Of a stretch of 64,000 bases of DNA, positions 1 to 64,000 are shown piece by piece. Origin of the DNA: Ruficoccus amylovorans (GTDB taxonomy: Bacteria > Verrucomicrobiota > Verrucomicrobiia > Opitutales > Cerasicoccaceae); NCBI RefSeq assembly GCF_014230085.1, contig NZ_JACHVB010000013.1, positions 124,001 through 188,000 on the forward strand, given 5' to 3'. Each line of letters begins with the position of its first letter. Positions within the stretch are counted from its first letter, which is position 1. A model generated the notes under the pieces. The model did not search any database, was not told where the DNA came from, and saw only the letters and a list, made by a program, of their open reading frames with translations. Position numbers and translations under genes: made by a program.

Positions 1-173
1 TCTTTTTCGCCTTCATCTACAACGGCGTCGGCGTCCCGGTGGCCGCGGGCATCCTGTACCCCTTTATCGGGGTGCTGCTCAACCCGATGATCGCCGCGCT
101 CGCCATGAGCCTGAGCTCGGTCTCGGTCATCACCAACGCCCTCCGGCTCAAGTCCACGCCGCTCAAGCGCTAA
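1..173 (+). CDS. Heavy-metal (copper-type) P-type ATPase, C-terminal fragment
   Basis: The reading frame is open from the left edge to a TAA and encodes about 56 residues. They match the last two membrane helices of P1B-type ATPases: an '[15 protein letters not shown]' stretch, then '[24 protein letters not shown]' reduced here to its key parts LNPMIA and SSVSV. These helices form part of the metal exit path in CopA-like pumps. The short basic tail after 'NALRLK' is usual for CopA. The start, the metal-binding domains and the phosphorylation site lie outside the window, so the transported metal cannot be confirmed; copper is the most likely by family. Confidence 0.85.
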
Positions 174-203
174 GCGCCAGCGCCTCTCAACGCCCCCTTC
201 CAC

Positions 204-716
204 GTGTCCCGCCGCCGCCTGCCGCCACCGCCCAAGGAACACCTGCTGGTTGACGGCTACAACCTGATGCACGCCTGGCCGGAAACCCGGCGGCTGTTGA
301 GGCGCGACATCGACGGTGCCCGCGAACGCTTCCTCGATACGGTGCGCATCATTCACGACATCGGCGGCGTGCGCACGACCGTTGTTTTCGACGGGCGCGG
401 ACTCAAGCCCGAGGTCGAATATCCCGGCGGCGCCACGACCTTCGCGGTGGTCTTTTCCCCGGCCGGACTCTCCGCCGACGGGGTGATCGAGCAACTTGTC
501 GCCAAGGCCAAAGACCCGACCACCTGCTCCGTCGCCACCCGTGACAACCTCATCGCCGAGTCCATCCGCGCCTCGGGCGCGGTTGTACTGACTCCGCAGG
601 ACCTCATGGACTGGGTGGACCGCTGCGCACGCCAGCAAGCGGACACTCTCCGCCAACAACGCCGCAAGCAGCGCCAAACCACCCCCGACCCCAGCCCCTG
701 GGACATCCTCCCCTAG
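204..716 (+). CDS. NYN domain protein (YacP-like predicted RNA nuclease)
   Basis: A protein of 170 residues that starts at a GTG. Residues 14-23 read 'LLVDGYNLMH', the conserved first strand of the NYN/PIN-like fold, with the acidic residue that helps bind metal. A second acidic motif, 'SVATRDNLIAESI', lies near residues 112-124, followed by 'VVLTPQDLMDWVD', as in YacP/Rae1 relatives that cleave mRNA at the ribosome. The C-terminus is a Gln/Arg-rich basic tail (about residues 143-163) that may contact RNA. It lies 30 bp after the ATPase gene, so co-transcription is possible. The family call is firm; the substrate is not known. Confidence 0.8.
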   Translation: MSRRRLPPPPKEHLLVDGYNLMHAWPETRRLLRRDIDGARERFLDTVRIIHDIGGVRTTVVFDGRGLKPEVEYPGGATTFAVVFSPAGLSADGVIEQLVAKAKDPTTCSVATRDNLIAESIRASGAVVLTPQDLMDWVDRCARQQADTLRQQRRKQRQTTPDPSPWDILP

Positions 717-832
717 GCAGGGCGCAGCCCTGCACCCTCGGTGCTGCGCACCGTGATGGGACTCCACCCCAACGGCAGGGCATGCCCTGCACCCTCGGTG
801 CTGCGCACCGTGATGGGGCTCTGCCCCATCGG
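716..832. repeat. Tandem hairpin-forming repeat, two units of about 58 bp
   Basis: Two direct units follow the NYN stop codon. Each begins with a strong palindrome (GCAGGGC, loop GCA, GCCCTGC in unit 1; GCAGGGC/GCCCTGC with an AT centre in unit 2). Each continues with CGGTGC, loop TGC, GCACCG, and ends in a G-run/C-run pair. Units are nearly identical in the middle 30 bases. The stems with 3-nt loops resemble REP-type intergenic palindromes. The array lies between convergent genes. Confidence 0.75.
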
Positions 833-853
833 AGCCAGAAAGGCTCCTGCCCC
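814..853 (+). repeat. Two-hairpin intergenic element, copy 1
   Basis: A 13-nt hairpin (GGGGC, loop, GCCCC) is followed by 3 nt and then a 6-5-6 hairpin (GGAGCC, loop AGAAA, GGCTCC), then TGCCCC. The spacing is identical to the copies after the M3 peptidase gene and upstream of the acetolactate synthase gene. Confidence 0.75.
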
Positions 854-1006
854 GTGAGTGGTACGACTCGCCCGACGAAAAAATACCTGCGTCGGAACAA
901 ACAAGACATGCCTTTCGCGTGCCGGGGTAGTCGCCTTTTGCACATCGGGGTAACTGATAAGACAGTACGGGTTTTCGTTGCGCCCCCCTGATAGCGTGGG
1001 ACATAG

Positions 1007-1105
1007 CGGAGTTCGTTTAAGTCGGCGACAATCACCGTGGCCCATGCCGCCGCGTTGGCGGTGGCATGAGTGATCCGACAGGATCACAGCTGCAGGACTC
1101 TGTCC
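1007..1105 (+). repeat. Dispersed repeat of about 100 bp, copy A
   Basis: Matches the reverse complement of 26213-26313 without gaps and with about a dozen differences by eye. It contains three hairpins: a 10-bp stem ATGCC[G/A]CCGC closed by GTTG, GTGATCC with a 4-nt loop and GGATCAC, and in this copy GCAGGAC, TCT, GTCCTGC just at its end. No open reading frame of its own is credible. Confidence 0.8.
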
Positions 1106-1110
1106 TGCGC

Positions 1111-1136
1111 CCTCATTGTCCTGTGCGGTCACGCAC
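1111..1136 (+). repeat. 26-bp hairpin element, copy 1
   Basis: Ends in GTGCG, loop GTCA, CGCAC. Near-identical copies in the same orientation lie at 26425-26450 and 29354-29379. Here it abuts the rplI terminator. Confidence 0.75.
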
Positions 1137-1171
1137 AAAAAACCTCCGCCCGGATTGGGCGGAGGTTTTTG
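1137..1171 (-). terminator. Intrinsic terminator of the rplI transcript
   Basis: An 11-bp perfect stem (AACCTCCGCCC / GGGCGGAGGTT) with a 5-nt loop is flanked by A and T runs on the two sides. It can end transcripts from both directions, from rplI and from the NYN gene. Confidence 0.85.
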
Positions 1172-1210
1172 GAAAAAGAGTGCGAACCTGAGAAATCCGA
1201 ACGAGAGAAG

Positions 1211-1708
1211 TTACTCAGCCTTGGGGGCTTCGGCTTCCTCGTTTTCTTCGATCGGGTTTTCGGAAACGACTTCCCACTCGAACTCGACCGTGACTTCGGG
1301 GTGAAGCTTCACCTTGGTGGCGTGCTTACCGAGGGCCTTGACGGGCGTGTAGAGGTTGAGCTGCTTGCGCTCCAGCTCGACGCCTTCCTCGGCCAGGCGG
1401 TCGATGAGGTCCTGAGCGGTGACCGAGCCGAACATCTTGCCGCCTTCGCCCGTCTTCACGGCGATGGCGATGCTGACCTTTTCGATCTTGGCGGCCAGTT
1501 CCTGAGCATGGCCCAGTTCCTTGGCTTCGCGCTCGGCGCGGCGCTTCTGAAGGGCGTCAATGTACTTCTGGTTGGCGCGGTTGACCGGCAGGGCCAGCTT
1601 GCGCGGCAGCAGGAAATTACGGGCGTAGCCAGCCTTGACGGTGACCTGGTCGCCTTCGCCACCGAGGCCGGTTACGGGCTCGAGAAGGAGGATGTCTGTC
1701 GTTGCCAT
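1211..1708 (-). CDS. rplI: 50S ribosomal protein L9
   Basis: 165 residues, slightly longer than the usual 148-150. The N-terminal domain carries the L9 signature 'GGEGDQVTVKAGYARNFLLP' (residues 16-35), which binds 23S rRNA domain V. A long helix follows (about 40-75) and then the C-terminal domain, containing 'GKMFGSVTAQDL'. The last ~15 residues are an acidic extension rich in Glu and Ala. It is the last gene of the rpsP-trmD-rplS-rplI series, 41 bp after rplS, and has a strong terminator downstream. Confidence 0.97.
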   Translation of the reverse strand: MATTDILLLEPVTGLGGEGDQVTVKAGYARNFLLPRKLALPVNRANQKYIDALQKRRAEREAKELGHAQELAAKIEKVSIAIAVKTGEGGKMFGSVTAQDLIDRLAEEGVELERKQLNLYTPVKALGKHATKVKLHPEVTVEFEWEVVSENPIEENEEAEAPKAE

Positions 1709-1749
1709 TGGGAAATATAAATCGGGTTGAGTAATCTACTGGACCGGAA

Positions 1750-2133
1750 TTAGCGACCGGAACGGCTGGCGCGGCTGGCCTCGACGAGGCGCTTTTCCTT
1801 CACCTTGTTGGCCTGCTTGCCGATACGGCCACGCAGGTAGTACATGCGGGCACGCATGGTGACGGATTCACGGTCCACCTCGATCTTGTCGATGTTGGGG
1901 GAGTTGACGGGGAAGACGCGCTCAACACCTTCGCCATAGGAGATACGGCGGACGGTGAAGGTCTCGGCGATACCACGGCCCTTACGGCAGATCACGATAC
2001 CGGCAAAGATCTGGATGCGTTCCTTGTCGCCTTCGCGCACCTTGGTGTGGACGCGCACGCCGTCGCCTACCTTGAACTTGACGAGGTCGGTCTTGAGTTG
2101 GTCTTTGGTGATGTCTTCGAGAATCGCTTGCAT
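1750..2133 (-). CDS. rplS: 50S ribosomal protein L19
   Basis: 127 residues from the preferred ATG, which begins '[17 protein letters not shown]'. The frame stays open 13 codons further upstream, but those residues are not family-like and run into the trmD stop. The core contains '[20 protein letters not shown]' and '[15 protein letters not shown]', typical of L19 at the subunit interface. It follows trmD after about 41 bp, the usual order in bacteria. Confidence 0.96.
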
Positions 2134-2174
2134 GGCGAAAGGTGTGTGTTCTGCGTATCCGGGTGAATACAAAA

Positions 2175-2849
2175 TTAAGGGTTTAGATCAGGTCGCCGGA
2201 GGCGGGTCTGTCTCCTTCTCTCTTCCTCTCTCCAGCGTTCGATGGCTGCGTGGTCGCCGCTGAGCAGGACCTCCGGAACCTTCATCCCGCGGAACTCCGC
2301 CGGACGCGTGAATTGAGGAAAAGTGAGGAAATTGTCGTTGAAGCTGTCCTGCGTCAAGGATTTTTCTTCACCTAAAACACCGGGAACCTGCCGGGCCACG
2401 CAGTCGATGAGAACCGCTGCCGGGAGGGTGCCGTTGGTCAGCACGTAGTCGCCGATGGAAATCTCGCGGTCCACGAGCGCATCGCGGACCCGTTGGTCCA
2501 CCCCTTCGTAATGCCCGCTGATCAAGAGCAGGTGCGGCTTTTCGGACAATTCGCGGGCCAGCGGTGTGGAGAGCGGCTCACCGTCCGGACAGAGGTAAAT
2601 TGTGGTTGTCTCGGGGGTGCGGATCTCCTCGATGGCGGCGAAAAGCGGCTCGGGCATCAGGAGCATCCCGGCCCCCCCGCCGAAGGGGCGGTCGTCCACG
2701 CGGTGGTGTTTATCAGTGGACCAGTCGCGCAGATTGTGGATATTGATAGAGAGCAGTCCATGCGCCGAGGCCCGCCCGAGGATGCTCTCGGTCAGGAAGC
2801 CTTCCGCCATTTTCGGGAAAAGCGTCAGCAGGTCGATACGGCTCAGCAT
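2175..2849 (-). CDS. trmD: tRNA (guanine-N1)-methyltransferase TrmD
   Basis: 224 residues. TrmD makes m1G37 next to the anticodon using S-adenosylmethionine and prevents +1 frameshifts. Visible signatures are the N-terminal '[11 protein letters not shown]', the '[17 protein letters not shown]' motif (about residues 52-68), and the trefoil-knot cofactor region '[12 protein letters not shown]' and '[11 protein letters not shown]'. The protein is somewhat shorter at its C-terminus than the 240-255 residues common in the family. It lies between rpsP and rplS; the rimM gene that usually precedes it is absent here. Confidence 0.96.
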
Positions 2850-2880
2850 GGTGAACTACTTCTTAAAAAAAGTCCGGGCG

Positions 2881-2917
2881 GGAAACAAAAAACGGCTCCT
2901 CGTTAAGAGAAGCCGTT
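2881..2917 (-). terminator. Terminator or attenuator between rpsP and trmD
   Basis: On the minus strand, a stem AACGGCT..GAG / CTC..AGCCGTT with a GTTAA-type loop is followed by a T-rich run. It lies in the 89-bp gap between rpsP and trmD and could reduce read-through into trmD. Confidence 0.7.
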
Positions 2918-2938
2918 CGGTGCCAAAAAAGACGTTAA

Positions 2939-3322
2939 TTAAGCCTGCGGCTGTTCGCCTTCGGCGGCTTCGGCCTTGGGTTCCTCGGCGGCAGCGGGAG
3001 CTTCTTCCGCCTTGGGGGCGGCGGCTTCGGCCTTCTTGGCCGGCTGCGGGGAGGGCACGGAGGCGACCAGGCCGGCTTCGCGGCGGGCACGGTTGATCAG
3101 CGTGCGGGCGGTGTCGGAGGGCTGGGCGCCCACGCCGGTCCAGTAGTCCACGCGATCGAGTTTGAGCTTGAGCTCGACGTCCTGGCCGCGTGCCTTCGGG
3201 TTATAGTGGCCGAGAACTTCGGCGTGGCGGCCGTCGCGGCGGTGGCTGGACTCGGTCACAACCATGCGGTAAACCGGCGCGTGGGAAGCGCCGTGACGCT
3301 GCAATCTGATTCGGAGTGCCAT
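2939..3322 (-). CDS. rpsP: 30S ribosomal protein S16
   Basis: 127 residues. The first ~80 form the normal S16 domain, beginning 'MALRIRLQRHGASHAPVYR' and including 'LGHYNPKARG' and 'WTGVGAQPSDTARTLI'. Residues from about 85 onward are a low-complexity Ala/Glu/Lys/Pro tail. Such tails occur in S16 of several phyla and are probably disordered. First gene of the minus-strand ribosomal cluster; its promoter must lie in the ~150-bp gap it shares with the divergent efflux operon. Confidence 0.96.
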   Translation of the reverse strand: MALRIRLQRHGASHAPVYRMVVTESSHRRDGRHAEVLGHYNPKARGQDVELKLKLDRVDYWTGVGAQPSDTARTLINRARREAGLVASVPSPQPAKKAEAAAPKAEEAPAAAEEPKAEAAEGEQPQA

Positions 3323-3472
3323 GTAAAAAGTATCCTCTTATCTACGGGTTCTTCTGGGAAAAGCAGGACAAAAAAGGCTTTTTACCCCGTCCTGTCAACC
3401 TTTCTTATCCACCTTTTTAAATTGGCCCATAAAATGTTGCCCTCGGTGGCTCGCTAAACATGCGTATTTACT

Positions 3473-5101
3473 ATGGATGAGAAAACCGAAACCGGGGCTC
3501 CGGCCAAGCCTAAACTGCATCCGCTGGTCGCCAAACTGCTGTGGCCGCTTGTTATCATCGGCGCGGCCGGGTTTGCCTGGTTCGGGTACGTGGAGGTGCA
3601 AAAGGAGCGCACCCGCGTCACCACCGACAACGCCGAGGTCAAAAGCCTGGTCGTAAAGATCTTCTCTCCCGAGCAGGGCTACGTCACCGCCGTGCAGGCG
3701 CAGGAGAATGATCTGGTCAAGGCCGGGCAGCCGCTTGTCCAGCTCGACGACAATTACTATCAGTGGGAGGTCCAGCGGGCGCAGGCGAACTTCGACCTCG
3801 CCCAGACCAAGCTCGGCACCGGCAGCCAGCCCGGGCTGAGCGCGGCCCAGCTCCAGAGCGCCGAGGCCAATCTCCAGCTCATTAACGCCCAGCTCAAGCA
3901 GGCTCAGGATCAGTTTGAGGACGCGCAGCAGGCAGTTCAGGACCTGCAGGCGAAGAAGGACAAGCCGGGCTTCAAGCAATCCGACCTGAGCAAGGCGCTC
4001 ACCACCTCCGAGTCCTGGCAGGCCAGCGTGAACACGCTGGAAAAGCAGTCGCTGTTCGCGCAGAAACAGGTGGCCGAAGAACAGGCCAACCAGCGTCTGG
4101 GCAATTATAACCTCGACCAGGCCAAGGCCGAACTCGAACAGGCCCGCCTGCGCCTGGCCAACACCGTCATTCGCAGCCCCATCGAAGGCTATGTCGCCCA
4201 GAACAACATCAGCCCCGGCGTCCTCCTCCAGTCCAACCAGTACCTGATGGCCGTCATTTCCCGCTCCGAGACCTGGATCACCGCCAACATCAAAGAGAGC
4301 AAAATCGAACGCATTCAGGTCGATTACCCGGTGATCATCACTCTCGACGCCTTCCCCGGGCAGACCTTTTACGGCGAGGTGGAGAGCATCAGCCCCGCCG
4401 CCGGGTCGGAGTTCGCGCTCATCCCGCGCAACAACGCCTCGGGCAACTTTATCAAGACCGAGGCCCTCATTCCGGTCCGTATCCGCGTCCTCGACCCCGA
4501 CCAGAAAGCCCGCCTGCTGCCGGGCATGAGCGCGACCGTCACCATCATGACTGACCCGCTCGACAAGAAGGACAAGAAAGTCGCCGCCTATTTTAAAGCC
4601 AAAGCCGAGATCGACGCCCGCGCCAAGAAACAGCCCGCCGCCGCTCCCGCGCAAACCACCAAGACCACGCCCTCCCCCACTGCCAAGCAACCGGACGGCC
4701 CCACCACCACCGACGCGGCAACTTCGGCCTCCGCTCCCTCGGAGGGGGCCGCTTCTCCGACCGCCACCCCCCCGACAACGGCCCCTCACCCAGCCGCAGC
4801 GACACCAGCGGCGGATGCAACCGTCATCACGTCCCCCGTGGCACCCGCCACCGTTCCGGCCACCCCTTCTACTAATACCGACACACCTGCCAACACCGCG
4901 CCCGGCGTTCCCGCCCCGGAGGCCCCCGGCACAGGCGCGGACAACCAATCCCCCGGCGGCGACACCGGCACCCCCGCCCCGGCGGATGAAGACGCCTCGG
5001 CGACGACAGCTCCTTCGGCGGCGACTTCCGCCACTGACAGTCAGGCGGAAAAAGTCGCCGAACGGCACAGCCGCGGTCCCGTTGGCACTGACGGACGCTG
5101 A
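3473..5101 (+). CDS. HlyD/EmrA-type membrane fusion protein with long low-complexity tail
   Basis: 542 residues. A single membrane anchor spans about residues 22-40 ('LLWPLVIIGAAGFAWFGYV'). It is followed by the first lipoyl half-motif ('SPEQGYVTAVQAQENDLVKAG'; key residues GYV and NDLVKAGQPL), a long coiled-coil hairpin (about 95-235), and the second lipoyl half with 'IRSPIEGYVAQNNI'. This is the adaptor architecture of EmrA. From about residue 372 to the end there is a Pro/Thr/Ala/Ser-rich stretch of ~170 residues that normal EmrA lacks and that would lie in the periplasm. It is 24 bp upstream of the matching MFS pump and surely co-transcribed with it. Confidence 0.9.
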   Translation: MDEKTETGAPAKPKLHPLVAKLLWPLVIIGAAGFAWFGYVEVQKERTRVTTDNAEVKSLVVKIFSPEQGYVTAVQAQENDLVKAGQPLVQLDDNYYQWEVQRAQANFDLAQTKLGTGSQPGLSAAQLQSAEANLQLINAQLKQAQDQFEDAQQAVQDLQAKKDKPGFKQSDLSKALTTSESWQASVNTLEKQSLFAQKQVAEEQANQRLGNYNLDQAKAELEQARLRLANTVIRSPIEGYVAQNNISPGVLLQSNQYLMAVISRSETWITANIKESKIERIQVDYPVIITLDAFPGQTFYGEVESISPAAGSEFALIPRNNASGNFIKTEALIPVRIRVLDPDQKARLLPGMSATVTIMTDPLDKKDKKVAAYFKAKAEIDARAKKQPAAAPAQTTKTTPSPTAKQPDGPTTTDAATSASAPSEGAASPTATPPTTAPHPAAATPAADATVITSPVAPATVPATPSTNTDTPANTAPGVPAPEAPGTGADNQSPGGDTGTPAPADEDASATTAPSAATSATDSQAEKVAERHSRGPVGTDGR

Positions 5102-5125
5102 TTTCCGGACGGACACAACGGGGAC

Positions 5126-6703
5126 ATGGACAAACAACCGCAGGCCAGCATCTACGGCGAGAACGGCCATCCGCTGCGCTACGTGATCGTGGCCGTGGTT
5201 ACGCTGGCCTCGTTTCTGGAGGGGCTGGACGCGAGTATTATTACCGTCTCCCTGCCCGACATGATGGGCACCCTCGACGCCTCGCTGGAGCAGATCAGCT
5301 GGGTCTCCAACGGCTACCTGCTGGCCAACGTCATCATCATCCCCATGACCGGGTGGCTGGCCCAGCTCTTTGGCCGCAAGCGCTACTTCAACGGCTCGCT
5401 CGTGCTGTTCACCTTCGCCAGTCTCATGTGCGGCCTCTCCGGCTCGCTGACCGAGATCATCATCTGGCGCGTGCTTCAGGGGATCGGCGGCGGGGCGCTC
5501 GTGGCCACCGCCCAGGCCATTATTTATGAGGTCTTCCCACCCCGCGAGCACGCCCGCGCCATGTCGCTGTGGGGGCTGGGGCTGATGGTCGGCCCGGCCA
5601 TGGGCCCGGCCATCGGCGGGTACATCACAGGCATCCTCTCGTGGCCGTGGATTTTTTACGTCACCGTGCCCTTCGGGGCGCTGGCCGTGGTCATGGTCTC
5701 ACTCGTCGTGCCCGAGTCCCCCTACCGCGAGAAGGTCAAAAAAATCGACCTGCAAGGGCTGCTCCTGCTGACCTTCGCCATCGGCTCGCTCCAGTACATC
5801 CTGGTCAAGGAAAGCTCGCTCGACTGGGGCTTCCTGGGCAACGGCATGAACCTGGCCGTGCTCTGCGCAGCCAGCGCCGTGATGTTCGTGCTGCGGGAGT
5901 TAAACATCCCCTATCCGGTGGTTGACCTTCGCATCCTTAAAAACATCCAGTTCACGGCCTGCTGTATCTTCAGCTTCATGCAGGCGCTGTGTACACTGGC
6001 CATCGTCTTTGTCACCCCGATGCTGTTGATCGACCTGATGGGCTTCTCGGCCCTTGAGACGGGGATGATCATGTTCCCGGTGGCGGCGGGCACGGGGTTG
6101 AGCATGTACATCGCCGGCAAAGTCGCCCACCGCATCAACCCCTACGCCCTCATTCTGACCGGGTTGGCCATTTTCTTTTTCGCCATGTTCAAGTACAGCA
6201 CCTTCAGCTTTGACACGCCGAAGGCCGACCTGTACCTGCCCTTCCTGCTGCGCGGGATCGGACTGGGGGTGATCTTCGTCCCGCTCAACGCCCTGGCCGT
6301 GGCCGACCTGCGCCCCGAACAGCAGGCCAACGCCTGCGGCCTGCTCAACCTGACGCGGCAGTTCGGCAGCGGGGTGGGCATCGTGATCGCCGCCAGCGTA
6401 CTGGGCAAGATCAAGGCCAACTTCGAACTCGTGCTGGCCAACGCCGTCGTCCCCACCCAACCGGCCTCCATCGTCACGATGAGCAATCTTGAGCGCCACT
6501 TTATCGCGCTCGGGGTTAGCCCCGACACGGCGCAACTCTACGGCCTCAAGACCATCGAGTACGCCAACAACCTCATCGCCAGCAGCCTGGCCTTTGAGCG
6601 CATCTTCGCCATCTTCGGGCTGAGCCTGGCCTGCGTCATCCCGCTGCTCCTGCTCATGCGCAAGCAACCCGCCTCCGGCAAGCCCACCCCCGCCCGACAC
6701 TGA
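5126..6703 (+). CDS. DHA2-family multidrug efflux transporter (EmrB-type)
   Basis: 525 residues with about 14 predicted membrane helices. The sequence shows DHA2 hallmarks: 'LDASIITVSLPDMMGTL' in helix 1, 'WVSNGYLLANVIIIPMTGWLAQLFGRKRYF' (helix 2 and the motif A loop, key GWLAQLFGRKR), and motif C-like 'GLMVGPAMGPAIGGYI'. Proton-driven drug export through the adaptor encoded just upstream is the family role; substrates cannot be predicted. A long stretch without credible coding on either strand follows before the thioesterase gene. Confidence 0.92.
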   Translation: MDKQPQASIYGENGHPLRYVIVAVVTLASFLEGLDASIITVSLPDMMGTLDASLEQISWVSNGYLLANVIIIPMTGWLAQLFGRKRYFNGSLVLFTFASLMCGLSGSLTEIIIWRVLQGIGGGALVATAQAIIYEVFPPREHARAMSLWGLGLMVGPAMGPAIGGYITGILSWPWIFYVTVPFGALAVVMVSLVVPESPYREKVKKIDLQGLLLLTFAIGSLQYILVKESSLDWGFLGNGMNLAVLCAASAVMFVLRELNIPYPVVDLRILKNIQFTACCIFSFMQALCTLAIVFVTPMLLIDLMGFSALETGMIMFPVAAGTGLSMYIAGKVAHRINPYALILTGLAIFFFAMFKYSTFSFDTPKADLYLPFLLRGIGLGVIFVPLNALAVADLRPEQQANACGLLNLTRQFGSGVGIVIAASVLGKIKANFELVLANAVVPTQPASIVTMSNLERHFIALGVSPDTAQLYGLKTIEYANNLIASSLAFERIFAIFGLSLACVIPLLLLMRKQPASGKPTPARH

Positions 6704-6840
6704 GAGCGGGCGCACGGAACCGGAAGCCCTTGAGACAAGCCAGTCGCCCCGGCTGAATCCATCGCCCGGCCAGCAAAAACCCGCGCAAAAGAACCGGCTC
6801 CCGATTGCGCGCAGCGGCAGTCTCGTTACACTGGGAGGCT

Positions 6841-7212
6841 ATGAGATTTTACAGCCGCAAATGGATCCGGCCCGCCGACCTGAACTCACACGGAAGCCTC
6901 TTCGGTGGACAACTGCTGCAATGGATCGACGAGGAGGCAGCCATTTTCGCGATGTGCCAGCTCAACAACAACCCGAACATCGTCACCAAGTACATTTCCG
7001 AAATCAACTTCACCGCCTCGGCCCGAACGGGAGACATCGTTGAGATGGGCATGGAAGTCGTAGCCTTCGGGCGCACCTCGATCACCCTGAGCTGCGAAGT
7101 CCGCAACAAGGTGACCAAGGAAAAAATCATCACCATCGACCGGATCGTCTTCGTCTCCCTCGATGCAAACGGACGCCCCAGCCCCCACGGTTGCACCGAG
7201 GAGCGCGACTGA
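6841..7212 (+). CDS. Acyl-CoA thioesterase, hotdog fold (YciA/ACOT-like)
   Basis: 123 residues from the chosen ATG, which has GGGAGG at good spacing; an upstream in-frame start has no such site. The motif 'LNSHGSLFGGQLLQWIDEEA' (residues 15-34) is the hotdog helix with the Asn/Asp residues used for thioester hydrolysis. 'INFTASARTGDIVE' forms the next conserved strand pair. It probably hydrolyses acyl-CoA in the cytoplasm. It stands alone between the efflux pair and a protease gene. Confidence 0.9.
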   Translation: MRFYSRKWIRPADLNSHGSLFGGQLLQWIDEEAAIFAMCQLNNNPNIVTKYISEINFTASARTGDIVEMGMEVVAFGRTSITLSCEVRNKVTKEKIITIDRIVFVSLDANGRPSPHGCTEERD

Positions 7213-7359
7213 ACCGGGTGACGCGGCAAGCCACACAGCATCTGAAAAAAACTCCCTGACCATCAGTTCCGCTGATCCGTAAACTTTTCTCATATTAGCC
7301 ATGACAATCCGCTTTCAGCGGCTATAACGGGTGGTGCACCTTCGTTATACGCCGTTACC

Positions 7360-8964
7360 ATGAGAGCCATCCGCCTGCTGCCGTTCCTGCTGTTGCTCCT
7401 GCTCGCCGCTCCCGCCTCACGGGCGGAGTCGTACGTCGCCCTCCCCAACAGCGGGTTTGTCGTGCGCTACCCGATCGACTACCCCGCCTGCAAGATCTAC
7501 CCCTCGCAGTCCTTCGAAGTGTTGAGCGAAGACGGCGACTCGTACTTCGTGCCGTACGACTTCGGGGACGCCGTGCATGTGGTCGAACTACCCAAGAAAA
7601 AGAATGGCCGTACCGTCAGCTTCCGTGACGGGAACACCGCCCACATCAACGGCATGGTCATGCAGAAATTCGAAAAAGGCGTCATCCTGATCGAAAAAGG
7701 CACGGCCTACCCCGTGACCAAGGCCGAGGGCGGCCAACTCGAACTCATCGTCCCAGTCGGCGACAGCAAGCGCCGTGCGCCCTTCCCCGAAAACCTCTTC
7801 CGCCTCGTCGAGGCCGAACGCTACCGCGAGGCCAGCGAACGCCCCAGCACCTTTGCCACCACGACCGGAGACACGTCCGAAGACCCCCGGCCCAGCCTCA
7901 GCGCCGCGGACCTGGAAAAACTCGCCGCCGCCGAAAAGGAAAAGGCCGCCCGCGTCCACGCCTCCCAGACCAAGGGCCGCTACATGCCCGTCCGCTCCAC
8001 CGAGGATGCCGTCGGCGTGGTCACGACCGCCGAGGGCTCCGGCACCGGCTTCCTCTGCCACATGGACGGCGTGGTTTACTTTTTCACCAACAGCCACGTC
8101 GTCGGCTCCGGCGAAGACCTGACCATCCGCCTGCGCGACGGCACGAAGCTGAAGCCCCGGCTGATCGAGCTGGCCGAGGACCGCGACCTGGCCCGGATCA
8201 GCATTGAGAAACAGCCCCCGAGCCTGACCTTTACCACCCGGAGCGACATCGGCGACGACGTCATCGTCTATGGCAACAGCGCCGGGGCGGGCGTCATCAC
8301 CAAGATCAAGGGCGAGATCAAAGGCGACGCCTACGACCGGATCGAGACGAGCGCGAAGTTCGTCCCCGGCAACAGCGGCAGCCCCATCGTCAACCGCAAG
8401 GGCGTCGTCGTCGCCGTGGCCACCTACGCCACCTTTAACCCGACGGACAAAAAAGACTGGGTCATGGCCGGAACGGGCTTCGATAAGGTGCGGCGCTTCG
8501 GGGTCAAACTCGACGACAAAATCAACTGGATCCCCTTCCACCCCGAGGCCCTCCAACTCATCAACCACCAAATCATCGAGGCCGAAGCAGCCCTGGACCA
8601 GTCCGCCTCGCTCATGGCCGTCTATTATAATGCGCCCTTCGAGCCGGTTATCATTCCGGGCATCGAAAACCCGCGCCTGGCCCAGTGGATCACCGCTCAC
8701 AACGCCGTGGTCAAGGAATACGCCGCCCTCGAGGGCAAACGCTACAGCATGAGCGAACGCAACAAGGTGCTCGCCATTATCCGCAACCGCGGACGTGCCA
8801 AGGGGCGGGCGCTGACGGACTTTTTCCGCGATCAGGCCGAGGACCTCGAAGCCCTTCCCCTCGTCCCCCGCACCGGCTTCCACGCCGAGCACATCAAGCG
8901 CACCCAGGAAGGTTTTAGCCAACTGGCCGAGATCAACGAGTCCATCACCGAGGGCATGTGGTAA
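7360..8964 (+). CDS. Secreted trypsin-like (DegP-type) serine protease
   Basis: 534 residues with an N-terminal signal peptide (about 1-22, Leu-rich, ending 'PASRA'). Residues 24-205 form an N-terminal region I do not recognise. The protease domain follows, with His246 in 'TNSHVVG', Asp276 in 'EDRDLARI' and Ser339 in 'PGNSGSP', a complete triad in the right order. No PDZ domain is evident; the C-terminal ~150 residues are Glu/Lys/Arg-rich and helical. The likely place of action is the periplasm. Function could be protein quality control, by analogy only. Confidence 0.85.
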   Translation: MRAIRLLPFLLLLLLAAPASRAESYVALPNSGFVVRYPIDYPACKIYPSQSFEVLSEDGDSYFVPYDFGDAVHVVELPKKKNGRTVSFRDGNTAHINGMVMQKFEKGVILIEKGTAYPVTKAEGGQLELIVPVGDSKRRAPFPENLFRLVEAERYREASERPSTFATTTGDTSEDPRPSLSAADLEKLAAAEKEKAARVHASQTKGRYMPVRSTEDAVGVVTTAEGSGTGFLCHMDGVVYFFTNSHVVGSGEDLTIRLRDGTKLKPRLIELAEDRDLARISIEKQPPSLTFTTRSDIGDDVIVYGNSAGAGVITKIKGEIKGDAYDRIETSAKFVPGNSGSPIVNRKGVVVAVATYATFNPTDKKDWVMAGTGFDKVRRFGVKLDDKINWIPFHPEALQLINHQIIEAEAALDQSASLMAVYYNAPFEPVIIPGIENPRLAQWITAHNAVVKEYAALEGKRYSMSERNKVLAIIRNRGRAKGRALTDFFRDQAEDLEALPLVPRTGFHAEHIKRTQEGFSQLAEINESITEGMW

Positions 8965-9079
8965 GGCCCCCCGCCCGCAGTCGCGGACGGGACCATTCCC
9001 GTGGATTAACGCTTGGCGAGCGCGGTTTTTTCGGTTTAGTGCTAGGGGTTTCGCCCAAACAACACTTTCCACCCATATC

Positions 9080-10183
9080 ATGCTCCAATCCGGAATCGTC
9101 GGACTGCCCAACGTGGGCAAAAGCACTCTTTTCAACGCCCTCACGCGCACCCGCAAGGCCGAGGCCGCGAACTACCCGTTCTGCACCATCGAGCCGAACG
9201 TCGGCGTGGTCGAAGTCCCGGACGAACGCCTCGCCCCGCTGGCCGAAATCGGCGGCACCAAGACGATCATCCCCGCCGCGATTGAGTTTGTGGACATCGC
9301 CGGGCTCGTCGCCGGGGCCAGCAAGGGTGAAGGCCTGGGTAACAAGTTCCTCGCCAATATCCGCGAGGTGGACGCCATTGTCCACGTCGTGCGCTGCTTC
9401 GAGGACGACGACATCATTCACAACATGGGCGGCGTCGATCCCGTGCGCGACATCGAAATCATCAACACCGAGCTGGTCCTGGCCGACCTCGAAAGCGTCG
9501 AGCGCCAGATCAACTCCTGGGCCAAGAAGGCCAAAAGCGGCGACAAGGAAGCCCAGGCCCACAGCGCCCTGCTCCAGCGTATTGTCGCCCACACCGGCGA
9601 GGGTAAGCCCGTCATCACGATGGACCTCAGCGACGACGAGCGCGCGCTTCTGAAATTCTACAATCTGCTCTCGGCCAAAAAAGTCCTCTACGCCTGTAAC
9701 GTGAAGGAGTCCGACCTGGCCGACGCCGACAACCACCCGCTCGTGCAAAAGGTCGCCGCCTGGGCCGCCGAACACCACGGCGCGGGCTACTGCCCGATCT
9801 GCGCCCGCGTGGAAGAGGAACTGGGCGAACTCGCCCCCGACGAGGCCGCCGAATACCTGGAGAGCCTCGGCATCTCCGACAGCGGCTGCAACCGCCTCAT
9901 CCGCGAAGCCTACAAGTTGCTCGGGCTGGCCAGCTACTTCACCACCGGGGAGAAGGAAACCCGCGCCTGGACCTTCCGGCTCGGCCTCAAGGCTCCCCAG
10001 TGCGCCGCCGTCATCCACACCGACTTTGAGAAGAAATTCATCAAGGCCGAAGTCGTCTCCTACGACGACCTCGTGAACGCCGGCTCCATCGCCGCCGCCC
10101 GCGACGCCGGCAAGTACCGCCTCGAAGGCAAGGAATACGTCTTCAAGGACGGCGACGTTGCCCTCTTCAAGGTCGGTGCGTAA
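9080..10183 (+). CDS. ychF: Ribosome-binding ATPase YchF
   Basis: 367 residues, the normal length. The P-loop 'GLPNVGKST' is at residues 8-16. 'DIAGLV' gives the G3 region and a TGS domain closes the C-terminus ('[28 protein letters not shown]', reduced to key parts). YchF is an Obg-family protein that prefers ATP and binds 70S ribosomes. The ATG lies a few bases after a weak purine stretch. It is a single gene, converging on the amidotransferase gene. Confidence 0.96.
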
Positions 10184-10264
10184 CCGCCACCGGTCGGGTC
10201 ACCCCCGGCGACACTCCGACTGGAACAGCATAAAGGCGGCGCTGCCCACGCCTATCCCAAACAC

Positions 10265-10327
10265 GATGCTGCAAGCATCGAAAGTGCAGGCTTCGCCTGC
10301 CGCGGGTGCGGGCTGCGTAAGCCCGCA
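10265..10327. repeat. Cluster of three perfect hairpins between convergent genes
   Basis: Three palindromes follow in a row: GATGCT, loop GCA, AGCATC (10265-10279); GCAGGC, loop TTC, GCCTGC (10286-10300); and TGCGGGC with a 7-nt loop and GCCCGCA (10307-10327). No T run follows, so this is more like a REP-type array than a standard terminator. Confidence 0.75.
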
Positions 10328-10389
10328 ATAATTATGCCGGGGACTTAAAGACTCGGCACACTATCGGTTACGGTTTTATTTGAACCGTC

Positions 10390-11118
10390 CTAAAACAGAA
10401 TCACGTTCTCGGGACGCGGCTGGGGGCCGGGGGCGGAACCGAGCACGTAATCAAGGATGCGACCGGAGAGCTTGTTGATGGCCGCGTAGCGTTCGGGCGG
10501 GGCGGCCAGCATCTCCTCGGCGCTTTGGACGTAGTCGCCGGGGACGATTTCGTCGCCGCAGTGCTCGATCAGTTGAGCGGCGGTTTCCGGGGTCGTCTCC
10601 AGGTGGAACTGCATGCCAATCACGTTCACGCCCAGTTGGAAAGCCTGATTGCGACAACCCGCGCTGGAGGCAAGCAGGCTGGCCCCTTCCGGCAGGGCAA
10701 AGGTTTCCCCGTGCCAGTGATAGACGCTCAGCCGCGCCGGAAAGGTAAAGGTGCCCGTCGGCGCGGGAACGGACTCGACCGGGAACCACCCAATCTCGGG
10801 CTTGGGGTTGCGGGTGATGGCGGCCCCAAGCGCACTGGCGATGAGCTGGGCCCCGAGGCAAACGCCGACCACCGGCAGCCCCCGCTTGACCGCCTCGCGC
10901 AGGAAGGCTTTCTCCCGTACCAGCCAAGGGTGCTCAGTGTCGTCGTTGACGCTCATCGGCCCGCCCATAGCGATGACCAGGTCGAGCGAGGCCGGGTCCG
11001 GCAGCCCGGCGGACTCGTAGAGCCGCGCGGTGTCAATCTGCGCACCACGCTCTCGCAGCCAGGGCTCCATGCTGCCGATCCATTCAAAGGGCACGTGCTG
11101 TAAAACCTGTACTTTCAC
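10390..11118 (-). CDS. Class I glutamine amidotransferase-like protein
   Basis: 242 residues forming one GATase domain. The nucleophile elbow 'GVCLGAQLIA' puts Cys87 at the active site; His172 and Glu174 in 'MQFHLETT' complete the triad. The whole protein resembles stand-alone GMP-synthase-like amidotransferases that act in small-molecule or gamma-glutamyl metabolism. No partner synthetase is adjacent, so the acceptor is unknown. It is transcribed toward ychF. Confidence 0.88.
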   Translation of the reverse strand: MKVQVLQHVPFEWIGSMEPWLRERGAQIDTARLYESAGLPDPASLDLVIAMGGPMSVNDDTEHPWLVREKAFLREAVKRGLPVVGVCLGAQLIASALGAAITRNPKPEIGWFPVESVPAPTGTFTFPARLSVYHWHGETFALPEGASLLASSAGCRNQAFQLGVNVIGMQFHLETTPETAAQLIEHCGDEIVPGDYVQSAEEMLAAPPERYAAINKLSGRILDYVLGSAPGPQPRPENVILF

Positions 11119-11299
11119 CTGAAAACCTCCCGTGTTTGTTGGACGCGTCTAGGTAGCACGCAGCTCGCCCGGTTTCAAGCCGTTCCGGCAGAGAGTTTTC
11201 CCGCCACGCCTTATCAAACCAAGCTTATAGCACCCATAAGCGCCGCTGTCGCTCACCAGTTAGCCTTGACCGGGGGCGCAATATGAGAATCGTTCGGCC

Positions 11300-11950
11300 A
11301 TGCGATTAATCTCCTGCACGGCGGGCGCGCTGCTCTCACTCGCGCTCCTGCTCAGCGGCTGCTCTGACGAGCAAGTCACCACGTACCGGGTTCCCAAGGA
11401 GGAGCGCCCGGACCTGACGGCCACGGTGCCCGCCGCGACCCCCGCTTCGACTTCCCCCGGCCAACCCGGCATGAGCGGCCCGGCCATGACGGAAATGCCC
11501 GGCCTGGCCGCGCAAACCTCTGGCTTTCAGGCCCCGCAGTGGAGCGCCCCGGCCGATTGGCAAGCCCAGCCGCTGGGCTCGATGCGCAAGGGGAGCTGGA
11601 CGGTTTCCACCGGCAGCGGCAGCGCCGAGATCAGTGTGCTGGCCTTCCCCGGCAACGTCGGCGGCGACCTGGCCAACATCAACCGCTGGGCCAATCAGGT
11701 CGGCCTCGGCGCCATGAGCCCGGCCCAGCTCGACAGCGAACGCGCCGCCCACACCTTTACCATCGCCAGCGGCGAGCAGGGCTTTTACGTCCACCTCGAC
11801 GGCCCCTCCGGGCAGAGCATTGCCGGGGCCATCATCACCCACGGCGGCGCGAGCTGGTTTTATAAAATGATGGGCGACACCGCCACCGTGCAGGCGCAGA
11901 CCCCCGCCTTTCTCGAATTTGTGCGTTCCTCGCGCTTCCCCGCCCAATGA
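11300..11950 (+). CDS. Hypothetical lipoprotein leading the cytochrome c maturation operon
   Basis: 216 residues. A lipoprotein signal ends at Cys21 ('LALLLSGC'). A Pro/Thr/Ala linker follows, then a compact domain from about residue 70 with 'WSAPADWQ', 'GSWTVSTGSGSAEISVLAFPGNVGGDLANINRW' (key FPG and NINRW) and a C-terminal 'FLEFVRSSRF'. Related domains occur next to cytochrome c biogenesis genes in this phylum, but I cannot name a function. Its stop overlaps the ResB start by 4 bp (ATGA), so it is translationally coupled to that system. Confidence 0.8.
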   Translation: MRLISCTAGALLSLALLLSGCSDEQVTTYRVPKEERPDLTATVPAATPASTSPGQPGMSGPAMTEMPGLAAQTSGFQAPQWSAPADWQAQPLGSMRKGSWTVSTGSGSAEISVLAFPGNVGGDLANINRWANQVGLGAMSPAQLDSERAAHTFTIASGEQGFYVHLDGPSGQSIAGAIITHGGASWFYKMMGDTATVQAQTPAFLEFVRSSRFPAQ

Positions 11951-13137
11951 AGTCACTTTACCGCTTCCTCAGTTCGCTCAAGCTGACCGTCGTCCTGCTG
12001 GCCTTCAGCATCCTGCTGGTCTTCTTTGGCACGCTCGACCAGGTCCACTACGGCATTCACGAGGCCCAGCGCCGCTACTTCGAGAGCTTCCTGGCGCTCT
12101 GGCAATACCCCTCCGAGTGGTTCGGCGGACTCCAGCTCTCGTGGTTCAAGTTGCCCCTGCCCGGCGGCTTCACGCTCGGCATCCTGCTACTGGTCAACCT
12201 CTGCTGCGCGCATTTCCGGTACTTCCGCCTGAGCTGGAAACGCTCCGGCATCGCCATCACCCACCTCGGTGTGGTCGTGCTGCTGGTGAGCGGTTTCCTC
12301 GTGAGCTGGCTGCAGGAGGAGAGCCAGATGTGGATCGACGAGGGTGGCCAGAGCAACTACGCCGAAACCCACCTCGACAATGAGCTGGTCTTCATCGACC
12401 GCTCGAACCCGGACTACGACGAGGTCGTCAGCATCCCGCAAAGCCTGCTGCGCGACGGGGCGCACATCGAGCTTCCGCAGCTCGGGCTGAGCCTGAACGT
12501 GGTGGACTTCATGCTCAACGCCGGGCTCGGCACGAAGATGCAAAACCCCAACGGCCCCACCCCCCGCGCCGACCGCGGAGCCGCCGCCCGTATGGGGCTG
12601 TTCGCGGTGGAGAAGGCCCCCGACTACAGCGACAAGGGCATCAACACCACCACCGCCATCATCGAGCTGGAGGGCGCCGAGGGTCCGCTGGGCACCTGGC
12701 TGGTTTCCAACGTCATGGACGAGCACCGCTTCCCCCCGCAGACGCTTGAGGTCGGCGGCAGGACCTACGAGGTTTACCTGCGTTTCAAACGCACCTACCT
12801 GCCCTTCTCGCTGGAGCTGAAAAAATTCACCCACGACAAGTACCCCGGCACCGACATTCCTAAGAACTTCGCCAGCGACGTGCGCATCCTCACCCCCGGT
12901 GAGTCGCCCCAGCCGGCCCTTATTTACATGAACCACCCGCTGCGCCACGGTGGCTTCACTTTTTACCAGGCCTCCTTCGGCAAGCAGGACACCGCCTCCA
13001 TGCTCCAGGTCGTGCGCAACCCCAGTTGGCTCGTGCCGTACCTGGCCGTCACCCTCGTCGGCATCGGCATGTGTATCCAGTTCCTGATACACCTGGTCCG
13101 CTTCACCACCCGCCGCTCAGCCCAGTCCCGCTCATGA
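11947..13137 (+). CDS. resB: ResB-like cytochrome c biogenesis protein
   Basis: 396 residues. Membrane helices are seen near residues 14-35 ('VVLLAFSILLVFFGTLDQV' region), 72-90 and 100-120, and at the C-terminus (about 362-385). Between them lies a large periplasmic domain that includes 'HPLRHGGFTFYQASFG', a hallmark of ResB/Ccs1. In system II, ResB with CcsA exports and presents haem for attachment to apocytochrome c. It overlaps both its neighbours by 4 bp in an ATGA arrangement. Confidence 0.93.
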   Translation: MKSLYRFLSSLKLTVVLLAFSILLVFFGTLDQVHYGIHEAQRRYFESFLALWQYPSEWFGGLQLSWFKLPLPGGFTLGILLLVNLCCAHFRYFRLSWKRSGIAITHLGVVVLLVSGFLVSWLQEESQMWIDEGGQSNYAETHLDNELVFIDRSNPDYDEVVSIPQSLLRDGAHIELPQLGLSLNVVDFMLNAGLGTKMQNPNGPTPRADRGAAARMGLFAVEKAPDYSDKGINTTTAIIELEGAEGPLGTWLVSNVMDEHRFPPQTLEVGGRTYEVYLRFKRTYLPFSLELKKFTHDKYPGTDIPKNFASDVRILTPGESPQPALIYMNHPLRHGGFTFYQASFGKQDTASMLQVVRNPSWLVPYLAVTLVGIGMCIQFLIHLVRFTTRRSAQSRS

Positions 13138-14987
13138 AAACCTTTGTCCCCCTCCTCTGCCTGCTCGTGGGCGTGATCATCATCGGTCGCGGGCTGGTGC
13201 CGCCGAATTACCAGTCCGAGTACGACGTGCGCAGCTTCGCGGAGCTGCCGGTGCAGTCCGGCGGGCGCGTCCTTCCACTGGACTCGGTGGCTCGCAACAG
13301 CCTGCGCCTGCTCAGCGGACGCCAGAGCGCCAAGCTCCCCGAGGACGGCAAGATGAGCGCCATCGCGTGGTTCATGGAGCTGTCCTTCAACCCCGTGGCC
13401 GCGGACAAGATCCCCGTCTTTCGCATCGACAACCCGCAGGTGCTCGGCCTCTTCGGCTGGCAGCAGGAGGACCGCAAGCTCTTCTCCTTCGACGACCTGC
13501 GCCCCCACTTCCAGACCATCCAGCAGATGGCCTCGCAGGTCAACCCCGAGCCCAAGCTCCGCAGTGCCTACGAGCGCCAGCTGATCAAGCTGACCAGCGC
13601 ACTGATGGAGTACGACGTGCTCGCACGCTCGATCCAGCCCGGTGGCAACCTCGACCAGGTGCTGCTCGAATACGGGGCCTGGGAACGCATAGTCGAGCCG
13701 GGCCGCACGGCCTTTGACCAGAAGGAGCGCGGCGAGAGCTTTGACGCCGAGGACCTGGAGCGTTTCACCTTCCTGACCAGCCGCTACCTCGACATCTCCA
13801 AGCGCGGGGGCTTTGGCATCGTGCCCCCCGCCGGTGAGCAAACCAAGGCCGACGACCACTGGCTCAACCTCGGCGAAGCCCTCCTGCAAACCATCGAGAG
13901 CGGTCAACTCAACCCCATCGTCGATGACTACGCCAAGCTGACCGTCTTCTGGCGGCAGGCCAACCCGCAGGGGTTTAACGAAACCCTCACTGCGCTGCAC
14001 ACGCAGCTCGCCCCCGCCTCGCCGACCGGGCACGTCGCCTTTGAGGAATTTTTCAATACCTTCGAGCCCTTCTACCGCGCCAGCGTCCTCTACGTCATTA
14101 TCCTCCTGCTCGCCGCCATCAGTTGGCTGTGGATGCCGCTGCCGCTCCAGCGCGGGGCCTTCTGGCTGCTCGTGCTGGCCTTTGCCGTGCATACCTTCGG
14201 ACTGCTCGGGCGCATGTACATCCAGGGCCGCCCGCCCGTGACCAACCTGTACTCCTCGGCCATCTTCGTCGGTTGGGGTGCGGTCCTGCTGGGCCTCATC
14301 CTGGAGCGCATCTACCGCAGCGGGATCGGGAGCTTCGTCTCGGGGCTGGTCGGGTTTGTCACACTCATCATCGCCCACAACCTCGCCCTCAGCGGCGACA
14401 CCCTGGAAATGATGCAGGCCGTGCTCGACTCGAACTTCTGGCTGGCGACCCACGTGGTCATCATCACCATCGGCTACTCTGCCACCTTCCTCGCCGGAAC
14501 GCTCGCCATCGTCTATGTGCTGCGCCGCCTGCCCGCCGGAAGGCTTTCCCGCGAAACCGCCGCCAGCCTCTACCGCATGGTTTACGGCATCACCTGCTTC
14601 GCCCTGCTCTTCTCCTTTGTCGGGACCATGCTCGGCGGCGTCTGGGCAGACCAGAGCTGGGGCCGCTTCTGGGGCTGGGACCCGAAGGAAAACGGCGCGC
14701 TCATCATCGTGCTGTGGTGCGCGCTCATGCTGCACGCCCGCATCGGCCGCCTCGTGGGCGAACGCGGCTTTATGCTGCTGGCGATTTTTGGCAACATCGT
14801 GACTGTCTGGTCGTGGTTCGGGACGAACATGCTCGGCGTCGGGCTGCACTCCTACGGCTTCATGGACAAGGCGTTTTTCTGGATCCTGCTCTTCATCGTA
14901 AGCCAGTTCGCGCTCATCGCGCTGGGCCTGACCCGTCCGGCACCGGGCACACGGACCACCCCCAAGGCCGCGAACGGCCAGGCCTGA
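13134..14987 (+). CDS. ccsA: CcsA/ResC-type haem lyase subunit
   Basis: 617 residues from the ATG that overlaps the resB stop; the frame extends further upstream, but only inside resB. An N-terminal helix and a large soluble region (about 25-300) precede a cluster of membrane helices. The tryptophan-rich haem-handling motif 'WGRFWGWDPKENGAL' appears near residue 510, and conserved His residues flank it ('AVHTFGLLGRMYIQGRPPVTNLY' before, 'GVGLHSYGFMD' after). This is the system II cytochrome c synthetase core together with ResB. The long N-terminal soluble part is typical of Bacteroidetes/Verrucomicrobia relatives. Confidence 0.93.
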   Translation: MKTFVPLLCLLVGVIIIGRGLVPPNYQSEYDVRSFAELPVQSGGRVLPLDSVARNSLRLLSGRQSAKLPEDGKMSAIAWFMELSFNPVAADKIPVFRIDNPQVLGLFGWQQEDRKLFSFDDLRPHFQTIQQMASQVNPEPKLRSAYERQLIKLTSALMEYDVLARSIQPGGNLDQVLLEYGAWERIVEPGRTAFDQKERGESFDAEDLERFTFLTSRYLDISKRGGFGIVPPAGEQTKADDHWLNLGEALLQTIESGQLNPIVDDYAKLTVFWRQANPQGFNETLTALHTQLAPASPTGHVAFEEFFNTFEPFYRASVLYVIILLLAAISWLWMPLPLQRGAFWLLVLAFAVHTFGLLGRMYIQGRPPVTNLYSSAIFVGWGAVLLGLILERIYRSGIGSFVSGLVGFVTLIIAHNLALSGDTLEMMQAVLDSNFWLATHVVIITIGYSATFLAGTLAIVYVLRRLPAGRLSRETAASLYRMVYGITCFALLFSFVGTMLGGVWADQSWGRFWGWDPKENGALIIVLWCALMLHARIGRLVGERGFMLLAIFGNIVTVWSWFGTNMLGVGLHSYGFMDKAFFWILLFIVSQFALIALGLTRPAPGTRTTPKAANGQA

Positions 14988-15073
14988 TCCCCGCCTGCGA
15001 AAGTCCTTCAAGCCCCCGACTTAGCCCATTATTTGCATTGCCTGACAGCAATAAACAGGTATACTTATATTCC

Positions 15074-15280
15074 ATGAAAATCACTCTCTCTCTTCTTTCC
15101 CTCGCTGGTCTTTTCCTTTTCGCCGGGTGCCAGAACACGCCCCAGACCGAAGCCCGCGCCCGCGAAATGGACCGCGCCACCGAGGCCTACCAGCAATCGC
15201 TGAACGAAGGCGCTGGCAACATCAACGCCCCGGCTGACGAGAACCCGCTCGGCGTCCAGAACGAAGCTGGCGACTACTAA
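15074..15280 (+). CDS. Small lipoprotein, 68 residues
   Basis: The signal 'LSLAGLFLFAGC' places the lipidated Cys at residue 19. The mature part is only ~50 residues, hydrophilic and Ala/Glu/Asn-rich, ending 'GVQNEAGDY'. Its layout is the same as the next gene (signal, QN-rich body, acidic end), so the two are probably paralogues. No function is known. Confidence 0.75.
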   Translation: MKITLSLLSLAGLFLFAGCQNTPQTEARAREMDRATEAYQQSLNEGAGNINAPADENPLGVQNEAGDY

Positions 15281-15362
15281 GCCGCCCGTTTCCGGCTCCG
15301 GACAACCCGTCTCGCGCCAATCCAAGCGCGAGGGAATACACAACTGATTTCTTCTTCAACCC

Positions 15363-15590
15363 ATGAAGCTCCTTCCGTACACTCTGATTCTTACCGGGCT
15401 CGCGCTTCTGGCCGGGTGCAGCGGTGCCCCCACCACACCGCAGGAGGCCGCCGCCGACCAGCGTGCCATGTCCATCGCCAACCAAAACGAACAGGACCAG
15501 ATGGATACAGACATGGGCTACACCGATCCGGCAGCGGAAGATGTCGAGACCGGTCAGAACCCGATCCTCGACACCGAGACCCCCGAGTAA
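15363..15590 (+). CDS. Small lipoprotein, 75 residues
   Basis: The signal 'ILTGLALLAGC' puts the lipidated Cys at residue 19. The remaining ~56 residues are acidic ('QNEQDQMDTDMGYTDPAAED') with no recognised domain. It lies 82 bp after a similar small lipoprotein gene and is followed by a strong terminator. These may be surface or envelope-spacer lipoproteins, but that is a guess. Confidence 0.75.
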   Translation: MKLLPYTLILTGLALLAGCSGAPTTPQEAAADQRAMSIANQNEQDQMDTDMGYTDPAAEDVETGQNPILDTETPE

Positions 15591-15620
15591 GGCAGTCGCC
15601 GGTTAACCATTTGACATCAA

Positions 15621-15652
15621 AGCCACTTCCACACGGGAGTGGCTTTTTTTAT
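15621..15652 (+). terminator. Intrinsic terminator after the small lipoprotein pair
   Basis: AAGCCACT / AGTGGCTT-type stem with an 8-nt central region, followed by seven T. Confidence 0.85.
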
Positions 15653-15677
15653 GCCAGCCTTGAGTTGGGTAATGGAT

Positions 15678-15707
15678 TTAACAGGAAGGCCGGGAAGTGA
15701 GGGAAGG
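15678..15707. repeat. TTAACAGGAAG repeat, copy 1
   Basis: A 30-bp segment beginning TTAACAGGAAGGCCGG. It matches 56316-56345 at 28 of 30 positions by eye, and its first 17 bases recur at 47362. It lies between the lipoprotein terminator and the recN stop. Confidence 0.7.
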
Positions 15708-15824
15708 AAATCCCTCCGGTCTTATTTGCGTTCTGCTGTTAATCTACCCAAAGCACAAAAAAACGGCATCGGAGTTCCGCCTGGCCAAGCAGCAGTGCCG
15801 ACCAAGGATCAATACCCACAAGCC

Positions 15825-17492
15825 TCACGCCAAGGGCTTCAGCAGCGAACGGGCGTGCTCCCGGGCGGAGGCAGACTTGCGGTCGCCGAGCATGCGGGCC
15901 AGTTCCTCCTCGCGGGCGGGAAGATCGTCGTGTAGTGGCTGGATGGATACAGTCGTCTCGCCGTCGCCCTGGGACTTCGTCACCACGTAGTGCTGCCGCC
16001 CCTGCGCGGCGACCTGCGGCAGGTGCGTCACGCAGAGGACCTGATGCTCCCCGGCCAGCGCGGCCAGTTCGCGCCCGACCTCGGCTCCGATCTCGCCCCC
16101 GACATTGGCATCGACCTCGTCGAAAACCAGCAGCGGCGTGTGGTCGGCCCGGGCCAGCACGGCCTTGAGCGCGAGCATGACCCGCGCGGTTTCACCGCTG
16201 GAGGCGATGCGGTTGAGCGGGAGCAATTCCTGCCCCGCGTTGGCGGAAAAAAGATAGTCGCAGCCGGAATCCCCGGTCGGCCCCAGCTCCTTGAGCGCGT
16301 GGACTTTTATCTCGAAGCCCGCTTTCTTGAACCCGAGCCGCTTGAGCAGTTTGCCTACTTCGGCGCTGAGTTTGGTCGAGGCGGCTTCGCGCTTTTTGGT
16401 CAAAGCGGCGGCCAGTCCACGCAGCGTTTTTTCCTTCACGGCAGCCTCGGCAGCCAGGCGCTCCAGCGTGCCCTCGACATCGGACTGAGCCTCCAGGCGA
16501 CCCGCCATCTCCTCGCGCTTGGCCAGAACTTCCGCCACCGTCGGGCCGTGCTTGCGCTTGACCTCCAGCCAGGCCGCCATGCGGGACTGAAGCAGTTCCG
16601 CCGCCTCCGGCTCGATGTCCACCTCGCCCGCGAGTCGGGAGAATTCGCCGCCCAGGTCCTGTAGCTCAATAATCGCGGCCTCCATCCGGGCGGAGAGACC
16701 GGCGGCCTCCTCGTCAAGCTGGGCCAGCTCGTGCGCGGCCCGTTGCATGGCGCCGAGTTGCGTGACCACGCCCTCGTCGCCGGTCAGCCCGGCCTCCAGT
16801 TGCCCGGCCAGTTCGGCCAGCTCCTGCGCCCGGTCCAGCCGTAAAAAATCACGCTCCAACTCGGCGATGGATTCCTCAGAGGCTTCCACCTGATCGATGC
16901 GGGCGATCTGCCGGGAGAGGAACTCCTGCTCGTCCTCGTCGAGCCGGTCCGCCGTGCGCAGTTCCTCGGCCTGCCGCAGCAGGTCCTGCCAGGCCGTGTA
17001 GTGCTCGCCGTAGGTTTCCAGTTCACTGGCCAGCCCCGCGAAAGCGTCAAGCATAGCCAACTGGTGACGCCCCTTGAAAAGCTTCTGCGGCTCGCCGGGG
17101 CCGTGAAAATCGATCCAGTGCCCGCCCAGTTCCTGCAATGCGGCCAGCGTGGCCAACGCGCCGTTGACCTGGACCTTGGCCGCGCGCTGGCGGTGGATCA
17201 CCCGGCGCAGGACGAGCGCCCCATCCTCGCAGGCGGGCAGCCCCAACTCCTCCAGCATGGTGTCGATCCGCTCCGGACGAGCAAAATGCAGGGTGGCGGC
17301 AACTTCGCAGGCGTCCTGCCCCTGCCGGATGACGGTCTTGTCCGCCCGGTTCCCGGCCAGCAGAGAGAGCGCCCCGAGCAGCACGCTTTTGCCCGCGCCG
17401 GTCTCGCCGGTCACGGCGGTGTAGCCGGGCTCGAACTCCAGTACCGCCTCGTCCATCAAGGCCAGATCACGGATATGCAGTTCTTCGAGCAT
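15825..17492 (-). CDS. recN: DNA repair protein RecN
   Basis: 555 residues. The Walker A motif 'GETGAGKS' is at residues 29-36. The middle half is coiled coil, as in SMC-like proteins. The C-terminal part carries the signature and Walker B regions ('SSGETARVMLALKAVLA' and 'LLVFDEVDANVGG'). RecN tethers DNA ends in recombinational repair of double-strand breaks. I see no LexA-type box upstream that I would defend. The gene stands alone, running away from tRNA-Val. Confidence 0.96.
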   Translation of the reverse strand: MLEELHIRDLALMDEAVLEFEPGYTAVTGETGAGKSVLLGALSLLAGNRADKTVIRQGQDACEVAATLHFARPERIDTMLEELGLPACEDGALVLRRVIHRQRAAKVQVNGALATLAALQELGGHWIDFHGPGEPQKLFKGRHQLAMLDAFAGLASELETYGEHYTAWQDLLRQAEELRTADRLDEDEQEFLSRQIARIDQVEASEESIAELERDFLRLDRAQELAELAGQLEAGLTGDEGVVTQLGAMQRAAHELAQLDEEAAGLSARMEAAIIELQDLGGEFSRLAGEVDIEPEAAELLQSRMAAWLEVKRKHGPTVAEVLAKREEMAGRLEAQSDVEGTLERLAAEAAVKEKTLRGLAAALTKKREAASTKLSAEVGKLLKRLGFKKAGFEIKVHALKELGPTGDSGCDYLFSANAGQELLPLNRIASSGETARVMLALKAVLARADHTPLLVFDEVDANVGGEIGAEVGRELAALAGEHQVLCVTHLPQVAAQGRQHYVVTKSQGDGETTVSIQPLHDDLPAREEELARMLGDRKSASAREHARSLLKPLA

Positions 17493-17715
17493 GGACAGAG
17501 GTTGGGCAAATTCCCGCCCGGAGAAAAGCTGTTTCTGCGCCCGGACGCATCATTCCACCGCGCTGTCACCAGTTGAGCACTCCCGGCCTACCCCTCTCGT
17601 CTCCTTCGCACACGGATGCTCACTGCGGCCTGAATGACCCCTCACCGGAAAATTTACCTAAAAAATTCCCTTGCCAGCGGCCATAAAATCTATTCGATGA
17701 CCACCTTCCTTCCGT

Positions 17716-17792
17716 GGGGGTATAGCTCAGTTGGCTAGAGCGCATCCTTGACATGGATGAGGTCACAGGTTCGAGCCCTGTTACTCCCACCA
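17716..17792 (+). tRNA. tRNA-Val (anticodon GAC)
   Basis: A full cloverleaf can be drawn: acceptor GGGGGTA / TACTCCC (one G-U pair), D stem GCTC / GAGC, anticodon stem CATCC / GGATG around the loop TTGACAT (anticodon GAC), and T stem ACAGG / CCTGT with TTCGAGC. The 3' CCA is encoded. It is the only tRNA in the window. Confidence 0.97.
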
Positions 17793-17892
17793 GTTTCCCC
17801 GGAAGGACAAGAGGCGTTTTCCATCGAGAAACGAATGCCTCGTTGCCGCCTATCAGGCAAAGCCTTGCAGCGTTTTAATTCATTGGCTATGG

Positions 17893-18012
17893 TCAGGTAT
17901 GGCCGTTCACACAACAATGCGGACCAAACATCGTGTCGTGGTAACCTTTGTCGCACAGCTTACCGCAAATAGGGCACTTTGAGTCCCGATTGCATTGCCA
18001 CAAAACCGGCAT
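17893..18012 (-). CDS. Possible 39-residue zinc-ribbon micro-protein
   Basis: This short frame begins with ATG and carries seven Cys in 39 residues, including 'CPICGKLC' and a terminal 'HCCVNGHT'. The Cys pattern is what a small zinc ribbon would show and is unlikely in random sequence of this length. Against it, there is no clear ribosome-binding site, the frame is open upstream without a better start, and another short frame overlaps. It could also be the remnant of a longer, decayed gene, because the surrounding 540 bp hold no other gene. Confidence 0.3.
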   Translation of the reverse strand: MPVLWQCNRDSKCPICGKLCDKGYHDTMFGPHCCVNGHT

Positions 18013-18283
18013 AGCGGTTGAGTTTTTGAGCGGAATAATACTGGGGTCTTCCAAGCACCTCCCGTTTCATAATAAAACCCGCCCGTTATTTGGAGACATA
18101 CATCGGCCAACTCCCACTCGCCATTTTACACATACAGCAACAGCAGCCATCCACCTGTCAGCATTAGGGAAATCGCTTCTCCCTCCACACGCCCCCCTGA
18201 ATCTATCGCGTCAGGTAGCGAGGCCGTCCGATCCACATCAGGATAAGCGAATACACGAATCCTACTCTCCAGTGCGTCACTTC

Positions 18284-18299
18284 GCTAAAACATTATTGC
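18284..18299 (+). promoter_or_regulatory. Candidate LacI-family operator upstream of the kinase gene
   Basis: GCTAAAAC followed by ATTATTGC forms an imperfect inverted repeat. The GCTAAAAC half-site is also found just after the promoter of the aldolase gene, which supports regulation by the LacI-type protein encoded between them. Confidence 0.4.
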
Positions 18300-18336
18300 G
18301 CAGTGGCGTGTTTTCGTATCCTTTTTAGGGCATCGT

Positions 18337-20004
18337 ATGAAAACCCCATCGCCTTTGTTCCTAGGTATAGACGTCGGCACCGGCAGCGCGCGCGCCGGGC
18401 TTTTCACCGCCAGCGGCGAGATGCTCGCCACGGCCAAGCAGGACATCCCCATGTGGAAGCCAAAAACGGACTTTGTCGAACAGTCCTCCGAGGCCATCTG
18501 GCAAGCCTGCTGCAACTCCACCCGCGCCGCCCTCAAAGCCGCCAAGGCCAAGCCCGAACAGATCGCAGGGATCGGCTTTGACGCCACCTGCTCGCTGGTC
18601 GCGGTTGATGCGGCGGGCGCGCCCGTCTCGCTCAGCCCCAGCGGCAGCGACGAGCAGAACGTGATCGTCTGGATGGACCACCGCGCCATCAGCCAGGCCG
18701 AGCGCATTAACAGCGGCAAACACAAGGTGTTGCGCTACGTCGGCGGCGTCATTTCCCCGGAGATGCAGACCCCCAAGCTCCTCTGGGTAAAGGAGAATAT
18801 GCCCAAGGCCTGGAAGCGCACGGCGCACTTCTTTGACCTCCCCGACTACCTCACCTACCGCGCCACCGGCGACACCACGCGCTCGCTGTGCTCGCTGGTG
18901 TGCAAGTGGACCTATCTCGGCCACCAGGGCCTCGACGGCGCGGGCTGGGACAAAAGCTACTTCGAAAGCATTGGCCTCGGGGACTTCGTGCAGGAAGGCT
19001 TTGCGCGGATCGGCACCCGCGTGCGCCCGATGGGCGAACCGGTCGGCAGCGGCCTTACCGCTCAGGCAGCCAAGGACCTCGGGCTGGCCGAAGGGACGCC
19101 GGTCGGCGTCTCCATCATCGACGCGCACGCCGGCGGCCTCGGCCTGCTCGGTGCTTCGCTGGGCAAGCAAAAGGTCGGCTCCGCCACCCTGAACAAGCGC
19201 ATCGCCCTGATCGGCGGCACCTCCTCCTGCCACATGGCCGCCTCGCCCGAACCGCGCTACATCAAGGGCGTCTGGGGGCCGTACTTCTCGGCCATGATCC
19301 CTGGCTTGTGGCTGACCGAGGGCGGGCAATCCGCCACCGGGGCCCTGCTCGACCATGTGATTTTCAACCATCCGGCAGCCGCCGGCCTTCAGGCCGAAGC
19401 CGAGATGAAGGGCACGAGCATTTTTGACCTGCTCAACGACCACATCGACGCCCTGGCCAAATCCGAAGGGCTGAAATTCCCGGCGGCGCTGACGCGCGAA
19501 CTGCACATCCAACCCGACTTCCACGGTAACCGCTCCCCCCGTGCCAACCCGACTCTTAAGGGCATGGTAAGCGGCCTCACCCTCTCGGCCACCCGCGACG
19601 ACCTCGCCCGGCAGTACCTGGCCGCGATTCAGGCCGTCGCCTATGGCACGCGGCACATTCTCGACGAACTGAACAAAAAGGGCTACGACATCAAGACCAT
19701 CTTCATCTGCGGCGGCGGAACCAAGAACCGGGTCTTCATGCGCGAGCACGCGGACATCACCGGCTGCACGCTGGTGCTGCCGCAGGAGCCCGAAGCCGTC
19801 CTGCTCGGAGGAGCCGTGCTGGGCTCGGTCGCGGCGGGCGCGAACGACTCCGTCCTCGCCGCCATGAACGCCATGAACGTCGCCGGCAAAACCATCGAAC
19901 CGGCCCGGGGCGCCACCGCCCGCTACCACGACGCCAAGTACGCCGTCTTTCACCGCATGCACAAGGACTTCCTCGCCTACCGCAAGCTCATGTCCGAAAG
20001 CTAG
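18337..20004 (+). CDS. FGGY-family pentulose (ribulose/ribitol-type) kinase
   Basis: 555 residues, the length of the '5C carbohydrate kinase' branch of the FGGY family. Visible are the phosphate-1 loop '[15 protein letters not shown]' (residues 8-22), the catalytic-base region '[11 protein letters not shown]', the adenosine loop '[12 protein letters not shown]', and the C-terminal '[19 protein letters not shown]' typical of the family. It would phosphorylate a ketopentose such as D-ribulose in the cytoplasm. A LacI-type regulator and an aldolase-family gene follow, so it belongs to a sugar-use module. The exact sugar is not decided by sequence. Confidence 0.9.
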
Positions 20005-20051
20005 GCCATGTGGACTAAGGTCGTTTCTTTTGACCGGAACGGGCGTCTCCC

Positions 20052-20065
20052 GCAAAATATTTTGC
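20052..20065. promoter_or_regulatory. Perfect palindrome, candidate autoregulatory operator
   Basis: GCAAAATATTTTGC is a perfect 14-bp inverted repeat about 90 bp upstream of the LacI-type regulator start, in the gap after the kinase gene. Confidence 0.45.
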
Positions 20066-20157
20066 AAGATGCGCCCGGTTCCGGCACAGAAGATTTGCCA
20101 GCGGCGGTTTTTTCCTGAATCGTAGAAAAGAGAGGCCGTCCCAGCAATCGACCCATT

Positions 20158-21204
20158 ATGAAAAAAGCAAGCACAGGCAGAGTCACGGTACGTCAGATCG
20201 CCGAAGAGGCAGGGCTGACGATCGGCTCGGTGTCGAGCGTCCTGAATAACAAGCACATCGAGCGCCGGATATCGCCTACCACTGTAGCAAAGGTGCGCGA
20301 AACCGCTGCGCGTCTCGGCTACATGCCCAATATCAACGCCCGCCGCCTGCGCAGCGGCAGCGACTCGCTCAACTCAGTCACATTGGCCGTGATTACCAGT
20401 TACGAGGCCCCCCTCACGCTCGTCAACCGCATCATCAAGGCTATCCGGCAGAATGTGGACGAAGAGCGCAAGAACGGCAGCCCCTACCAGTTCACCGTCA
20501 CCATCGAGATGTTCCCGGCGGGGCAACTCAGCACCGTCCCCGGCCTGCTGACCGGCAGCCAGTTCAACGCCGCCATCATCACCAACACTACCCTGGCCGA
20601 CGACCAGTTTCTCCAGCGCAACCAGCTTCCCTACCCCGCCGTGGTCGTCAACCGCTCGATCCCCGGCTACCCCCGCGTCTATGAAGATCCCGAGACCGGA
20701 ACCCGCGCCGCGGACCTCCTGCTCGACTCCGGGCGCAAGCGCCTGGCCGTGCTTCACGGCAGCCCCCTCACCCAGGTCACGGACACACGCGTGAGCAGCT
20801 TCATGCGGCGCGTTTCCCAGCGCCAGGGCACGTCGATCAAGGAGATCGTGGCTTCGACCCTGAGCGAAGCCGCCGCCGCCGAAGCCATGCGACACTTCCT
20901 TTCCCAAAAGGAAAAGATCGACGGCCTGTACGCCGTCACCGACGGGATGGCCCTCGGAGCCTACCACGCAATCAAGGCCACCTCCTTGAAAATCCCCCAC
21001 GACATCGCCGTCGTCGGGGCCGGTGACTACGATTTCTCGCCCCTGCTCGATCCGTCGCTGGCCACGGTCGGTGCCGACCAGCAAAAGCAGGGCCTGGCTG
21101 CCGTCCACATGCTGATGGACCTGGTCCACCTGCGCTCCACCCGACAATCAGAAATCAGTATCCCTGTCGAAGTCATCCCCCGCGGGTCTGTCGCTTCCGC
21201 CTGA
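20158..21204 (+). CDS. LacI/GalR-family transcriptional regulator
   Basis: 348 residues. The N-terminal helix-turn-helix reads 'VTVRQIAEEAGLTIGSVSSVLN' (key VRQIAEEAGLT and SVLN), followed by the hinge region 'RLGYMPNINARRLRSG'. A periplasmic-binding-protein-like effector domain covers the rest, with 'DGLYAVTDGMALGAYHAIK' and 'IAVVGAGDYDFSPLLDPSLATV'. It likely represses the flanking kinase and aldolase genes and senses a sugar or sugar phosphate. It is encoded between them on the same strand. Confidence 0.93.
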   Translation: MKKASTGRVTVRQIAEEAGLTIGSVSSVLNNKHIERRISPTTVAKVRETAARLGYMPNINARRLRSGSDSLNSVTLAVITSYEAPLTLVNRIIKAIRQNVDEERKNGSPYQFTVTIEMFPAGQLSTVPGLLTGSQFNAAIITNTTLADDQFLQRNQLPYPAVVVNRSIPGYPRVYEDPETGTRAADLLLDSGRKRLAVLHGSPLTQVTDTRVSSFMRRVSQRQGTSIKEIVASTLSEAAAAEAMRHFLSQKEKIDGLYAVTDGMALGAYHAIKATSLKIPHDIAVVGAGDYDFSPLLDPSLATVGADQQKQGLAAVHMLMDLVHLRSTRQSEISIPVEVIPRGSVASA

Positions 21205-21241
21205 CCCGGTTTTTATCCGGACCCTTTATTCATTATTCACA

Positions 21242-21270
21242 TTGACAAATAACGTTTTTTCAAGGATATT
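21242..21270 (+). promoter_or_regulatory. Promoter of the aldolase-family gene
   Basis: TTGACA, 17 nt, GATATT: a near-ideal sigma-70 type promoter. The GCTAAAAC half-site lies 2 bp after the -10 box (21272-21279), where a repressor would block initiation. Confidence 0.65.
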
Positions 21271-21349
21271 TGCTAAAACCTTTTTCCTTGAGACATTAAA
21301 TTTCCGCCCCCTATTCAAAGTGCTGCGGAGCAAAGACCCTACGAAAGAA

Positions 21350-22294
21350 ATGAGCGATACGAAATCATCCGCCCCCCGCCGGGGCCTTATTAATGCCCTG
21401 TGGACGCCGACGCTCGCCGACGGCAGTCTGGACCGCCCCGCCATCGAAGCCCACCTCGCCTTTTTACGCGAATGCGGCATCGACGGGGTTATCGCACTGG
21501 GCAGCACGGGCGAGTTTACGCGCCTGGACATCCCCACCCGCAAGGAACTTATCAGCCTGGTCGCCGAGCAGGCCCGCCCGATGGCGGTGCTGATCAACGT
21601 CAGCGACACCCGCTTTGATAATGTGATCGAACTGGCCGCGCACGCCAAGACCGTCGGGGCCGACGGGGTGGCACTCATGCCCCCGTCATTCTTCAAGCTC
21701 ACCCCCGCCGACGTGCTGGAGTTCCTGCTCCGCGCCGCTGAAAAGATCGAACTGCCGGTGTGCCTTTACAACTATCCTGAAGTGACCAACAACCGGATCG
21801 ACCCCTGCGTGATCGAAGCCTTTGCCGACCAGGTGGGCATGTTCGGGATCAAGCAGAGCGGCGCGGAATTTGACTATCACCACGAGTTGGCTGCGCTTGC
21901 CAAGAAAAAAGGTTTTACCCTATTTTCCGCTTCCGACCGTCGCCTGCCCGAAGCCTTCGAAATCGGTGCCGGTGGCCACATTGGCGGGCTTCCGAACTTC
22001 ATCCCCGAAATTATGCGCGAGCTGTACGATGCCTGCGAAGCCGGGGACAAGGCCGCCATTGCCCAGCCGCTGGCCCGCATGAACGCCGCCATCGACGCCA
22101 TCTGCAAGGTGCCCTTCCCCTTCGATGTCGCCGCCGGGATGGAAGCTCGCGGCATCACCCCCGGTGCCCACAAGATGCCCATTTCTCCGGAAACGCAGGA
22201 AAAGTACCGCACCGCGGTCGAAGCCTGCCGCAAGCTCTACGCCGAGTGGGGCCTGCCGCAATTCCAGCCCTGTGCCGCCGCGGCCGAGGTTTGA
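21350..22294 (+). CDS. DapA-superfamily (NAL/DHDPS-like) lyase, not true DapA
   Basis: 314 residues from the chosen ATG. A TTG-started extension upstream would run through the promoter and is rejected. The (beta/alpha)8 lyase signatures are present: 'GSTGEFTRL' at residues 51-59, Tyr140 in 'CLYNYP', and Schiff-base Lys168 in 'FGIKQSG', spaced 28 apart exactly as in E. coli DapA. The Arg that binds aspartate semialdehyde in DapA (motif YNVPSR) is replaced (YNYPEV), so lysine biosynthesis is unlikely. With the kinase and LacI genes next door, cleavage or dehydration of a keto-sugar acid is more probable. Confidence 0.85.
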   Translation: MSDTKSSAPRRGLINALWTPTLADGSLDRPAIEAHLAFLRECGIDGVIALGSTGEFTRLDIPTRKELISLVAEQARPMAVLINVSDTRFDNVIELAAHAKTVGADGVALMPPSFFKLTPADVLEFLLRAAEKIELPVCLYNYPEVTNNRIDPCVIEAFADQVGMFGIKQSGAEFDYHHELAALAKKKGFTLFSASDRRLPEAFEIGAGGHIGGLPNFIPEIMRELYDACEAGDKAAIAQPLARMNAAIDAICKVPFPFDVAAGMEARGITPGAHKMPISPETQEKYRTAVEACRKLYAEWGLPQFQPCAAAAEV

Positions 22295-22318
22295 GTCCGC
22301 TTTCTGGTTCCATCAGAC

Positions 22319-22355
22319 AAAAATGCCCGTTCGGCTCCGGCCGGCGGGCATTTTT
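22319..22355. terminator. Bidirectional terminator after the aldolase gene
   Basis: AAAAATGCCCG / CGGGCATTTTT stem around a GC-rich loop, with T runs on both strands. Confidence 0.85.
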
Positions 22356-22490
22356 CTTTTGTACTTTTTTTGGGAAAACCGGGCAACCACAGGGGACACA
22401 GCCCGGAGAGGCCATACCTTTTCTGCAACTACTCAACCGCCCCGATTGAGAGACAATTCAACCACGACCGGCGAGGCTGTGTACACAAAC

Positions 22491-22847
22491 CTACCCTGCC
22501 AGCAGCGCGGTCCAACGCTCCTCGTCGAAGCCGACCGTGGCCACGCCGTCGCCGATGAGGAAGGGGCGCTTGACGAGATTGCCGTTCGAGCCGAGCAGGG
22601 CGAAGGCTTCCTGCTCGCTCAAGCCGGGCAGTTTGTCCTTCATCCCGAGGGCCTTGTAGTCGCCGCCCGAGGTGTTGAAGAGCTTGCGCAGTTCGCCGTC
22701 GCAGGCAGCCAGCATCGTCTTGAATTCGCCCGCCGACGGCGGAGTCTCGCGGATGGCAATCTCCTCATAGGAGACGCCCTTCTCGTCGAGAAACTTCTTC
22801 GCTTTGCGGCAGGTGCCGCAGCCTTTGTACGCGTAAAACTTGAGCAT
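22491..22847 (-). CDS. ArsC/Spx-family thioredoxin-fold protein
   Basis: 118 residues. 'YKGCGTCRKAKKFLDEKGV' at the N-terminus gives a CxxC motif at Cys10/Cys13, followed by 'KLFNTSGGDYKALGMKD' and 'RPFLIGDG', the usual ArsC/Spx fold landmarks (RPF/RP-loop). Members include arsenate reductases, Spx regulators and YffB-like proteins. The absence of the HxC/Arg set of classical arsenate reductase favours an uncharacterised YffB/MgsR-like role. It lies 22 bp downstream of the SGNH hydrolase gene. Confidence 0.85.
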   Translation of the reverse strand: MLKFYAYKGCGTCRKAKKFLDEKGVSYEEIAIRETPPSAGEFKTMLAACDGELRKLFNTSGGDYKALGMKDKLPGLSEQEAFALLGSNGNLVKRPFLIGDGVATVGFDEERWTALLAG

Positions 22848-22869
22848 CTTGCCCTCCGAGACTGAGGGC

Positions 22870-23721
22870 TCAGGGCTGCCCGTCAAGCGGAACGATGTCG
22901 TAGGCGACCTGCTGAAGCGCCTGCGCGATCTCGGGCTTGAGATCCAGCCCGTCGGCGGCGCTGTCCTCGCCCACGGGGAGTTCGCGCGGGTCGGCCTGGT
23001 AAATGGTCCGGTACATGACCAGCGCCGAGAGGTAGGCGCCGTAATTGTTCTGATGGTACTTGTCATGCCCCCAAAGGCGGATGGGCCCTTCGCTCTCGGG
23101 TGTGGAGGGGTCGTCGGACACGCCCCGGTCCACGGCCTCCATAAAGGCATCTCCGACCGGGAACCAGCCCTCGACCTCGAACTCCTCCGCCGCGCCGCTG
23201 TAGGCCGTGCGCAGTTCATCCTGCATGTCACCGAGCTTGGCGAAGAGGCCCTTCTCGACGAGGTTGGGCCGGGCCCAGGTCTCATAGAGGTAAATGTCCA
23301 CTTCCGGGTTTTCCTCGCGCACGAGGTCGATCAGCTTTTTGGCGTAGGCGCGGAAGGCTTCGACATTGGTGCCGTTACCGCCACCCGAGGGCGAGACCAG
23401 CGGACGCGTGCTGTACTCCTGCAGGACGACGATGTCCCAGGGTTGGGCGATCTTGTCGGCGTGGTTGACGTAATGCCACTCCAGGGTCTTGCCGCCGGAC
23501 AGTTCGGAGCTGACCTGCGGGTCTTTGCCGCCCTCCTGGGCCAGCTTTTTGAAAATCGCGGGGATGCCGCCAATGTTGCTGTCGTGGAGATCCGTCACCG
23601 TCCCGGCCCCGTACTCCTTGGGCACGTAGGTGAAGCTGTTGCCAACGAAGAGGACGCTCTGCCCCCAGGCACCCAGCGCGCTCAAGAGAAACGCGAGAAC
23701 GACGAAACGAAATGTATTCAT
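22870..23721 (-). CDS. Secreted SGNH/GDSL-type hydrolase
   Basis: 283 residues from the ATG that directly precedes a signal peptide ('FRFVVLAFLLSALGAWGQS'). Block I 'FVGNSFTYVP' puts the nucleophile at Ser29. A late 'HDKYHQNNYGAYLSAL' supplies the Asp-x-x-His of block V. The overall pattern resembles DUF4886-like SGNH proteins. It is probably an esterase acting on an envelope or environmental glycan ester; the substrate is unknown. Divergent from tex with an AT-richer gap. Confidence 0.75.
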   Translation of the reverse strand: MNTFRFVVLAFLLSALGAWGQSVLFVGNSFTYVPKEYGAGTVTDLHDSNIGGIPAIFKKLAQEGGKDPQVSSELSGGKTLEWHYVNHADKIAQPWDIVVLQEYSTRPLVSPSGGGNGTNVEAFRAYAKKLIDLVREENPEVDIYLYETWARPNLVEKGLFAKLGDMQDELRTAYSGAAEEFEVEGWFPVGDAFMEAVDRGVSDDPSTPESEGPIRLWGHDKYHQNNYGAYLSALVMYRTIYQADPRELPVGEDSAADGLDLKPEIAQALQQVAYDIVPLDGQP

Positions 23722-23893
23722 CCGATACAACCCAGAGTATTCGCGAACAGAGGCAAGCACTTTTCCGTGTCCATTCCGGCCGGCGGCTTGCCCGATACAA
23801 TACTCCTCCCGGATCGGCTTGCGGGCTTTCCCCTACGGGCGGATTTTTCTTTGCCAAAAGGACGGGGTTTTGGCTAACTGCGCGTTTTTCCCG

Positions 23894-26209
23894 ATGGAAC
23901 AAGCCCACCTCTCCAAACTTTCCGAAGAACTCAAACTCGCCCCCGGGCAAATCACCGCCACCGCCAAGCTGCTGGACGAAGGTGCGACCGTGCCCTTTAT
24001 CGCCCGCTACCGCAAGGAGGCCACCGGCCAGCTCGACGAAGTACAGATCACCGCGATCCGCGACCGCCTGGGCGAACTCAAGGCCCTCGACCAGCGCCGC
24101 GAGTCCATCGTCAAGTCGCTCGACGAGCGCAAGCTCATGACCGACCTGCTGCGCGCCCAGATCGACGCCGCCGAGACCGTCGCCCGCCTGGAGGATATCT
24201 ACCAGCCCTATCGCCCGAAACGCCGCACCCGCGCCATGATCGCGCAGGAAAAGGGGCTCACCCCGCTGGCCGACTTCATTTTCGAGAACCAGTCCGCCGC
24301 CGTTGACGAGGAGGCCGCGAAGTTTGTGGTCGAGTCTGAGGAAGAGGATAAGGCCGTCCCAACCGCAGAGGACGCCCTCAAGGGCGCGCGCGACATCCTG
24401 GCCGAGCGCTTCAGCGACGACACCGAAATGCGCGCCCAGATGCGCGAGGTCTTTGAAAAAGAATCCGTCCTCACGAGCAAGGTCATGTTCGAGATGGAGG
24501 AAAAGGGCGCGAAGTACAAAGACTACTTCGACTACTCCGAGCCGCTCGCGCAGATCCCCTCGCACCGGCTGCTGGCCGTTCGCCGCGGCTCGACCGAGGG
24601 CTTCCTGTACTTCCGCATCACCATCGAGGAGGAGCACGGCACCGCCCTGATGAAGCGCCGCTTCCTCACTGGCAACGGCCCCGCCGGGGAACAGGTTTCG
24701 CTCGCCGTGGAAGACTCCTTCAAGCGCCTCCTCGGCCCCGCCATGGAGACCGACATGCGCCTGGCCTCCAAGAAAAAAGCCGACGAGCAGGCGATCAAGG
24801 TGTTTATGGAAAACCTGCGCGAGCTGCTCCTGGCCTCGCCGCTGGGCCAGAAGCGCGTGCTCGCCATCGACCCCGGCTTCCGCACCGGCTGCAAGACGGT
24901 CGTGCTCGGGGCGCAGGGCGAACTCCTCCACGATACCGTCATCTACCCCAGCCAGGGCGCATACAAGGAGTCCGAGGCCCGCAACATCGTGCTCGGCCTT
25001 TGCCACCAGTTTAACATCCAGGCCATCGCCATCGGCAACGGCACCGCCAGCCGCGAGACCGAAGCCTTTGTGCGCTCCTGCGGCCTGCCCGGCTCCATCG
25101 CCGTCGTCATGGTCAACGAGAGCGGCGCCTCCATTTACTCGGCCTCCGAAGTGGCGCGGGAGGAGTTCCCGGACAAGGACGTGACCGTGCGCGGCGCGGT
25201 CAGCATCGGCCGCCGCCTGATGGACCCGCTGGCCGAGCTGGTCAAGCTCGACCCCAAGAGCATCGGCGTCGGGCAGTACCAGCACGACGTGGACCAGCTC
25301 AAGCTCAAGGACAGTCTCGACGACGTGGTCGTGAGCTGCGTGAACTCGGTCGGTGTCGAGGTCAACACGGCGAGCAAGCAACTCTTGAAATACGTCTCCG
25401 GGCTCAACTCCCGGCTGGCGGAAAACATCGTCACCGCCCGCACCCAGAGCGGCCCTTTCCGCACCCGCAAGGACTTGCTGAAAGTCACCGGCATGGGGCC
25501 AAAAAGCTTCGAGCAGTGCGCGGGCTTCCTGCGTATCCAGGGCGGCGAACACCCGCTGGACAGTTCCGCCGTCCACCCCGAGCGCTATGAACTGGTCGAG
25601 CACATGGCCTCGGATGCCGGTTGCACCGTCTCCGAGTTGCTGACCAGCGACGCCGCCCGCCGCCGCATTGATTTAAACAAGTACATCAGCGACGAAGTCG
25701 GCCTGCCCACCCTGCAAGACATCCAGCAGGAGCTTTCCAAACCGGGCCGCGACCCGCGCGAGCAGTTCGAGGCGTTCAGCTTCGCCGAGGGCGTGAACGA
25801 GATTTCCGACCTCAAGGAAGGGCTGCAACTGCCCGGCATCGTCACCAACGTCGCGGCCTTCGGGGCCTTCGTGGACATCGGTGTCCACCAGGACGGGCTG
25901 GTCCACATCAGCGAGTTGGCGGACAAATTCGTGCAAGACCCGGCCGAGGTGGTCAAGGTCCATCAAAAAGTGCTCGTCACGGTGCTGGAGGTCGATGCGG
26001 CCCGCAAGCGCATCTCTCTCTCCATGCGCACCCAACGCGAAGGCGGCAAGCCCCACCAACGGGCCAGCAATGAACGCCCCGGGCGCGACAACCGCCCCGG
26101 CGCTCCCCGCCAGAACGGCCCCCGACACGGCAACAACCGTCCCGGCAACAGCCCCCGCCCCCCGCGCCAGAACCAGAGCTTCGGCAATTCCCTCGCCGAC
26201 CTGTTTTAG
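23894..26209 (+). CDS. tex: Tex-family S1 RNA-binding transcription accessory protein
   Basis: 771 residues. The chosen ATG begins 'MEQAHLSKLSEELKL', where family members start; the open frame extends further upstream through non-family sequence. Domains in order: N-terminal Tex helical region ('TVPFIARYRKEATGQLDEVQI' region), YqgF-like nuclease fold ('VLAIDPGFRTGCKTVVL', about 325-340), HhH pair ('LNSRLAENIVTARTQSGPF') and an S1 domain ('GAFVDIGVHQDGLVHISELAD', about 660-680). A basic Gly/Pro/Arg/Asn tail closes it. Tex affects transcription and RNA binding; the exact action is still debated. Confidence 0.95.
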   Translation: MEQAHLSKLSEELKLAPGQITATAKLLDEGATVPFIARYRKEATGQLDEVQITAIRDRLGELKALDQRRESIVKSLDERKLMTDLLRAQIDAAETVARLEDIYQPYRPKRRTRAMIAQEKGLTPLADFIFENQSAAVDEEAAKFVVESEEEDKAVPTAEDALKGARDILAERFSDDTEMRAQMREVFEKESVLTSKVMFEMEEKGAKYKDYFDYSEPLAQIPSHRLLAVRRGSTEGFLYFRITIEEEHGTALMKRRFLTGNGPAGEQVSLAVEDSFKRLLGPAMETDMRLASKKKADEQAIKVFMENLRELLLASPLGQKRVLAIDPGFRTGCKTVVLGAQGELLHDTVIYPSQGAYKESEARNIVLGLCHQFNIQAIAIGNGTASRETEAFVRSCGLPGSIAVVMVNESGASIYSASEVAREEFPDKDVTVRGAVSIGRRLMDPLAELVKLDPKSIGVGQYQHDVDQLKLKDSLDDVVVSCVNSVGVEVNTASKQLLKYVSGLNSRLAENIVTARTQSGPFRTRKDLLKVTGMGPKSFEQCAGFLRIQGGEHPLDSSAVHPERYELVEHMASDAGCTVSELLTSDAARRRIDLNKYISDEVGLPTLQDIQQELSKPGRDPREQFEAFSFAEGVNEISDLKEGLQLPGIVTNVAAFGAFVDIGVHQDGLVHISELADKFVQDPAEVVKVHQKVLVTVLEVDAARKRISLSMRTQREGGKPHQRASNERPGRDNRPGAPRQNGPRHGNNRPGNSPRPPRQNQSFGNSLADLF

Positions 26210-26212
26210 TCC

Positions 26213-26313
26213 AAGGACAGAGCCCTTGACCTGTGATCCTGCCGGATCACTGATGCCACCGCCAACGCGGTGGCATGGGCAATGGTGATTGTCGCCAACT
26301 CAAACGAACTCCG
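26213..26313 (-). repeat. Dispersed repeat of about 100 bp, copy B (inverted relative to copy A)
   Basis: The reverse complement matches 1007-1105 without gaps. The long hairpin (10-bp stem, GTTG-type loop) and the GTGATCC / GGATCAC hairpin are kept. It starts 3 bp after the tex stop codon. Confidence 0.8.
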
Positions 26314-26424
26314 CCAATCTCACACAGGCAGGGTGCGAAACTTGTATATTGGTATCGACCGTGAGCGTAGGGACGAACCCTTGATCTCCAGTGCAACTAT
26401 GATACTGGCGTCGCGGGCGCAGCC

Positions 26425-26450
26425 CCTCATCGTCCTGTGCGGCCACGCAC
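26425..26450 (+). repeat. 26-bp hairpin element, copy 2
   Basis: GTGCG, loop GCCA, CGCAC ends the element. It lies 4 bp before the ybaB stop codon, so it may help end that transcript. Confidence 0.75.
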
Positions 26451-26454
26451 CAGG

Positions 26455-26763
26455 TTACATGAAGCCGGGCATTTGGAAGCCGGCGGTGGCTTCGGCCATT
26501 TTTTCCTCGTTGAGGGCCTTGGCCTTGGCGGCGGCTTCCTTGATCGCTTCGAGCAGGGTTTCCTGCACGATCTCGGCGCCTTCCTTGAGAAACTCGGGGT
26601 CGAGCTTGAGGTCGAGAAACTCGCCCTGCCCGTTGACCTTGACGGCCACAGCGCCGCCACCGGCGGTCACGTCCAGCTCGGTCGTGGTCAGCTCCTCCTG
26701 GATCGCCTCGACCTTCTGCTGCATTTTCTTCGCTTGCTTGAGTAACTTGCCAACTCCTGCCAT
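26455..26763 (-). CDS. YbaB/EbfC-family nucleoid-associated protein
   Basis: 102 residues from the ATG that begins 'MAGVGKLLKQAKKMQQKVEAIQ', the family start; the longer frame upstream is rejected. 'GGGAVAVKVNGQGEFLDLKLDPEFLKEG' in the middle is the core of the YbaB fold, a dimeric tweezers-shaped DNA-binding protein. In many bacteria ybaB is next to dnaX and recR; here it stands alone, converging on tex. Confidence 0.93.
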   Translation of the reverse strand: MAGVGKLLKQAKKMQQKVEAIQEELTTTELDVTAGGGAVAVKVNGQGEFLDLKLDPEFLKEGAEIVQETLLEAIKEAAAKAKALNEEKMAEATAGFQMPGFM

Positions 26764-26948
26764 AAGCGCCGAAGTGAAAGCGAAATCCCTCTCCCTGTAA
26801 AGGGGAACTTTTCGCCGCGTGCCGGTGATTGAAAGCAGCCAACCCACCGGCCAGTACCGTCCCCTGCCAGCCCCTTGGGCGGAATTCCCGTGGCCGGACG
26901 GGAATTTCCCTTGCCTTGGGGGGCGCGGGCGGCTTGCTTGGACGGCCT

Positions 26949-28160
26949 ATGCGTATTCGTGCTTTCCAAGGACTGCGGCCCACTCCCGAGTCGGCCCCGA
27001 AAATCGCCTCCCTGCCCTACGACGTGGTCAACACCGCCGAGGCGCGGGCGTTGGCCGAGGGCAATCCGCTGAGCTTCCTGCACGTGGTGCGGGCCGAGAT
27101 CGACCTGCCCGACGGCACCGACCCGTACTCGCCCGACGTTTACGCTCAGGCCAAGGCAGCGCTCACCCGCCTCGAAGCCGAGGGCGGACTCGTCCGCGAG
27201 TCCGAGCCGTGCTTGTACCTTTACCGTCAGCAGATGGGCGAGCACGTCCAGACCGGCGTGGTGGGCGTCTTCCACATTGAGGACTACGAGAACGACCTCA
27301 TCAAGAAGCACGAAAAGACCCGCAAGGCCAAGGAAGACGACCGTACCACGCTCAACCGCACGCTTTCGGCCCACCCCGGCCCGGTCTTCCTGACCTACAA
27401 GGAGGAGAAAGCCATCGACGAGGCCGTGGCCCGGATCAGCGCGGAAAAACCCTTTGTCAGCTTCACCGCCCCCGACGGCGTCGTCCACACCGTCTGGCGC
27501 ATCCCCGGCGGCAGCGAACTGGTCGAAGCCTTCAAGGCCGTCCCTGTGACCTACGTGGCCGACGGCCACCACCGCAGCGCCAGTGCCGCCCGCGTCGGCA
27601 AGGAACGCCGCGACGCCAACCCCGCCCACACCGGCGAGGAGGATTATAACTGGTTCCTGGCCGTGATTTTCCCCGGCAACCAGCTCAACGTGCTCCCCTA
27701 CAACCGCTACGTGCATAGCCTCAACGGCCACACACCCGAGTCCCTGCTCGCCGCCATCGGCAAAGTTTGCACCGTAACTGAGGGCGCCAGCCCCGAGCCC
27801 GCCTCCTACGGCGATGTCTCCATGTACCTCGACGGCAAGTGGTACGGCCTCAAATTCCCCGGCGGGGAAGCCGACCCCATCGCCCGGCTCGATGTTTCCC
27901 GGCTTCAGGACCACGTGCTCGCCCCGCTGCTCGACATCGACGACCCGCGCACGAGCGAGAAGATCGACTTCATCGGCGGCATCCGCGGCACGAAGGAACT
28001 GGTCAAGCTCGTCGATAACGACGGCGGCGTGGCCTTCTCGCTCTACCCGGTCACGGTGGACCAACTGATCGACATTGCCGACGCCGGCGCGATCATGCCC
28101 CCGAAAAGCACCTGGTTCGAGCCGAAGCTGCGTTCCGGCCTCTTCATTCACACCTTCTAA
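26949..28160 (+). CDS. DUF1015 family protein
   Basis: 403 residues. The ATG begins 'MRIRAFQGLRPTPESAPKIASLPYDVV', where the family starts (key F.G.RP and PYDVV). Further hallmarks are 'YADGHHRSASAARV' written here as VADGHHRSASAA, 'NWFLAVIFP', and the C-terminal 'PPKSTWFEPKLRSGLFI'. The family is widespread, once misnamed as ParB-like, and its function is not known; the HHR motif hints at a catalytic or nucleotide-binding site. Transcribed divergently from ybaB. Confidence 0.9.
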   Translation: MRIRAFQGLRPTPESAPKIASLPYDVVNTAEARALAEGNPLSFLHVVRAEIDLPDGTDPYSPDVYAQAKAALTRLEAEGGLVRESEPCLYLYRQQMGEHVQTGVVGVFHIEDYENDLIKKHEKTRKAKEDDRTTLNRTLSAHPGPVFLTYKEEKAIDEAVARISAEKPFVSFTAPDGVVHTVWRIPGGSELVEAFKAVPVTYVADGHHRSASAARVGKERRDANPAHTGEEDYNWFLAVIFPGNQLNVLPYNRYVHSLNGHTPESLLAAIGKVCTVTEGASPEPASYGDVSMYLDGKWYGLKFPGGEADPIARLDVSRLQDHVLAPLLDIDDPRTSEKIDFIGGIRGTKELVKLVDNDGGVAFSLYPVTVDQLIDIADAGAIMPPKSTWFEPKLRSGLFIHTF

Positions 28161-28178
28161 GGCAGTAGGTAATATTGG

Positions 28179-28276
28179 GGGCTGCGGCCCCCAATACCTG
28201 CGATGCGTGGCCGCACTGGACACAGAGGGGTCCGGCTGGACCAGCAAGCCCCTGCGGAGCCAAAAAGGCGGCTAAT
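28179..28276 (+). repeat. Hairpin-rich gap with degenerate two-hairpin element (copy 2)
   Basis: ATTGGGGGC / GCCCCCAAT forms a 9-bp hairpin just after the DUF1015 stop. At 28227-28276 GGGG..CCCC, TGC, GGAGCC, loop AAAAA, GGCGGC follows the layout of the other two-hairpin copies, but the second stem keeps only four pairs. Confidence 0.55.
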
Positions 28277-28406
28277 CCAAAGGTTGTCAGGTTAGCCGAT
28301 GTATGTCCGATGCCCCCAAGCAACGGTAATACTTGGGCGAATACCGCGAATAGGGGTTTGTATTTATCGCGTTGCCAGCCGACGCGGGCGTACTCAGCTT
28401 GTGCGC

Positions 28407-29297
28407 ATGAAATTCCCTTGCTCTCTGATTCTCCTCACCCTTGCCTCCGCGTTCACTTCCTCCGCCTGGAGCGACGAGACCTGGCCCATCCGCCTGAGCT
28501 ACCCCCGCCACGTCGGGCAGACCTACGGACTGAGCATCAATATCGAGAGCAGCGTGAGCAACTCCCTCACCCTACCGGGCACCCCTGCTCATAAGCAGGA
28601 GATGAACTCAAAAACGGTCTTTGAGGGAACGGTGAAAGTCACCGCCGTCAACGATCAGGGCCGCGCCACCGGCGCCGAGATCACGGTCAACACCTTCACA
28701 GTCGATATCGACACCCTCCAGACCGGCCCGCAGACGCTGTTCCCGGAAGGCACGGTCATCACCGCCACCACCGAGCCTGACGGCGTCAGCTTCACCGTGC
28801 CGGGCGAAGAGATCAGCGACTTCGGCCAGCAGACGCTCGGCTCCCTCCTGCTGATCGACAACGGACTTCCCGCCACGGAGGACATCTTCGCCACCGACAA
28901 GACAATCAAGGTGGGCAACATGTGGCTGGTCGATGGCGAAGCCGCCGCCCGCAGCCTCTCCAACGAGCAACTCCAGGTCAAAGCCGAGGATGTGAACGGC
29001 AGTGGCTCCCTCGTCGCTGTCGAGGAAGTGAACGGCCAGCGCTGCCTCAACATCAAGGGCCACATGTGGGCCAACAACCTGAAACCGGGCAATCTCCCCG
29101 CCGGCACAACCGTCACCCTCGGGCAGATCAGCCTGAAGACCGACATCCTCGCCCCGCTCGACACCGACAACGGGCCGCTCAAAAAGGACGCCAGCGTTAA
29201 TGTTTATTTCAGCGCCACCAACGAGAGCGAAAACGGCTCCGCTCTCATCCAGTCGGTCATCACCGAGCAGCGCACCGAGCAATACAGCTTCGAGTAA
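28407..29297 (+). CDS. Secreted hypothetical protein
   Basis: 296 residues with a signal peptide ('FPCSLILLTLASAFTSSAWS', cleavage near residue 22). The mature protein is rich in beta-strand-forming stretches: 'YPRHVGQTYGLSINIE', 'VFEGTVKVTAVNDQGRATGAEITV', 'TVSFTVPG'-like and 'GHMWANNL'. It resembles secreted DUF6263-type proteins found in Verrucomicrobia and Planctomycetes, but this is a weak impression. No catalytic motif is visible. It lies alone after a repeat-rich gap. Confidence 0.75.
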   Translation: MKFPCSLILLTLASAFTSSAWSDETWPIRLSYPRHVGQTYGLSINIESSVSNSLTLPGTPAHKQEMNSKTVFEGTVKVTAVNDQGRATGAEITVNTFTVDIDTLQTGPQTLFPEGTVITATTEPDGVSFTVPGEEISDFGQQTLGSLLLIDNGLPATEDIFATDKTIKVGNMWLVDGEAAARSLSNEQLQVKAEDVNGSGSLVAVEEVNGQRCLNIKGHMWANNLKPGNLPAGTTVTLGQISLKTDILAPLDTDNGPLKKDASVNVYFSATNESENGSALIQSVITEQRTEQYSFE

Positions 29298-29353
29298 GCA
29301 GGGAGACGGCTCTTTGTCGTCTCATCCAATAGGCTTACGCCAGAGGCAAAGTC

Positions 29354-29379
29354 TCTCATTGTCCCGTGCGGTCACGCAC
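29354..29379 (+). repeat. 26-bp hairpin element, copy 3
   Basis: GTGCG, loop GTCA, CGCAC ends the element, in the gap between the converging secreted-protein gene and the hydrolase gene. Confidence 0.75.
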
Positions 29380-29412
29380 CGCGGGTCCGGGGCGCGCGAC
29401 CCCGGAATATTT

Positions 29413-30051
29413 TTAAGCAAGCACAGATGCCAGTTCGTCCGTGTCCATGAGTTTCACGCCGATGGCGGCAAGCTCTTCCTCGCCCTTGGGGTAGAGGCCA
29501 GAGACGGCGTCCCGCGCCAGCACGACGCGGAAGTCGCGTTCGCTGGCCTCGTAGATGCTCGTGCGCGGGCAGTTGGGGAAGTTGCACCCGGCGAAGACCA
29601 ACGTGTCCACCCCGTGCTCGCGCAGAAAGACCTCCAGCGTCGTCCGGTAAAAAGCGCCCCAGCGCGGCTTGTAGAGGATGAACTCGTGTTCCCCGATGAC
29701 CTGGGCCACCTCGGCCAGCAGCGAAGAGGCGTCGAGCCGCACCCCGGGCGAAGGCTTGAGCGCGGCGACAATTTCCGCCCCGTCCGTATCCGGTTCGACG
29801 ATCCCGCCCCCGGCGGCGATGCTCACCCGGCGGCACAGGTCGGCGTTGGAGCCGTCGGGTTTGTACAGGCGCACCACATGGACGATGGGCAGGCCCCGCC
29901 GACGGTACACCTCCAGCAACCGCGTAATAGCGGGCACCACCTCTGCCGTTCCGGCTACGCAGGCCGCCGCCCCCGGCACGACAAAGTCGTTCTGCATGTC
30001 GATAACGACCAGCGCGGAAGAGAGGAAACGGGGTTCAGTAAAGACGGACAT
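29413..30051 (-). CDS. Cysteine hydrolase of the isochorismatase-like family
   Basis: 212 residues. The triad of the family can be read: Asp18 in 'VVIDMQNDF', Lys128 in 'LYKPRWGAF' and Cys161 in 'NCPRTSIYEA'. Members hydrolyse amides such as nicotinamide, ureidoacrylate or N-carbamoyl compounds. The spacing and the 'KPRWGAF' motif favour an N-carbamoyl or ureidoacrylate-type amidase over an isochorismatase, but this is inference. Single gene. Confidence 0.85.
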   Translation of the reverse strand: MSVFTEPRFLSSALVVIDMQNDFVVPGAAACVAGTAEVVPAITRLLEVYRRRGLPIVHVVRLYKPDGSNADLCRRVSIAAGGGIVEPDTDGAEIVAALKPSPGVRLDASSLLAEVAQVIGEHEFILYKPRWGAFYRTTLEVFLREHGVDTLVFAGCNFPNCPRTSIYEASERDFRVVLARDAVSGLYPKGEEELAAIGVKLMDTDELASVLA

Positions 30052-30194
30052 AATCGGATAAGCGGGTTAAATGAAGCCCACAGGCGTTGCCTCATGGATC
30101 GCCCAGCCGATGAATTGTTCCCTCAATAGGGCAAAGTGTTCAGACCCCGGGTGAAAGCCGGGCAACAGAAATATCCTCACGCGCACATGCTTCC

Positions 30195-30899
30195 CTACTC
30201 CCGGTAGAGCAGGCGGCCGCAACTGTCGCAGTGGGCGGGCTCCTTGTCCTTGAGGACGGTGCCCTCGACTTCGCCGGAAACCTTCAGGTAGCAGCCGCCG
30301 CAATGCTGGTCGCGCATGGGCACGGCCCAGGGGGCGCGGGGATGGCGGTTGTGGGCGACGCGGTAGGCATCGAGCCACTTGGCCGGAACGTCCCCGGCGG
30401 CGGCTTCGGCGGCGGCGCTGGCCTCGCCGATTTCGCCCTGCACGGCTTCCATCTGCTTGTTCAGCCGCTCGATTTCCTTTTCAAAAAGCCGGATCTGCTC
30501 GCGGTGGGCGGCCTCGGAGTCGGCGGTGGCCTTGGTCTGCTCGTCAAAGGTCAGCATCAACCCGATTTCCTGCTCCTCGCAGGTGCCGATCTGCGCCTCC
30601 AGCGACTCGATCTGGTGAGTGAGCGCCGTGTACTCCTCGTTCTTTTTGACCTCCATCTGCTGGGTCTTGTACTTGATGACCTGGGCTTCGAGGGTTTGCA
30701 CCTCCTTGTCCAGATCGACCCGCCGCACCTCGATCTGCTTGAGCGCCTGCCGGTCGGCCTCGATGGCGGCCTGCTCCTCGGCCACCCGGGCCTTGGCCTT
30801 GTCCACCTCACGGGGGATCAGGTGAAGCTGCGTTTCGAGCGCGAGTTTACGTGTTTCCCGCTCTTGCAGGGTGAGGAGTTTCTGCACGTCGGCGTTCAC
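30195..30899 (-). CDS. Coiled-coil protein with C-terminal zinc ribbon (DUF164 / zf-RING_7 type)
   Basis: 234 residues from a GTG chosen because the family begins '(M)NxDxxKLLxLQ', and here the sequence is 'VNADVQKLLTLQ'; upstream codons are not family-like. Residues ~5-165 are a long antiparallel coiled coil rich in Glu, Lys, Gln. The C-terminus holds four Cys in 'CGGCYLK' and 'CDSCGRLLY', a zinc ribbon. The family is thought to bind nucleic acid or tRNA-like partners, but its role is not settled. Start confidence is moderate. Confidence 0.8.
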   Translation of the reverse strand: MNADVQKLLTLQERETRKLALETQLHLIPREVDKAKARVAEEQAAIEADRQALKQIEVRRVDLDKEVQTLEAQVIKYKTQQMEVKKNEEYTALTHQIESLEAQIGTCEEQEIGLMLTFDEQTKATADSEAAHREQIRLFEKEIERLNKQMEAVQGEIGEASAAAEAAAGDVPAKWLDAYRVAHNRHPRAPWAVPMRDQHCGGCYLKVSGEVEGTVLKDKEPAHCDSCGRLLYRE

Positions 30900-31037
30900 A
30901 TCGCCACGATGGCGGCCAGCACCGCCCCTGTGAAGCGTAAAACCCGCCCCGAAACGCTTTTTTGCCCCGACCGTGCGCCAAAAGAATAGAGTCTTCGCTC
31001 TTGTCATCATAATCACGCACGCTTACTTTTCGGTTTA

Positions 31038-33254
<2,217 letters not shown>

Positions 33255-33280
33255 GCAGCGTCAGAGAGGAAGTAAAGAGG

Positions 33281-33514
33281 ATTAACCACAGAGGCCACAG
33301 AGTGCACAGAGCGCTGCCGCTATGGGTCGGTAGCCACGAAATGACTGTCGCATGCTTACGGAGCGCATGCCCAGGCATGTTGATTGATGGGCTCTACTCT
33401 TCTCTCGAATCACAACCGCGATAAACGGTTGGTGCTCTATCGATGCAGGTAAAGAGAGGCGGCTACAATTAACAGCGGCAGCGCTCTGTGCACTCTGTGG
33501 CCTCTGTGGTTAAT
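33281..33514. repeat. Palindromic element 1 (CACAGAG arms), 234 nt
   Basis: The 41-nt arms 33281-33321 and 33474-33514 are perfectly complementary. The left arm holds three ACAGAG hexamers and ends CGCTGCCGCT. The 152-nt interior contains further hairpins: GTAGCC / GGCTAC closing the interior, ATGCC / GGCAT, and AACCG, 7-nt loop, CGGTT. It lies between converging glgB and pyrC and could be a mobile element, a structured RNA, or a strong terminator for both genes. Confidence 0.9.
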
Positions 33515-33543
33515 TTCCCCAAAGAACAACCCGCAACTTCCGC

Positions 33544-34542
33544 TTATGCGCCGACCACGCTCCAGGGGATTTCACGCCCGGCCCACATGGGGACGACTTC
33601 GCCGTAGCTGGCGGGGATGGTGAACGGCTTTTTCGCCAGCGTAACCGCCTTCGCGGGTGGGGTGACGTCATAGATGCGACGCGCGTTGTCCGAGACAAAA
33701 GCCTGGAGACGGTCCAGCGCGTCGTGTTCGTCAAAGAGCCCGGCCAGCAGTTGCAGGGCGATGGGCGCGGTAAATACCCCTGCCGCGCAGCCGCAGCATT
33801 CCTTTTTGTGCTGGGGGTGCGGGGCCGAGTCGGTGCCCAGACAGAGCTTCGGGTGCGCGGTGACGGCGGCATGCGCCAGCGCTTCGCGATCCTCGGGACG
33901 CTTGGCGATGGGCTTGCAGAAAAGGTGCGGGTTAAGCATGCCCCCGGCCACGTCGTCCAGGGTAATGATGAGGTGTTGCACGGTCACGGTGGCGTGCAGG
34001 TTTTCAAACTCGTTCAGGAGCACCAGCGCCGCCGCCGTGGTGATGTGCTCCATCACGATCTTCAGGCGCGGGAAGCGCTCGGCCAGCCGGCGGTAGATGG
34101 TTAAAAACTCCGCCTCGCGGTCCATGACAAAGCCGTTGCTCTCGCCGTGAATCATGAGCGGGATGCCCAGTTCCTCCATCAGGCGCATGGTCGGCTCGGC
34201 CTGGTCGATCTGGGAGACGCCGCCCTCGCTGTTGGTGGTGATGCCCGCCGGGTAGAGTTTTATCCCGATAATGTGGGGCTTGGCCGCCTCCAGCTCCTCG
34301 CGCGTGTAGGCGCGGAAAAAGAGCGTCATGTACGGCGCGAAGTCTTCCCTTCCGGCGGCGGCGAGGATCTCCTCCCGATACCACTTCAGGCGCTCCAGCG
34401 AATCCACCGGCGGCACGAGGTTCGGCATGATGACCGCCCCGGCAAAAGTCTCCGCGCTCAGTGGGGCGACGGCTTTGAGCATCGCGTCCTGCCGCAGGTG
34501 CAGGTGCATATCCAGGGGGGAGTGAAGGGTGAGCGTGGTCAT
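33544..34542 (-). CDS. pyrC: Dihydroorotase (class II, PyrC type)
   Basis: About 332 residues if translation starts at the second in-frame ATG (an ATG 5 codons earlier is also possible, and a short-repeat sequence overlaps this start region). Metal-binding and catalytic features are clear: 'DMHLHLR' near the N-terminus, carboxylated Lys in '[10 protein letters not shown]', His in 'LMIHGES' and 'VMEHIT', and the Asp in 'LGTDSAPH'. It closes carbamoyl-aspartate to dihydroorotate in pyrimidine synthesis. No other pyr gene is adjacent. It is flanked on both sides by palindromic elements of one family. Confidence 0.95.
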
Positions 34543-34614
34543 CAGGTCATTTGTCATTTCTCATCGCTCATTAGTCAATGGCCAATGGGAAATCCAAAAA
34601 TCGGGAAAGAGGGA

Positions 34615-34839
34615 TTAACCGCAAAGACGCAAAGGGCGCAAAGCGCTGGCGCTGTTCGGCGATAGCAACGGAACAACCGTAGGTCTTCTTAAATGACGTA
34701 CGCCCAGGCGAATAAACAGGATGGTCTTTCTCTTTAATTGTAAGCGCAAGAAACGCTCAGTATTCAAACAGCGTAGGTGGGGAAAGGCGGCTCCAGATAT
34801 AGCGCCAGCGCTTTGCGCCCTTTGCGTCTTTGCGGTTAA
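34615..34839. repeat. Palindromic element 2 (CGCAAAG arms), 225 nt
   Basis: The 39-nt arms 34615-34653 and 34801-34839 are perfectly complementary. The left arm has three GCAAAG hexamers and ends CGCTGGCGCT. The 147-nt interior aligns with that of element 1, including a 57-nt ungapped block (34736-34792) with 36 identities by my count. It lies upstream of pyrC and just downstream of the gene ending at 34862. Confidence 0.9.
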
Positions 34840-34861
34840 AAAAACGGGACTCTCAACCCGC

Positions 34862-35677
34862 TTACGCCCTGGCAACGCTGCCGGCGGGGTGTTCGCCGCC
34901 GATCAGTTCGAGGATGGCGGAGACGGGATCGCAGGCGACGGACTTGTTGCCGAGGACGGACTGCGCGGCCAGTTCGTTGAGGATGGCGTCGCGGCCTTCG
35001 CCCACGGGCAGGACCGCACCGTCGAAGGTGTACTTGCCGATGGGTTCGCGGTCCTTGCGTGCGGTCAGGTAGCAGCGGTCGGCCACGGCGCGCTCGAAGT
35101 CCTTCGCGGCCTGGAGCACGATCCCGGCGTAGCCCCAGTCGAGGACCTTGGCCAGGTAGTTCGCGGGCGTGCCGTCGGCGGTCAGAACCATGGCCGGGCG
35201 GCTCGGCCACTCGGCGAAAAGCGCCACCACGTCGCGGTGAAAGGCCTGCTCCGCCGGGAAGGGGTCGAGCACGTACAACAGGTTGCGCCCAATCAGGTTA
35301 AGCCCGTCGTCACTGTCAAGCGCCTCAATGAACCCGCGCAGCGCCTGCGGCGTGGCAAAGGTTCCGGCGGCGTTGACCACGCTCTGGAAGCCCGAAGGGT
35401 ACAGCTCGCGCAACAAGAGTTGCCCCTCACGCAGAAAGGCCATGTCGGCCAGCGTCTGCCCGGTGAGCACCCACTCAAAGGTACGGATATGGCCCTGCCG
35501 GATCAGTTCGCGGTCAAAACCGCTCTTACAACTCAGGCGCAGACGCGGCTGCACCGCGCCGGGCTCGGCGGGCAGGAGGGCGTCCACGTACTTGCCGGCG
35601 AGCGGCTTGTAGGTGGCGCCCAGATTGACCGCCTTGGCGCGGGTGGTGTAGAAACGGCAGAGTTCTTGTGTTTTCAC
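34862..35677 (-). CDS. Hypothetical protein downstream of glgP
   Basis: 271 residues from a GTG placed 20 bp after the glgP stop; the frame is open further upstream only inside glgP. I recognise no domain. It is mixed alpha/beta: 'GFDRELIRQGHIRTFEWVLTGQ', 'LLLRELYPSGFQSVVNAAGTFATPQALRGF' and 'PAMVLTADGTPANYLAKVLDWGYAGIVLQAAKDFERA' in their key parts (WVLTGQ, LTADGTPANYL, WGYAG). No signal peptide or membrane helix is seen. The short distance suggests co-transcription with glgP and maybe a role in glycogen use. The start codon is uncertain, as no good ribosome-binding site is visible. Confidence 0.7.
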   Translation of the reverse strand: MKTQELCRFYTTRAKAVNLGATYKPLAGKYVDALLPAEPGAVQPRLRLSCKSGFDRELIRQGHIRTFEWVLTGQTLADMAFLREGQLLLRELYPSGFQSVVNAAGTFATPQALRGFIEALDSDDGLNLIGRNLLYVLDPFPAEQAFHRDVVALFAEWPSRPAMVLTADGTPANYLAKVLDWGYAGIVLQAAKDFERAVADRCYLTARKDREPIGKYTFDGAVLPVGEGRDAILNELAAQSVLGNKSVACDPVSAILELIGGEHPAGSVARA

Positions 35678-35697
35678 AGGCGGCGGGCCGCCGGGGG

Positions 35698-38229
35698 CTA
35701 TTCGCCCACCGGCAGCGGCTTGAGAGTCCAAATGTCGTCGGCGTACTCGCGGATGGTGCGGTCGCTGGAAAACTTGCCCATGCGAGCGGTGTTGAGGATG
35801 GCCATCTTCGCCCAGCGCGGCTTGTCCAGATAGGCCTCGCCGACGCGCTGCTGGCAGTCGATGTAGGCGCGGAAATCGGCGCAGCACAGGAAGGGGTCTC
35901 CCCCGTCGAGCAGGCTGCGGCGGACCGGGTCGAGCGCGTAGGGCTGACCGGGCGTGAAGGTGTCCGAGCCGAGCCAGTCGAGCACGTGGCGCAGTTCCTC
36001 GTCGCCGCGGTAGAAGTTCCACGGATTGTAGCCGGAGGCGCGCAATTCGAGCACCTGCTCCACCGTCATGCCGAAGATGAATATGTTGTCGTCGCCGACC
36101 TCCTCCTTGATCTCGACATTGGCCCCGTCAAGGGTGCCGATGGTGAGCGCGCCGTTGAGGGCGAGCTTCATGTTACCGGTGCCGGAGGCTTCCTTGCCGG
36201 CGGTGGAAATCTGTTCCGAGAGGTCGGCGGCGGGGATGATCCGCTCGGCCAGCGAAACGCGGTAGTTGGGCAGGAAGACGACCTTGAGCTTGTCCCCGAC
36301 GCGCGCGTCGTTGTTGATCACCTCGGCCACCTTGTTGATGGTAAAGATGATGTCCTTGGCCAGTTCGTAGCCGGGAGCGGCCTTGGCCCCGAAGATGACC
36401 ACGCGCGGGGCGACCGTCTTCTCCGGGAAGTGCAGGATCTGCCGGTAAAGGGTGAGGATGTGCAGCAGGTTAAGGTGCTGGCGCTTGTACTCGTGCAGGC
36501 GCTTGATCTGCACGTCGAACATCGCGTCCGGGTTGACCGTGACGCCGCAGTCCATGTCGATGATCTCGGCCAGGCGCTCCTTGTTGGCGCGCTTGATGCC
36601 CATGTACTCCTGCTGGAAGGCGGCGTCGCCGGAGAGCTTCTCCAGGCCGCGCAGGCGGTCCAGGTCAAAGGGCCACTCGGGGCCGACTTCGCGGTCGATG
36701 AGCGCGGCCAGGCCGGGGTTGCAAACCTTGAGGAAGCGGCGCGGCGTGATGCCGTTGGTCTTGTTGTTAAACTTCTTCGGCCACAGCTCGTTGAAATCGT
36801 GGAAGAGGTCGCGCTTGAGCAGTTCGGTGTGGAGCGCGGCCACGCCGTTGACTGAGTGCGAGCCCACCGTGGCCAGGTAGGCCATGCGAATCTGCTTCGG
36901 GTTGCCCTCCTCGATGATCGAGAGGATGCTCTTCTTGACATCGTCGCTGGGCCACTGGGCCTCGACTTCTTCCTCCAGGAAGCGGCGGTTAATCTCGAAA
37001 ATGATCTGCAGGTGGCGCGGGAGTACCTTCTGGAAGAGCGGCACGGACCACTTTTCCAGCGCTTCGGGCAGGAGGGTGTGATTCGTGTAGGCGAAGACCT
37101 TCCGGCAAATGCCCCAGGCCCGCTCCCATTCGAGCTTTTCCACATCGACGAGGATGCGCATCAGCTCGGCCACGGAGACCGCCGGGTGCGTGTCGTTGAG
37201 CTGGACGGTGACTTTTTCCGGGAAAGCGTCCCAGTTGTCGTGGTTCTGCTTGCGGAAGCGGCGGATGATATCGTGCAGCGAGCAGGCGCAGAAGAAGTAC
37301 TGCTGGACGAGGCGCAGTTCCTTGCCGCTCTCGGTCTTGTCGTTGGGGTACAGGACCTTGGAAATGGTCTCGCCAATGGCCTTCTCCCGCACGGCCTCGA
37401 CATAGCCCCCCTCGTTGAAGACACTGAAGTCGAACTCCTGCGAGGCGCGGGATTCCCACAGGCGCAGGAAGTTCACCGTGCGCGCGCCGTAGCCGACAAT
37501 CGGGATGTCCCAGGGCAGCCCAATCAGTTCCTTGGTACCGACCCAGGCCGGGTAGGAGTCGCCCTTGCTGTCAAAGTGGTACTCGACGTGCCCGTAGAGG
37601 GGGACGCTCACCTGGTACTCGGGGCGGTTGACCTGCCAGGGGTTGCCGAACTGGAGCCAGTTGTCCGGGCGCTCGACCTGATGGCCGTCGATGAACTCCT
37701 GCCGGAAGAGGCCGAACTCGTAGTGGATGCCGTAGCCGATGGCGGGCAGGTCGAGCGTGGCCAGTGAATCCAGGAAACACGCGGCCAGGCGGCCAAGGCC
37801 GCCGTTGCCCAGGCCCATGTCGGGCTCTTCTTCAAGGATATCCTCCATGTCCAGCCCCAGCTCGGTCAGCGCCTGCTTGGCCGCGTCGAAAAGCCCGGCG
37901 TTGACGAGGTTATTCGAGAGCAAACGGCCCATCAGGTACTCCAGCGACAGGTAGTAGGCGCGGCGGGTGTCCTTTTCATTGTGGACAGCCTGAGTCTTGA
38001 TGTAGCGGTGCAGGATGCGATCCTGGACCGAGTAGCACAGGGCCAGCCACCAGTCGCGCGTCGTGGCCGTGCTCGTGTCGCGAGCCATGGAGTAGGTCAG
38101 GTGGTTCTGGATCGAGGTTTTCAGCCCTTCGACATCAGCGTCGATGTTGAAATTGAAGGCCTTCTTCCTGGCCGGAGCGGTGGCGGCTTTCTTGGCGGTC
38201 TTTTTGATGGCTTTGGAACTCGAAGGCAT
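35698..38229 (-). CDS. glgP: Glycogen/starch/alpha-glucan phosphorylase
   Basis: 843 residues, the full length for the GT35 family. The pyridoxal-phosphate motif '[20 protein letters not shown]' places Lys688 at the cofactor. '[20 protein letters not shown]' is the glucan-site glycine loop. A Lys/Ala-rich N-terminal ~25 residues precede the domain. The enzyme releases glucose-1-phosphate from glycogen. Together with glgB nearby on the other strand it gives synthesis and breakdown of the polymer. Confidence 0.97.
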
Positions 38230-38373
38230 AGTCAGTATGTGTGGAGGTTAAAGAATGACTCAGGGAATGACAGAGTGGAAATCCCATATCCAAAGCCCAA
38301 GGTCAATTATTCTCAACCTCGAAGCCCGGAAAGGCGGGAGTTATCTAACGGTTAAAAGAACGTGAAAACTGCC

Positions 38374-40716
38374 TCAGCGCCCGAAACGCCGGGCCAGCTC
38401 GCGGTTGGACAGCTCAAAATAAGTAGGCCGCCCGCGCGGGCAATTCAGAGGCTGCTGACACTGTAGCAAGGCGCGGGCCAGCTCGGTCATTTCTTCGCAA
38501 CCTCCTCCATCGGCGGGGCGAATCGCCCGGCGCACGGCCAGACGGGCCAGCGCCTCGTCCGCCACAGCGGGGCGGCTCAGGTCAAGCGAACCCTCGCGCA
38601 GCCGCTCGATCAGGTCGCGCACAAAAGTCTCCGTCTCGGCCTCGGGGAGCCAGTCCGGGTGCGACTCCAGGCGGAAAAAGTTCTTCCCGAACGGCTCGAT
38701 CCCGAAACCATGCGCCTGCAAGGCGGGCAGATTCTCTTCCAGCGCGGCACTGGCCAGCGGCTCCAACTCCAGCCCGACCGGAAAGAGCAGACGCTGGCTG
38801 GGCTGTTCGTTTTCTGAAAAACGCGCCTGCAAGCGCTCGAACCAGACCCGTTCGTGGGCGGCCCGGCGGTCCATCACGACCAGCCCGGACGGCGTCTCAA
38901 ACAGCGCATACCCCTCACGCAGAAGCCCCAGACATCGCCACTGGAAACGAAATTCCGGCTCGCTGGCTTCGCCGCCGGAGACGGCCCGCGAACCGGGCTG
39001 AGCCGGGGTCCAGGTGACAACCGGCAACTCCTCACCCGTCACGGGTGCCCGCGCCGGAGCTTGCGCCGAAGCCGGGGTGTCAATCAGCGTCGGGTCGTCT
39101 GCGGGGACCGGGCTGCCTGCGAGAGCGGATGCAGCGGGCTTTTCCGGCCCGCCTTTGCTCTCGTCGGAGGTAGCTGGTTCGGCACTGGGTGGTTCTGCGC
39201 CTGCCGGGGCGACGCTTTGGTCCGAAATACCTTCCTCTCCTGCCCGCTCGTCGCCGGCGGAAGGTTTTTTACCGGGATCGGTCGCCGTCGCATCCGCACC
39301 GGGGGCGGCGTTAGGATCGGGTTTGAGATACTTTTCGCGAAATTGCTCCGAGACCGGGCCGGGCCGCGTGCGCGGGTAGGCTCCGGGCTTGAGCGCCGGG
39401 GACGGGACCGGGCGCGGTGCGGGCTCCGAGGCGGCGGCCCCGGATTCGCCTTGCCCCTCGGCGGGCCGGGAGGCAGGCGCCTTTCCAACCCGGGAGTCAG
39501 CCCCGGCGTGACCCGGCTTCGCCTCCTCGTCCCGCCCAGGCCGTCCCACCACCGGGTGCGAACGCTCACGGCGGGGGAGCACGTCGATTTCAAAGTCCTC
39601 GCGTCCGCCTTGCAGGATCGGGTGCCGCGCACGGGCGGCCAGCGCCTGAAGCTGCCGTACGACCGCCTGCAGGACAAATTGCCGGACCCGGCCCTCGTCG
39701 CGGAACTTGATCTCGCGCTTGGCCGGATGGATGTTCACGTCGATCACCGCCGGGTCGATTTCCAGAAAGAGGAAGGCCAGCGGGTAGCGCCCCTTGGGGA
39801 TAAACGAGTGGTAGCCCTCGATCAGCGCGTAGTTGAGCGTGCGGCTATCCACCGGACGGCCATTGACCAGCGCGATCATCTGCCGCCGCGTGGCTCGTCC
39901 CGCCCCCGGTTTGCCCACCAGGCCGGTCAGGCGCAGGCCGTTTTCGCCCTCGGCCGGTTCCAGTTCGACCAGTTCGTCGGCCAATTCGCGGCCCCAGATC
40001 TCAGCCACCCGCTCGCGCATGTCGGGGCATTTGGGAGAGGAAAACACGCTGCGCCCGTTCTCGATCAGCGAAAACGATACCCCCGGCCGCGCCACCGCGT
40101 GCAGCCGTACCAGGTGCGTGATGTGGGCTGATTCGGTGGCGTCGCTCTTTAAAAACTTCCGTCGCGCGGGCACACTGTTAAAGAGGTTGGCCACCTCGAT
40201 CCGGGTGCCCGTCGGCATCCCGCATTCGCGCTGGTGGACCATGCGCCCGCCGTTGACAAAGATCTCCGTCCCGTGCTCCCAGCCGCGGGCGCGGGTGCGC
40301 AGGGTAAATCGGCTGACACTGGCAATGCTCGGCAGCGCCTCCCCGCGAAAGCCCAGGCTGAGGACTTTGGCCAGGTCGGCGGCATCGCGCAGCTTGCTGG
40401 TGGCGTGGCGTTCGAGCGCGATCAGGGCCTCGTCCGGAGGCATCCCGATGCCGTTGTCCTCGACGCGGATCAGGCTCTTGCCTCCGCCCCGGAACTCGAT
40501 CTCGATCCGGTCGGCACGTGCGTCGAGGGCGTTTTCCAGTAGTTCCTTCACCACCGCCGCCGGACGCTCCACCACCTCCCCGGCCGCGATCTGGTTGATC
40601 ACACGGTCGGGCAGAACGCGGATGCTGGGCCGCTCGAATACTGCTTCGGCCCCGGGGGACTGGTCATTTTCCTCGCTCAAGGAGGGCCACCGTAACCCAT
40701 CCTCGCCCCGGTGCAA
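38374..40716 (-). CDS. mutL: DNA mismatch repair protein MutL with degenerate endonuclease motif
   Basis: Up to 780 residues. No ATG is available in frame, so it starts at a TTG: either this one or the TTG 12 codons later. The N-terminal GHKL ATPase is intact: 'INQIAAGEVVERPAAVVKELLENALDA' (key AAGEV and ENALDA), 'VEDNGIGM', 'LGFRGEALPSIASVS'. A long Pro/Ala/Glu-rich linker covers about 345-585. In the C-terminal domain the usual metal motif DQHA(x)2E(x)4E appears as 'DRRAAHERVWFE' (Asp616), and CPHGRP as 'CPRGRP' (Cys759). Both His are Arg, so nicking activity is doubtful. It acts with MutS in repair. Confidence 0.93.
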   Translation of the reverse strand: MHRGEDGLRWPSLSEENDQSPGAEAVFERPSIRVLPDRVINQIAAGEVVERPAAVVKELLENALDARADRIEIEFRGGGKSLIRVEDNGIGMPPDEALIALERHATSKLRDAADLAKVLSLGFRGEALPSIASVSRFTLRTRARGWEHGTEIFVNGGRMVHQRECGMPTGTRIEVANLFNSVPARRKFLKSDATESAHITHLVRLHAVARPGVSFSLIENGRSVFSSPKCPDMRERVAEIWGRELADELVELEPAEGENGLRLTGLVGKPGAGRATRRQMIALVNGRPVDSRTLNYALIEGYHSFIPKGRYPLAFLFLEIDPAVIDVNIHPAKREIKFRDEGRVRQFVLQAVVRQLQALAARARHPILQGGREDFEIDVLPRRERSHPVVGRPGRDEEAKPGHAGADSRVGKAPASRPAEGQGESGAAASEPAPRPVPSPALKPGAYPRTRPGPVSEQFREKYLKPDPNAAPGADATATDPGKKPSAGDERAGEEGISDQSVAPAGAEPPSAEPATSDESKGGPEKPAASALAGSPVPADDPTLIDTPASAQAPARAPVTGEELPVVTWTPAQPGSRAVSGGEASEPEFRFQWRCLGLLREGYALFETPSGLVVMDRRAAHERVWFERLQARFSENEQPSQRLLFPVGLELEPLASAALEENLPALQAHGFGIEPFGKNFFRLESHPDWLPEAETETFVRDLIERLREGSLDLSRPAVADEALARLAVRRAIRPADGGGCEEMTELARALLQCQQPLNCPRGRPTYFELSNRELARRFGR

Positions 40717-40824
40717 CCGCTTTTAATACCGCCCCGGCAACATCCCCGCCCCAATCAAAAACGATCGTCCTACTTCACGCTTAACGGCTTGCCAACGCAC
40801 CCGGTGCAGCCTTTGCTCGCGGGT

Positions 40825-41271
40825 ATGAAAAAATCCGTCTTCGCATTGCTTTCCGTCGTTTCGCTTTTTGTTTTCGCCGCCTGCTCGCACACGCCGATCC
40901 CTGTCGCCGGGGCCTACATCGTGGCCGAGGTCAACGGCGTCGAAGTCGAAACCGAGCAGCCGATCAAGGTGACCTACACCGGCGAAAGCCTCGTGGGCAA
41001 AGGCCCGATCAACAACTGGAACTGCCCCGTCGATCCGCAAACCGGCGACATCGGCATGGGCATCTCCACCCGCATGGCCGGTCCGCCCGAGCTGATGCAG
41101 CTCGAAGACCAGCTCCTCAAGGCCCTCGACGGTGCCAAGCTCACCTCGCGTTCGGACGACGTGCTCGTCGTGGTCAAGGACGGCAAGGACGTCATCGTGA
41201 TGACCCCCGTCGATCCCACCATGACCTACGGCAAGCCCTCCCCCACTGCCATCCCGAGCAACGAGATGTAA
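40825..41271 (+). CDS. META-domain (HslJ-like) lipoprotein
   Basis: 148 residues from the ATG before a lipoprotein signal ending 'FVFAACS' (Cys20). The mature part matches the META/HslJ pattern: 'VNGVEVE', 'GKGPINNWNC', then 'ISTRMAGPPELMQLEDQLLKAL', where the family has 'TrMac..e.E..f...L'. HslJ-type proteins are envelope or outer-membrane proteins linked to heat shock, novobiocin resistance or motility in different bacteria. Divergent from mutL; followed by a terminator. Confidence 0.82.
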   Translation: MKKSVFALLSVVSLFVFAACSHTPIPVAGAYIVAEVNGVEVETEQPIKVTYTGESLVGKGPINNWNCPVDPQTGDIGMGISTRMAGPPELMQLEDQLLKALDGAKLTSRSDDVLVVVKDGKDVIVMTPVDPTMTYGKPSPTAIPSNEM

Positions 41272-41280
41272 GGGGAGAAA

Positions 41281-41335
41281 AATACGGCCACGAAGGGCAC
41301 GAAGGAGACACGAAGCTCACAAAGAGCCCTGCTGC
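41281..41335 (+). repeat. CACGAAG-type short repeat
   Basis: CCACGAAG, GCACGAAG, ACACGAAG and TCACAAAG follow one another with 2-3-nt spacers. The layout is like the arms of palindromic elements 1 and 2, but no complementary right arm is present nearby. Confidence 0.6.
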
Positions 41336-41366
41336 CTTCGCCTTGGAAAAGATTTAATTCCCACCA

Positions 41367-41399
41367 AACAGCCCGCCCTCACCGGCGGGCTGTTTTTTT
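41367..41399 (+). terminator. Intrinsic terminator of the META lipoprotein gene
   Basis: AACAGCCCGCC / GGCGGGCTGTT, 6-nt loop, then a T run. Confidence 0.88.
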
Positions 41400-41426
41400 G
41401 TGCCTAAACATCAGGCAAAAGATGTT

Positions 41427-41873
41427 TTATGCACCTCGATCCAAAAACACCTCCCAGTTTTCCTTCGGGAAACGGGGATCGGTTATGCCATAGTGCCTAC
41501 GCTCTCTCGACCACCGCCGATACACGGCCTTCCAAAAGGGATCACGAATCTGTTTTAATATCCTGACCACTGATGTTTGCATTGCTAGTTCTTCTAATTT
41601 TTCTGCAGACAAAGATGATTCCCATGTTTTTCCAATAAACTCATCATATATACTCATCGCATCCCATTCCGAAAAACCCGATACATCCACCTCACCAGTT
41701 CCCTCAGCGTATTCGATTTGCCCTATAATTGAATCAAAGATACCACGAAAACAACGTCTCAACTTGGTTGGCTTGTATCGATATACACCACAAACGACAT
41801 CCCCGTTGCTATGTAAGTATATAGGAAGAGCTGATTGTGGATTAACAGCTATCTTAATTCTACGAGGTTTCAT
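41427..41873 (-). CDS. Low-GC hypothetical protein, 148 residues
   Basis: The ATG begins 'MKPRRIKIAVNPQSALPIY'. I do not recognise a family. The protein is rich in aromatic and charged residues ('YRYKPTKLRRCFRGIFDSIIGQIEYAE', 'DEFIGKTWESSLSAEKLEELA', 'WKAVYRRWSRERRHYG' in key parts) and has no signal peptide or membrane helix. Its base composition is clearly lower in GC than the neighbours, with many A/T-ending codons, which points to recent acquisition. It lies 22 bp downstream of the sigma-54-type regulator gene on the same strand and may be co-transcribed. Confidence 0.65.
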   Translation of the reverse strand: MKPRRIKIAVNPQSALPIYLHSNGDVVCGVYRYKPTKLRRCFRGIFDSIIGQIEYAEGTGEVDVSGFSEWDAMSIYDEFIGKTWESSLSAEKLEELAMQTSVVRILKQIRDPFWKAVYRRWSRERRHYGITDPRFPKENWEVFLDRGA

Positions 41874-41895
41874 AGTATTGGCGTATTTCCTTTCC

Positions 41896-43380
41896 TCAAA
41901 CTTTACCGGACTTGCGCCAGCGGTAGAGGGTGGTCGGGTGGATGCCGAGCTGGGCGGCGGTCCAGGCCAGATCGCCCCCGGACTGTTCCAGCAGTTCCTT
42001 CGCGATGGAGTAGCGTTCGCGCTTGTTGGGCATGGGGGTGCGCCGCAGCGGCAGATGGTCCGCACCGGCGCTGGCGTAGGCCGCCGGAACTCCGTAGCCC
42101 ATCCCACTCCCGGCAAAAGGAGCGCCCGACCCACGCCGGGACGGGCCGCCGGACTGCGGCCCGAAGGGCGAGCGGCTGCCACCGGAAAAGGGAGCGGGTG
42201 TGTTCTGCCGCTTGAAACCGCCCGGCAACACGGTGGTGTGCGGATCGGTTTTTTCCGGCGGCTCCCACCAGGCGGCCCGCATGACCGGGCCCGTGTAGTG
42301 GATGGCAAGCCGGTCGATGACCTGCTTGAGTTCACGGACATTGCCCGGCCAGTCGTAGAGCTGGAAGCGGTAGATCAGCTCCGGCTCGATGGTCTCAAAA
42401 TTTTTGCCCAGGCGGATGGCGGCGGCATCGAGCAGCGAACGCGCCAGCTCCGGGATATCGCCGGAGTGGTGGCGCAGTGGGGGCGTGTTGAGGATGATCT
42501 CGGAAATACGGTAATACAAATCGAGCCGGAAACGCCCGGCCTCGGCGTCGGCCCGCAGATCGCGGTTGGTGGCGGAGATGACGCGCACGTTGCAGCGATA
42601 TTCCTTGGTGCTGCCCACGCGGCGCGCCTGCCGAGTCTCCAGAAATCGTAACAGCTTCGGTTGGAGCGAGATGTCCATCTCCCCGATTTCATCCAGAAAG
42701 AGCGTCCCGCCGGAAGCTTCCTCGACCAATCCGAGCTTGTCTGCGGCGGCCCCGGTAAAGGCTCCTTTCTGCACCCCGAAAAGCTCGCTCTCCATCAAGT
42801 CCGGGGGGATGGCCGCGCAGTTGACTGCGACGAAAGGGCTCTTGCCGGAGGCATCGTGCAGACACTCGGCCACCAGTTCCTTACCCGTGCCTGACTCCCC
42901 CGTCACCAGCACACTGGCGTCAGTCGGCCCGATACGCTGGATCGACTCGCGCAGCGCGCGCATGGCACTGGAGTCACCCTGGAGCTTTTCGGCCTGACTC
43001 TGGCCCAGCCCGCCGTAGAGCTGCCACCAGAGCGCCTGCGACTTGGCGGCGGCCTCAATGGCGTCGTTCCAGCGGCTGTCGGAGTCGTTTTCGTCCAGCA
43101 CGTCGTAGGCACCGTCGCGGGCGGCGTTCATCACACTGAGTGTGTCCATCCCGCGCCCGTAAACCAGATAGTAACGGCTGGCCCGGGCGAGGATGACCCG
43201 CTGCTCGCTCCAGGCCTCGTCCTCGGAAACCGACCAGGGGATCAGGTAAACCAGGTCCGTCGAGTTCGGGTCGAGCGTCTGCACCCGCTCAAGGCTTTCC
43301 GCCCGCACGCTGTGGCCGAGCATATGCAGCCGCTTGAGGATGGGCGGGTTCTTCTCATGCGTGAGCAGACAGACTTTCAT
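41896..43380 (-). CDS. Sigma-54-interacting (NtrC-like) regulator with pseudo-receiver
   Basis: 494 residues. Residues 1-~110 have a receiver-like alternation, but the phosphorylation Asp position reads Ile ('TDLVYLIPW'). The AAA+ domain is complete: Walker A 'GESGTGKE', sigma-54 contact loop 'GAFTGA', Walker B 'GGTLFLDEIGEM'. A Gly/Pro/Ser-rich linker of ~60 residues follows, then a Fis-type helix-turn-helix ('DLAWTAAQLGIHPTTLYRW'). It would activate sigma-54 promoters through a signal other than phosphorylation. Divergent from the superoxide dismutase gene. Confidence 0.9.
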   Translation of the reverse strand: MKVCLLTHEKNPPILKRLHMLGHSVRAESLERVQTLDPNSTDLVYLIPWSVSEDEAWSEQRVILARASRYYLVYGRGMDTLSVMNAARDGAYDVLDENDSDSRWNDAIEAAAKSQALWWQLYGGLGQSQAEKLQGDSSAMRALRESIQRIGPTDASVLVTGESGTGKELVAECLHDASGKSPFVAVNCAAIPPDLMESELFGVQKGAFTGAAADKLGLVEEASGGTLFLDEIGEMDISLQPKLLRFLETRQARRVGSTKEYRCNVRVISATNRDLRADAEAGRFRLDLYYRISEIILNTPPLRHHSGDIPELARSLLDAAAIRLGKNFETIEPELIYRFQLYDWPGNVRELKQVIDRLAIHYTGPVMRAAWWEPPEKTDPHTTVLPGGFKRQNTPAPFSGGSRSPFGPQSGGPSRRGSGAPFAGSGMGYGVPAAYASAGADHLPLRRTPMPNKRERYSIAKELLEQSGGDLAWTAAQLGIHPTTLYRWRKSGKV

Positions 43381-43592
43381 AACTTAAGCTCCACCAGCCT
43401 ATGCTGCATTGCCTGAGCCTTGCAAATGCAATCTATCAATCAACCACTCGTCATGTCATCTCCCCCGGCAAATGGCTAACGCTGCAAAAACCTGCGGGAT
43501 AAAATGCGCAGGGGCATTGACGAAGGAGGCCTTTGCCTGTCTATTGGCACCTCTAATCATTCACCAACAACTGTTAACCTCACCAACGCAAG

Positions 43593-44225
43593 ATGGCTTA
43601 CGAATTACCGAAACTGGATTACGCCTACGACGCGCTCGAACCTCACATCGACGCCCAGACGATGGAAATCCACTACAGCAAGCACCACAACGCCTACGTC
43701 ACCAACCTGAACAAGGCCCTCGAAGGTGCTGGGATTGAAGGTCCGGAATGCCCGGCTGAACTGTGCGCGAAGCTGGCCGACATCCCCGAAAACATCCGCA
43801 CCGCCGTGCGCAACAACGGCGGCGGGCACGCCAACCACTCTTTCTTCTGGAAAATCATCAGCCCCAATGGCGGCGGCGCGCCCACCGGCGACCTCGCCAA
43901 GGCGATCGACGAAGCCTTCGGCTCCTTTGACAAGTTCAAGGAAGCCTTCGCCAACGCCGCAGCCACACGCTTCGGTTCCGGCTGGGCCTGGCTCGTGGTG
44001 GACGCGGACAAAAAGCTCAAGATCGGCTCCACTGCCAACCAGGACAACCCCTGGATGAAGTGCGAATGCAACACGTGCCAAGGCCAGCCCGTGATCGGCC
44101 TCGACGTGTGGGAGCACGCCTACTACCTCAAGTACCAGAACAAGCGCCCGGACTACATCTCGGCCTTCTGGAACGTGGTCAACTGGGACAAGGCTGCCGA
44201 ATATTACGCTGGCGCCATCGCCTAG
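43593..44225 (+). CDS. sodA: Superoxide dismutase (Fe/Mn family) with CxCxxC loop
   Basis: 210 residues. Metal ligands are His27, His82, Asp171 and His175 ('[19 protein letters not shown]'). Gly-rich '[13 protein letters not shown]' and the Gln of 'ANQDNPW' favour the manganese type, but this is not decisive. Residues 157-162 read 'CECNTC', a Cys cluster in the loop where most family members have no Cys. It removes superoxide in the cytoplasm. A sigma-54-type regulator is divergent from it, and a strong terminator follows. Confidence 0.93.
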
Positions 44226-44271
44226 GCGTTATCAAAACCGCTTCCATCAGCGAAGACGTTTTTATAAACAG

Positions 44272-44305
44272 GAAGCCGCCCGATATCGGGCGGCTTCTTT
44301 TTTTT
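44272..44305 (+). terminator. Intrinsic terminator of the superoxide dismutase gene
   Basis: A perfect 13-bp stem beginning GAAGCCGCCCGAT is followed by eight T. Confidence 0.92.
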
Positions 44306-44317
44306 GCAGGAATGACT

Positions 44318-44342
44318 AAATGGTTAAATGGCTGATTGTTAA
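44318..44342 (+). repeat. TAAATGGTTAAATGG-type repeat, single arm
   Basis: The TAAATGGTTAAATGGCTGA segment matches the arms at 58217-58254 and 58363-58400. It abuts the stop codon of the oxidoreductase gene. Confidence 0.6.
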
Positions 44343-45437
44343 TTAGTGCGCTTTCGCCTTGGCCGCAGGCAGTTTGACGGGGGCGTTTTTGCCATCGGAG
44401 ACATAGCAGGCGTCGAGCACGCGCTGGACTTCAGCCCCCCGCGCGAAAGTCGGTTCTTCCTGCTTGCCGGTGCGGATGCCCCTAATAAAGCGGGCGTAGT
44501 TGTTCGGGGTCCGCGGGGCCTTGTGTTCGCGCCACTTGGCCTTGTCGAGGTTACTGCCCAAACTGGTGCGGTAAACATTCGTCCCCCAGTCTCCGTCGAT
44601 CACGACGGAGCCGAGCGTCCCGGCGATTTTCAGATAAAGGCGGTTGGCATGCCCACCCATCCAGCGGGTCGTGTGGATGGTGCCGAGCGCGCCGTTGGCG
44701 AACTCGACCGTCATGACCGCACTGTCGTTGGCGTCGAGCAGGTATTCGCCGATGCGGTTGCCCGGCGCTTTGTCAAAGGTCTTCAGCTTGCAGTACACGC
44801 TCTTGAGCGGTCCGGCCGGAAAAGTCGCAAAGTCCAAAATGTGCACGCCGACATCGCCCAGCACACCCTTGCTCCCGTGCTGGCTGGAGAGACGCCACAG
44901 CCACTTCGGGTCCGTGCGCCAGTCACCCCAGACCTTACTCGCCAGCCAGGACTGGAGGTAGCTCGCCTCGACGTGGCGGATCTCGCCCAGCTTGCCGGAG
45001 TGGACAAGCTTCGCCACCGCCTGCAGGCTCGGCATGTCGCGGTAGGAGAAGTTCACCATGTTGATGACTCCAGCCTTGGCGGCGGCCTTGACCATGCGCT
45101 GGGCATCGGGGTAGTTGACCGCGAGCGGTTTTTCGCACAGCACGTGCTTGCCCGCCTTCAGGCACTGGATCGCGACCTCGGCGTGAAAGGCATCCGGCGT
45201 CACGATGGCAACCGCGTCCACGGTCCCGGCGGCCAGCAGTTCGTCCACCGAACCGTAAATCTCTGGGATACCGTGCGTCTGCGCAAAGGTCTCGGCCCGC
45301 TCACGCGAGACATCAACGGCCGCGACCAGCGTGCAGCCTTTGACCTCCTTGAACTTGATCGCGTGTTGCCGGGCCATGCCGCCCGTGCCGATGATGGCCA
45401 GCCGAACCGGCCCAGAACGTCTGGATGTTTTTTTCAT
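44343..45437 (-). CDS. Gfo/Idh/MocA-family oxidoreductase
   Basis: 364 residues. The Rossmann loop 'IIGTGGMARQHAIKF' (about 15-29) and the 'LCEKPLAVN' motif (about 98-106, with catalytic Lys) identify the family, as does 'GVLGDVGVHILDFATF'. These NAD(P)-dependent enzymes oxidise or reduce sugars, inositols and related compounds. The next gene upstream is ThuA-like, a common partner in sugar-use loci. The N-terminal 'MKKTSRRSG' is basic, with no Tat signal. Confidence 0.92.
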   Translation of the reverse strand: MKKTSRRSGPVRLAIIGTGGMARQHAIKFKEVKGCTLVAAVDVSRERAETFAQTHGIPEIYGSVDELLAAGTVDAVAIVTPDAFHAEVAIQCLKAGKHVLCEKPLAVNYPDAQRMVKAAAKAGVINMVNFSYRDMPSLQAVAKLVHSGKLGEIRHVEASYLQSWLASKVWGDWRTDPKWLWRLSSQHGSKGVLGDVGVHILDFATFPAGPLKSVYCKLKTFDKAPGNRIGEYLLDANDSAVMTVEFANGALGTIHTTRWMGGHANRLYLKIAGTLGSVVIDGDWGTNVYRTSLGSNLDKAKWREHKAPRTPNNYARFIRGIRTGKQEEPTFARGAEVQRVLDACYVSDGKNAPVKLPAAKAKAH

Positions 45438-45533
45438 GGGATGCAGGAAGACAGGTTAAGCGCCCGGCGCGAAGCCGGTCCCTGGATCGACAAAAAACTA
45501 AAGCTGGAATGGATGAGACAAAACCGGCCCGGC

Positions 45534-46304
45534 TTATTTAAAGCCTTCGGTTGGACGCGAGGCAGCTTCGGCATCTTCGGGCAGGGGCTCCAGCGGGGGT
45601 GAGTTCGGGCAGACATCGGCGATGCGCACCCCGGTATGGGCCCAGCGGACGGCGTTGGTGATGACGGTCTGCACTTCGGACTGGTGATAGGTCGGATAGG
45701 TTTCGTGACCGGGGCGGAAGTAGAAAACCCGACCATTGCCGCGGTACCAGGTTGCGCCGCTGCGGAAGACTTCGCCACCCGTGAACCACGAGACGAAAAG
45801 CAACTCGTCCGGCGTGGGAATGCCAAAGGGTTCGCCGTACATTTCCTCCTGCGGAATTTCAAAGTAGTCGCCGATCCCCTGCGTGATCGGATGCGAGGGC
45901 ATCAGGTTCCAGAGGCGTTCCTTATCGGTGGATTCGCGCCACTTCAGCGAGCAGGTCGTGCCCATCAAGGCCTTGAAGATTTTGGCGTAGTGCCCGGAGT
46001 GGAGCACGATCAGCCCCATCCCTTCCAGCACGCGGGTCTTCACCCGCGCCACCACCTCGTCGGCGACTTCACCGTGGGCCATGTGCCCCCACCACACCAG
46101 CACGTCGGTCTCGTCAAGCACGTTGCCGCCCAGGCCGTGCTCCGGCTGGTCAAGCGTGGCCGTGCGCAGTGTGAAATCCGTCTGCTTGCCGAGAAATCCG
46201 GCAATGGTGTTGTGCATGCCATCGGGGTAAATCTCCGCGACTTTCGGATTCTTCTTTTCGTGGCGGTACTCGCCCCAGACGGTGACTCGGATCGGTGAAC
46301 TCAT
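45534..46304 (-). CDS. ThuA-like (trehalose-utilisation) domain protein
   Basis: 256 residues of one ThuA domain, related to class I glutamine amidotransferases without the Cys nucleophile. Visible are '[14 protein letters not shown]', '[13 protein letters not shown]', '[20 protein letters not shown]' in key parts ([10 protein letters not shown]), and '[17 protein letters not shown]'. ThuA takes part in disaccharide (trehalose-like) use in rhizobia. Here it is followed by an Idh/MocA gene, and an AraC-type regulator is divergent, so the locus looks like a small sugar-modification module. Confidence 0.9.
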
Positions 46305-46456
46305 AACGGTAACGGTGCTTAGGGTTAATTTCTCGCGAGGAGAACAAGGGGGGTGTTTATGGTGATCAGCTTGCCGCCACTCTTTGCTTTTGACAAGCGG
46401 ACAGAGTACGATTGATTTGAGATTTATAGTACAAAACCGGCATCACTCCCTTCCCC

Positions 46457-47326
46457 ATGCCGTCCGCACAAAACTTCGATCAGGACATCCGGCGCATTCT
46501 TGCCCGTTTGCGCTCAGGTAAGCTGCGCGTCCACATCCCGCAACGCCGGAACCTCCACCGCAAACGCCCGAATTCGCATTTCCACGCCACGCCGGAGTTT
46601 TTCATCCAGACGGGCGGGGCGACGGACTTCGACTGCGCCGGGGAGACTTTCCGGCTCGGTACCGGGGATGTCTGCGTCATGCCCAGGGGCGTCCCGCACG
46701 CCGAGATACCCCGCGACCTGAAAACCCCATACGGGATCATCGTGTGCATGAACCCCCGCGACGAGCTTTACCTCATGCGGGCACGCTCGGATGTGCCGGG
46801 CCGCATCCTCGGCTACAGCCCGCTTCACCTCGGCAGCGGACGCGGGCATCACATTTTTCACTACCTCGACGAGCTGGATAACCTCGACGCCCTCCCTGCT
46901 CCACACCGCAAGCCCTACACCCGCGCCCTGTTGGAAGCGTTTCTCATCGCCACCAGCGCGGAACTGAGCAAACCCGCCACCCCGGCAGCGCGTCCCGGCT
47001 CACCGCTGGTCGCGCAGGCCGAAGCCTTTGTTCGCACGCACGTGAGCGATCCCCAATTGAACGTGGCCGGAATCGCCCTCACCCTCAACTGCACCGCCGA
47101 CCACCTCTCGCGCCTATTCCACCGCCACCGGGGGCTCACCCTGAGCACCTGGATCGCGCAGGAACGCGTTGCCCAGGCGCGCGACCTGCTGGAAACGAGC
47201 ACTTACAATATCTCCGAAATCGGCTGGGCTTGCGGCTTCAACGAGCCCTCCTATTTCATCCGGATCTTCCGGCGACACGTCGGCATGACGCCCCGCCAGT
47301 ACCGACTGACGCGCAGCAGCCAGTAG
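46457..47326 (+). CDS. AraC-family regulator with cupin sensor
   Basis: 289 residues. The N-terminal half is a cupin-type sensor ('HFHATPEFFIQTGGATDF', 'LGTGDVCVMPRGVPHAE'). The C-terminal ~100 residues hold two helix-turn-helix units ('LNVAGIALTLNCTADHLSRLFHRH' and 'NISEIGWACGFNEPSYFIRIFRRHVGMTPRQYR', in key parts WACGFNEPSYF). It is divergent from the ThuA/Idh pair across 152 bp and probably controls it in response to a sugar. Confidence 0.93.
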   Translation: MPSAQNFDQDIRRILARLRSGKLRVHIPQRRNLHRKRPNSHFHATPEFFIQTGGATDFDCAGETFRLGTGDVCVMPRGVPHAEIPRDLKTPYGIIVCMNPRDELYLMRARSDVPGRILGYSPLHLGSGRGHHIFHYLDELDNLDALPAPHRKPYTRALLEAFLIATSAELSKPATPAARPGSPLVAQAEAFVRTHVSDPQLNVAGIALTLNCTADHLSRLFHRHRGLTLSTWIAQERVAQARDLLETSTYNISEIGWACGFNEPSYFIRIFRRHVGMTPRQYRLTRSSQ

Positions 47327-47361
47327 GGTCATTTTTCGACCCGGTCAAAAAGAATGGAAAA

Positions 47362-47379
47362 TTAACAGGAAGGCCGGAA
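47362..47379 (+). repeat. TTAACAGGAAG repeat, copy 2 (short)
   Basis: The first 17-18 bases agree with copy 1, then the sequence diverges. It lies between the AraC-type gene and the converging reductase gene. Confidence 0.6.
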
Positions 47380-47410
47380 AAAGCGAAAAGCCGGTATCCG
47401 GTGTTGAACC

Positions 47411-48415
47411 TCAACCTTTCCAGTCACTGAGAATGAGCACCTTGCCCTTGCGGCCTCCGGCGTTGGCGCGGGCGACGGCGTCGAGCGCCTTGTCAAACGG
47501 GTAGCGGCTGTCGATAGGGAGCTTGAGCGCGCCCTCGGCCATGAGGTCGTAGATCTCGGCCTGCATCGCCTCGAACTCGGCCTGGTCGTGGGTGCGGACC
47601 CAACGGTCCATCCAGAAGCCGCACAGGCACACGTCGTTGAAAATCAGGTTGCGCGTGGGGAAGCGGACCTTGTCCCCGACCATGCCGCCGAAGGTCACGA
47701 CCTTACCCTGATCGGCCAGGCAACGGATGATCCGGATCACGCTCTCGCCACCGATGGAGTTCAGGCCCAGGCGCGGCTTGGCCCCGCCGGTCAGTTCCTT
47801 GATGTTTTTTTCAAAACCCGAGTCCTCGGCCACGACGACATCCGCGCCCATCTCCTTGAGAATCGGCTCCCAGGTGGCCACGTCGCGCACGATGTTGATC
47901 GTCTTCAGGCCACAGTGGCGGGCGAGCTGGATGAGCGAGATGCCCACAGCGGAATTGGCGGCATTCTGGATGATCCATTCACCCGGCTTGAAGTCGATAA
48001 AGTCACGCAAAATGCGCAGCGCCGTCGGCGGGTTGATAAAGGCCTGTGCGGCCATTTCCACCGGAACATTGTTGGGGATACGAATCAGGCTCTCCGCCGG
48101 AACGACCACCGCCTGCATCCACGCGCCGGGAGCCTCGGGCATCTTGACCTGCTGGCCCGGCTCAAGCCCGCTCACGCCCGCGCCAACCGCGAGCACCTCG
48201 CCCACGCCTTCGCGGCCCGCCACGGCGGGCAGGTCCGGCAGCCGTCCGTAGGTGCCGCCGATCATCCCCATGTCGGAGGGGTGGATGACGGCCGCCCGCA
48301 GCGCGACCAGCGCTTCGCCGGGGCCGGGCTGGCCGACGGGCATCGGCTCGAGCGTCAGGACCTCTTCGGGCTTTCCTCGTTCATGGTAGCGGACAGCTTG
48401 CGGTTCGGTATTCAC
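47411..48415 (-). CDS. MECR/Etr1-like 2-enoyl thioester reductase (MDR family)
   Basis: 334 residues from a GTG that begins '(M)NTEPQAVRYHERGKPEEVL'; a GTG 16 codons upstream gives a non-family leader. Zinc-binding Cys/His of true alcohol dehydrogenases are absent. The sequence follows mitochondrial MECR closely in order: 'HPSDMGMIGGTYGRLPDLPAV', 'GREGVGEV', 'IQNAANSAVGISLIQLA', 'LNSIGGES', 'VTFGGM', 'LCGFWMDRW'. MECR reduces trans-2-enoyl thioesters with NADPH at the last step of fatty acid elongation. That role is likely here; it stands alone, not in a fab cluster. Confidence 0.85.
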   Translation of the reverse strand: MNTEPQAVRYHERGKPEEVLTLEPMPVGQPGPGEALVALRAAVIHPSDMGMIGGTYGRLPDLPAVAGREGVGEVLAVGAGVSGLEPGQQVKMPEAPGAWMQAVVVPAESLIRIPNNVPVEMAAQAFINPPTALRILRDFIDFKPGEWIIQNAANSAVGISLIQLARHCGLKTINIVRDVATWEPILKEMGADVVVAEDSGFEKNIKELTGGAKPRLGLNSIGGESVIRIIRCLADQGKVVTFGGMVGDKVRFPTRNLIFNDVCLCGFWMDRWVRTHDQAEFEAMQAEIYDLMAEGALKLPIDSRYPFDKALDAVARANAGGRKGKVLILSDWKG

Positions 48416-48545
48416 GCAATGATTTAAGCACAGGCGAAAAATCCCTGCCACAAAATTCCCCACTGCGTTTCCGATTTATAAGCTCCACACGAGAAGTGGA
48501 TAACTCCGCCGCCGGCAGCCGCCCGGTCGTGAAACGTTATAAGAG

Positions 48546-48716
48546 ATAAACCACAGAGGACACAGAGAGCACAGAGTGGGATTTTAACCGCAAAGGCACA
48601 AAGGACGCAAAGATGAATGATAATTCTTAAACAACCGAATCCAACAACCAACCCATCAAACATTCTCTTCTCTTCCCTCCGTGCCTCCGTGTGAGCTTCT
48701 TTTTCTTAACCACGGA
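48546..48716. repeat. Mixed CACAGAG / CGCAAAG / CACGGAG repeat cluster
   Basis: CCACAGAG, ACACAGAG and GCACAGAG (48550-48576) are followed by ACCGCAAAG, GCACAAAG and ACGCAAAG (48585-48612). At 48672-48690 the reverse complement of CACGGAG units appears (CTCCGTG). This looks like the remains or building blocks of palindromic elements. The gap from 48416 to 48847 holds no gene that I can support. Confidence 0.7.
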
Positions 48717-48847
48717 TGATACAGATACCCTCCCTCGTCCGCAGTTTTAAAAACAATAAACGCCACAACGCTGGCTCCCCGCGCAGCCTTGCCGCGTTTT
48801 GCGTTTGGCATCGGCGGGGAAACCGACACCTTTCTCAACCAACACCT

Positions 48848-50980
48848 ATGAAGCATCCCTTTCTCGCCGACACTTTTATCATCCCCTGGCACCTGCTGAC
48901 GCCCGCGCGCATCCAGCCTGACATCGAGCTGGCCCTTGAGCGCGCCCAGCAAAAGCTCGACGCTATCGCGGACACGCCGCTGGACGCTGTCACCTTTGAC
49001 AATACCCTGCTCGCGCTGGAGGAAGCCACCGAGGAGCTGACCCGCGGTTGGGGCAGCGTCGGCCACCTCGACAGCGTGTCCAATAGCCCCGCCCTGCGCG
49101 AAGCCTACAACGCCATGCTGCCGAAGGTTTCGGAGTTCACCACCCGCATCAGCCTCAACGACAAGCTCTGGCAAGTCCTTAAAGCCTTTGCCGAAACCGC
49201 CGAGGCCAAGGCACTGACCGGCACCCGCAAGCGCCTGCTCGAAGAGACACTGGAAGATTTTAAGGGCAGCGGGGCGGACCTGCTCCCCGAGAAGAAAAAA
49301 CTCCTCGAAGGCATCAACGCCGAGCTTTCACGCCTGACCCAGAAGTACGGCGAAAACGTCCTCGACTCGACCAACGCCTGGGAACTGCTCATCGAGGACG
49401 AGTCGCGCCTGGCCGGGCTCCCCCAGTCGGCCAAAGACGCCGCCCGCGAGTCCGCCAAAGCCAAAGGGCACGGCACCGACGAAAAGCCGGTCTGGCGCTT
49501 CACCCAGCACATGCCCTCGCTCCTGCCGGTCATGAAGTACGCCGACGACGAGGCGTTGCGCAAGCAGGTCTGGGAAGGCTCCACCGGCATCGGCCAGCAA
49601 GCCCCCCACGACAACACCGACCTGGTCTGGAAAATCCTCGAAAAGCGTCAGGAAAAGGCCGAGCTTTTAGGCAAGGCCAACTTCGCCGACCTCGTGCTGG
49701 AGCGCCGCATGGCCAAAACCGGAGCCGCCGCCCTCGCCTTTACCGACGACCTGCACGAGCGCATCAAGGACGCCTTCGCCGCCGAAGTGGCCGAGCTGGA
49801 AACCTTTAAGGCCGAGCAGACCGGCACGCCCCGCGACCACCTCCAGCCCTGGGAGGTCGCCTACTGGTCGGAAAAACTCCGCAAGCATCGCTACGCGCTC
49901 GACGAGGAGGAACTGCGTCCGTACTTCCCCATCCACCGCGTGGTCGAGGGCATGTACACGCTGGTCGAGCGCATCTTTGGCGTGAAAATCGTCCAGCGCC
50001 CCACCCGCTTTGTTGACGAGGCGGGCGCGGAGCAGCGCTTTGACGAGGGCACGCCCTCGCCCGACCACGTTGTGGCCGAAGTCTGGCACCCGGACGTGAA
50101 GTTCTACGACCTGCTCGACGCCGACGGCACGCACCTGGGCTCCTTTTACGCCGACTGGTACCCGCGCGAATCCAAACGCGGCGGCGCGTGGATGAACTAC
50201 CTGCGCACCGGCGGCCCGCGCCCCGACGGCTCCACCGCCCCGCACATCGGCCTGATGTGCGGCAACCTCAACCCGCCCGTCGGCGGCAAGCCCGCCCTCA
50301 TGAACCACCGCGACGTGGAGACGATCTTCCACGAGTTCGGGCACCTGCTGCACCACCTGCTGGGCAAGGTCGAGATCAAGTCGCTCAACGGCGTCAACGT
50401 CGCCTGGGACTTCGTCGAACTGCCCTCGCAGATCATGGAAAACTGGTGCTGGGAAAAGGAGGCGCTCGACCTCTTCGCCAAGCACGTGGACACCGGCGAG
50501 CCCCTGCCCGCCGCCCTGCTGGACAAGATGCTCGCCGCCCGTAACTTCGAGCAGGCCACCATGACGATGCGCCAGCTCTCCTTTGGCAAGATGGACCTCG
50601 ACCTGCACACCGGCATCAAGGACCACGCAGGCCGCGACCTCGACGCGTGGGTGGACGAATCGCTGGAGGGCTACCGCGCCCCCCTCAAGACCAAGGCTCC
50701 CGGTATCGTGCGGCGCTTCACCCACCTGTTTTCCGACCCCACCGGCTACGCCGCCGGTTACTACTCTTACAAGTGGGCCGAAGTCCTCGACGCCGACGCC
50801 TTCACCCGCTTCAAGGCCGAGGGTGTCCTCAACCCGGCCACCGGAAAAGATTTCCGCGAAAAGATCCTGCAAAAGGGCAACTCCGAGCCGCCCGAAAAGC
50901 TCTTCCGTGACTTCATGGGCCGCGACCCGGATCTCAACTCCCTCCTCATCCGCGCCGGACTCCGGCTGGAGCAGCATTAA
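48848..50980 (+). CDS. M3-family metallopeptidase (oligopeptidase A-like)
   Basis: 710 residues from an ATG that begins 'MKHPFLADTFIIPW'. The zinc motif 'IFHEFGHLLHHLL' puts His495, Glu496 and His499 at the metal, with the downstream Glu in 'DFVELPSQIMENW'. The layout and length fit PrlC/oligopeptidase A, a cytoplasmic enzyme that degrades short peptides and signal peptides. It is followed directly by a two-hairpin repeat element that may serve as its 3' end. Confidence 0.95.
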   Translation: MKHPFLADTFIIPWHLLTPARIQPDIELALERAQQKLDAIADTPLDAVTFDNTLLALEEATEELTRGWGSVGHLDSVSNSPALREAYNAMLPKVSEFTTRISLNDKLWQVLKAFAETAEAKALTGTRKRLLEETLEDFKGSGADLLPEKKKLLEGINAELSRLTQKYGENVLDSTNAWELLIEDESRLAGLPQSAKDAARESAKAKGHGTDEKPVWRFTQHMPSLLPVMKYADDEALRKQVWEGSTGIGQQAPHDNTDLVWKILEKRQEKAELLGKANFADLVLERRMAKTGAAALAFTDDLHERIKDAFAAEVAELETFKAEQTGTPRDHLQPWEVAYWSEKLRKHRYALDEEELRPYFPIHRVVEGMYTLVERIFGVKIVQRPTRFVDEAGAEQRFDEGTPSPDHVVAEVWHPDVKFYDLLDADGTHLGSFYADWYPRESKRGGAWMNYLRTGGPRPDGSTAPHIGLMCGNLNPPVGGKPALMNHRDVETIFHEFGHLLHHLLGKVEIKSLNGVNVAWDFVELPSQIMENWCWEKEALDLFAKHVDTGEPLPAALLDKMLAARNFEQATMTMRQLSFGKMDLDLHTGIKDHAGRDLDAWVDESLEGYRAPLKTKAPGIVRRFTHLFSDPTGYAAGYYSYKWAEVLDADAFTRFKAEGVLNPATGKDFREKILQKGNSEPPEKLFRDFMGRDPDLNSLLIRAGLRLEQH

Positions 50981-51019
50981 GGGGCTGCGCCCCTACGGAG
51001 CCAAAAAGGCTCCTACCCC
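50981..51019 (+). repeat. Two-hairpin intergenic element, copy 3
   Basis: GGGGCTGCGCCCC, TAC, then GGAGCC, loop AAAAA, GGCTCC, then TACCCC. It begins at the base after the M3 peptidase stop codon. The rest of the gap to 51245 holds more GC-rich hairpins but no gene. Confidence 0.8.
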
Positions 51020-51245
51020 GGCACGGGCAAGACGTTTCCTCCTTTGGGGAGGGGAATTTTTGCCCGCGCACGCGCTGCGCCTGTGCCACGTTGACACAGG
51101 CGAACGGAGGCTGCGCCACCGGTTTCGGGGAACCTTTTTATAGGGGCAATGTTCTATGCCGCTTGAGGGGCGGGATTTGCGCACCGGCACAACCGGTCGC
51201 TTTCCCTTGAAAACCGCCCGGAACTGAATTTGCTAAAGGAAAATC

Positions 51246-51986
51246 ATGAATACCATACTCTCACTGTCATTTTTGCCCGGACTGGGCTTCATCATCCCGG
51301 CTGGTGGAGGCTGGGGCCTGTGGCTCGTTCTCATCGTCCCGACCATTATCCTGGGCTTCTGGGCCCAGCACCGCGTGATGAGCACGTACAAGAAGTACAG
51401 CCAGGTGCCCTCCCGCGGCCGCATCACCGGAGCCGAAGCCGCCTCCGCCGTCATACGCAAGGCCGGTATTAACGACGTGGAAATCGTCGAAATCGGCGGC
51501 CAGCTCAGCGACCACTATGACCCGATCCACAAGCGCCTCGCCCTGAGCAGCGCCAACTACCGGGGCACCAGCCTGGCCGCACTCGGCGTGGCCGCGCACG
51601 AGGCCGGGCACGCCATCCAGCACAAGGTCGGCTACAAGGCCCTCCAGTTGCGCATGAGCCTGATCCCAATCACGACGATGGCCTCGCAAATTCTTCCCAT
51701 CGTGCTGATCGCGAGCTTCTTCCTGCCCATGCTGGGCATGATGGGGATCAAGATCGCTGTCGTGTGCTACCTGATCTTGACGATCTTTCAGCTTATCACG
51801 CTGCCGGTCGAGTTCGACGCCAGTGCCCGCGCCCGCAAGGAGTTGGTCGGCATCGGTATCATCGGCCAGGATGAGGCCGTGGGCGTCGTCCGCACACTCA
51901 ACGCCGCCGGCTGGACCTACGTGGCTGCCTTCATCAGTTCGCTGGCCAGCCTGCTCTACCTGTTTCTCATCTCGCGGGATCGCTAG
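51246..51986 (+). CDS. Membrane zinc metallopeptidase (YugP-like)
   Basis: 246 residues. A membrane helix near residues 22-40 is followed by the catalytic 'AAHEAGHAIQH' (His118, Glu119, His122), then by two or three more helices (about 140-185 and 225-243). 'ITGAEAASAVIRKAGI' and 'DHYDPIHKRLALS' are family landmarks. The role of YugP-type peptidases is not known. A terminator follows. Confidence 0.9.
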   Translation: MNTILSLSFLPGLGFIIPAGGGWGLWLVLIVPTIILGFWAQHRVMSTYKKYSQVPSRGRITGAEAASAVIRKAGINDVEIVEIGGQLSDHYDPIHKRLALSSANYRGTSLAALGVAAHEAGHAIQHKVGYKALQLRMSLIPITTMASQILPIVLIASFFLPMLGMMGIKIAVVCYLILTIFQLITLPVEFDASARARKELVGIGIIGQDEAVGVVRTLNAAGWTYVAAFISSLASLLYLFLISRDR

Positions 51987-52042
51987 CCGCAACCCGCCGC
52001 CAAGGCCGGATCTGGACCGGCCATCGCATACCTCTTACCCAG

Positions 52043-52072
52043 GCCGGGCTTCCAATCGGAGCCCGGCTTTTT
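52043..52072 (+). terminator. Intrinsic terminator of the membrane peptidase gene
   Basis: GCCGGGCT / AGCCCGGC, 9-nt loop, then a T run. Confidence 0.85.
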
Positions 52073-52102
52073 CGTGCCGGTTGGCCGCGCTTCGCGGGTC
52101 GT

Positions 52103-53365
52103 TCAGAGCGATTCGCTTGAGCTTACCACCAGACGCAGGAAGCGCTGTTCCCCGGCGGCTGGTGTGCAGGTGACGCTCCAGCTGGTCACACCGCCCTCGG
52201 TTGTCACCTGCTCGGGTATCAGCGACGAGGTGGCAAAAGACACGCCCACGAGGTCGGTGGTCTCCTCCAGCGTATAAGTCAGACCCGCAGCGGTGTCGCT
52301 CTGCTGCCAATCCATGACGAGCGAGGCGTCCGTCTGGCTCACGCGAGGGCCCAGTTCGGCATCCCAGAAGTTCGGGTTGGTCCCGTAGGCGAATTCTTCC
52401 AGATTAGTCATCCCGTCGGCGTCCGGGTCGGCATCGGAGGCGGCGTCCTCACCGGAGAGGGAATTGTCCGTCAGCCAACCGCTGTAAGTGGACAGGTCGG
52501 GCAGCGCAGCCTCAATCTCGGCAGCATAGCTGGCGATGCGAACGAAGTAGTTGGTGTCTGCATCTGAGGGTAATGTTACCGGCCCGACCTTTTGAGCGGT
52601 GTCAAAGGTGCTGCTGCCACTGGTCTCAACTGTCGCAGTCAGCCCCGAAAGCACCCACACGCCGTTGATGAACTGGAACAATGCCGAGCCCGAGTCTAAC
52701 TCCGCCATCGCGGCCTCATCATCACCCGCATCAGCGTCAAGCACAGTGGTCAGCGCGATATAGCTCCAGGTAACGGTTTCTGAGCTGTTCGTATATGAGA
52801 GCGCTAATGCCCCTGTCACGCGGTTTGTCCCCCAACGCTTAGCCACAGTGGAGTTACCTCCCCATGTCCAACTGACAGGGTCTCCCGCATCCGTCTGCGC
52901 TGTTGATCTACCCCGGCCATAACCAACCAGAACGGTGCTGGTCGAACTCGAAATATCGGCACTTGTACTCGTATTCAAGGGCAAGTCATCCAACCCCGGA
53001 TCATCGACCAGCTTGATGATAACCAGATCGACAGACCCGATCTGGATTTTGGCAAAAGCTTTATCCACGGTATGAAAAGCTTCCCCATCAAAGGTGACAT
53101 TGCTACGCGCCTGGACGTGATCGACAGTTAGCACATACTTCCCCCGCAGGTGGACCACCGAGCCAGAGGCATTTGCCGTAGGCGACGTGTTGCAATATGA
53201 ACCCACCTGCTCAAAGGGCGCGCCATTGGCGGGGGCGGTCTGGTTGGCACTGTTGTCACCGGAATAGAGGATCAGCGCCGGAAGCGGCAATGCGGAACCG
53301 GCCAGGATCGCCCCAAAGGTGGCTGCTTTTGAAAAAACGTTCAACGGGATATCAATCAATAGCAT
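52103..53365 (-). CDS. Secreted S1-like serine protease with C-terminal TSP3-like module
   Basis: About 420 residues from the second ATG, which is closest to the signal peptide ('VFSKAATFGAILAGSALPLPAL'). Counting from the first in-frame ATG 6 codons earlier, the triad is His89 in 'TVDHVQ', Asp119 in 'SVDLVIIKL' and Ser231 in 'ELDSGSALF'. 'KRWGTNRV' is a further landmark of this secreted branch. The C-terminal part has the Asp-rich 'DADPDADGMTNLEEFAYGT' module common in Verrucomicrobia exoproteins and a beta-rich end. It is probably exported; its target is unknown. Confidence 0.78.
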   Translation of the reverse strand: MLLIDIPLNVFSKAATFGAILAGSALPLPALILYSGDNSANQTAPANGAPFEQVGSYCNTSPTANASGSVVHLRGKYVLTVDHVQARSNVTFDGEAFHTVDKAFAKIQIGSVDLVIIKLVDDPGLDDLPLNTSTSADISSSTSTVLVGYGRGRSTAQTDAGDPVSWTWGGNSTVAKRWGTNRVTGALALSYTNSSETVTWSYIALTTVLDADAGDDEAAMAELDSGSALFQFINGVWVLSGLTATVETSGSSTFDTAQKVGPVTLPSDADTNYFVRIASYAAEIEAALPDLSTYSGWLTDNSLSGEDAASDADPDADGMTNLEEFAYGTNPNFWDAELGPRVSQTDASLVMDWQQSDTAAGLTYTLEETTDLVGVSFATSSLIPEQVTTEGGVTSWSVTCTPAAGEQRFLRLVVSSSESL

Positions 53366-53442
53366 ACGAATAAAAACAGGCACCGCAAGCCGTCTGTTTT
53401 TTTACCAGATACTCCGTGAAACAGGGAAATTCCCGGAAAGTT

Positions 53443-54231
53443 TCAAAGTTCCTCCGTCAGGCAAATGCGCTCCTGGCTCACGCACATACCCGTCTCGCGG
53501 TCGATCTCGACCAGCAGCCCGCACAGGCGCACATCACCCTCGGCTACCGGCCAGCGCCGAGGCATCCCGTCGAGGAATTTTAAGACAATGGGCTCGACCT
53601 CGCGCCCGAGCACGGAGCGGTACGGACCGCTCATCCCGGCGTCGGTCTGGTAGGCGGTGCCGCGCGGCAGGATGGTGTTGTCGGCGGTCGGGATGTGCGT
53701 ATGCGTGCCGATGACGGCGGAGGCCCGCCCGTCGAAGTACCACCCGAAGGCGACCTTTTCCGAAGTCGTCTCGGCGTGGATCTCCATCAGTACGGCATCG
53801 GCGGAGGAGCCAATGTCCCCAAGCATACGGTCACCGACACGGAACGGGCAGTCCGCCGAGACCTTCATGAAATTGTTCCCCAACAGCGTGCAGACCGCCA
53901 ACCGGAAACCATCCTTCTCCAGAATCAGGTGCGTGCGGCCGGGGCACTGCGGCGGGAGGTTGGCCGGGCGGCAGACTTTCTCCAAGCCGTTGATCTCGTC
54001 GGCAAAGCCCCGCTGATCCCAGACATGGTCGCCCAGGGTGATGCCGTCCACCCCCACCGCGAGCAACTCATTGACAATGGCCGTGGTGATCCCCGCCCCG
54101 GCGGCAGCGTTTTCGGCGTTGGCCACCACCAGGTCGATTCCCCGCTCTTCACGGAACGCTGGCAGACACTTCATGACAAAGGAGCGGCCGGGTTTGCCCA
54201 CGATGTCCCCGATAAACAGTACTTTCGGCAT
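53443..54231 (-). CDS. YmdB/TIGR00282-family metallophosphoesterase
   Basis: 262 residues. '[13 protein letters not shown]' (Asp9), '[15 protein letters not shown]', 'GDHVWDQ' and '[13 protein letters not shown]' are the metal-binding motifs of the family in the right order. Family members such as Bacillus YmdB hydrolyse 2',3'-cyclic nucleotides or cAMP and affect biofilm and RNA levels. In many genomes it is near rny; here it is not. It is divergent from the acetolactate synthase gene. Confidence 0.92.
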
Positions 54232-54280
54232 AGCCTTACGAGCAAGCGCCCCTTCCCCCGGTGGGGCAAGTTTTTATTGA

Positions 54281-54318
54281 GGGGCGGTACCCCTACGCCG
54301 CCAGACAGGCGGCTACCC
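54281..54318 (+). repeat. Two-hairpin intergenic element, copy 4
   Basis: GGGG..CCCC hairpin (13 nt), TAC, then GCCGCC, loop AGACA, GGCGGC, then TACCC. Geometry equals copy 3, but the second stem has changed on both sides (GGAGCC/GGCTCC to GCCGCC/GGCGGC). Confidence 0.8.
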
Positions 54319-54509
54319 AAAGCAACGGAAGAAGAAGCGGACTCGGCGCGACTCCCTCCGTCGGTCCCGACACGGCTCCCGACCCAAATGGGAGGGGTGA
54401 ACTTCGGCCTTGCGTCTGAGGGGAGATGGACTAGTGTTTCGCGCCTTATTTTCCGTGCTCGCGCTCAATTCGGGCGCACGGCATTTCCAACCACCAACAC
54501 CGACCGACC

Positions 54510-56288
54510 ATGAAGACCGAACCCCTTGTCAACTTCCCGCCACAGGACGAGAAAGGCCCCGCCATGAAGGGCGCCGATGTCGTCGTAGAGTGCCTGGAAC
54601 GCGAGGGGGTAGATGTGATCTTCGCCTATCCGGGCGGCTCCTCCATCGAGCTGCACCAGGCCCTGACCCGTGCCAAAAAGCTGCGCACGATCCTCCCCCG
54701 CCATGAGCAGGGCGGCGGCTTCATGGCCCACGGCTATGCCCGTGCCACCGGCAAGCCCGGCGTCTGCATGGCCACCTCCGGCCCCGGCGCGACCAACCTC
54801 GTGACCTGCATCGCCGACGCCTTCATGGACTCGATTCCACTGGTCGCGATCACCGGTCAGGTCTTTCAGGAATTCATCGGCAAGACCGCTTTCCAGGAGA
54901 CGGACTTCTTCGGCATGACGCTGCCCGTGGTCAAGCACAGCTTCCTCGTGCTCACGGCCGAGGAGCTGCCCATCATCATCAAAAAGGCCTTCATCATCGC
55001 CACGACCGGCCGTCCCGGCCCGGTCGTGATCGACATCCCCAAGGATGTCCAGCAGAAGGTCTTCGAGCCCGTTTTCCCCTCCACCGTCGATATCCCCGGC
55101 TACCCACCACTGCCCGAGGCCAGCGACGAGGACCTGCGCAAGGTGCTCGACCTGATCACCCAGTCCAAACAGCCCGCGCTCTACACCGGCGGTGGTGTCA
55201 TCTCCGCCCACGCCTCGGACGAGTTGCGCGAGTTCGCCAAGCTGACGGGTATCCCTGTCGCCTCCACCCTGATGGGCCTGGGCGCGCTCCCGCCGGACGA
55301 CCCGCAGAGCCTGTACTGGTTCGGGATGCATGGGACCGTTGCCGGTAACTGGGCCGTGTGCGACTCCGACCTGCTCATCTGCGTTGGCGCACGCTTCGAC
55401 GACCGCATCACCGGCACCGTCTCGAAGTTCGCCCCGGACGCGACCATTGTCCACTTCGACATTGACCGCTCCGAGCACAACAAGAACAAGCCCACCCATT
55501 TCCCGATCCACACCGACCTCAAGTACGCGCTCAAGCGTATGATCGAGCTGATCAAGGCGGGCGGCTTTACCAAGCCCGACCTGAGCGCGTGGTACGAGAC
55601 CATCAACGGCTGGAAAAAACAGCACCCCTACCCGTTCTCCTACAAGGAGAGCGACAAGTACATCCTCGCCCAGGACGCCGTTAAGGTGCTCTATGAGGAG
55701 ACTCACGGCGACGCCATCATCTCCACCGGCGTGGGCCAGCACCAGATGTGGGCCCCGCAGTACTACCATTTCAAGGAGCCGCGCCACTTCATCAGCTCGC
55801 TCGGGCTGGGCACAATGGGCTTCGGCCTGCCCGCGGCCCTCGGGGCCAAGATCGCCTTCCCGGAAAAGACCGTCGTCAACATCGAGGGTGACGGCTCGTT
55901 CCAGATGAACATCCAGGAATTGGCCACCGCCAAGATCGAGAAGATCGACGCCAAGGTCATGCTCCTGAACAACCAGCACCTGGGCATGGTCGTGCAGTGG
56001 GAAGACCGCTTCTACGACGGCGTGCGCGGCCACACCATCCTCTGCGACCCGAACAACATCGGCAGCCCCGACAACCTCGACGCCGTTTACCCGGACTTCG
56101 CCATGATCGCGCAGGGCTACGGCATCGCCGGGCGGCGCGTTTACAAGAAGGAAGATCTGCGCCCGGCGATCAAGGAGATGCTCGAACACGACGGCCCCTA
56201 CGTCCTCGACGTTCTCATCCCCTACACCGAGCACGTCCTGCCCTTCATCCCGCAAAAGAAGTCCGCCAAGGACATCCTGACCGAGTAA
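54510..56288 (+). CDS. ilvB: Acetolactate synthase, large subunit
   Basis: 592 residues (an ATG 18 codons later is an alternative start). '[15 protein letters not shown]' and '[24 protein letters not shown]' (key [15 protein letters not shown], with the catalytic Glu) mark the N-terminal domain. '[16 protein letters not shown]' with the GDG..N signature binds thiamine diphosphate and magnesium. It makes acetolactate or acetohydroxybutyrate for branched-chain amino acids. The regulatory subunit gene is not adjacent. No leader-peptide attenuator is visible in the 278 bp upstream. Confidence 0.95.
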
Positions 56289-56315
56289 ACGGTAGCCCGT
56301 CCTGCTTGGCTTATT

Positions 56316-56345
56316 TTAACAGGAAGAACGGGAAGTGAGGGAAGG
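56316..56345 (+). repeat. TTAACAGGAAG repeat, copy 3
   Basis: 28 of 30 bases match copy 1 (15678-15707). It lies 27 bp after the ilvB stop. Confidence 0.7.
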
Positions 56346-56433
56346 CTACGCCTCCGAATCAGAGCGCTTTCGCTTTAACTCACCGTTCTTGCGAAGAAAC
56401 GAAGTTTCGTCTCAAAAGTTTTTTGGGGAGAGC

Positions 56434-56469
56434 GCGAGAGGGTGTTTTTTTCAAAAAACACCCTCTCGC
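56434..56469. terminator. Long perfect hairpin between ilvB and a converging gene
   Basis: GCGAGAGGGTGTTTT pairs with AAAACACCCTCTCGC around a very short centre. The T and A runs lie inside the stem, so it can act as a terminator in both directions for the converging genes. Confidence 0.65.
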
Positions 56470-56508
56470 ATACCCCTCAAAGCGACTTGGAACCGGTATT
56501 AGGGCCAC

Positions 56509-57126
56509 CTACTTAACCACAGGGTGCAGGCCGTGGTCGTAGTAAACGTTACCGGCCTCGATGATGGCTTCGGCCTTGGCCGGGTCGCTGTAGGGCATCT
56601 CCATCCCAATGCCGGTTGCGTCGAGCGCCTGATTCTGCCAGGTGCCGTCGGCGGACTGCTCAAAGACCTGCACCGAACTGAGCACCGGCAGACGGCGGAG
56701 GTTTTCCGGCATGCTCTCCAGCCGGGTGTCCACCATTTTGACAAAAACGATCCGCCGCCCGTCCCACTTGAGTTCCAACTCGTAGAGCGCGGTGCGCAGC
56801 GGCGGGTTCATAAGCGGGTTTTCCGGCTGTTGCTTCATCCGTTCGAACGCCTCGGGGCTGAGCTTGAAGCGCTCCCGGTACTGGGGCGAGAAGTACGCGA
56901 TCCACTCCTCATAGCCGCGCCCGTCGCGGAAGTTTTTCAACGCGTCGTAGGCAGGCCACCACTCCGGCGCGTCCTCCCCCTCGGCCAACTGCCCGTCAGC
57001 GATCACCAGCGGCGGCTCGTACATTTGCACCTCCAGATCGAAGGTCTCGTCACCGTACTGGATGAGCTTTCCTTCAGCGCCGAGAGCGACACACACGAGC
57101 AACAGCGAGAGCAGCAGGGATTTCAT
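56509..57126 (-). CDS. Secreted hypothetical protein, 205 residues
   Basis: Signal peptide 'SLLLSLLLVCVALGAEG' (about 1-20). The mature protein is acidic with aromatic clusters ('EDAPEWWPAYDALKNFRDGRGYEEWIAYFSPQYRERF' in key parts PEWWPAYD and YFSPQYRERF). No catalytic motif is recognised. It is probably periplasmic. It lies downstream of the alpha-E/ATP-grasp pair on the same strand, 78 bp after it, and could be read through. Confidence 0.7.
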   Translation of the reverse strand: MKSLLLSLLLVCVALGAEGKLIQYGDETFDLEVQMYEPPLVIADGQLAEGEDAPEWWPAYDALKNFRDGRGYEEWIAYFSPQYRERFKLSPEAFERMKQQPENPLMNPPLRTALYELELKWDGRRIVFVKMVDTRLESMPENLRRLPVLSSVQVFEQSADGTWQNQALDATGIGMEMPYSDPAKAEAIIEAGNVYYDHGLHPVVK

Positions 57127-57204
57127 GCCCCTACACCTACGCGCATCCCCGGCGGCGACAATCCTTAAAAGAGAACTCCCGGCGGCAGACAGGCCGTAAT
57201 ATCA

Positions 57205-58212
57205 CTACTGCTGTTGCTGCTGCTGGACCTGGATCTCGCCCTCCATATCGACGGGGGGCAGGAACATGTACGCCTTGTAAGTGGAGCCGCCGATCTCGTT
57301 CAGGCGCTCCTGAATCCGGTCCAGGTACTCGTGCAACCCTTCCTGAAAGACCTCCTCGACCGAGCCGTAGTTCAACTCGGAGAGCAGGCGGCCGCAGAGG
57401 CGTTCGGCCTCATTGGAGTAGTTGGCCAGTTGGCAGCCGGAAACACGGTGCAGGCACTCGTTGAGCTTTTGCACGCAGAAGCGGATGGAGCGCGGGAAGG
57501 TCTCCGAGAAGATGAGGAACTCGGCGATTTTGGCCGGGTTCACATCCGTCACGTAAAGCTGGTGGTATGCCTCGTAGGCGCTGGCTGAGCGCAGGATGGC
57601 GATCCACTGGGCCACGTCCACCGCGCCGCCCACATCCGTCACATTGGGAAGGAGCATGTGGTATTTGATATCGAGGATACGCGTGGTCTTGTCGGCGCGC
57701 TCGATATAGGAGCCGATCTGGAGAAAGTCGTAACCCTCGTCGCGAGTGACGGTGGCGTTGGCCAGCCCGAGGAAGAGGTGCGAATGCTCCTTGATCTGCT
57801 GGTAAAAGTCGTGGATGTCCGACTCGAAAAGCTGGCGGGCGCGGCCGGACTTGAGGAAGAGGTAGAGCTTGTTCAGCGTTTCCCACATTTCGGCCGTGAT
57901 CTGGTCGCGCACCATGCGGGCGTTTTCACGGGCGCTGAACACGCACGAGAGGACCGAGTTCGGGTTCTCCAGTTCGAAGGTCAGAAACTCCAGCACGTTC
58001 TCGCTGTTGGCCTTTTTGTTGTTCTCGTAAAAGCGCTTCTCGTCCCCGGTCGAGCGGATGAGCGGGTCCCAGTGCTCCTTGAGCTTGGCGTCGTCCACAT
58101 CCTGAAAGTCCAGCAGGAGCTGCAGGTTAACTTCGACCAGGCGGGCGATGTTCTCGGCCCGCTCGATGTAGCGGGCCATCCAGTAGATTGAGTCTGCGAC
58201 GCGTGAAAGCAT
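57205..58212 (-). CDS. Alpha-E domain protein
   Basis: 335 residues of the alpha-E family: 'MLSRVADSIYWMARYIERAENIARLVEVN' (key SIYWMARYIERAEN) at the N-terminus and all-helical to the end. A short poly-Gln ends the protein. Alpha-E proteins are coded next to circularly permuted ATP-grasp enzymes, as here, and are thought to work with them in peptide or amide ligation; the product is not known. The start follows the ATP-grasp gene across a 181-bp gap with an inverted repeat. Confidence 0.92.
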   Translation of the reverse strand: MLSRVADSIYWMARYIERAENIARLVEVNLQLLLDFQDVDDAKLKEHWDPLIRSTGDEKRFYENNKKANSENVLEFLTFELENPNSVLSCVFSARENARMVRDQITAEMWETLNKLYLFLKSGRARQLFESDIHDFYQQIKEHSHLFLGLANATVTRDEGYDFLQIGSYIERADKTTRILDIKYHMLLPNVTDVGGAVDVAQWIAILRSASAYEAYHQLYVTDVNPAKIAEFLIFSETFPRSIRFCVQKLNECLHRVSGCQLANYSNEAERLCGRLLSELNYGSVEEVFQEGLHEYLDRIQERLNEIGGSTYKAYMFLPPVDMEGEIQVQQQQQQ

Positions 58213-58216
58213 GGGG

Positions 58217-58400
58217 GATTAAATGGTTAAATGGCTAAAAGGTTAAATGGTTGATGGGCTGAATGGTCGTCAAAATACATCTGGTCGTCCGGTATGAATG
58301 TTAAAAAATTGCTCGGATAAAACACACGCTGCGAATCGCAATCAGCGACCCAATCCAACAACCAACCCTTTAACCATTCAGCCATTTGACCATTTACTCC
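58217..58400. repeat. Imperfect palindromic element with TAAATGGTTAAATGG arms
   Basis: The left arm (58217-58254) and right arm (58363-58400) are inverted copies with 5-6 mismatches over about 35 positions. About 108 nt lie between them. The right arm overlaps the stop codon and last two codons of the ATP-grasp gene. The size and layout resemble elements 1 and 2 near pyrC. Confidence 0.7.
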
Positions 58401-59833
58401 TTATACAACACCCAGGTGTCTTTGGCACCACCGCCCTGGGACGAGTTGACGACGAGCGAGCCCTTGCGCAAGGCCACACGGGTCAGCCCGCCGGGCGTGA
58501 TCTTGATGTCCTCGCCGCAGATGATGTACGGGCGCAGGTCGATGTGGCGGCCCTCGAAACCGGCCTCTCCGCAGTAGGTCGGGTGGCGCGAGAGCGAGAT
58601 CGGGTTTTGCGCGATGTAGTTGCGCGGGTTCTTCTGGATGTCGTCGTGGAACTTCGCGATCTCCTCTTTCGAGGCCCAGGGGCCCATCAACATGCCGTAG
58701 CCGCCGGCCTCGTTGGCCGACTTGACCACGAGCTTATCGAGGTTGTTGATGACAAAGTCGTAGTCCTTTTTCTCCGAAGGCAGGTAGGTCTCGACGTTGG
58801 GCAGGATCGGGTCCTGGTCGAGGTAGTACTTGATCATGCGCGGCACGAAGTAGTACATCACCTTGTCGTCGGCCACGCCGGTGCCGATGGCGTTGGCCAG
58901 TCCGATGTTACCCGCGCGCACGGCGTTGAGCAGGCCAGGCACGCCGAGCAGGGAGTCCGGGTTGAAGACGCTCGGGTCGAGGAAGTCGTCGTTGATGCGC
59001 CGGTAAATCACGTCCACCTGTTGCAGGCCCTTGGTCGTGCGCATATAGACCTTGTAGTCGCGCACGACCAGGTCGCGACCTTCGACGATTTCGACGCCCA
59101 TCTGACGGGCAAGGAAACAGTGCTCGAAGTAGGCGCTGTTGTACACGCCCGGCGTTAGAATGGCCACGGTCGGCTCGCGGTCCTGCACCGGGGAGATGTA
59201 CTTGAGCATTTTCAGCAGGTCCTCGGAATAATGCTCGACCGGACGGACCCCGGCAGCGGGGAAAAGGTTCGGGAAGGCCCGGCGCATGGCAGCGCGGTTT
59301 TCCAGCACATAGGAGACGCCGGAGGGGCAGCGGCCATTGTCCTCCAGTACAAGGTATTGGCCCTTGTCGTCACGGATCAGGTCGGTGCCGCAGATGTGAA
59401 TATAAATGTTTCTGGGCACGTCCACCCCGACCATTTCCCTGCGAAAATCCTTTGAACTGAGCACGTAGCTGGGCGGGATGACGTTGTCCTTGAGGATTTT
59501 CTGGTCGTGGTAAATGTCGTGCAGGAAAAGGTTGAGCGCCTCCAGCCGCTGCTTGAGGCCGCGCTCCAGCAGCTCCCACTCCCCGGCGGGGATGATGCGC
59601 GGGATCAGGTCGAAGGGCATGATGCGCTCCGTCCCCTGATTGTCGCTGTAAACGGTGAAGGTCACCCCGGCCCGCAGGAAGGACAGGTCCACCGCCTGCC
59701 GTTTCTCCTCGAACTCCTCGTCGCTCAGCCGGTCAAATCGCTCGGCCAATACTTTATAATGCGGGCGGACCTTGCCGGGCGCCTCGAACATTTCGTCAAA
59801 AAAACCGTCCGTAGTGTAGTTGTCAAAGTGCAT
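58394..59833 (-). CDS. Circularly permuted ATP-grasp type 2 protein
   Basis: 479 residues from the ATG that begins '[16 protein letters not shown]', the family start; the frame runs 25 codons further upstream without family likeness. '[19 protein letters not shown]' (key EDNxRxPSGVSY), '[14 protein letters not shown]' and '[17 protein letters not shown]' mark ATP- and metal-binding strands in permuted order. With the alpha-E partner it is predicted to make an amide bond on an unknown substrate. In other genomes a transglutaminase-like protease often belongs to the set. Confidence 0.93.
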
Positions 59834-59962
59834 GCGTGGGTAAGGCCTAACTAATAGCAACTCGCGTGCCGTTGCAAGGGTCCGCCCGGGATTGGGCGGA
59901 TAAAACACACCGAAAAACTACGTCCGTCGCCGTCCACGCCAGTATTGGCGGGCGTTTGGGCC

Positions 59963-60982
59963 TCAGTAACTTTCTTCGGTCAGTTTCACCTTGCCACGGA
60001 AAATATAGTACACGCAGGAGGTGTAGGTGATTACGATCGGCACACCAATCAGCGCAATCCAGAACATGATCTGCAACGTGCCCTCCGAGGAGGAGCCGTT
60101 GTAGATGTTGAGGCTGTTGGCGGGGTTGGGGTTGGAGAAAATCATGTTCGGGTACACACTCAGCGCGAACAAGAGCATGAGGAGACCCATCCCGGCGCAG
60201 GAGCTGAGGAAGGACAGGAAGTATCGGCCCTTGTGAACCTCGCGGGGGATGTTCGCCACGACCAGGACCGCCAGCACGAACACGATCCCAAGCTCGACCG
60301 GGCGCTTGTGCATCACGCTCTCGATGTGCGGGCAGGCGAAAATTGTCCAGACGTTGAAAATCAGGAAGCAGGTGATGTAAACCGGGATCGTGATCTTGAC
60401 CCAGCGCTTGAGCTTTTCCTGCAAGGCGCCCTCGGTCTTCATGATGAGGTAGATATTGCCGTGCATCATGAACAGCGCCACCGTCGTCACCCCAAGAAAC
60501 AGCGCGTAGGGATGCAGCAGGCCGAGGAAATTCCCGACAAACTCGTGGTTCTCGTCCAACGGGATGCCCCAGGTGACGTTGCCCATGGCCACCCCGATGA
60601 GGAAAGCCGCCAGGATGCTGCCCACGGCGAAACCACCGTCCCAGCAGGAGCGCCAGAGACGGCCCGGCTCCTTGCTGCGGAACTCGATGGCGCAGGCGCG
60701 GAAAATCAGCGAGAACAGCAACAGCATGAACGCGTCGTAGAAACCGGAAAAGGCCGTCGCATAGACTTCGGGGAAAGCCGCAAAGAGCGCGCCGCCGCCG
60801 GTGACGAGCCAGACCTCGTTACCGTCCCAGACCGGGCCGATGGCGTTGAGCAGCATGCGCCGGTCTTCGTCCTTTTTGACAAAGAGGTGGAGTGCGCCCA
60901 CGCCGAGGTCGAAGCCGTCCAGCATGGCGTAGCCGGTGAGAAGTACCCCGACGAGAATAAACCAGATGGTGTTGAGATCCAT
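59963..60982 (-). CDS. cydB: Cytochrome bd ubiquinol oxidase subunit II
   Basis: 339 residues, eight or nine membrane helices. 'MLDGFDLGVGALHLF' near the N-terminus and 'IGPVWDGNEVWLVTGGGALFAAFP' (key GPVWDGNEVWL) are CydB signatures. It pairs with CydA, encoded 22 bp upstream. No cydX or cydCD is adjacent. Confidence 0.96.
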   Translation of the reverse strand: MDLNTIWFILVGVLLTGYAMLDGFDLGVGALHLFVKKDEDRRMLLNAIGPVWDGNEVWLVTGGGALFAAFPEVYATAFSGFYDAFMLLLFSLIFRACAIEFRSKEPGRLWRSCWDGGFAVGSILAAFLIGVAMGNVTWGIPLDENHEFVGNFLGLLHPYALFLGVTTVALFMMHGNIYLIMKTEGALQEKLKRWVKITIPVYITCFLIFNVWTIFACPHIESVMHKRPVELGIVFVLAVLVVANIPREVHKGRYFLSFLSSCAGMGLLMLLFALSVYPNMIFSNPNPANSLNIYNGSSSEGTLQIMFWIALIGVPIVITYTSCVYYIFRGKVKLTEESY

Positions 60983-61004
60983 GATGTCCGGTGTCTGTCG
61001 TTAC

Positions 61005-62633
61005 TTATTCGTCCAAGGTCGGCCCGTGCTCGATCTTCACGATCTTCTGCCACTTTTCAGGCAGCACCTTGATGGACTCGTCGTCCCTCGGGCCGTGTTT
61101 GACTTTTCGGTTCAGCGTGTAGAGGAAGACGAAGAAAAGCAGCGTGTAGATCAGGAAAAAGCCGATCAGCGAACTGAGCACCTGGTGGGCCTTGACCGCC
61201 TTGGAAAGCCCCTCGGAGGTTTTCAAAATTTCGTACACGACCCAGGGCTGGCGACCCATCTCAGCCGTGAACCACCCCGCCTGATTCGCGATCTGCGGGA
61301 TGAAAACCGAGAAGACCAGAATCCACAGAAAGGCGCGCGTCCATTTCTTGTCCACGTTAAAGAGGTACCCGGCTTTCCACAGGACGCAGCCCAGGACGGA
61401 AAGGCCGATCAGGGCCATGCCGCAGGCGATCATCAGGTGGTAGGTCTGGAAAACAACCGGCACGTTCGGCCAGTACTCGGGGCGGATTTTGGCCAGCTCC
61501 TCCGGCGTGGCATCCGGGTAACGGGTCAGGAGAAACTCGTCCGAAGGCAACTCGTAAAGGCCCTTGACCTCCGTCTCGGCCGCCTTGGTCATGTCCATGA
61601 ACTCACCGGAGACGAGGATGCTCAGCAGGCCCTTGATTTTGACCGAGCTTTCGTTGATGCCAGTGATGTTGCCCTCGGCATCTTTCTCCCAACTGACCAC
61701 TCCGAAGAGTCCCAGCGGGGCCTCCGTCTGCGACTCGGCCAAGCCTTCGATGGCGGCGAGCTTGATCGGCTGGTTGTCGGCTACGCCACGGGCGGTTGAG
61801 TCGGCGCTCCAGAGCTGGAGCAGGGAGGCGGTCGTCCCCATGACCAGGGCAATCTTGAGCGAGGTCTTGGCGAACTCCGTGTGGCGGCGGCGCAGCAGGT
61901 AGTAGGCGCTGATGCTGATAACAAGGAAGGCCCCAGCCAGCCAGCAACCGAGGATGACGTGAGTCAGCCGGTCGATGGAGGACGGGTTGAGCACCATGCC
62001 CCAGAAGTCGGTGATGACGGCCCGGACGTTGTCGAGCTGGTCGGCCTGCACGACGTAGTCGGCGGGCAGCGGGATTTCCTGAATGCTGAAGGTGCCCGCG
62101 GCCAGGTCGGCGGTCATCGGGTGGTGCATGCCGTCAGCGGTGACCTTGACCTTCTCCGCCAGGACGAAACCGGCGGGGGTCTGCATCCAGGAGTTGGCCA
62201 CCACGATCCACACGGCGCTGAAGTGCGAGCCGAGGCAAACCATCAGGGTGGCGAAAAAGTGCGTGTACGGGCCGACCTTGTCCCAGCCAAAGAGCAGCAC
62301 GGCTAGGAAACCCGACTCCAGGAAGAAGGCGTAAAGCCCCTCAATAGCCAGCGGGCTGCCGAATACGTCCCCCACGAAGCGCGAGTAGGTGGCCCAGTTC
62401 GTGCCGAACTCGAACTCCATCACGATACCGCTGGCGACCCCGACGGCGAAGGTCAGACCGAATATCCGCGTCCAGAAACGCGCCATATTGTGGTAGATCG
62501 GCCGCCTTGTTTTCAGCCAGAATAGCTGCACGATGACCAGAAACAACCCCAACCCGATACTGAAAACCGGATAGATGTAGTGAAAAGCAATCGTGAAGGC
62601 GAACTGGATCCGCGAGAGGATTTCGACGTCCAT
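61005..62633 (-). CDS. cydA: Cytochrome bd ubiquinol oxidase subunit I
   Basis: 542 residues. '[21 protein letters not shown]' has His18 as the probable haem b595 ligand. '[12 protein letters not shown]' holds the conserved Glu residues of the proton path. '[18 protein letters not shown]' is the quinol-side signature. CydAB reduces oxygen to water with quinol at high affinity, so the organism can live at low oxygen. Promoter elements must lie in the ~200-bp gap before the transglutaminase-type gene; I cannot name them. Confidence 0.96.
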
Positions 62634-62832
62634 CGGTTCCGCATTGTGTGGAGCTTCACGGCGATAGCACGCTTATTCGTAAAAAAAACAACTTACGCCG
62701 TCCTATCCCTGTATAGATCAGCCCTGCGACGGGACGCAGAAAACCTTCCCCACCCTTTCCGCCCGCCTGCGCCGGTATTGGCTGAGCCTGAAACCGTTAC
62801 CACCTGACCGGGTCATCATCCCGTCCAGTGTC

Positions 62833-64000
62833 TCAGCACCAGCCCTGGCGGCGTGCGCGGCGAAGCAATCGGCGGGCCTGGCGGAATGTCACCTTGGCGG
62901 CGGGGCGCTGGCTCTGCTCGCCAAAGCGTACTGCCAGCAACGCCTGATAGGTCTCCTCCCAGGCGGTACCGTCCTCCGCTTCCGGAGGATGGGCGAGCAG
63001 GTGCTCCCGCACCGGACGATAACGCGCCAGCAACTTTCCGGCCCGCTTGCGTTGGGGGTCAAAGACCTGCATTCCGGGCCGGGAACTCCGGCGGTGCATG
63101 AGCGAACGCAGCCACAGCACGACGAAACGCATTGCCAGAAACAGGAAACAGACGGCGGAGACGCCGAGCGCGATCCGGAGGATTTTTTCGCGGTTCCAGC
63201 CCTGAGTCAGCCAGGATTTAAAGGCGTTGATCTGCTCCCGCAGCCAGGAACGGGCCTGACCGTAGGTTCGCTCGGAGTAACCCTTGAGATTCTGGGCCAG
63301 CCGGGCCTGGTCGCCCTCGTCAAAGCTGATGACCCGGCGGTACCAGACCATGCGGATGCTGTCGATCCAGGCCAACCAGCCGGAAAAACGTCCCACCGAG
63401 GCCGTCTCCATGCCGGGACCGCCAGGAGCTTCCAGCCCGGACTGCGGCGTCGGGTCCACCCGCAGCCAGTTGCCCTCACGGTCATAGACCTCGACCCAGG
63501 CGTGGGCGTTGCGGTTGCGCACGACGAGGTAATCCTCGTAGCCGTTCCACTCGGCCCCGGCAAACCCGGCCACCAGCCGCGACGGGAAACCCGCCGAGCG
63601 TGCGAGCAAGGCGAAAGCCCCGGCAAAGTGCTCACACCAGCCACGGTCATCCTGCTGCATCCACAGGATGAGGGGATCGCCCTCCTGCATGTACATTTCC
63701 CGCAGGCTGCGGCTGTAACGGTAGTGCCCGTGCAGCCACTTCAGCGCCGCCGCGATGAACGTCTGCGCATCCATCTCTTCCCCCCCGGTGATCTCCTGCA
63801 CCAGCCCCTCCAGGTAGGCGCGGTCCTCCTCCCGGTACGGGAGCGCACGGGTGGTGGCCGGGTATTCCAGACCGCTACGGGGCATCTCGCGGTCGAGTTC
63901 GATCCGGGGCGAGGCCACGGGGTCGTGCTCGATCAGCTCGAATTGCTCCATCTCGGTCGCGCTGATCCGGTCCCCCTTGTTCATGCCGCTGACCGAGTAG
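62833..64000 (-). CDS. Transglutaminase-like (TgpA-type) membrane protein, C-terminal part
   Basis: The frame stays open to the right edge, so the N-terminus lies outside the window. The transglutaminase core shows Cys in 'GWCEHFAGAFALLARSAGFPSR' (key WCEHFAG), His in 'NAHAWVEVYD' and Asp in 'RVDPTP', the full triad. A membrane helix ('ILRIALGVSAVCFLFLAMRFVVL' region) and a basic cytoplasmic tail follow. This is the arrangement of TgpA/DUF3488 proteins, which usually sit with MoxR ATPase and DUF58 genes. Those would be expected to the right. Confidence 0.88.
   Translation of the reverse strand, partial: YSVSGMNKGDRISATEMEQFELIEHDPVASPRIELDREMPRSGLEYPATTRALPYREEDRAYLEGLVQEITGGEEMDAQTFIAAALKWLHGHYRYSRSLREMYMQEGDPLILWMQQDDRGWCEHFAGAFALLARSAGFPSRLVAGFAGAEWNGYEDYLVVRNRNAHAWVEVYDREGNWLRVDPTPQSGLEAPGGPGMETASVGRFSGWLAWIDSIRMVWYRRVISFDEGDQARLAQNLKGYSERTYGQARSWLREQINAFKSWLTQGWNREKILRIALGVSAVCFLFLAMRFVVLWLRSLMHRRSSRPGMQVFDPQRKRAGKLLARYRPVREHLLAHPPEAEDGTAWEETYQALLAVRFGEQSQRPAAKVTFRQARRLLRRARRQGWC

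Follow-up and report, generated by a model that had tools for sequence, protein, structure and literature searches.

Short tandem arrays of the kind analysed here are, to our knowledge, frequent and unexplained intergenic repeats, and they are known from single genomes. In Geobacter metallireducens, class-2 sites comprise 21 pairs of three tandem TCTCCGTS[Y] repeats, placed on opposite strands at variable distance (PMC2700814). In Xanthomonas, intergenic arrays of the heptamer GGGAATC occur as convergent inverted pairs, 70 in one genome and 75 in another (PMC4692102), and TAACTGA repeats have been described in Beggiatoaceae (PMC4679880). The Geobacter sites resemble the arrays reported here in having three tandem 8-nt repeats (the complement of TCTCCGTS[Y] is [CG]ACGGAGA) paired on opposite strands, but they are read as regulator sites, and the available part of that paper mentions neither GxxExxY nor mobility (PMC2700814). 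The Xanthomonas arrays are likewise short, tandem, intergenic and paired in inverted orientation, but the available text treats them as G-quadruplex repeats (PMC4692102).

Like MITEs and REPINs, many of the units described below are small, gene-less, intergenic inverted-repeat units in many copies that would be mobilised in trans. They differ in that each end is a tandem array, the units of which vary, in that no target-site duplication was detected at GxxExxY loci, and in that the partner gene encodes a predicted nuclease. A REPIN/RAYT origin was ruled out, as the genome analysed here (97.78% complete) has no PF01797 (Y1) match. The 23S rRNA IVS also have one small ORF between complementary arms, but IVS reside within rRNA, where RNase III cuts them, whereas the elements here lie between protein genes and carry GxxExxY; those in the window lie between protein-coding ORFs, and no rRNA match was obtained in the window at gathering score. 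Homing endonuclease elements share a single nuclease gene (predicted in our case), the reuse of sites and the lack of target-site duplication; we know of none with bracketing inverted arrays or many gene-less copies.

In the portions of the open-access literature searched (preprints excluded), GxxExxY and PF13366 are mentioned sparsely, PDDEXK_3 and TIGR04256 are not mentioned, and papers containing the array strings were judged unrelated from their titles and the starts of their abstracts. No link between the arrays and GxxExxY was found in this literature. Here, we analysed a 64,000-nt window, the whole stretch of DNA presented above (G000:C13:124001-188000), within a 4.5 Mb genome of 64 contigs, and compared its arrays with those of the rest of the genome and of related and distant genomes.

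Tandem arrays in the window and across the genome

An initial annotation had noted CACAGAG, CGCAAAG and CACGGAG units in close proximity, and all three are confirmed as arrays A, B and C (Table 1). The cluster is not limited to three arrays, as a fourth, decayed CACGGAT-type array (D) had been overlooked. The arrays were said to lie there without complementary partners, and this holds: the inner-side inverted partner scores of A and B are 16 and 19, below the top value of 21 from 64 shuffles, and no evident inverted partner of C or D was seen nearby by eye. The statement that two palindromes elsewhere in the window, elements 1 and 2, carry the CACAGAG and CGCAAAG arm types is correct, and their inverted arms are perfect. 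The lone CACGAAG array placed at 41281-41335 is present over a shorter interval, although one of its four units is CACAAAG; it starts 14 nt past the stop codon of ORF 40711-41271. Elements 1 and 2 flank ORF 33544-34557, which we take from its sequence to be dihydroorotase-like. The window also has a TTAAATGG-type tandem array of period 8 at 58219-58396, with an inverted arm (58373-58396) 105 nt off, a palindrome of a different unit class.

Table 1. Tandem arrays and gene-less palindromes of the window, in window coordinates
Feature	Position	Strand	Description
Element 1	33281..33514		Gene-less palindrome; 41-nt perfect arms, 3 x CACAGAG + inner CGCTGCCGCT; 152-nt interior
Element 2	34615..34839		Gene-less palindrome; 39-nt perfect arms, 3 x CGCAAAG + inner CGCTGGCGCT; 147-nt interior
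Lone array	41286-41324	+	Four-unit array, 3 x CACGAAG + 1 x CACAAAG; begins GGCCACGAAG
Array A	48549-48576	+	AACC + 3 x CACAGAG, 2-nt spacers; AACCACAGAGGACACAGAGAGCACAGAG
Array B	48586-48612	+	AACC + CGCAAAG/CACAAAG/CGCAAAG; AACCGCAAAGGCACAAAGGACGCAAAG
Array C	48677-48696	-	CTCAC-type arm, two CACGGAG units; CTCACACGGAGGCACGGAG
Array D	48708-48726	+	Decayed AACC-CACGGAT-TACAGAT; read by eye

Genome-wide, AACC(CRCRRAG)x3 has 64 matches (33 + 31) in 4.5 Mb, and (CRCRRAG)x3 without AACC has 160 (76 + 84, with long arrays contributing overlapping matches more than once). Both patterns read backwards have none, which excludes chance. We searched for an inverted partner of each AACC array within 650 nt, with the maximum of 64 shuffled comparisons as the threshold. 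The resulting catalogue of all 64 arrays, which had been proposed with the initial annotation, contains 37 with an inner-side partner, 4 with an outer-side partner and 23 with neither; A and B are among the 23. Of the two observations named in advance as counting against modular arms, an excess of single arrays over paired ones was not seen, whereas the link between arrays and palindrome interiors is indeed weak, as described below. Among the 100 of the 160 matches that were listed, 48 of 95 other arrays are at least 90% identical to the arm core of a GxxExxY gene of the same genome, and the 28-mer of array A recurs in several of the palindromes.

Eighteen palindromes of this genome were excised (elements 1 and 2 plus 16 more, 85-294 nt). 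They are short, have terminal inverted repeats and encode no transposase. No Rfam family was obtained for the interiors at gathering score, and the inner box CGCTGNCGCT of elements 1 and 2 is present in 5 of the 18. Sixteen were long enough for a comparison of interiors: seven resemble at least one other, and nine resemble none. A conserved interior as the key part of the elements is therefore unsupported, and it is ruled out as the family-defining part. Palindromes with a similar core are nested at two places (C14:259 kb and C12:188.8 kb), as expected for units that move with both arms.

GxxExxY genes between inverted arrays

The genome has seven PF13366 (GxxExxY, TIGR04256) matches, and inverted arrays flank all seven, with other units in two cases (L036, L037). 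Arms were scored independently of the unit by aligning one flank (up to 220 nt) against the reverse-complemented 220 nt of the opposite flank; the threshold of 27 is the top score seen in 400 shuffles and in 67 distal pairs. Arms exceed the threshold at 7/7 loci of this genome, 24/26 from nine other genomes of the family, 26/28 from a phylum sample and 63/74 from named genomes, and 120 of the 135 loci tested are bracketed overall. Controls offset by 600 nt gave 0/7, 0/26, 1/27 and 0/67, respectively. The family set covers 26 of 48 GxxExxY matches (27 were fetched, and the fragment L340 was left out), and the phylum sample covers the best match from 29 of 33 other genomes with a match, one of the 29 being unusable. 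The named set is the best 80 of 586 matches to the query, of which 74 were usable and 6 with short flanks were left out. Passing named records, many of them metagenome-assembled, include Geobacter, Roseiflexus, WOR-3, KSB1, Desulfobacteraceae, Lentisphaerae, Flavobacterium, Pirellula, Nostoc, Dolichospermum, SAR324, Acidobacteria, Sphingomonas, Novosphingobium and Armatimonadetes. Eleven of the 74 named loci are below the threshold, and the sole archaeal record, Methanothrix, fails the test.

The arrays are also oriented. With at least two C[AG]CN[AG]A[AGT] units required per side, CRC-type arrays face inwards on both sides at 92 of 135 loci (4/7 in this genome, 21/26 family, 19/28 phylum, 48/74 named) and outwards on both sides at 0/7, 0/26, 1/28 and 8/74. 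No such inward arrays surround the 29 PF05635 loci or the 28 PF01797 loci inspected. It is close to certain that the arrays bracket the GxxExxY gene. Their common partner is this gene, not the palindrome interior, and it is the gene that defines the family.

The first GxxExxY protein of the genome scores 134.6 bits against TIGR04256 (cut-off 35), and five of five scanned proteins match the family at E ≤ 0.001. An alignment of 52 sequences has invariant E27, D67, E77 and K79, with Q91 and Y95 conserved at 90% or more, which we take to be a PD-(D/E)XK pattern that includes a QxxxY motif. The structure prediction is confident (mean pLDDT 96). Foldseek matches in the PDB are weak, to SSO0001 (which we take to be a Cas4) and lambda-type exonucleases, the best at E 0.0037 and none at E ≤ 0.001; a search for PDB relatives by sequence gave two matches at E 0.24, taken as chance. 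We predict that GxxExxY is a PD-(D/E)XK-type nuclease; no function was found for the protein family.

A second gene family occurs in a similar architecture. PF05635 (23S-IVP) genes of the phylum sample (L192-L220) have inverted arms at 22 of 29 loci, compared to 1 of 28 at 600-nt offset, with units such as AATGCGG, GTGAACA, TTAGGCT, TTGAAAG and GGAGAAC. The best arm period is 7 in 18 of these 22 arms and at least 8 in all 24 GxxExxY arms of the family set. Inverted arms were found at only 4 of 28 Y1 transposase genes (PF01797). Two PF05635 matches occur in this genome, both on contigs other than that of the window. The fold of PF05635 is presumably different from that of GxxExxY. We tentatively suggest a cross-phylum class of minimal mobile elements made of tandem-array ends and one small protein, with at least two branches: Cas4/lambda-exonuclease-like GxxExxY with periods mostly of 8-10, and PF05635 23S-IVP with periods mostly of 7. 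Each protein might read its own type of array, and many bacterial heptamer arrays could be ends, solo ends or gene-less copies of such elements.

Across the phylum sample (78 other genomes), the number of array matches correlates with that of GxxExxY copies (rho 0.76), with a partial correlation of 0.58 after PF05635, PF01797 and genome size. The 33 genomes with GxxExxY contain 1077 array matches, and the 45 without it contain 25. In the same genomes, PF05635 gene counts have rho 0.63 (partial 0.25) and PF01797 counts rho 0.44 (partial -0.03). When one genome is drawn per family, the values are 0.68 for GxxExxY and 0.65 for PF05635. Because PF05635 correlates alike, the co-occurrence is supportive but not decisive for GxxExxY. 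Exceptions are 5 of 31 array-bearing genomes without a GxxExxY match and 7 of 33 GxxExxY genomes without a triple CRCRRAG. One genome of the phylum sample, G120, has 19 CRCRRAG array matches and no PF13366 match; it may have lost GxxExxY or have a different driver. Reversed-pattern matches are few across the sample except in its most array-rich genome, G056, with 29 against 425 forward.

Arm types and turnover at orthologous sites

Arms of one element match each other, and arm type follows the protein. Among 139 loci considered, 119 had arms above the threshold (L262, L277 and L339 were also left out), and for 98 of the 119 a comparison with all right arms ranks the partner from the same locus first. 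Arm distances correlate with the distances between the proteins (Mantel 0.42), a value reached by none of 499 permutations, the highest of which gave 0.16. The arrays of the window fit into this series of arm types. Two congeneric species, G003 (L315) and G002 (L324), have a GxxExxY element whose left arm is identical to array A (28/28), and in both an in-frame ATG directly follows this arm. AACC-CACAGAG arms with 2-nt spacers occur on none of the seven GxxExxY copies of this genome, only on copies of relatives. Array C is of the type of the arms around two copies of this genome (L031, L034), the lone array at 41286 is of the type around a third (L032), and CRCRGAT-type arms like array D bracket GxxExxY in L276, L271, L329 and L330.

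We compared orthologous intergenic sites where the sequence of relatives was at hand, which is not a random sample. The cluster site has no array in G001 or G003; in G002, array A is represented by its first 19 nt, and a CACGGAT-type palindrome is present as well. Array B is missing in G001, G002 and G003. One GxxExxY copy of this genome (copy A) is common to G002 (90%) and absent from G001, where a lone array lies instead. The end of copy A (L034:1466-1489) adds the C-terminus SHEGTEAQR to the upstream ORF, the stop of which overlaps the GxxExxY start as ATGA; other annotated proteins may likewise contain peptides of this origin. At the site of another copy (copy B), G001 and G002 have gene-less palindromes and G003 has a GxxExxY element beside another array. 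At the L032 site, each of three genomes (this one, G001 and G002) has a GxxExxY element with its own arm type, and the proteins of this genome and G001 are 57% identical over 119 residues. At C14:45 kb, a 122-nt gene-less palindrome in this genome corresponds to GxxExxY elements with other arms in G006 and G007, two members of its family. Direct repeats of 2-8 nt were not in excess outside the arms at 119 GxxExxY loci, the exact element ends being uncertain.

The sites of elements 1 and 2 are both occupied in G001 and G002. Their interiors are 82% identical in G001 and 90% in G002, inverted in both, compared to 60% in direct orientation in this genome. The interior matches found between species are 63-74% identical, several of them over partial length. 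Relative to element 1 of this genome, the interior is flipped in element 1 of G002 and in element 2 of G001. We read this pattern as the probable result of exchange, both from arm to arm and from one of the two neighbouring elements to the other, with independent insertion as an alternative.

The initial annotation had suggested that arms are exchanged or lost in a modular way. Part of this stands: lone arms are of the same family as paired ones, arms and interiors occur in free combination, and the occupants of a site change. That partner arms were lost is unproven, however, and the 41286 array is retained in both G001 and G002; some lone arrays are old and stable.

Origin of the arrays and alternative explanations

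So, what are these arrays? We estimate a probability of about 0.55 that they form the inverted termini of very small mobile elements, a family with GxxExxY as its sole gene, with palindromes as gene-less versions and lone arrays as solo ends. The observation that drew attention to the cluster holds, and the modular picture holds in part; the cause would lie outside the window. Bracketing, the correlation of arm type with protein, nesting, and presence, absence and replacement at orthologous intergenic sites are observed; the units are likely mobile, and we hypothesise that the nuclease moves them. A complete element would be array, GxxExxY and inverted array, ~0.45 kb in total. Gene-less palindromes such as elements 1 and 2 would have the same kind of ends and probably moved in trans, and lone arrays, including the four of the cluster, would be solo ends that remained after an element decayed, was copied in part or was replaced. 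The nuclease may recognise its own arrays and cut or resect DNA there. Repair would then copy the element into a new or array-bearing site, in a homing-like rather than cut-and-paste manner, and copying without a staggered cut-and-paste step fits the absence of flanking direct repeats. Exchange between the arms of one element or of neighbouring elements could keep arms complementary and flip interiors.

The nuclease gene could instead be cargo, with another enzyme or host recombination moving the array-ended units. Gene-less palindromes are numerous (an inward partner exists for 37 of the 64 AACC arrays), and PF05635 genes occur in similar architecture (22/29), as if the ends outweighed the gene. 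We nonetheless doubt this explanation, given that arm type follows the GxxExxY sequence, that arm unit class differs between the two gene families (period 7 in 18/22 PF05635 arms and 0/24 GxxExxY arms), and that the one transposase family searched, Y1, has no match in this genome. It is less probable still that the arms act in RNA, as terminator-like or RNase III-processed hairpins with DNA mobility secondary. Several sites lie at or just behind stop codons, strong hairpins are predicted, and arms of one element stay complementary while diverging between species; but long inverted repeats yield such energies by construction, and arm-to-arm gene conversion explains the complementarity equally. 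IVS provide a precedent: the available part of the source describes their stems as inverted repeats, an ORF for S23 and cleavage by RNase III (PMC4990558). Lone arrays are unable to form a hairpin, however, and the GxxExxY fold resembles DNA exonucleases, although weakly.

It is improbable that the arrays serve a host regulator or a nucleoid protein as binding sites. Such a role was proposed for the 21 paired sites of G. metallireducens, with IHF/HU-type regulators (PMC2700814, available part), but bracketing of GxxExxY at 120 of 135 loci, empty orthologous sites and nesting would all be unexpected of regulator sites. Short tandem units can expand by slippage, so ordinary repeat slippage or chance might be considered for the arrays; we regard this as negligible, given the inward orientation, the identity of partner arms and the lack of any reversed-pattern match in this genome, by which it is ruled out.

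If the arrays are indeed the ends of GxxExxY elements, they and the gene are tied together: the gene gains a context and the repeats gain an origin. Should GxxExxY bind and cut its own arrays, the result would be a mobile element with a RecB/Cas4-type nuclease as its only basis, and we know of no other of this kind. Some repeat-derived peptides in annotated proteins would also be explained. On this reading, the window would contain leftover ends and gene-less copies of widespread units, not a one-off oddity.
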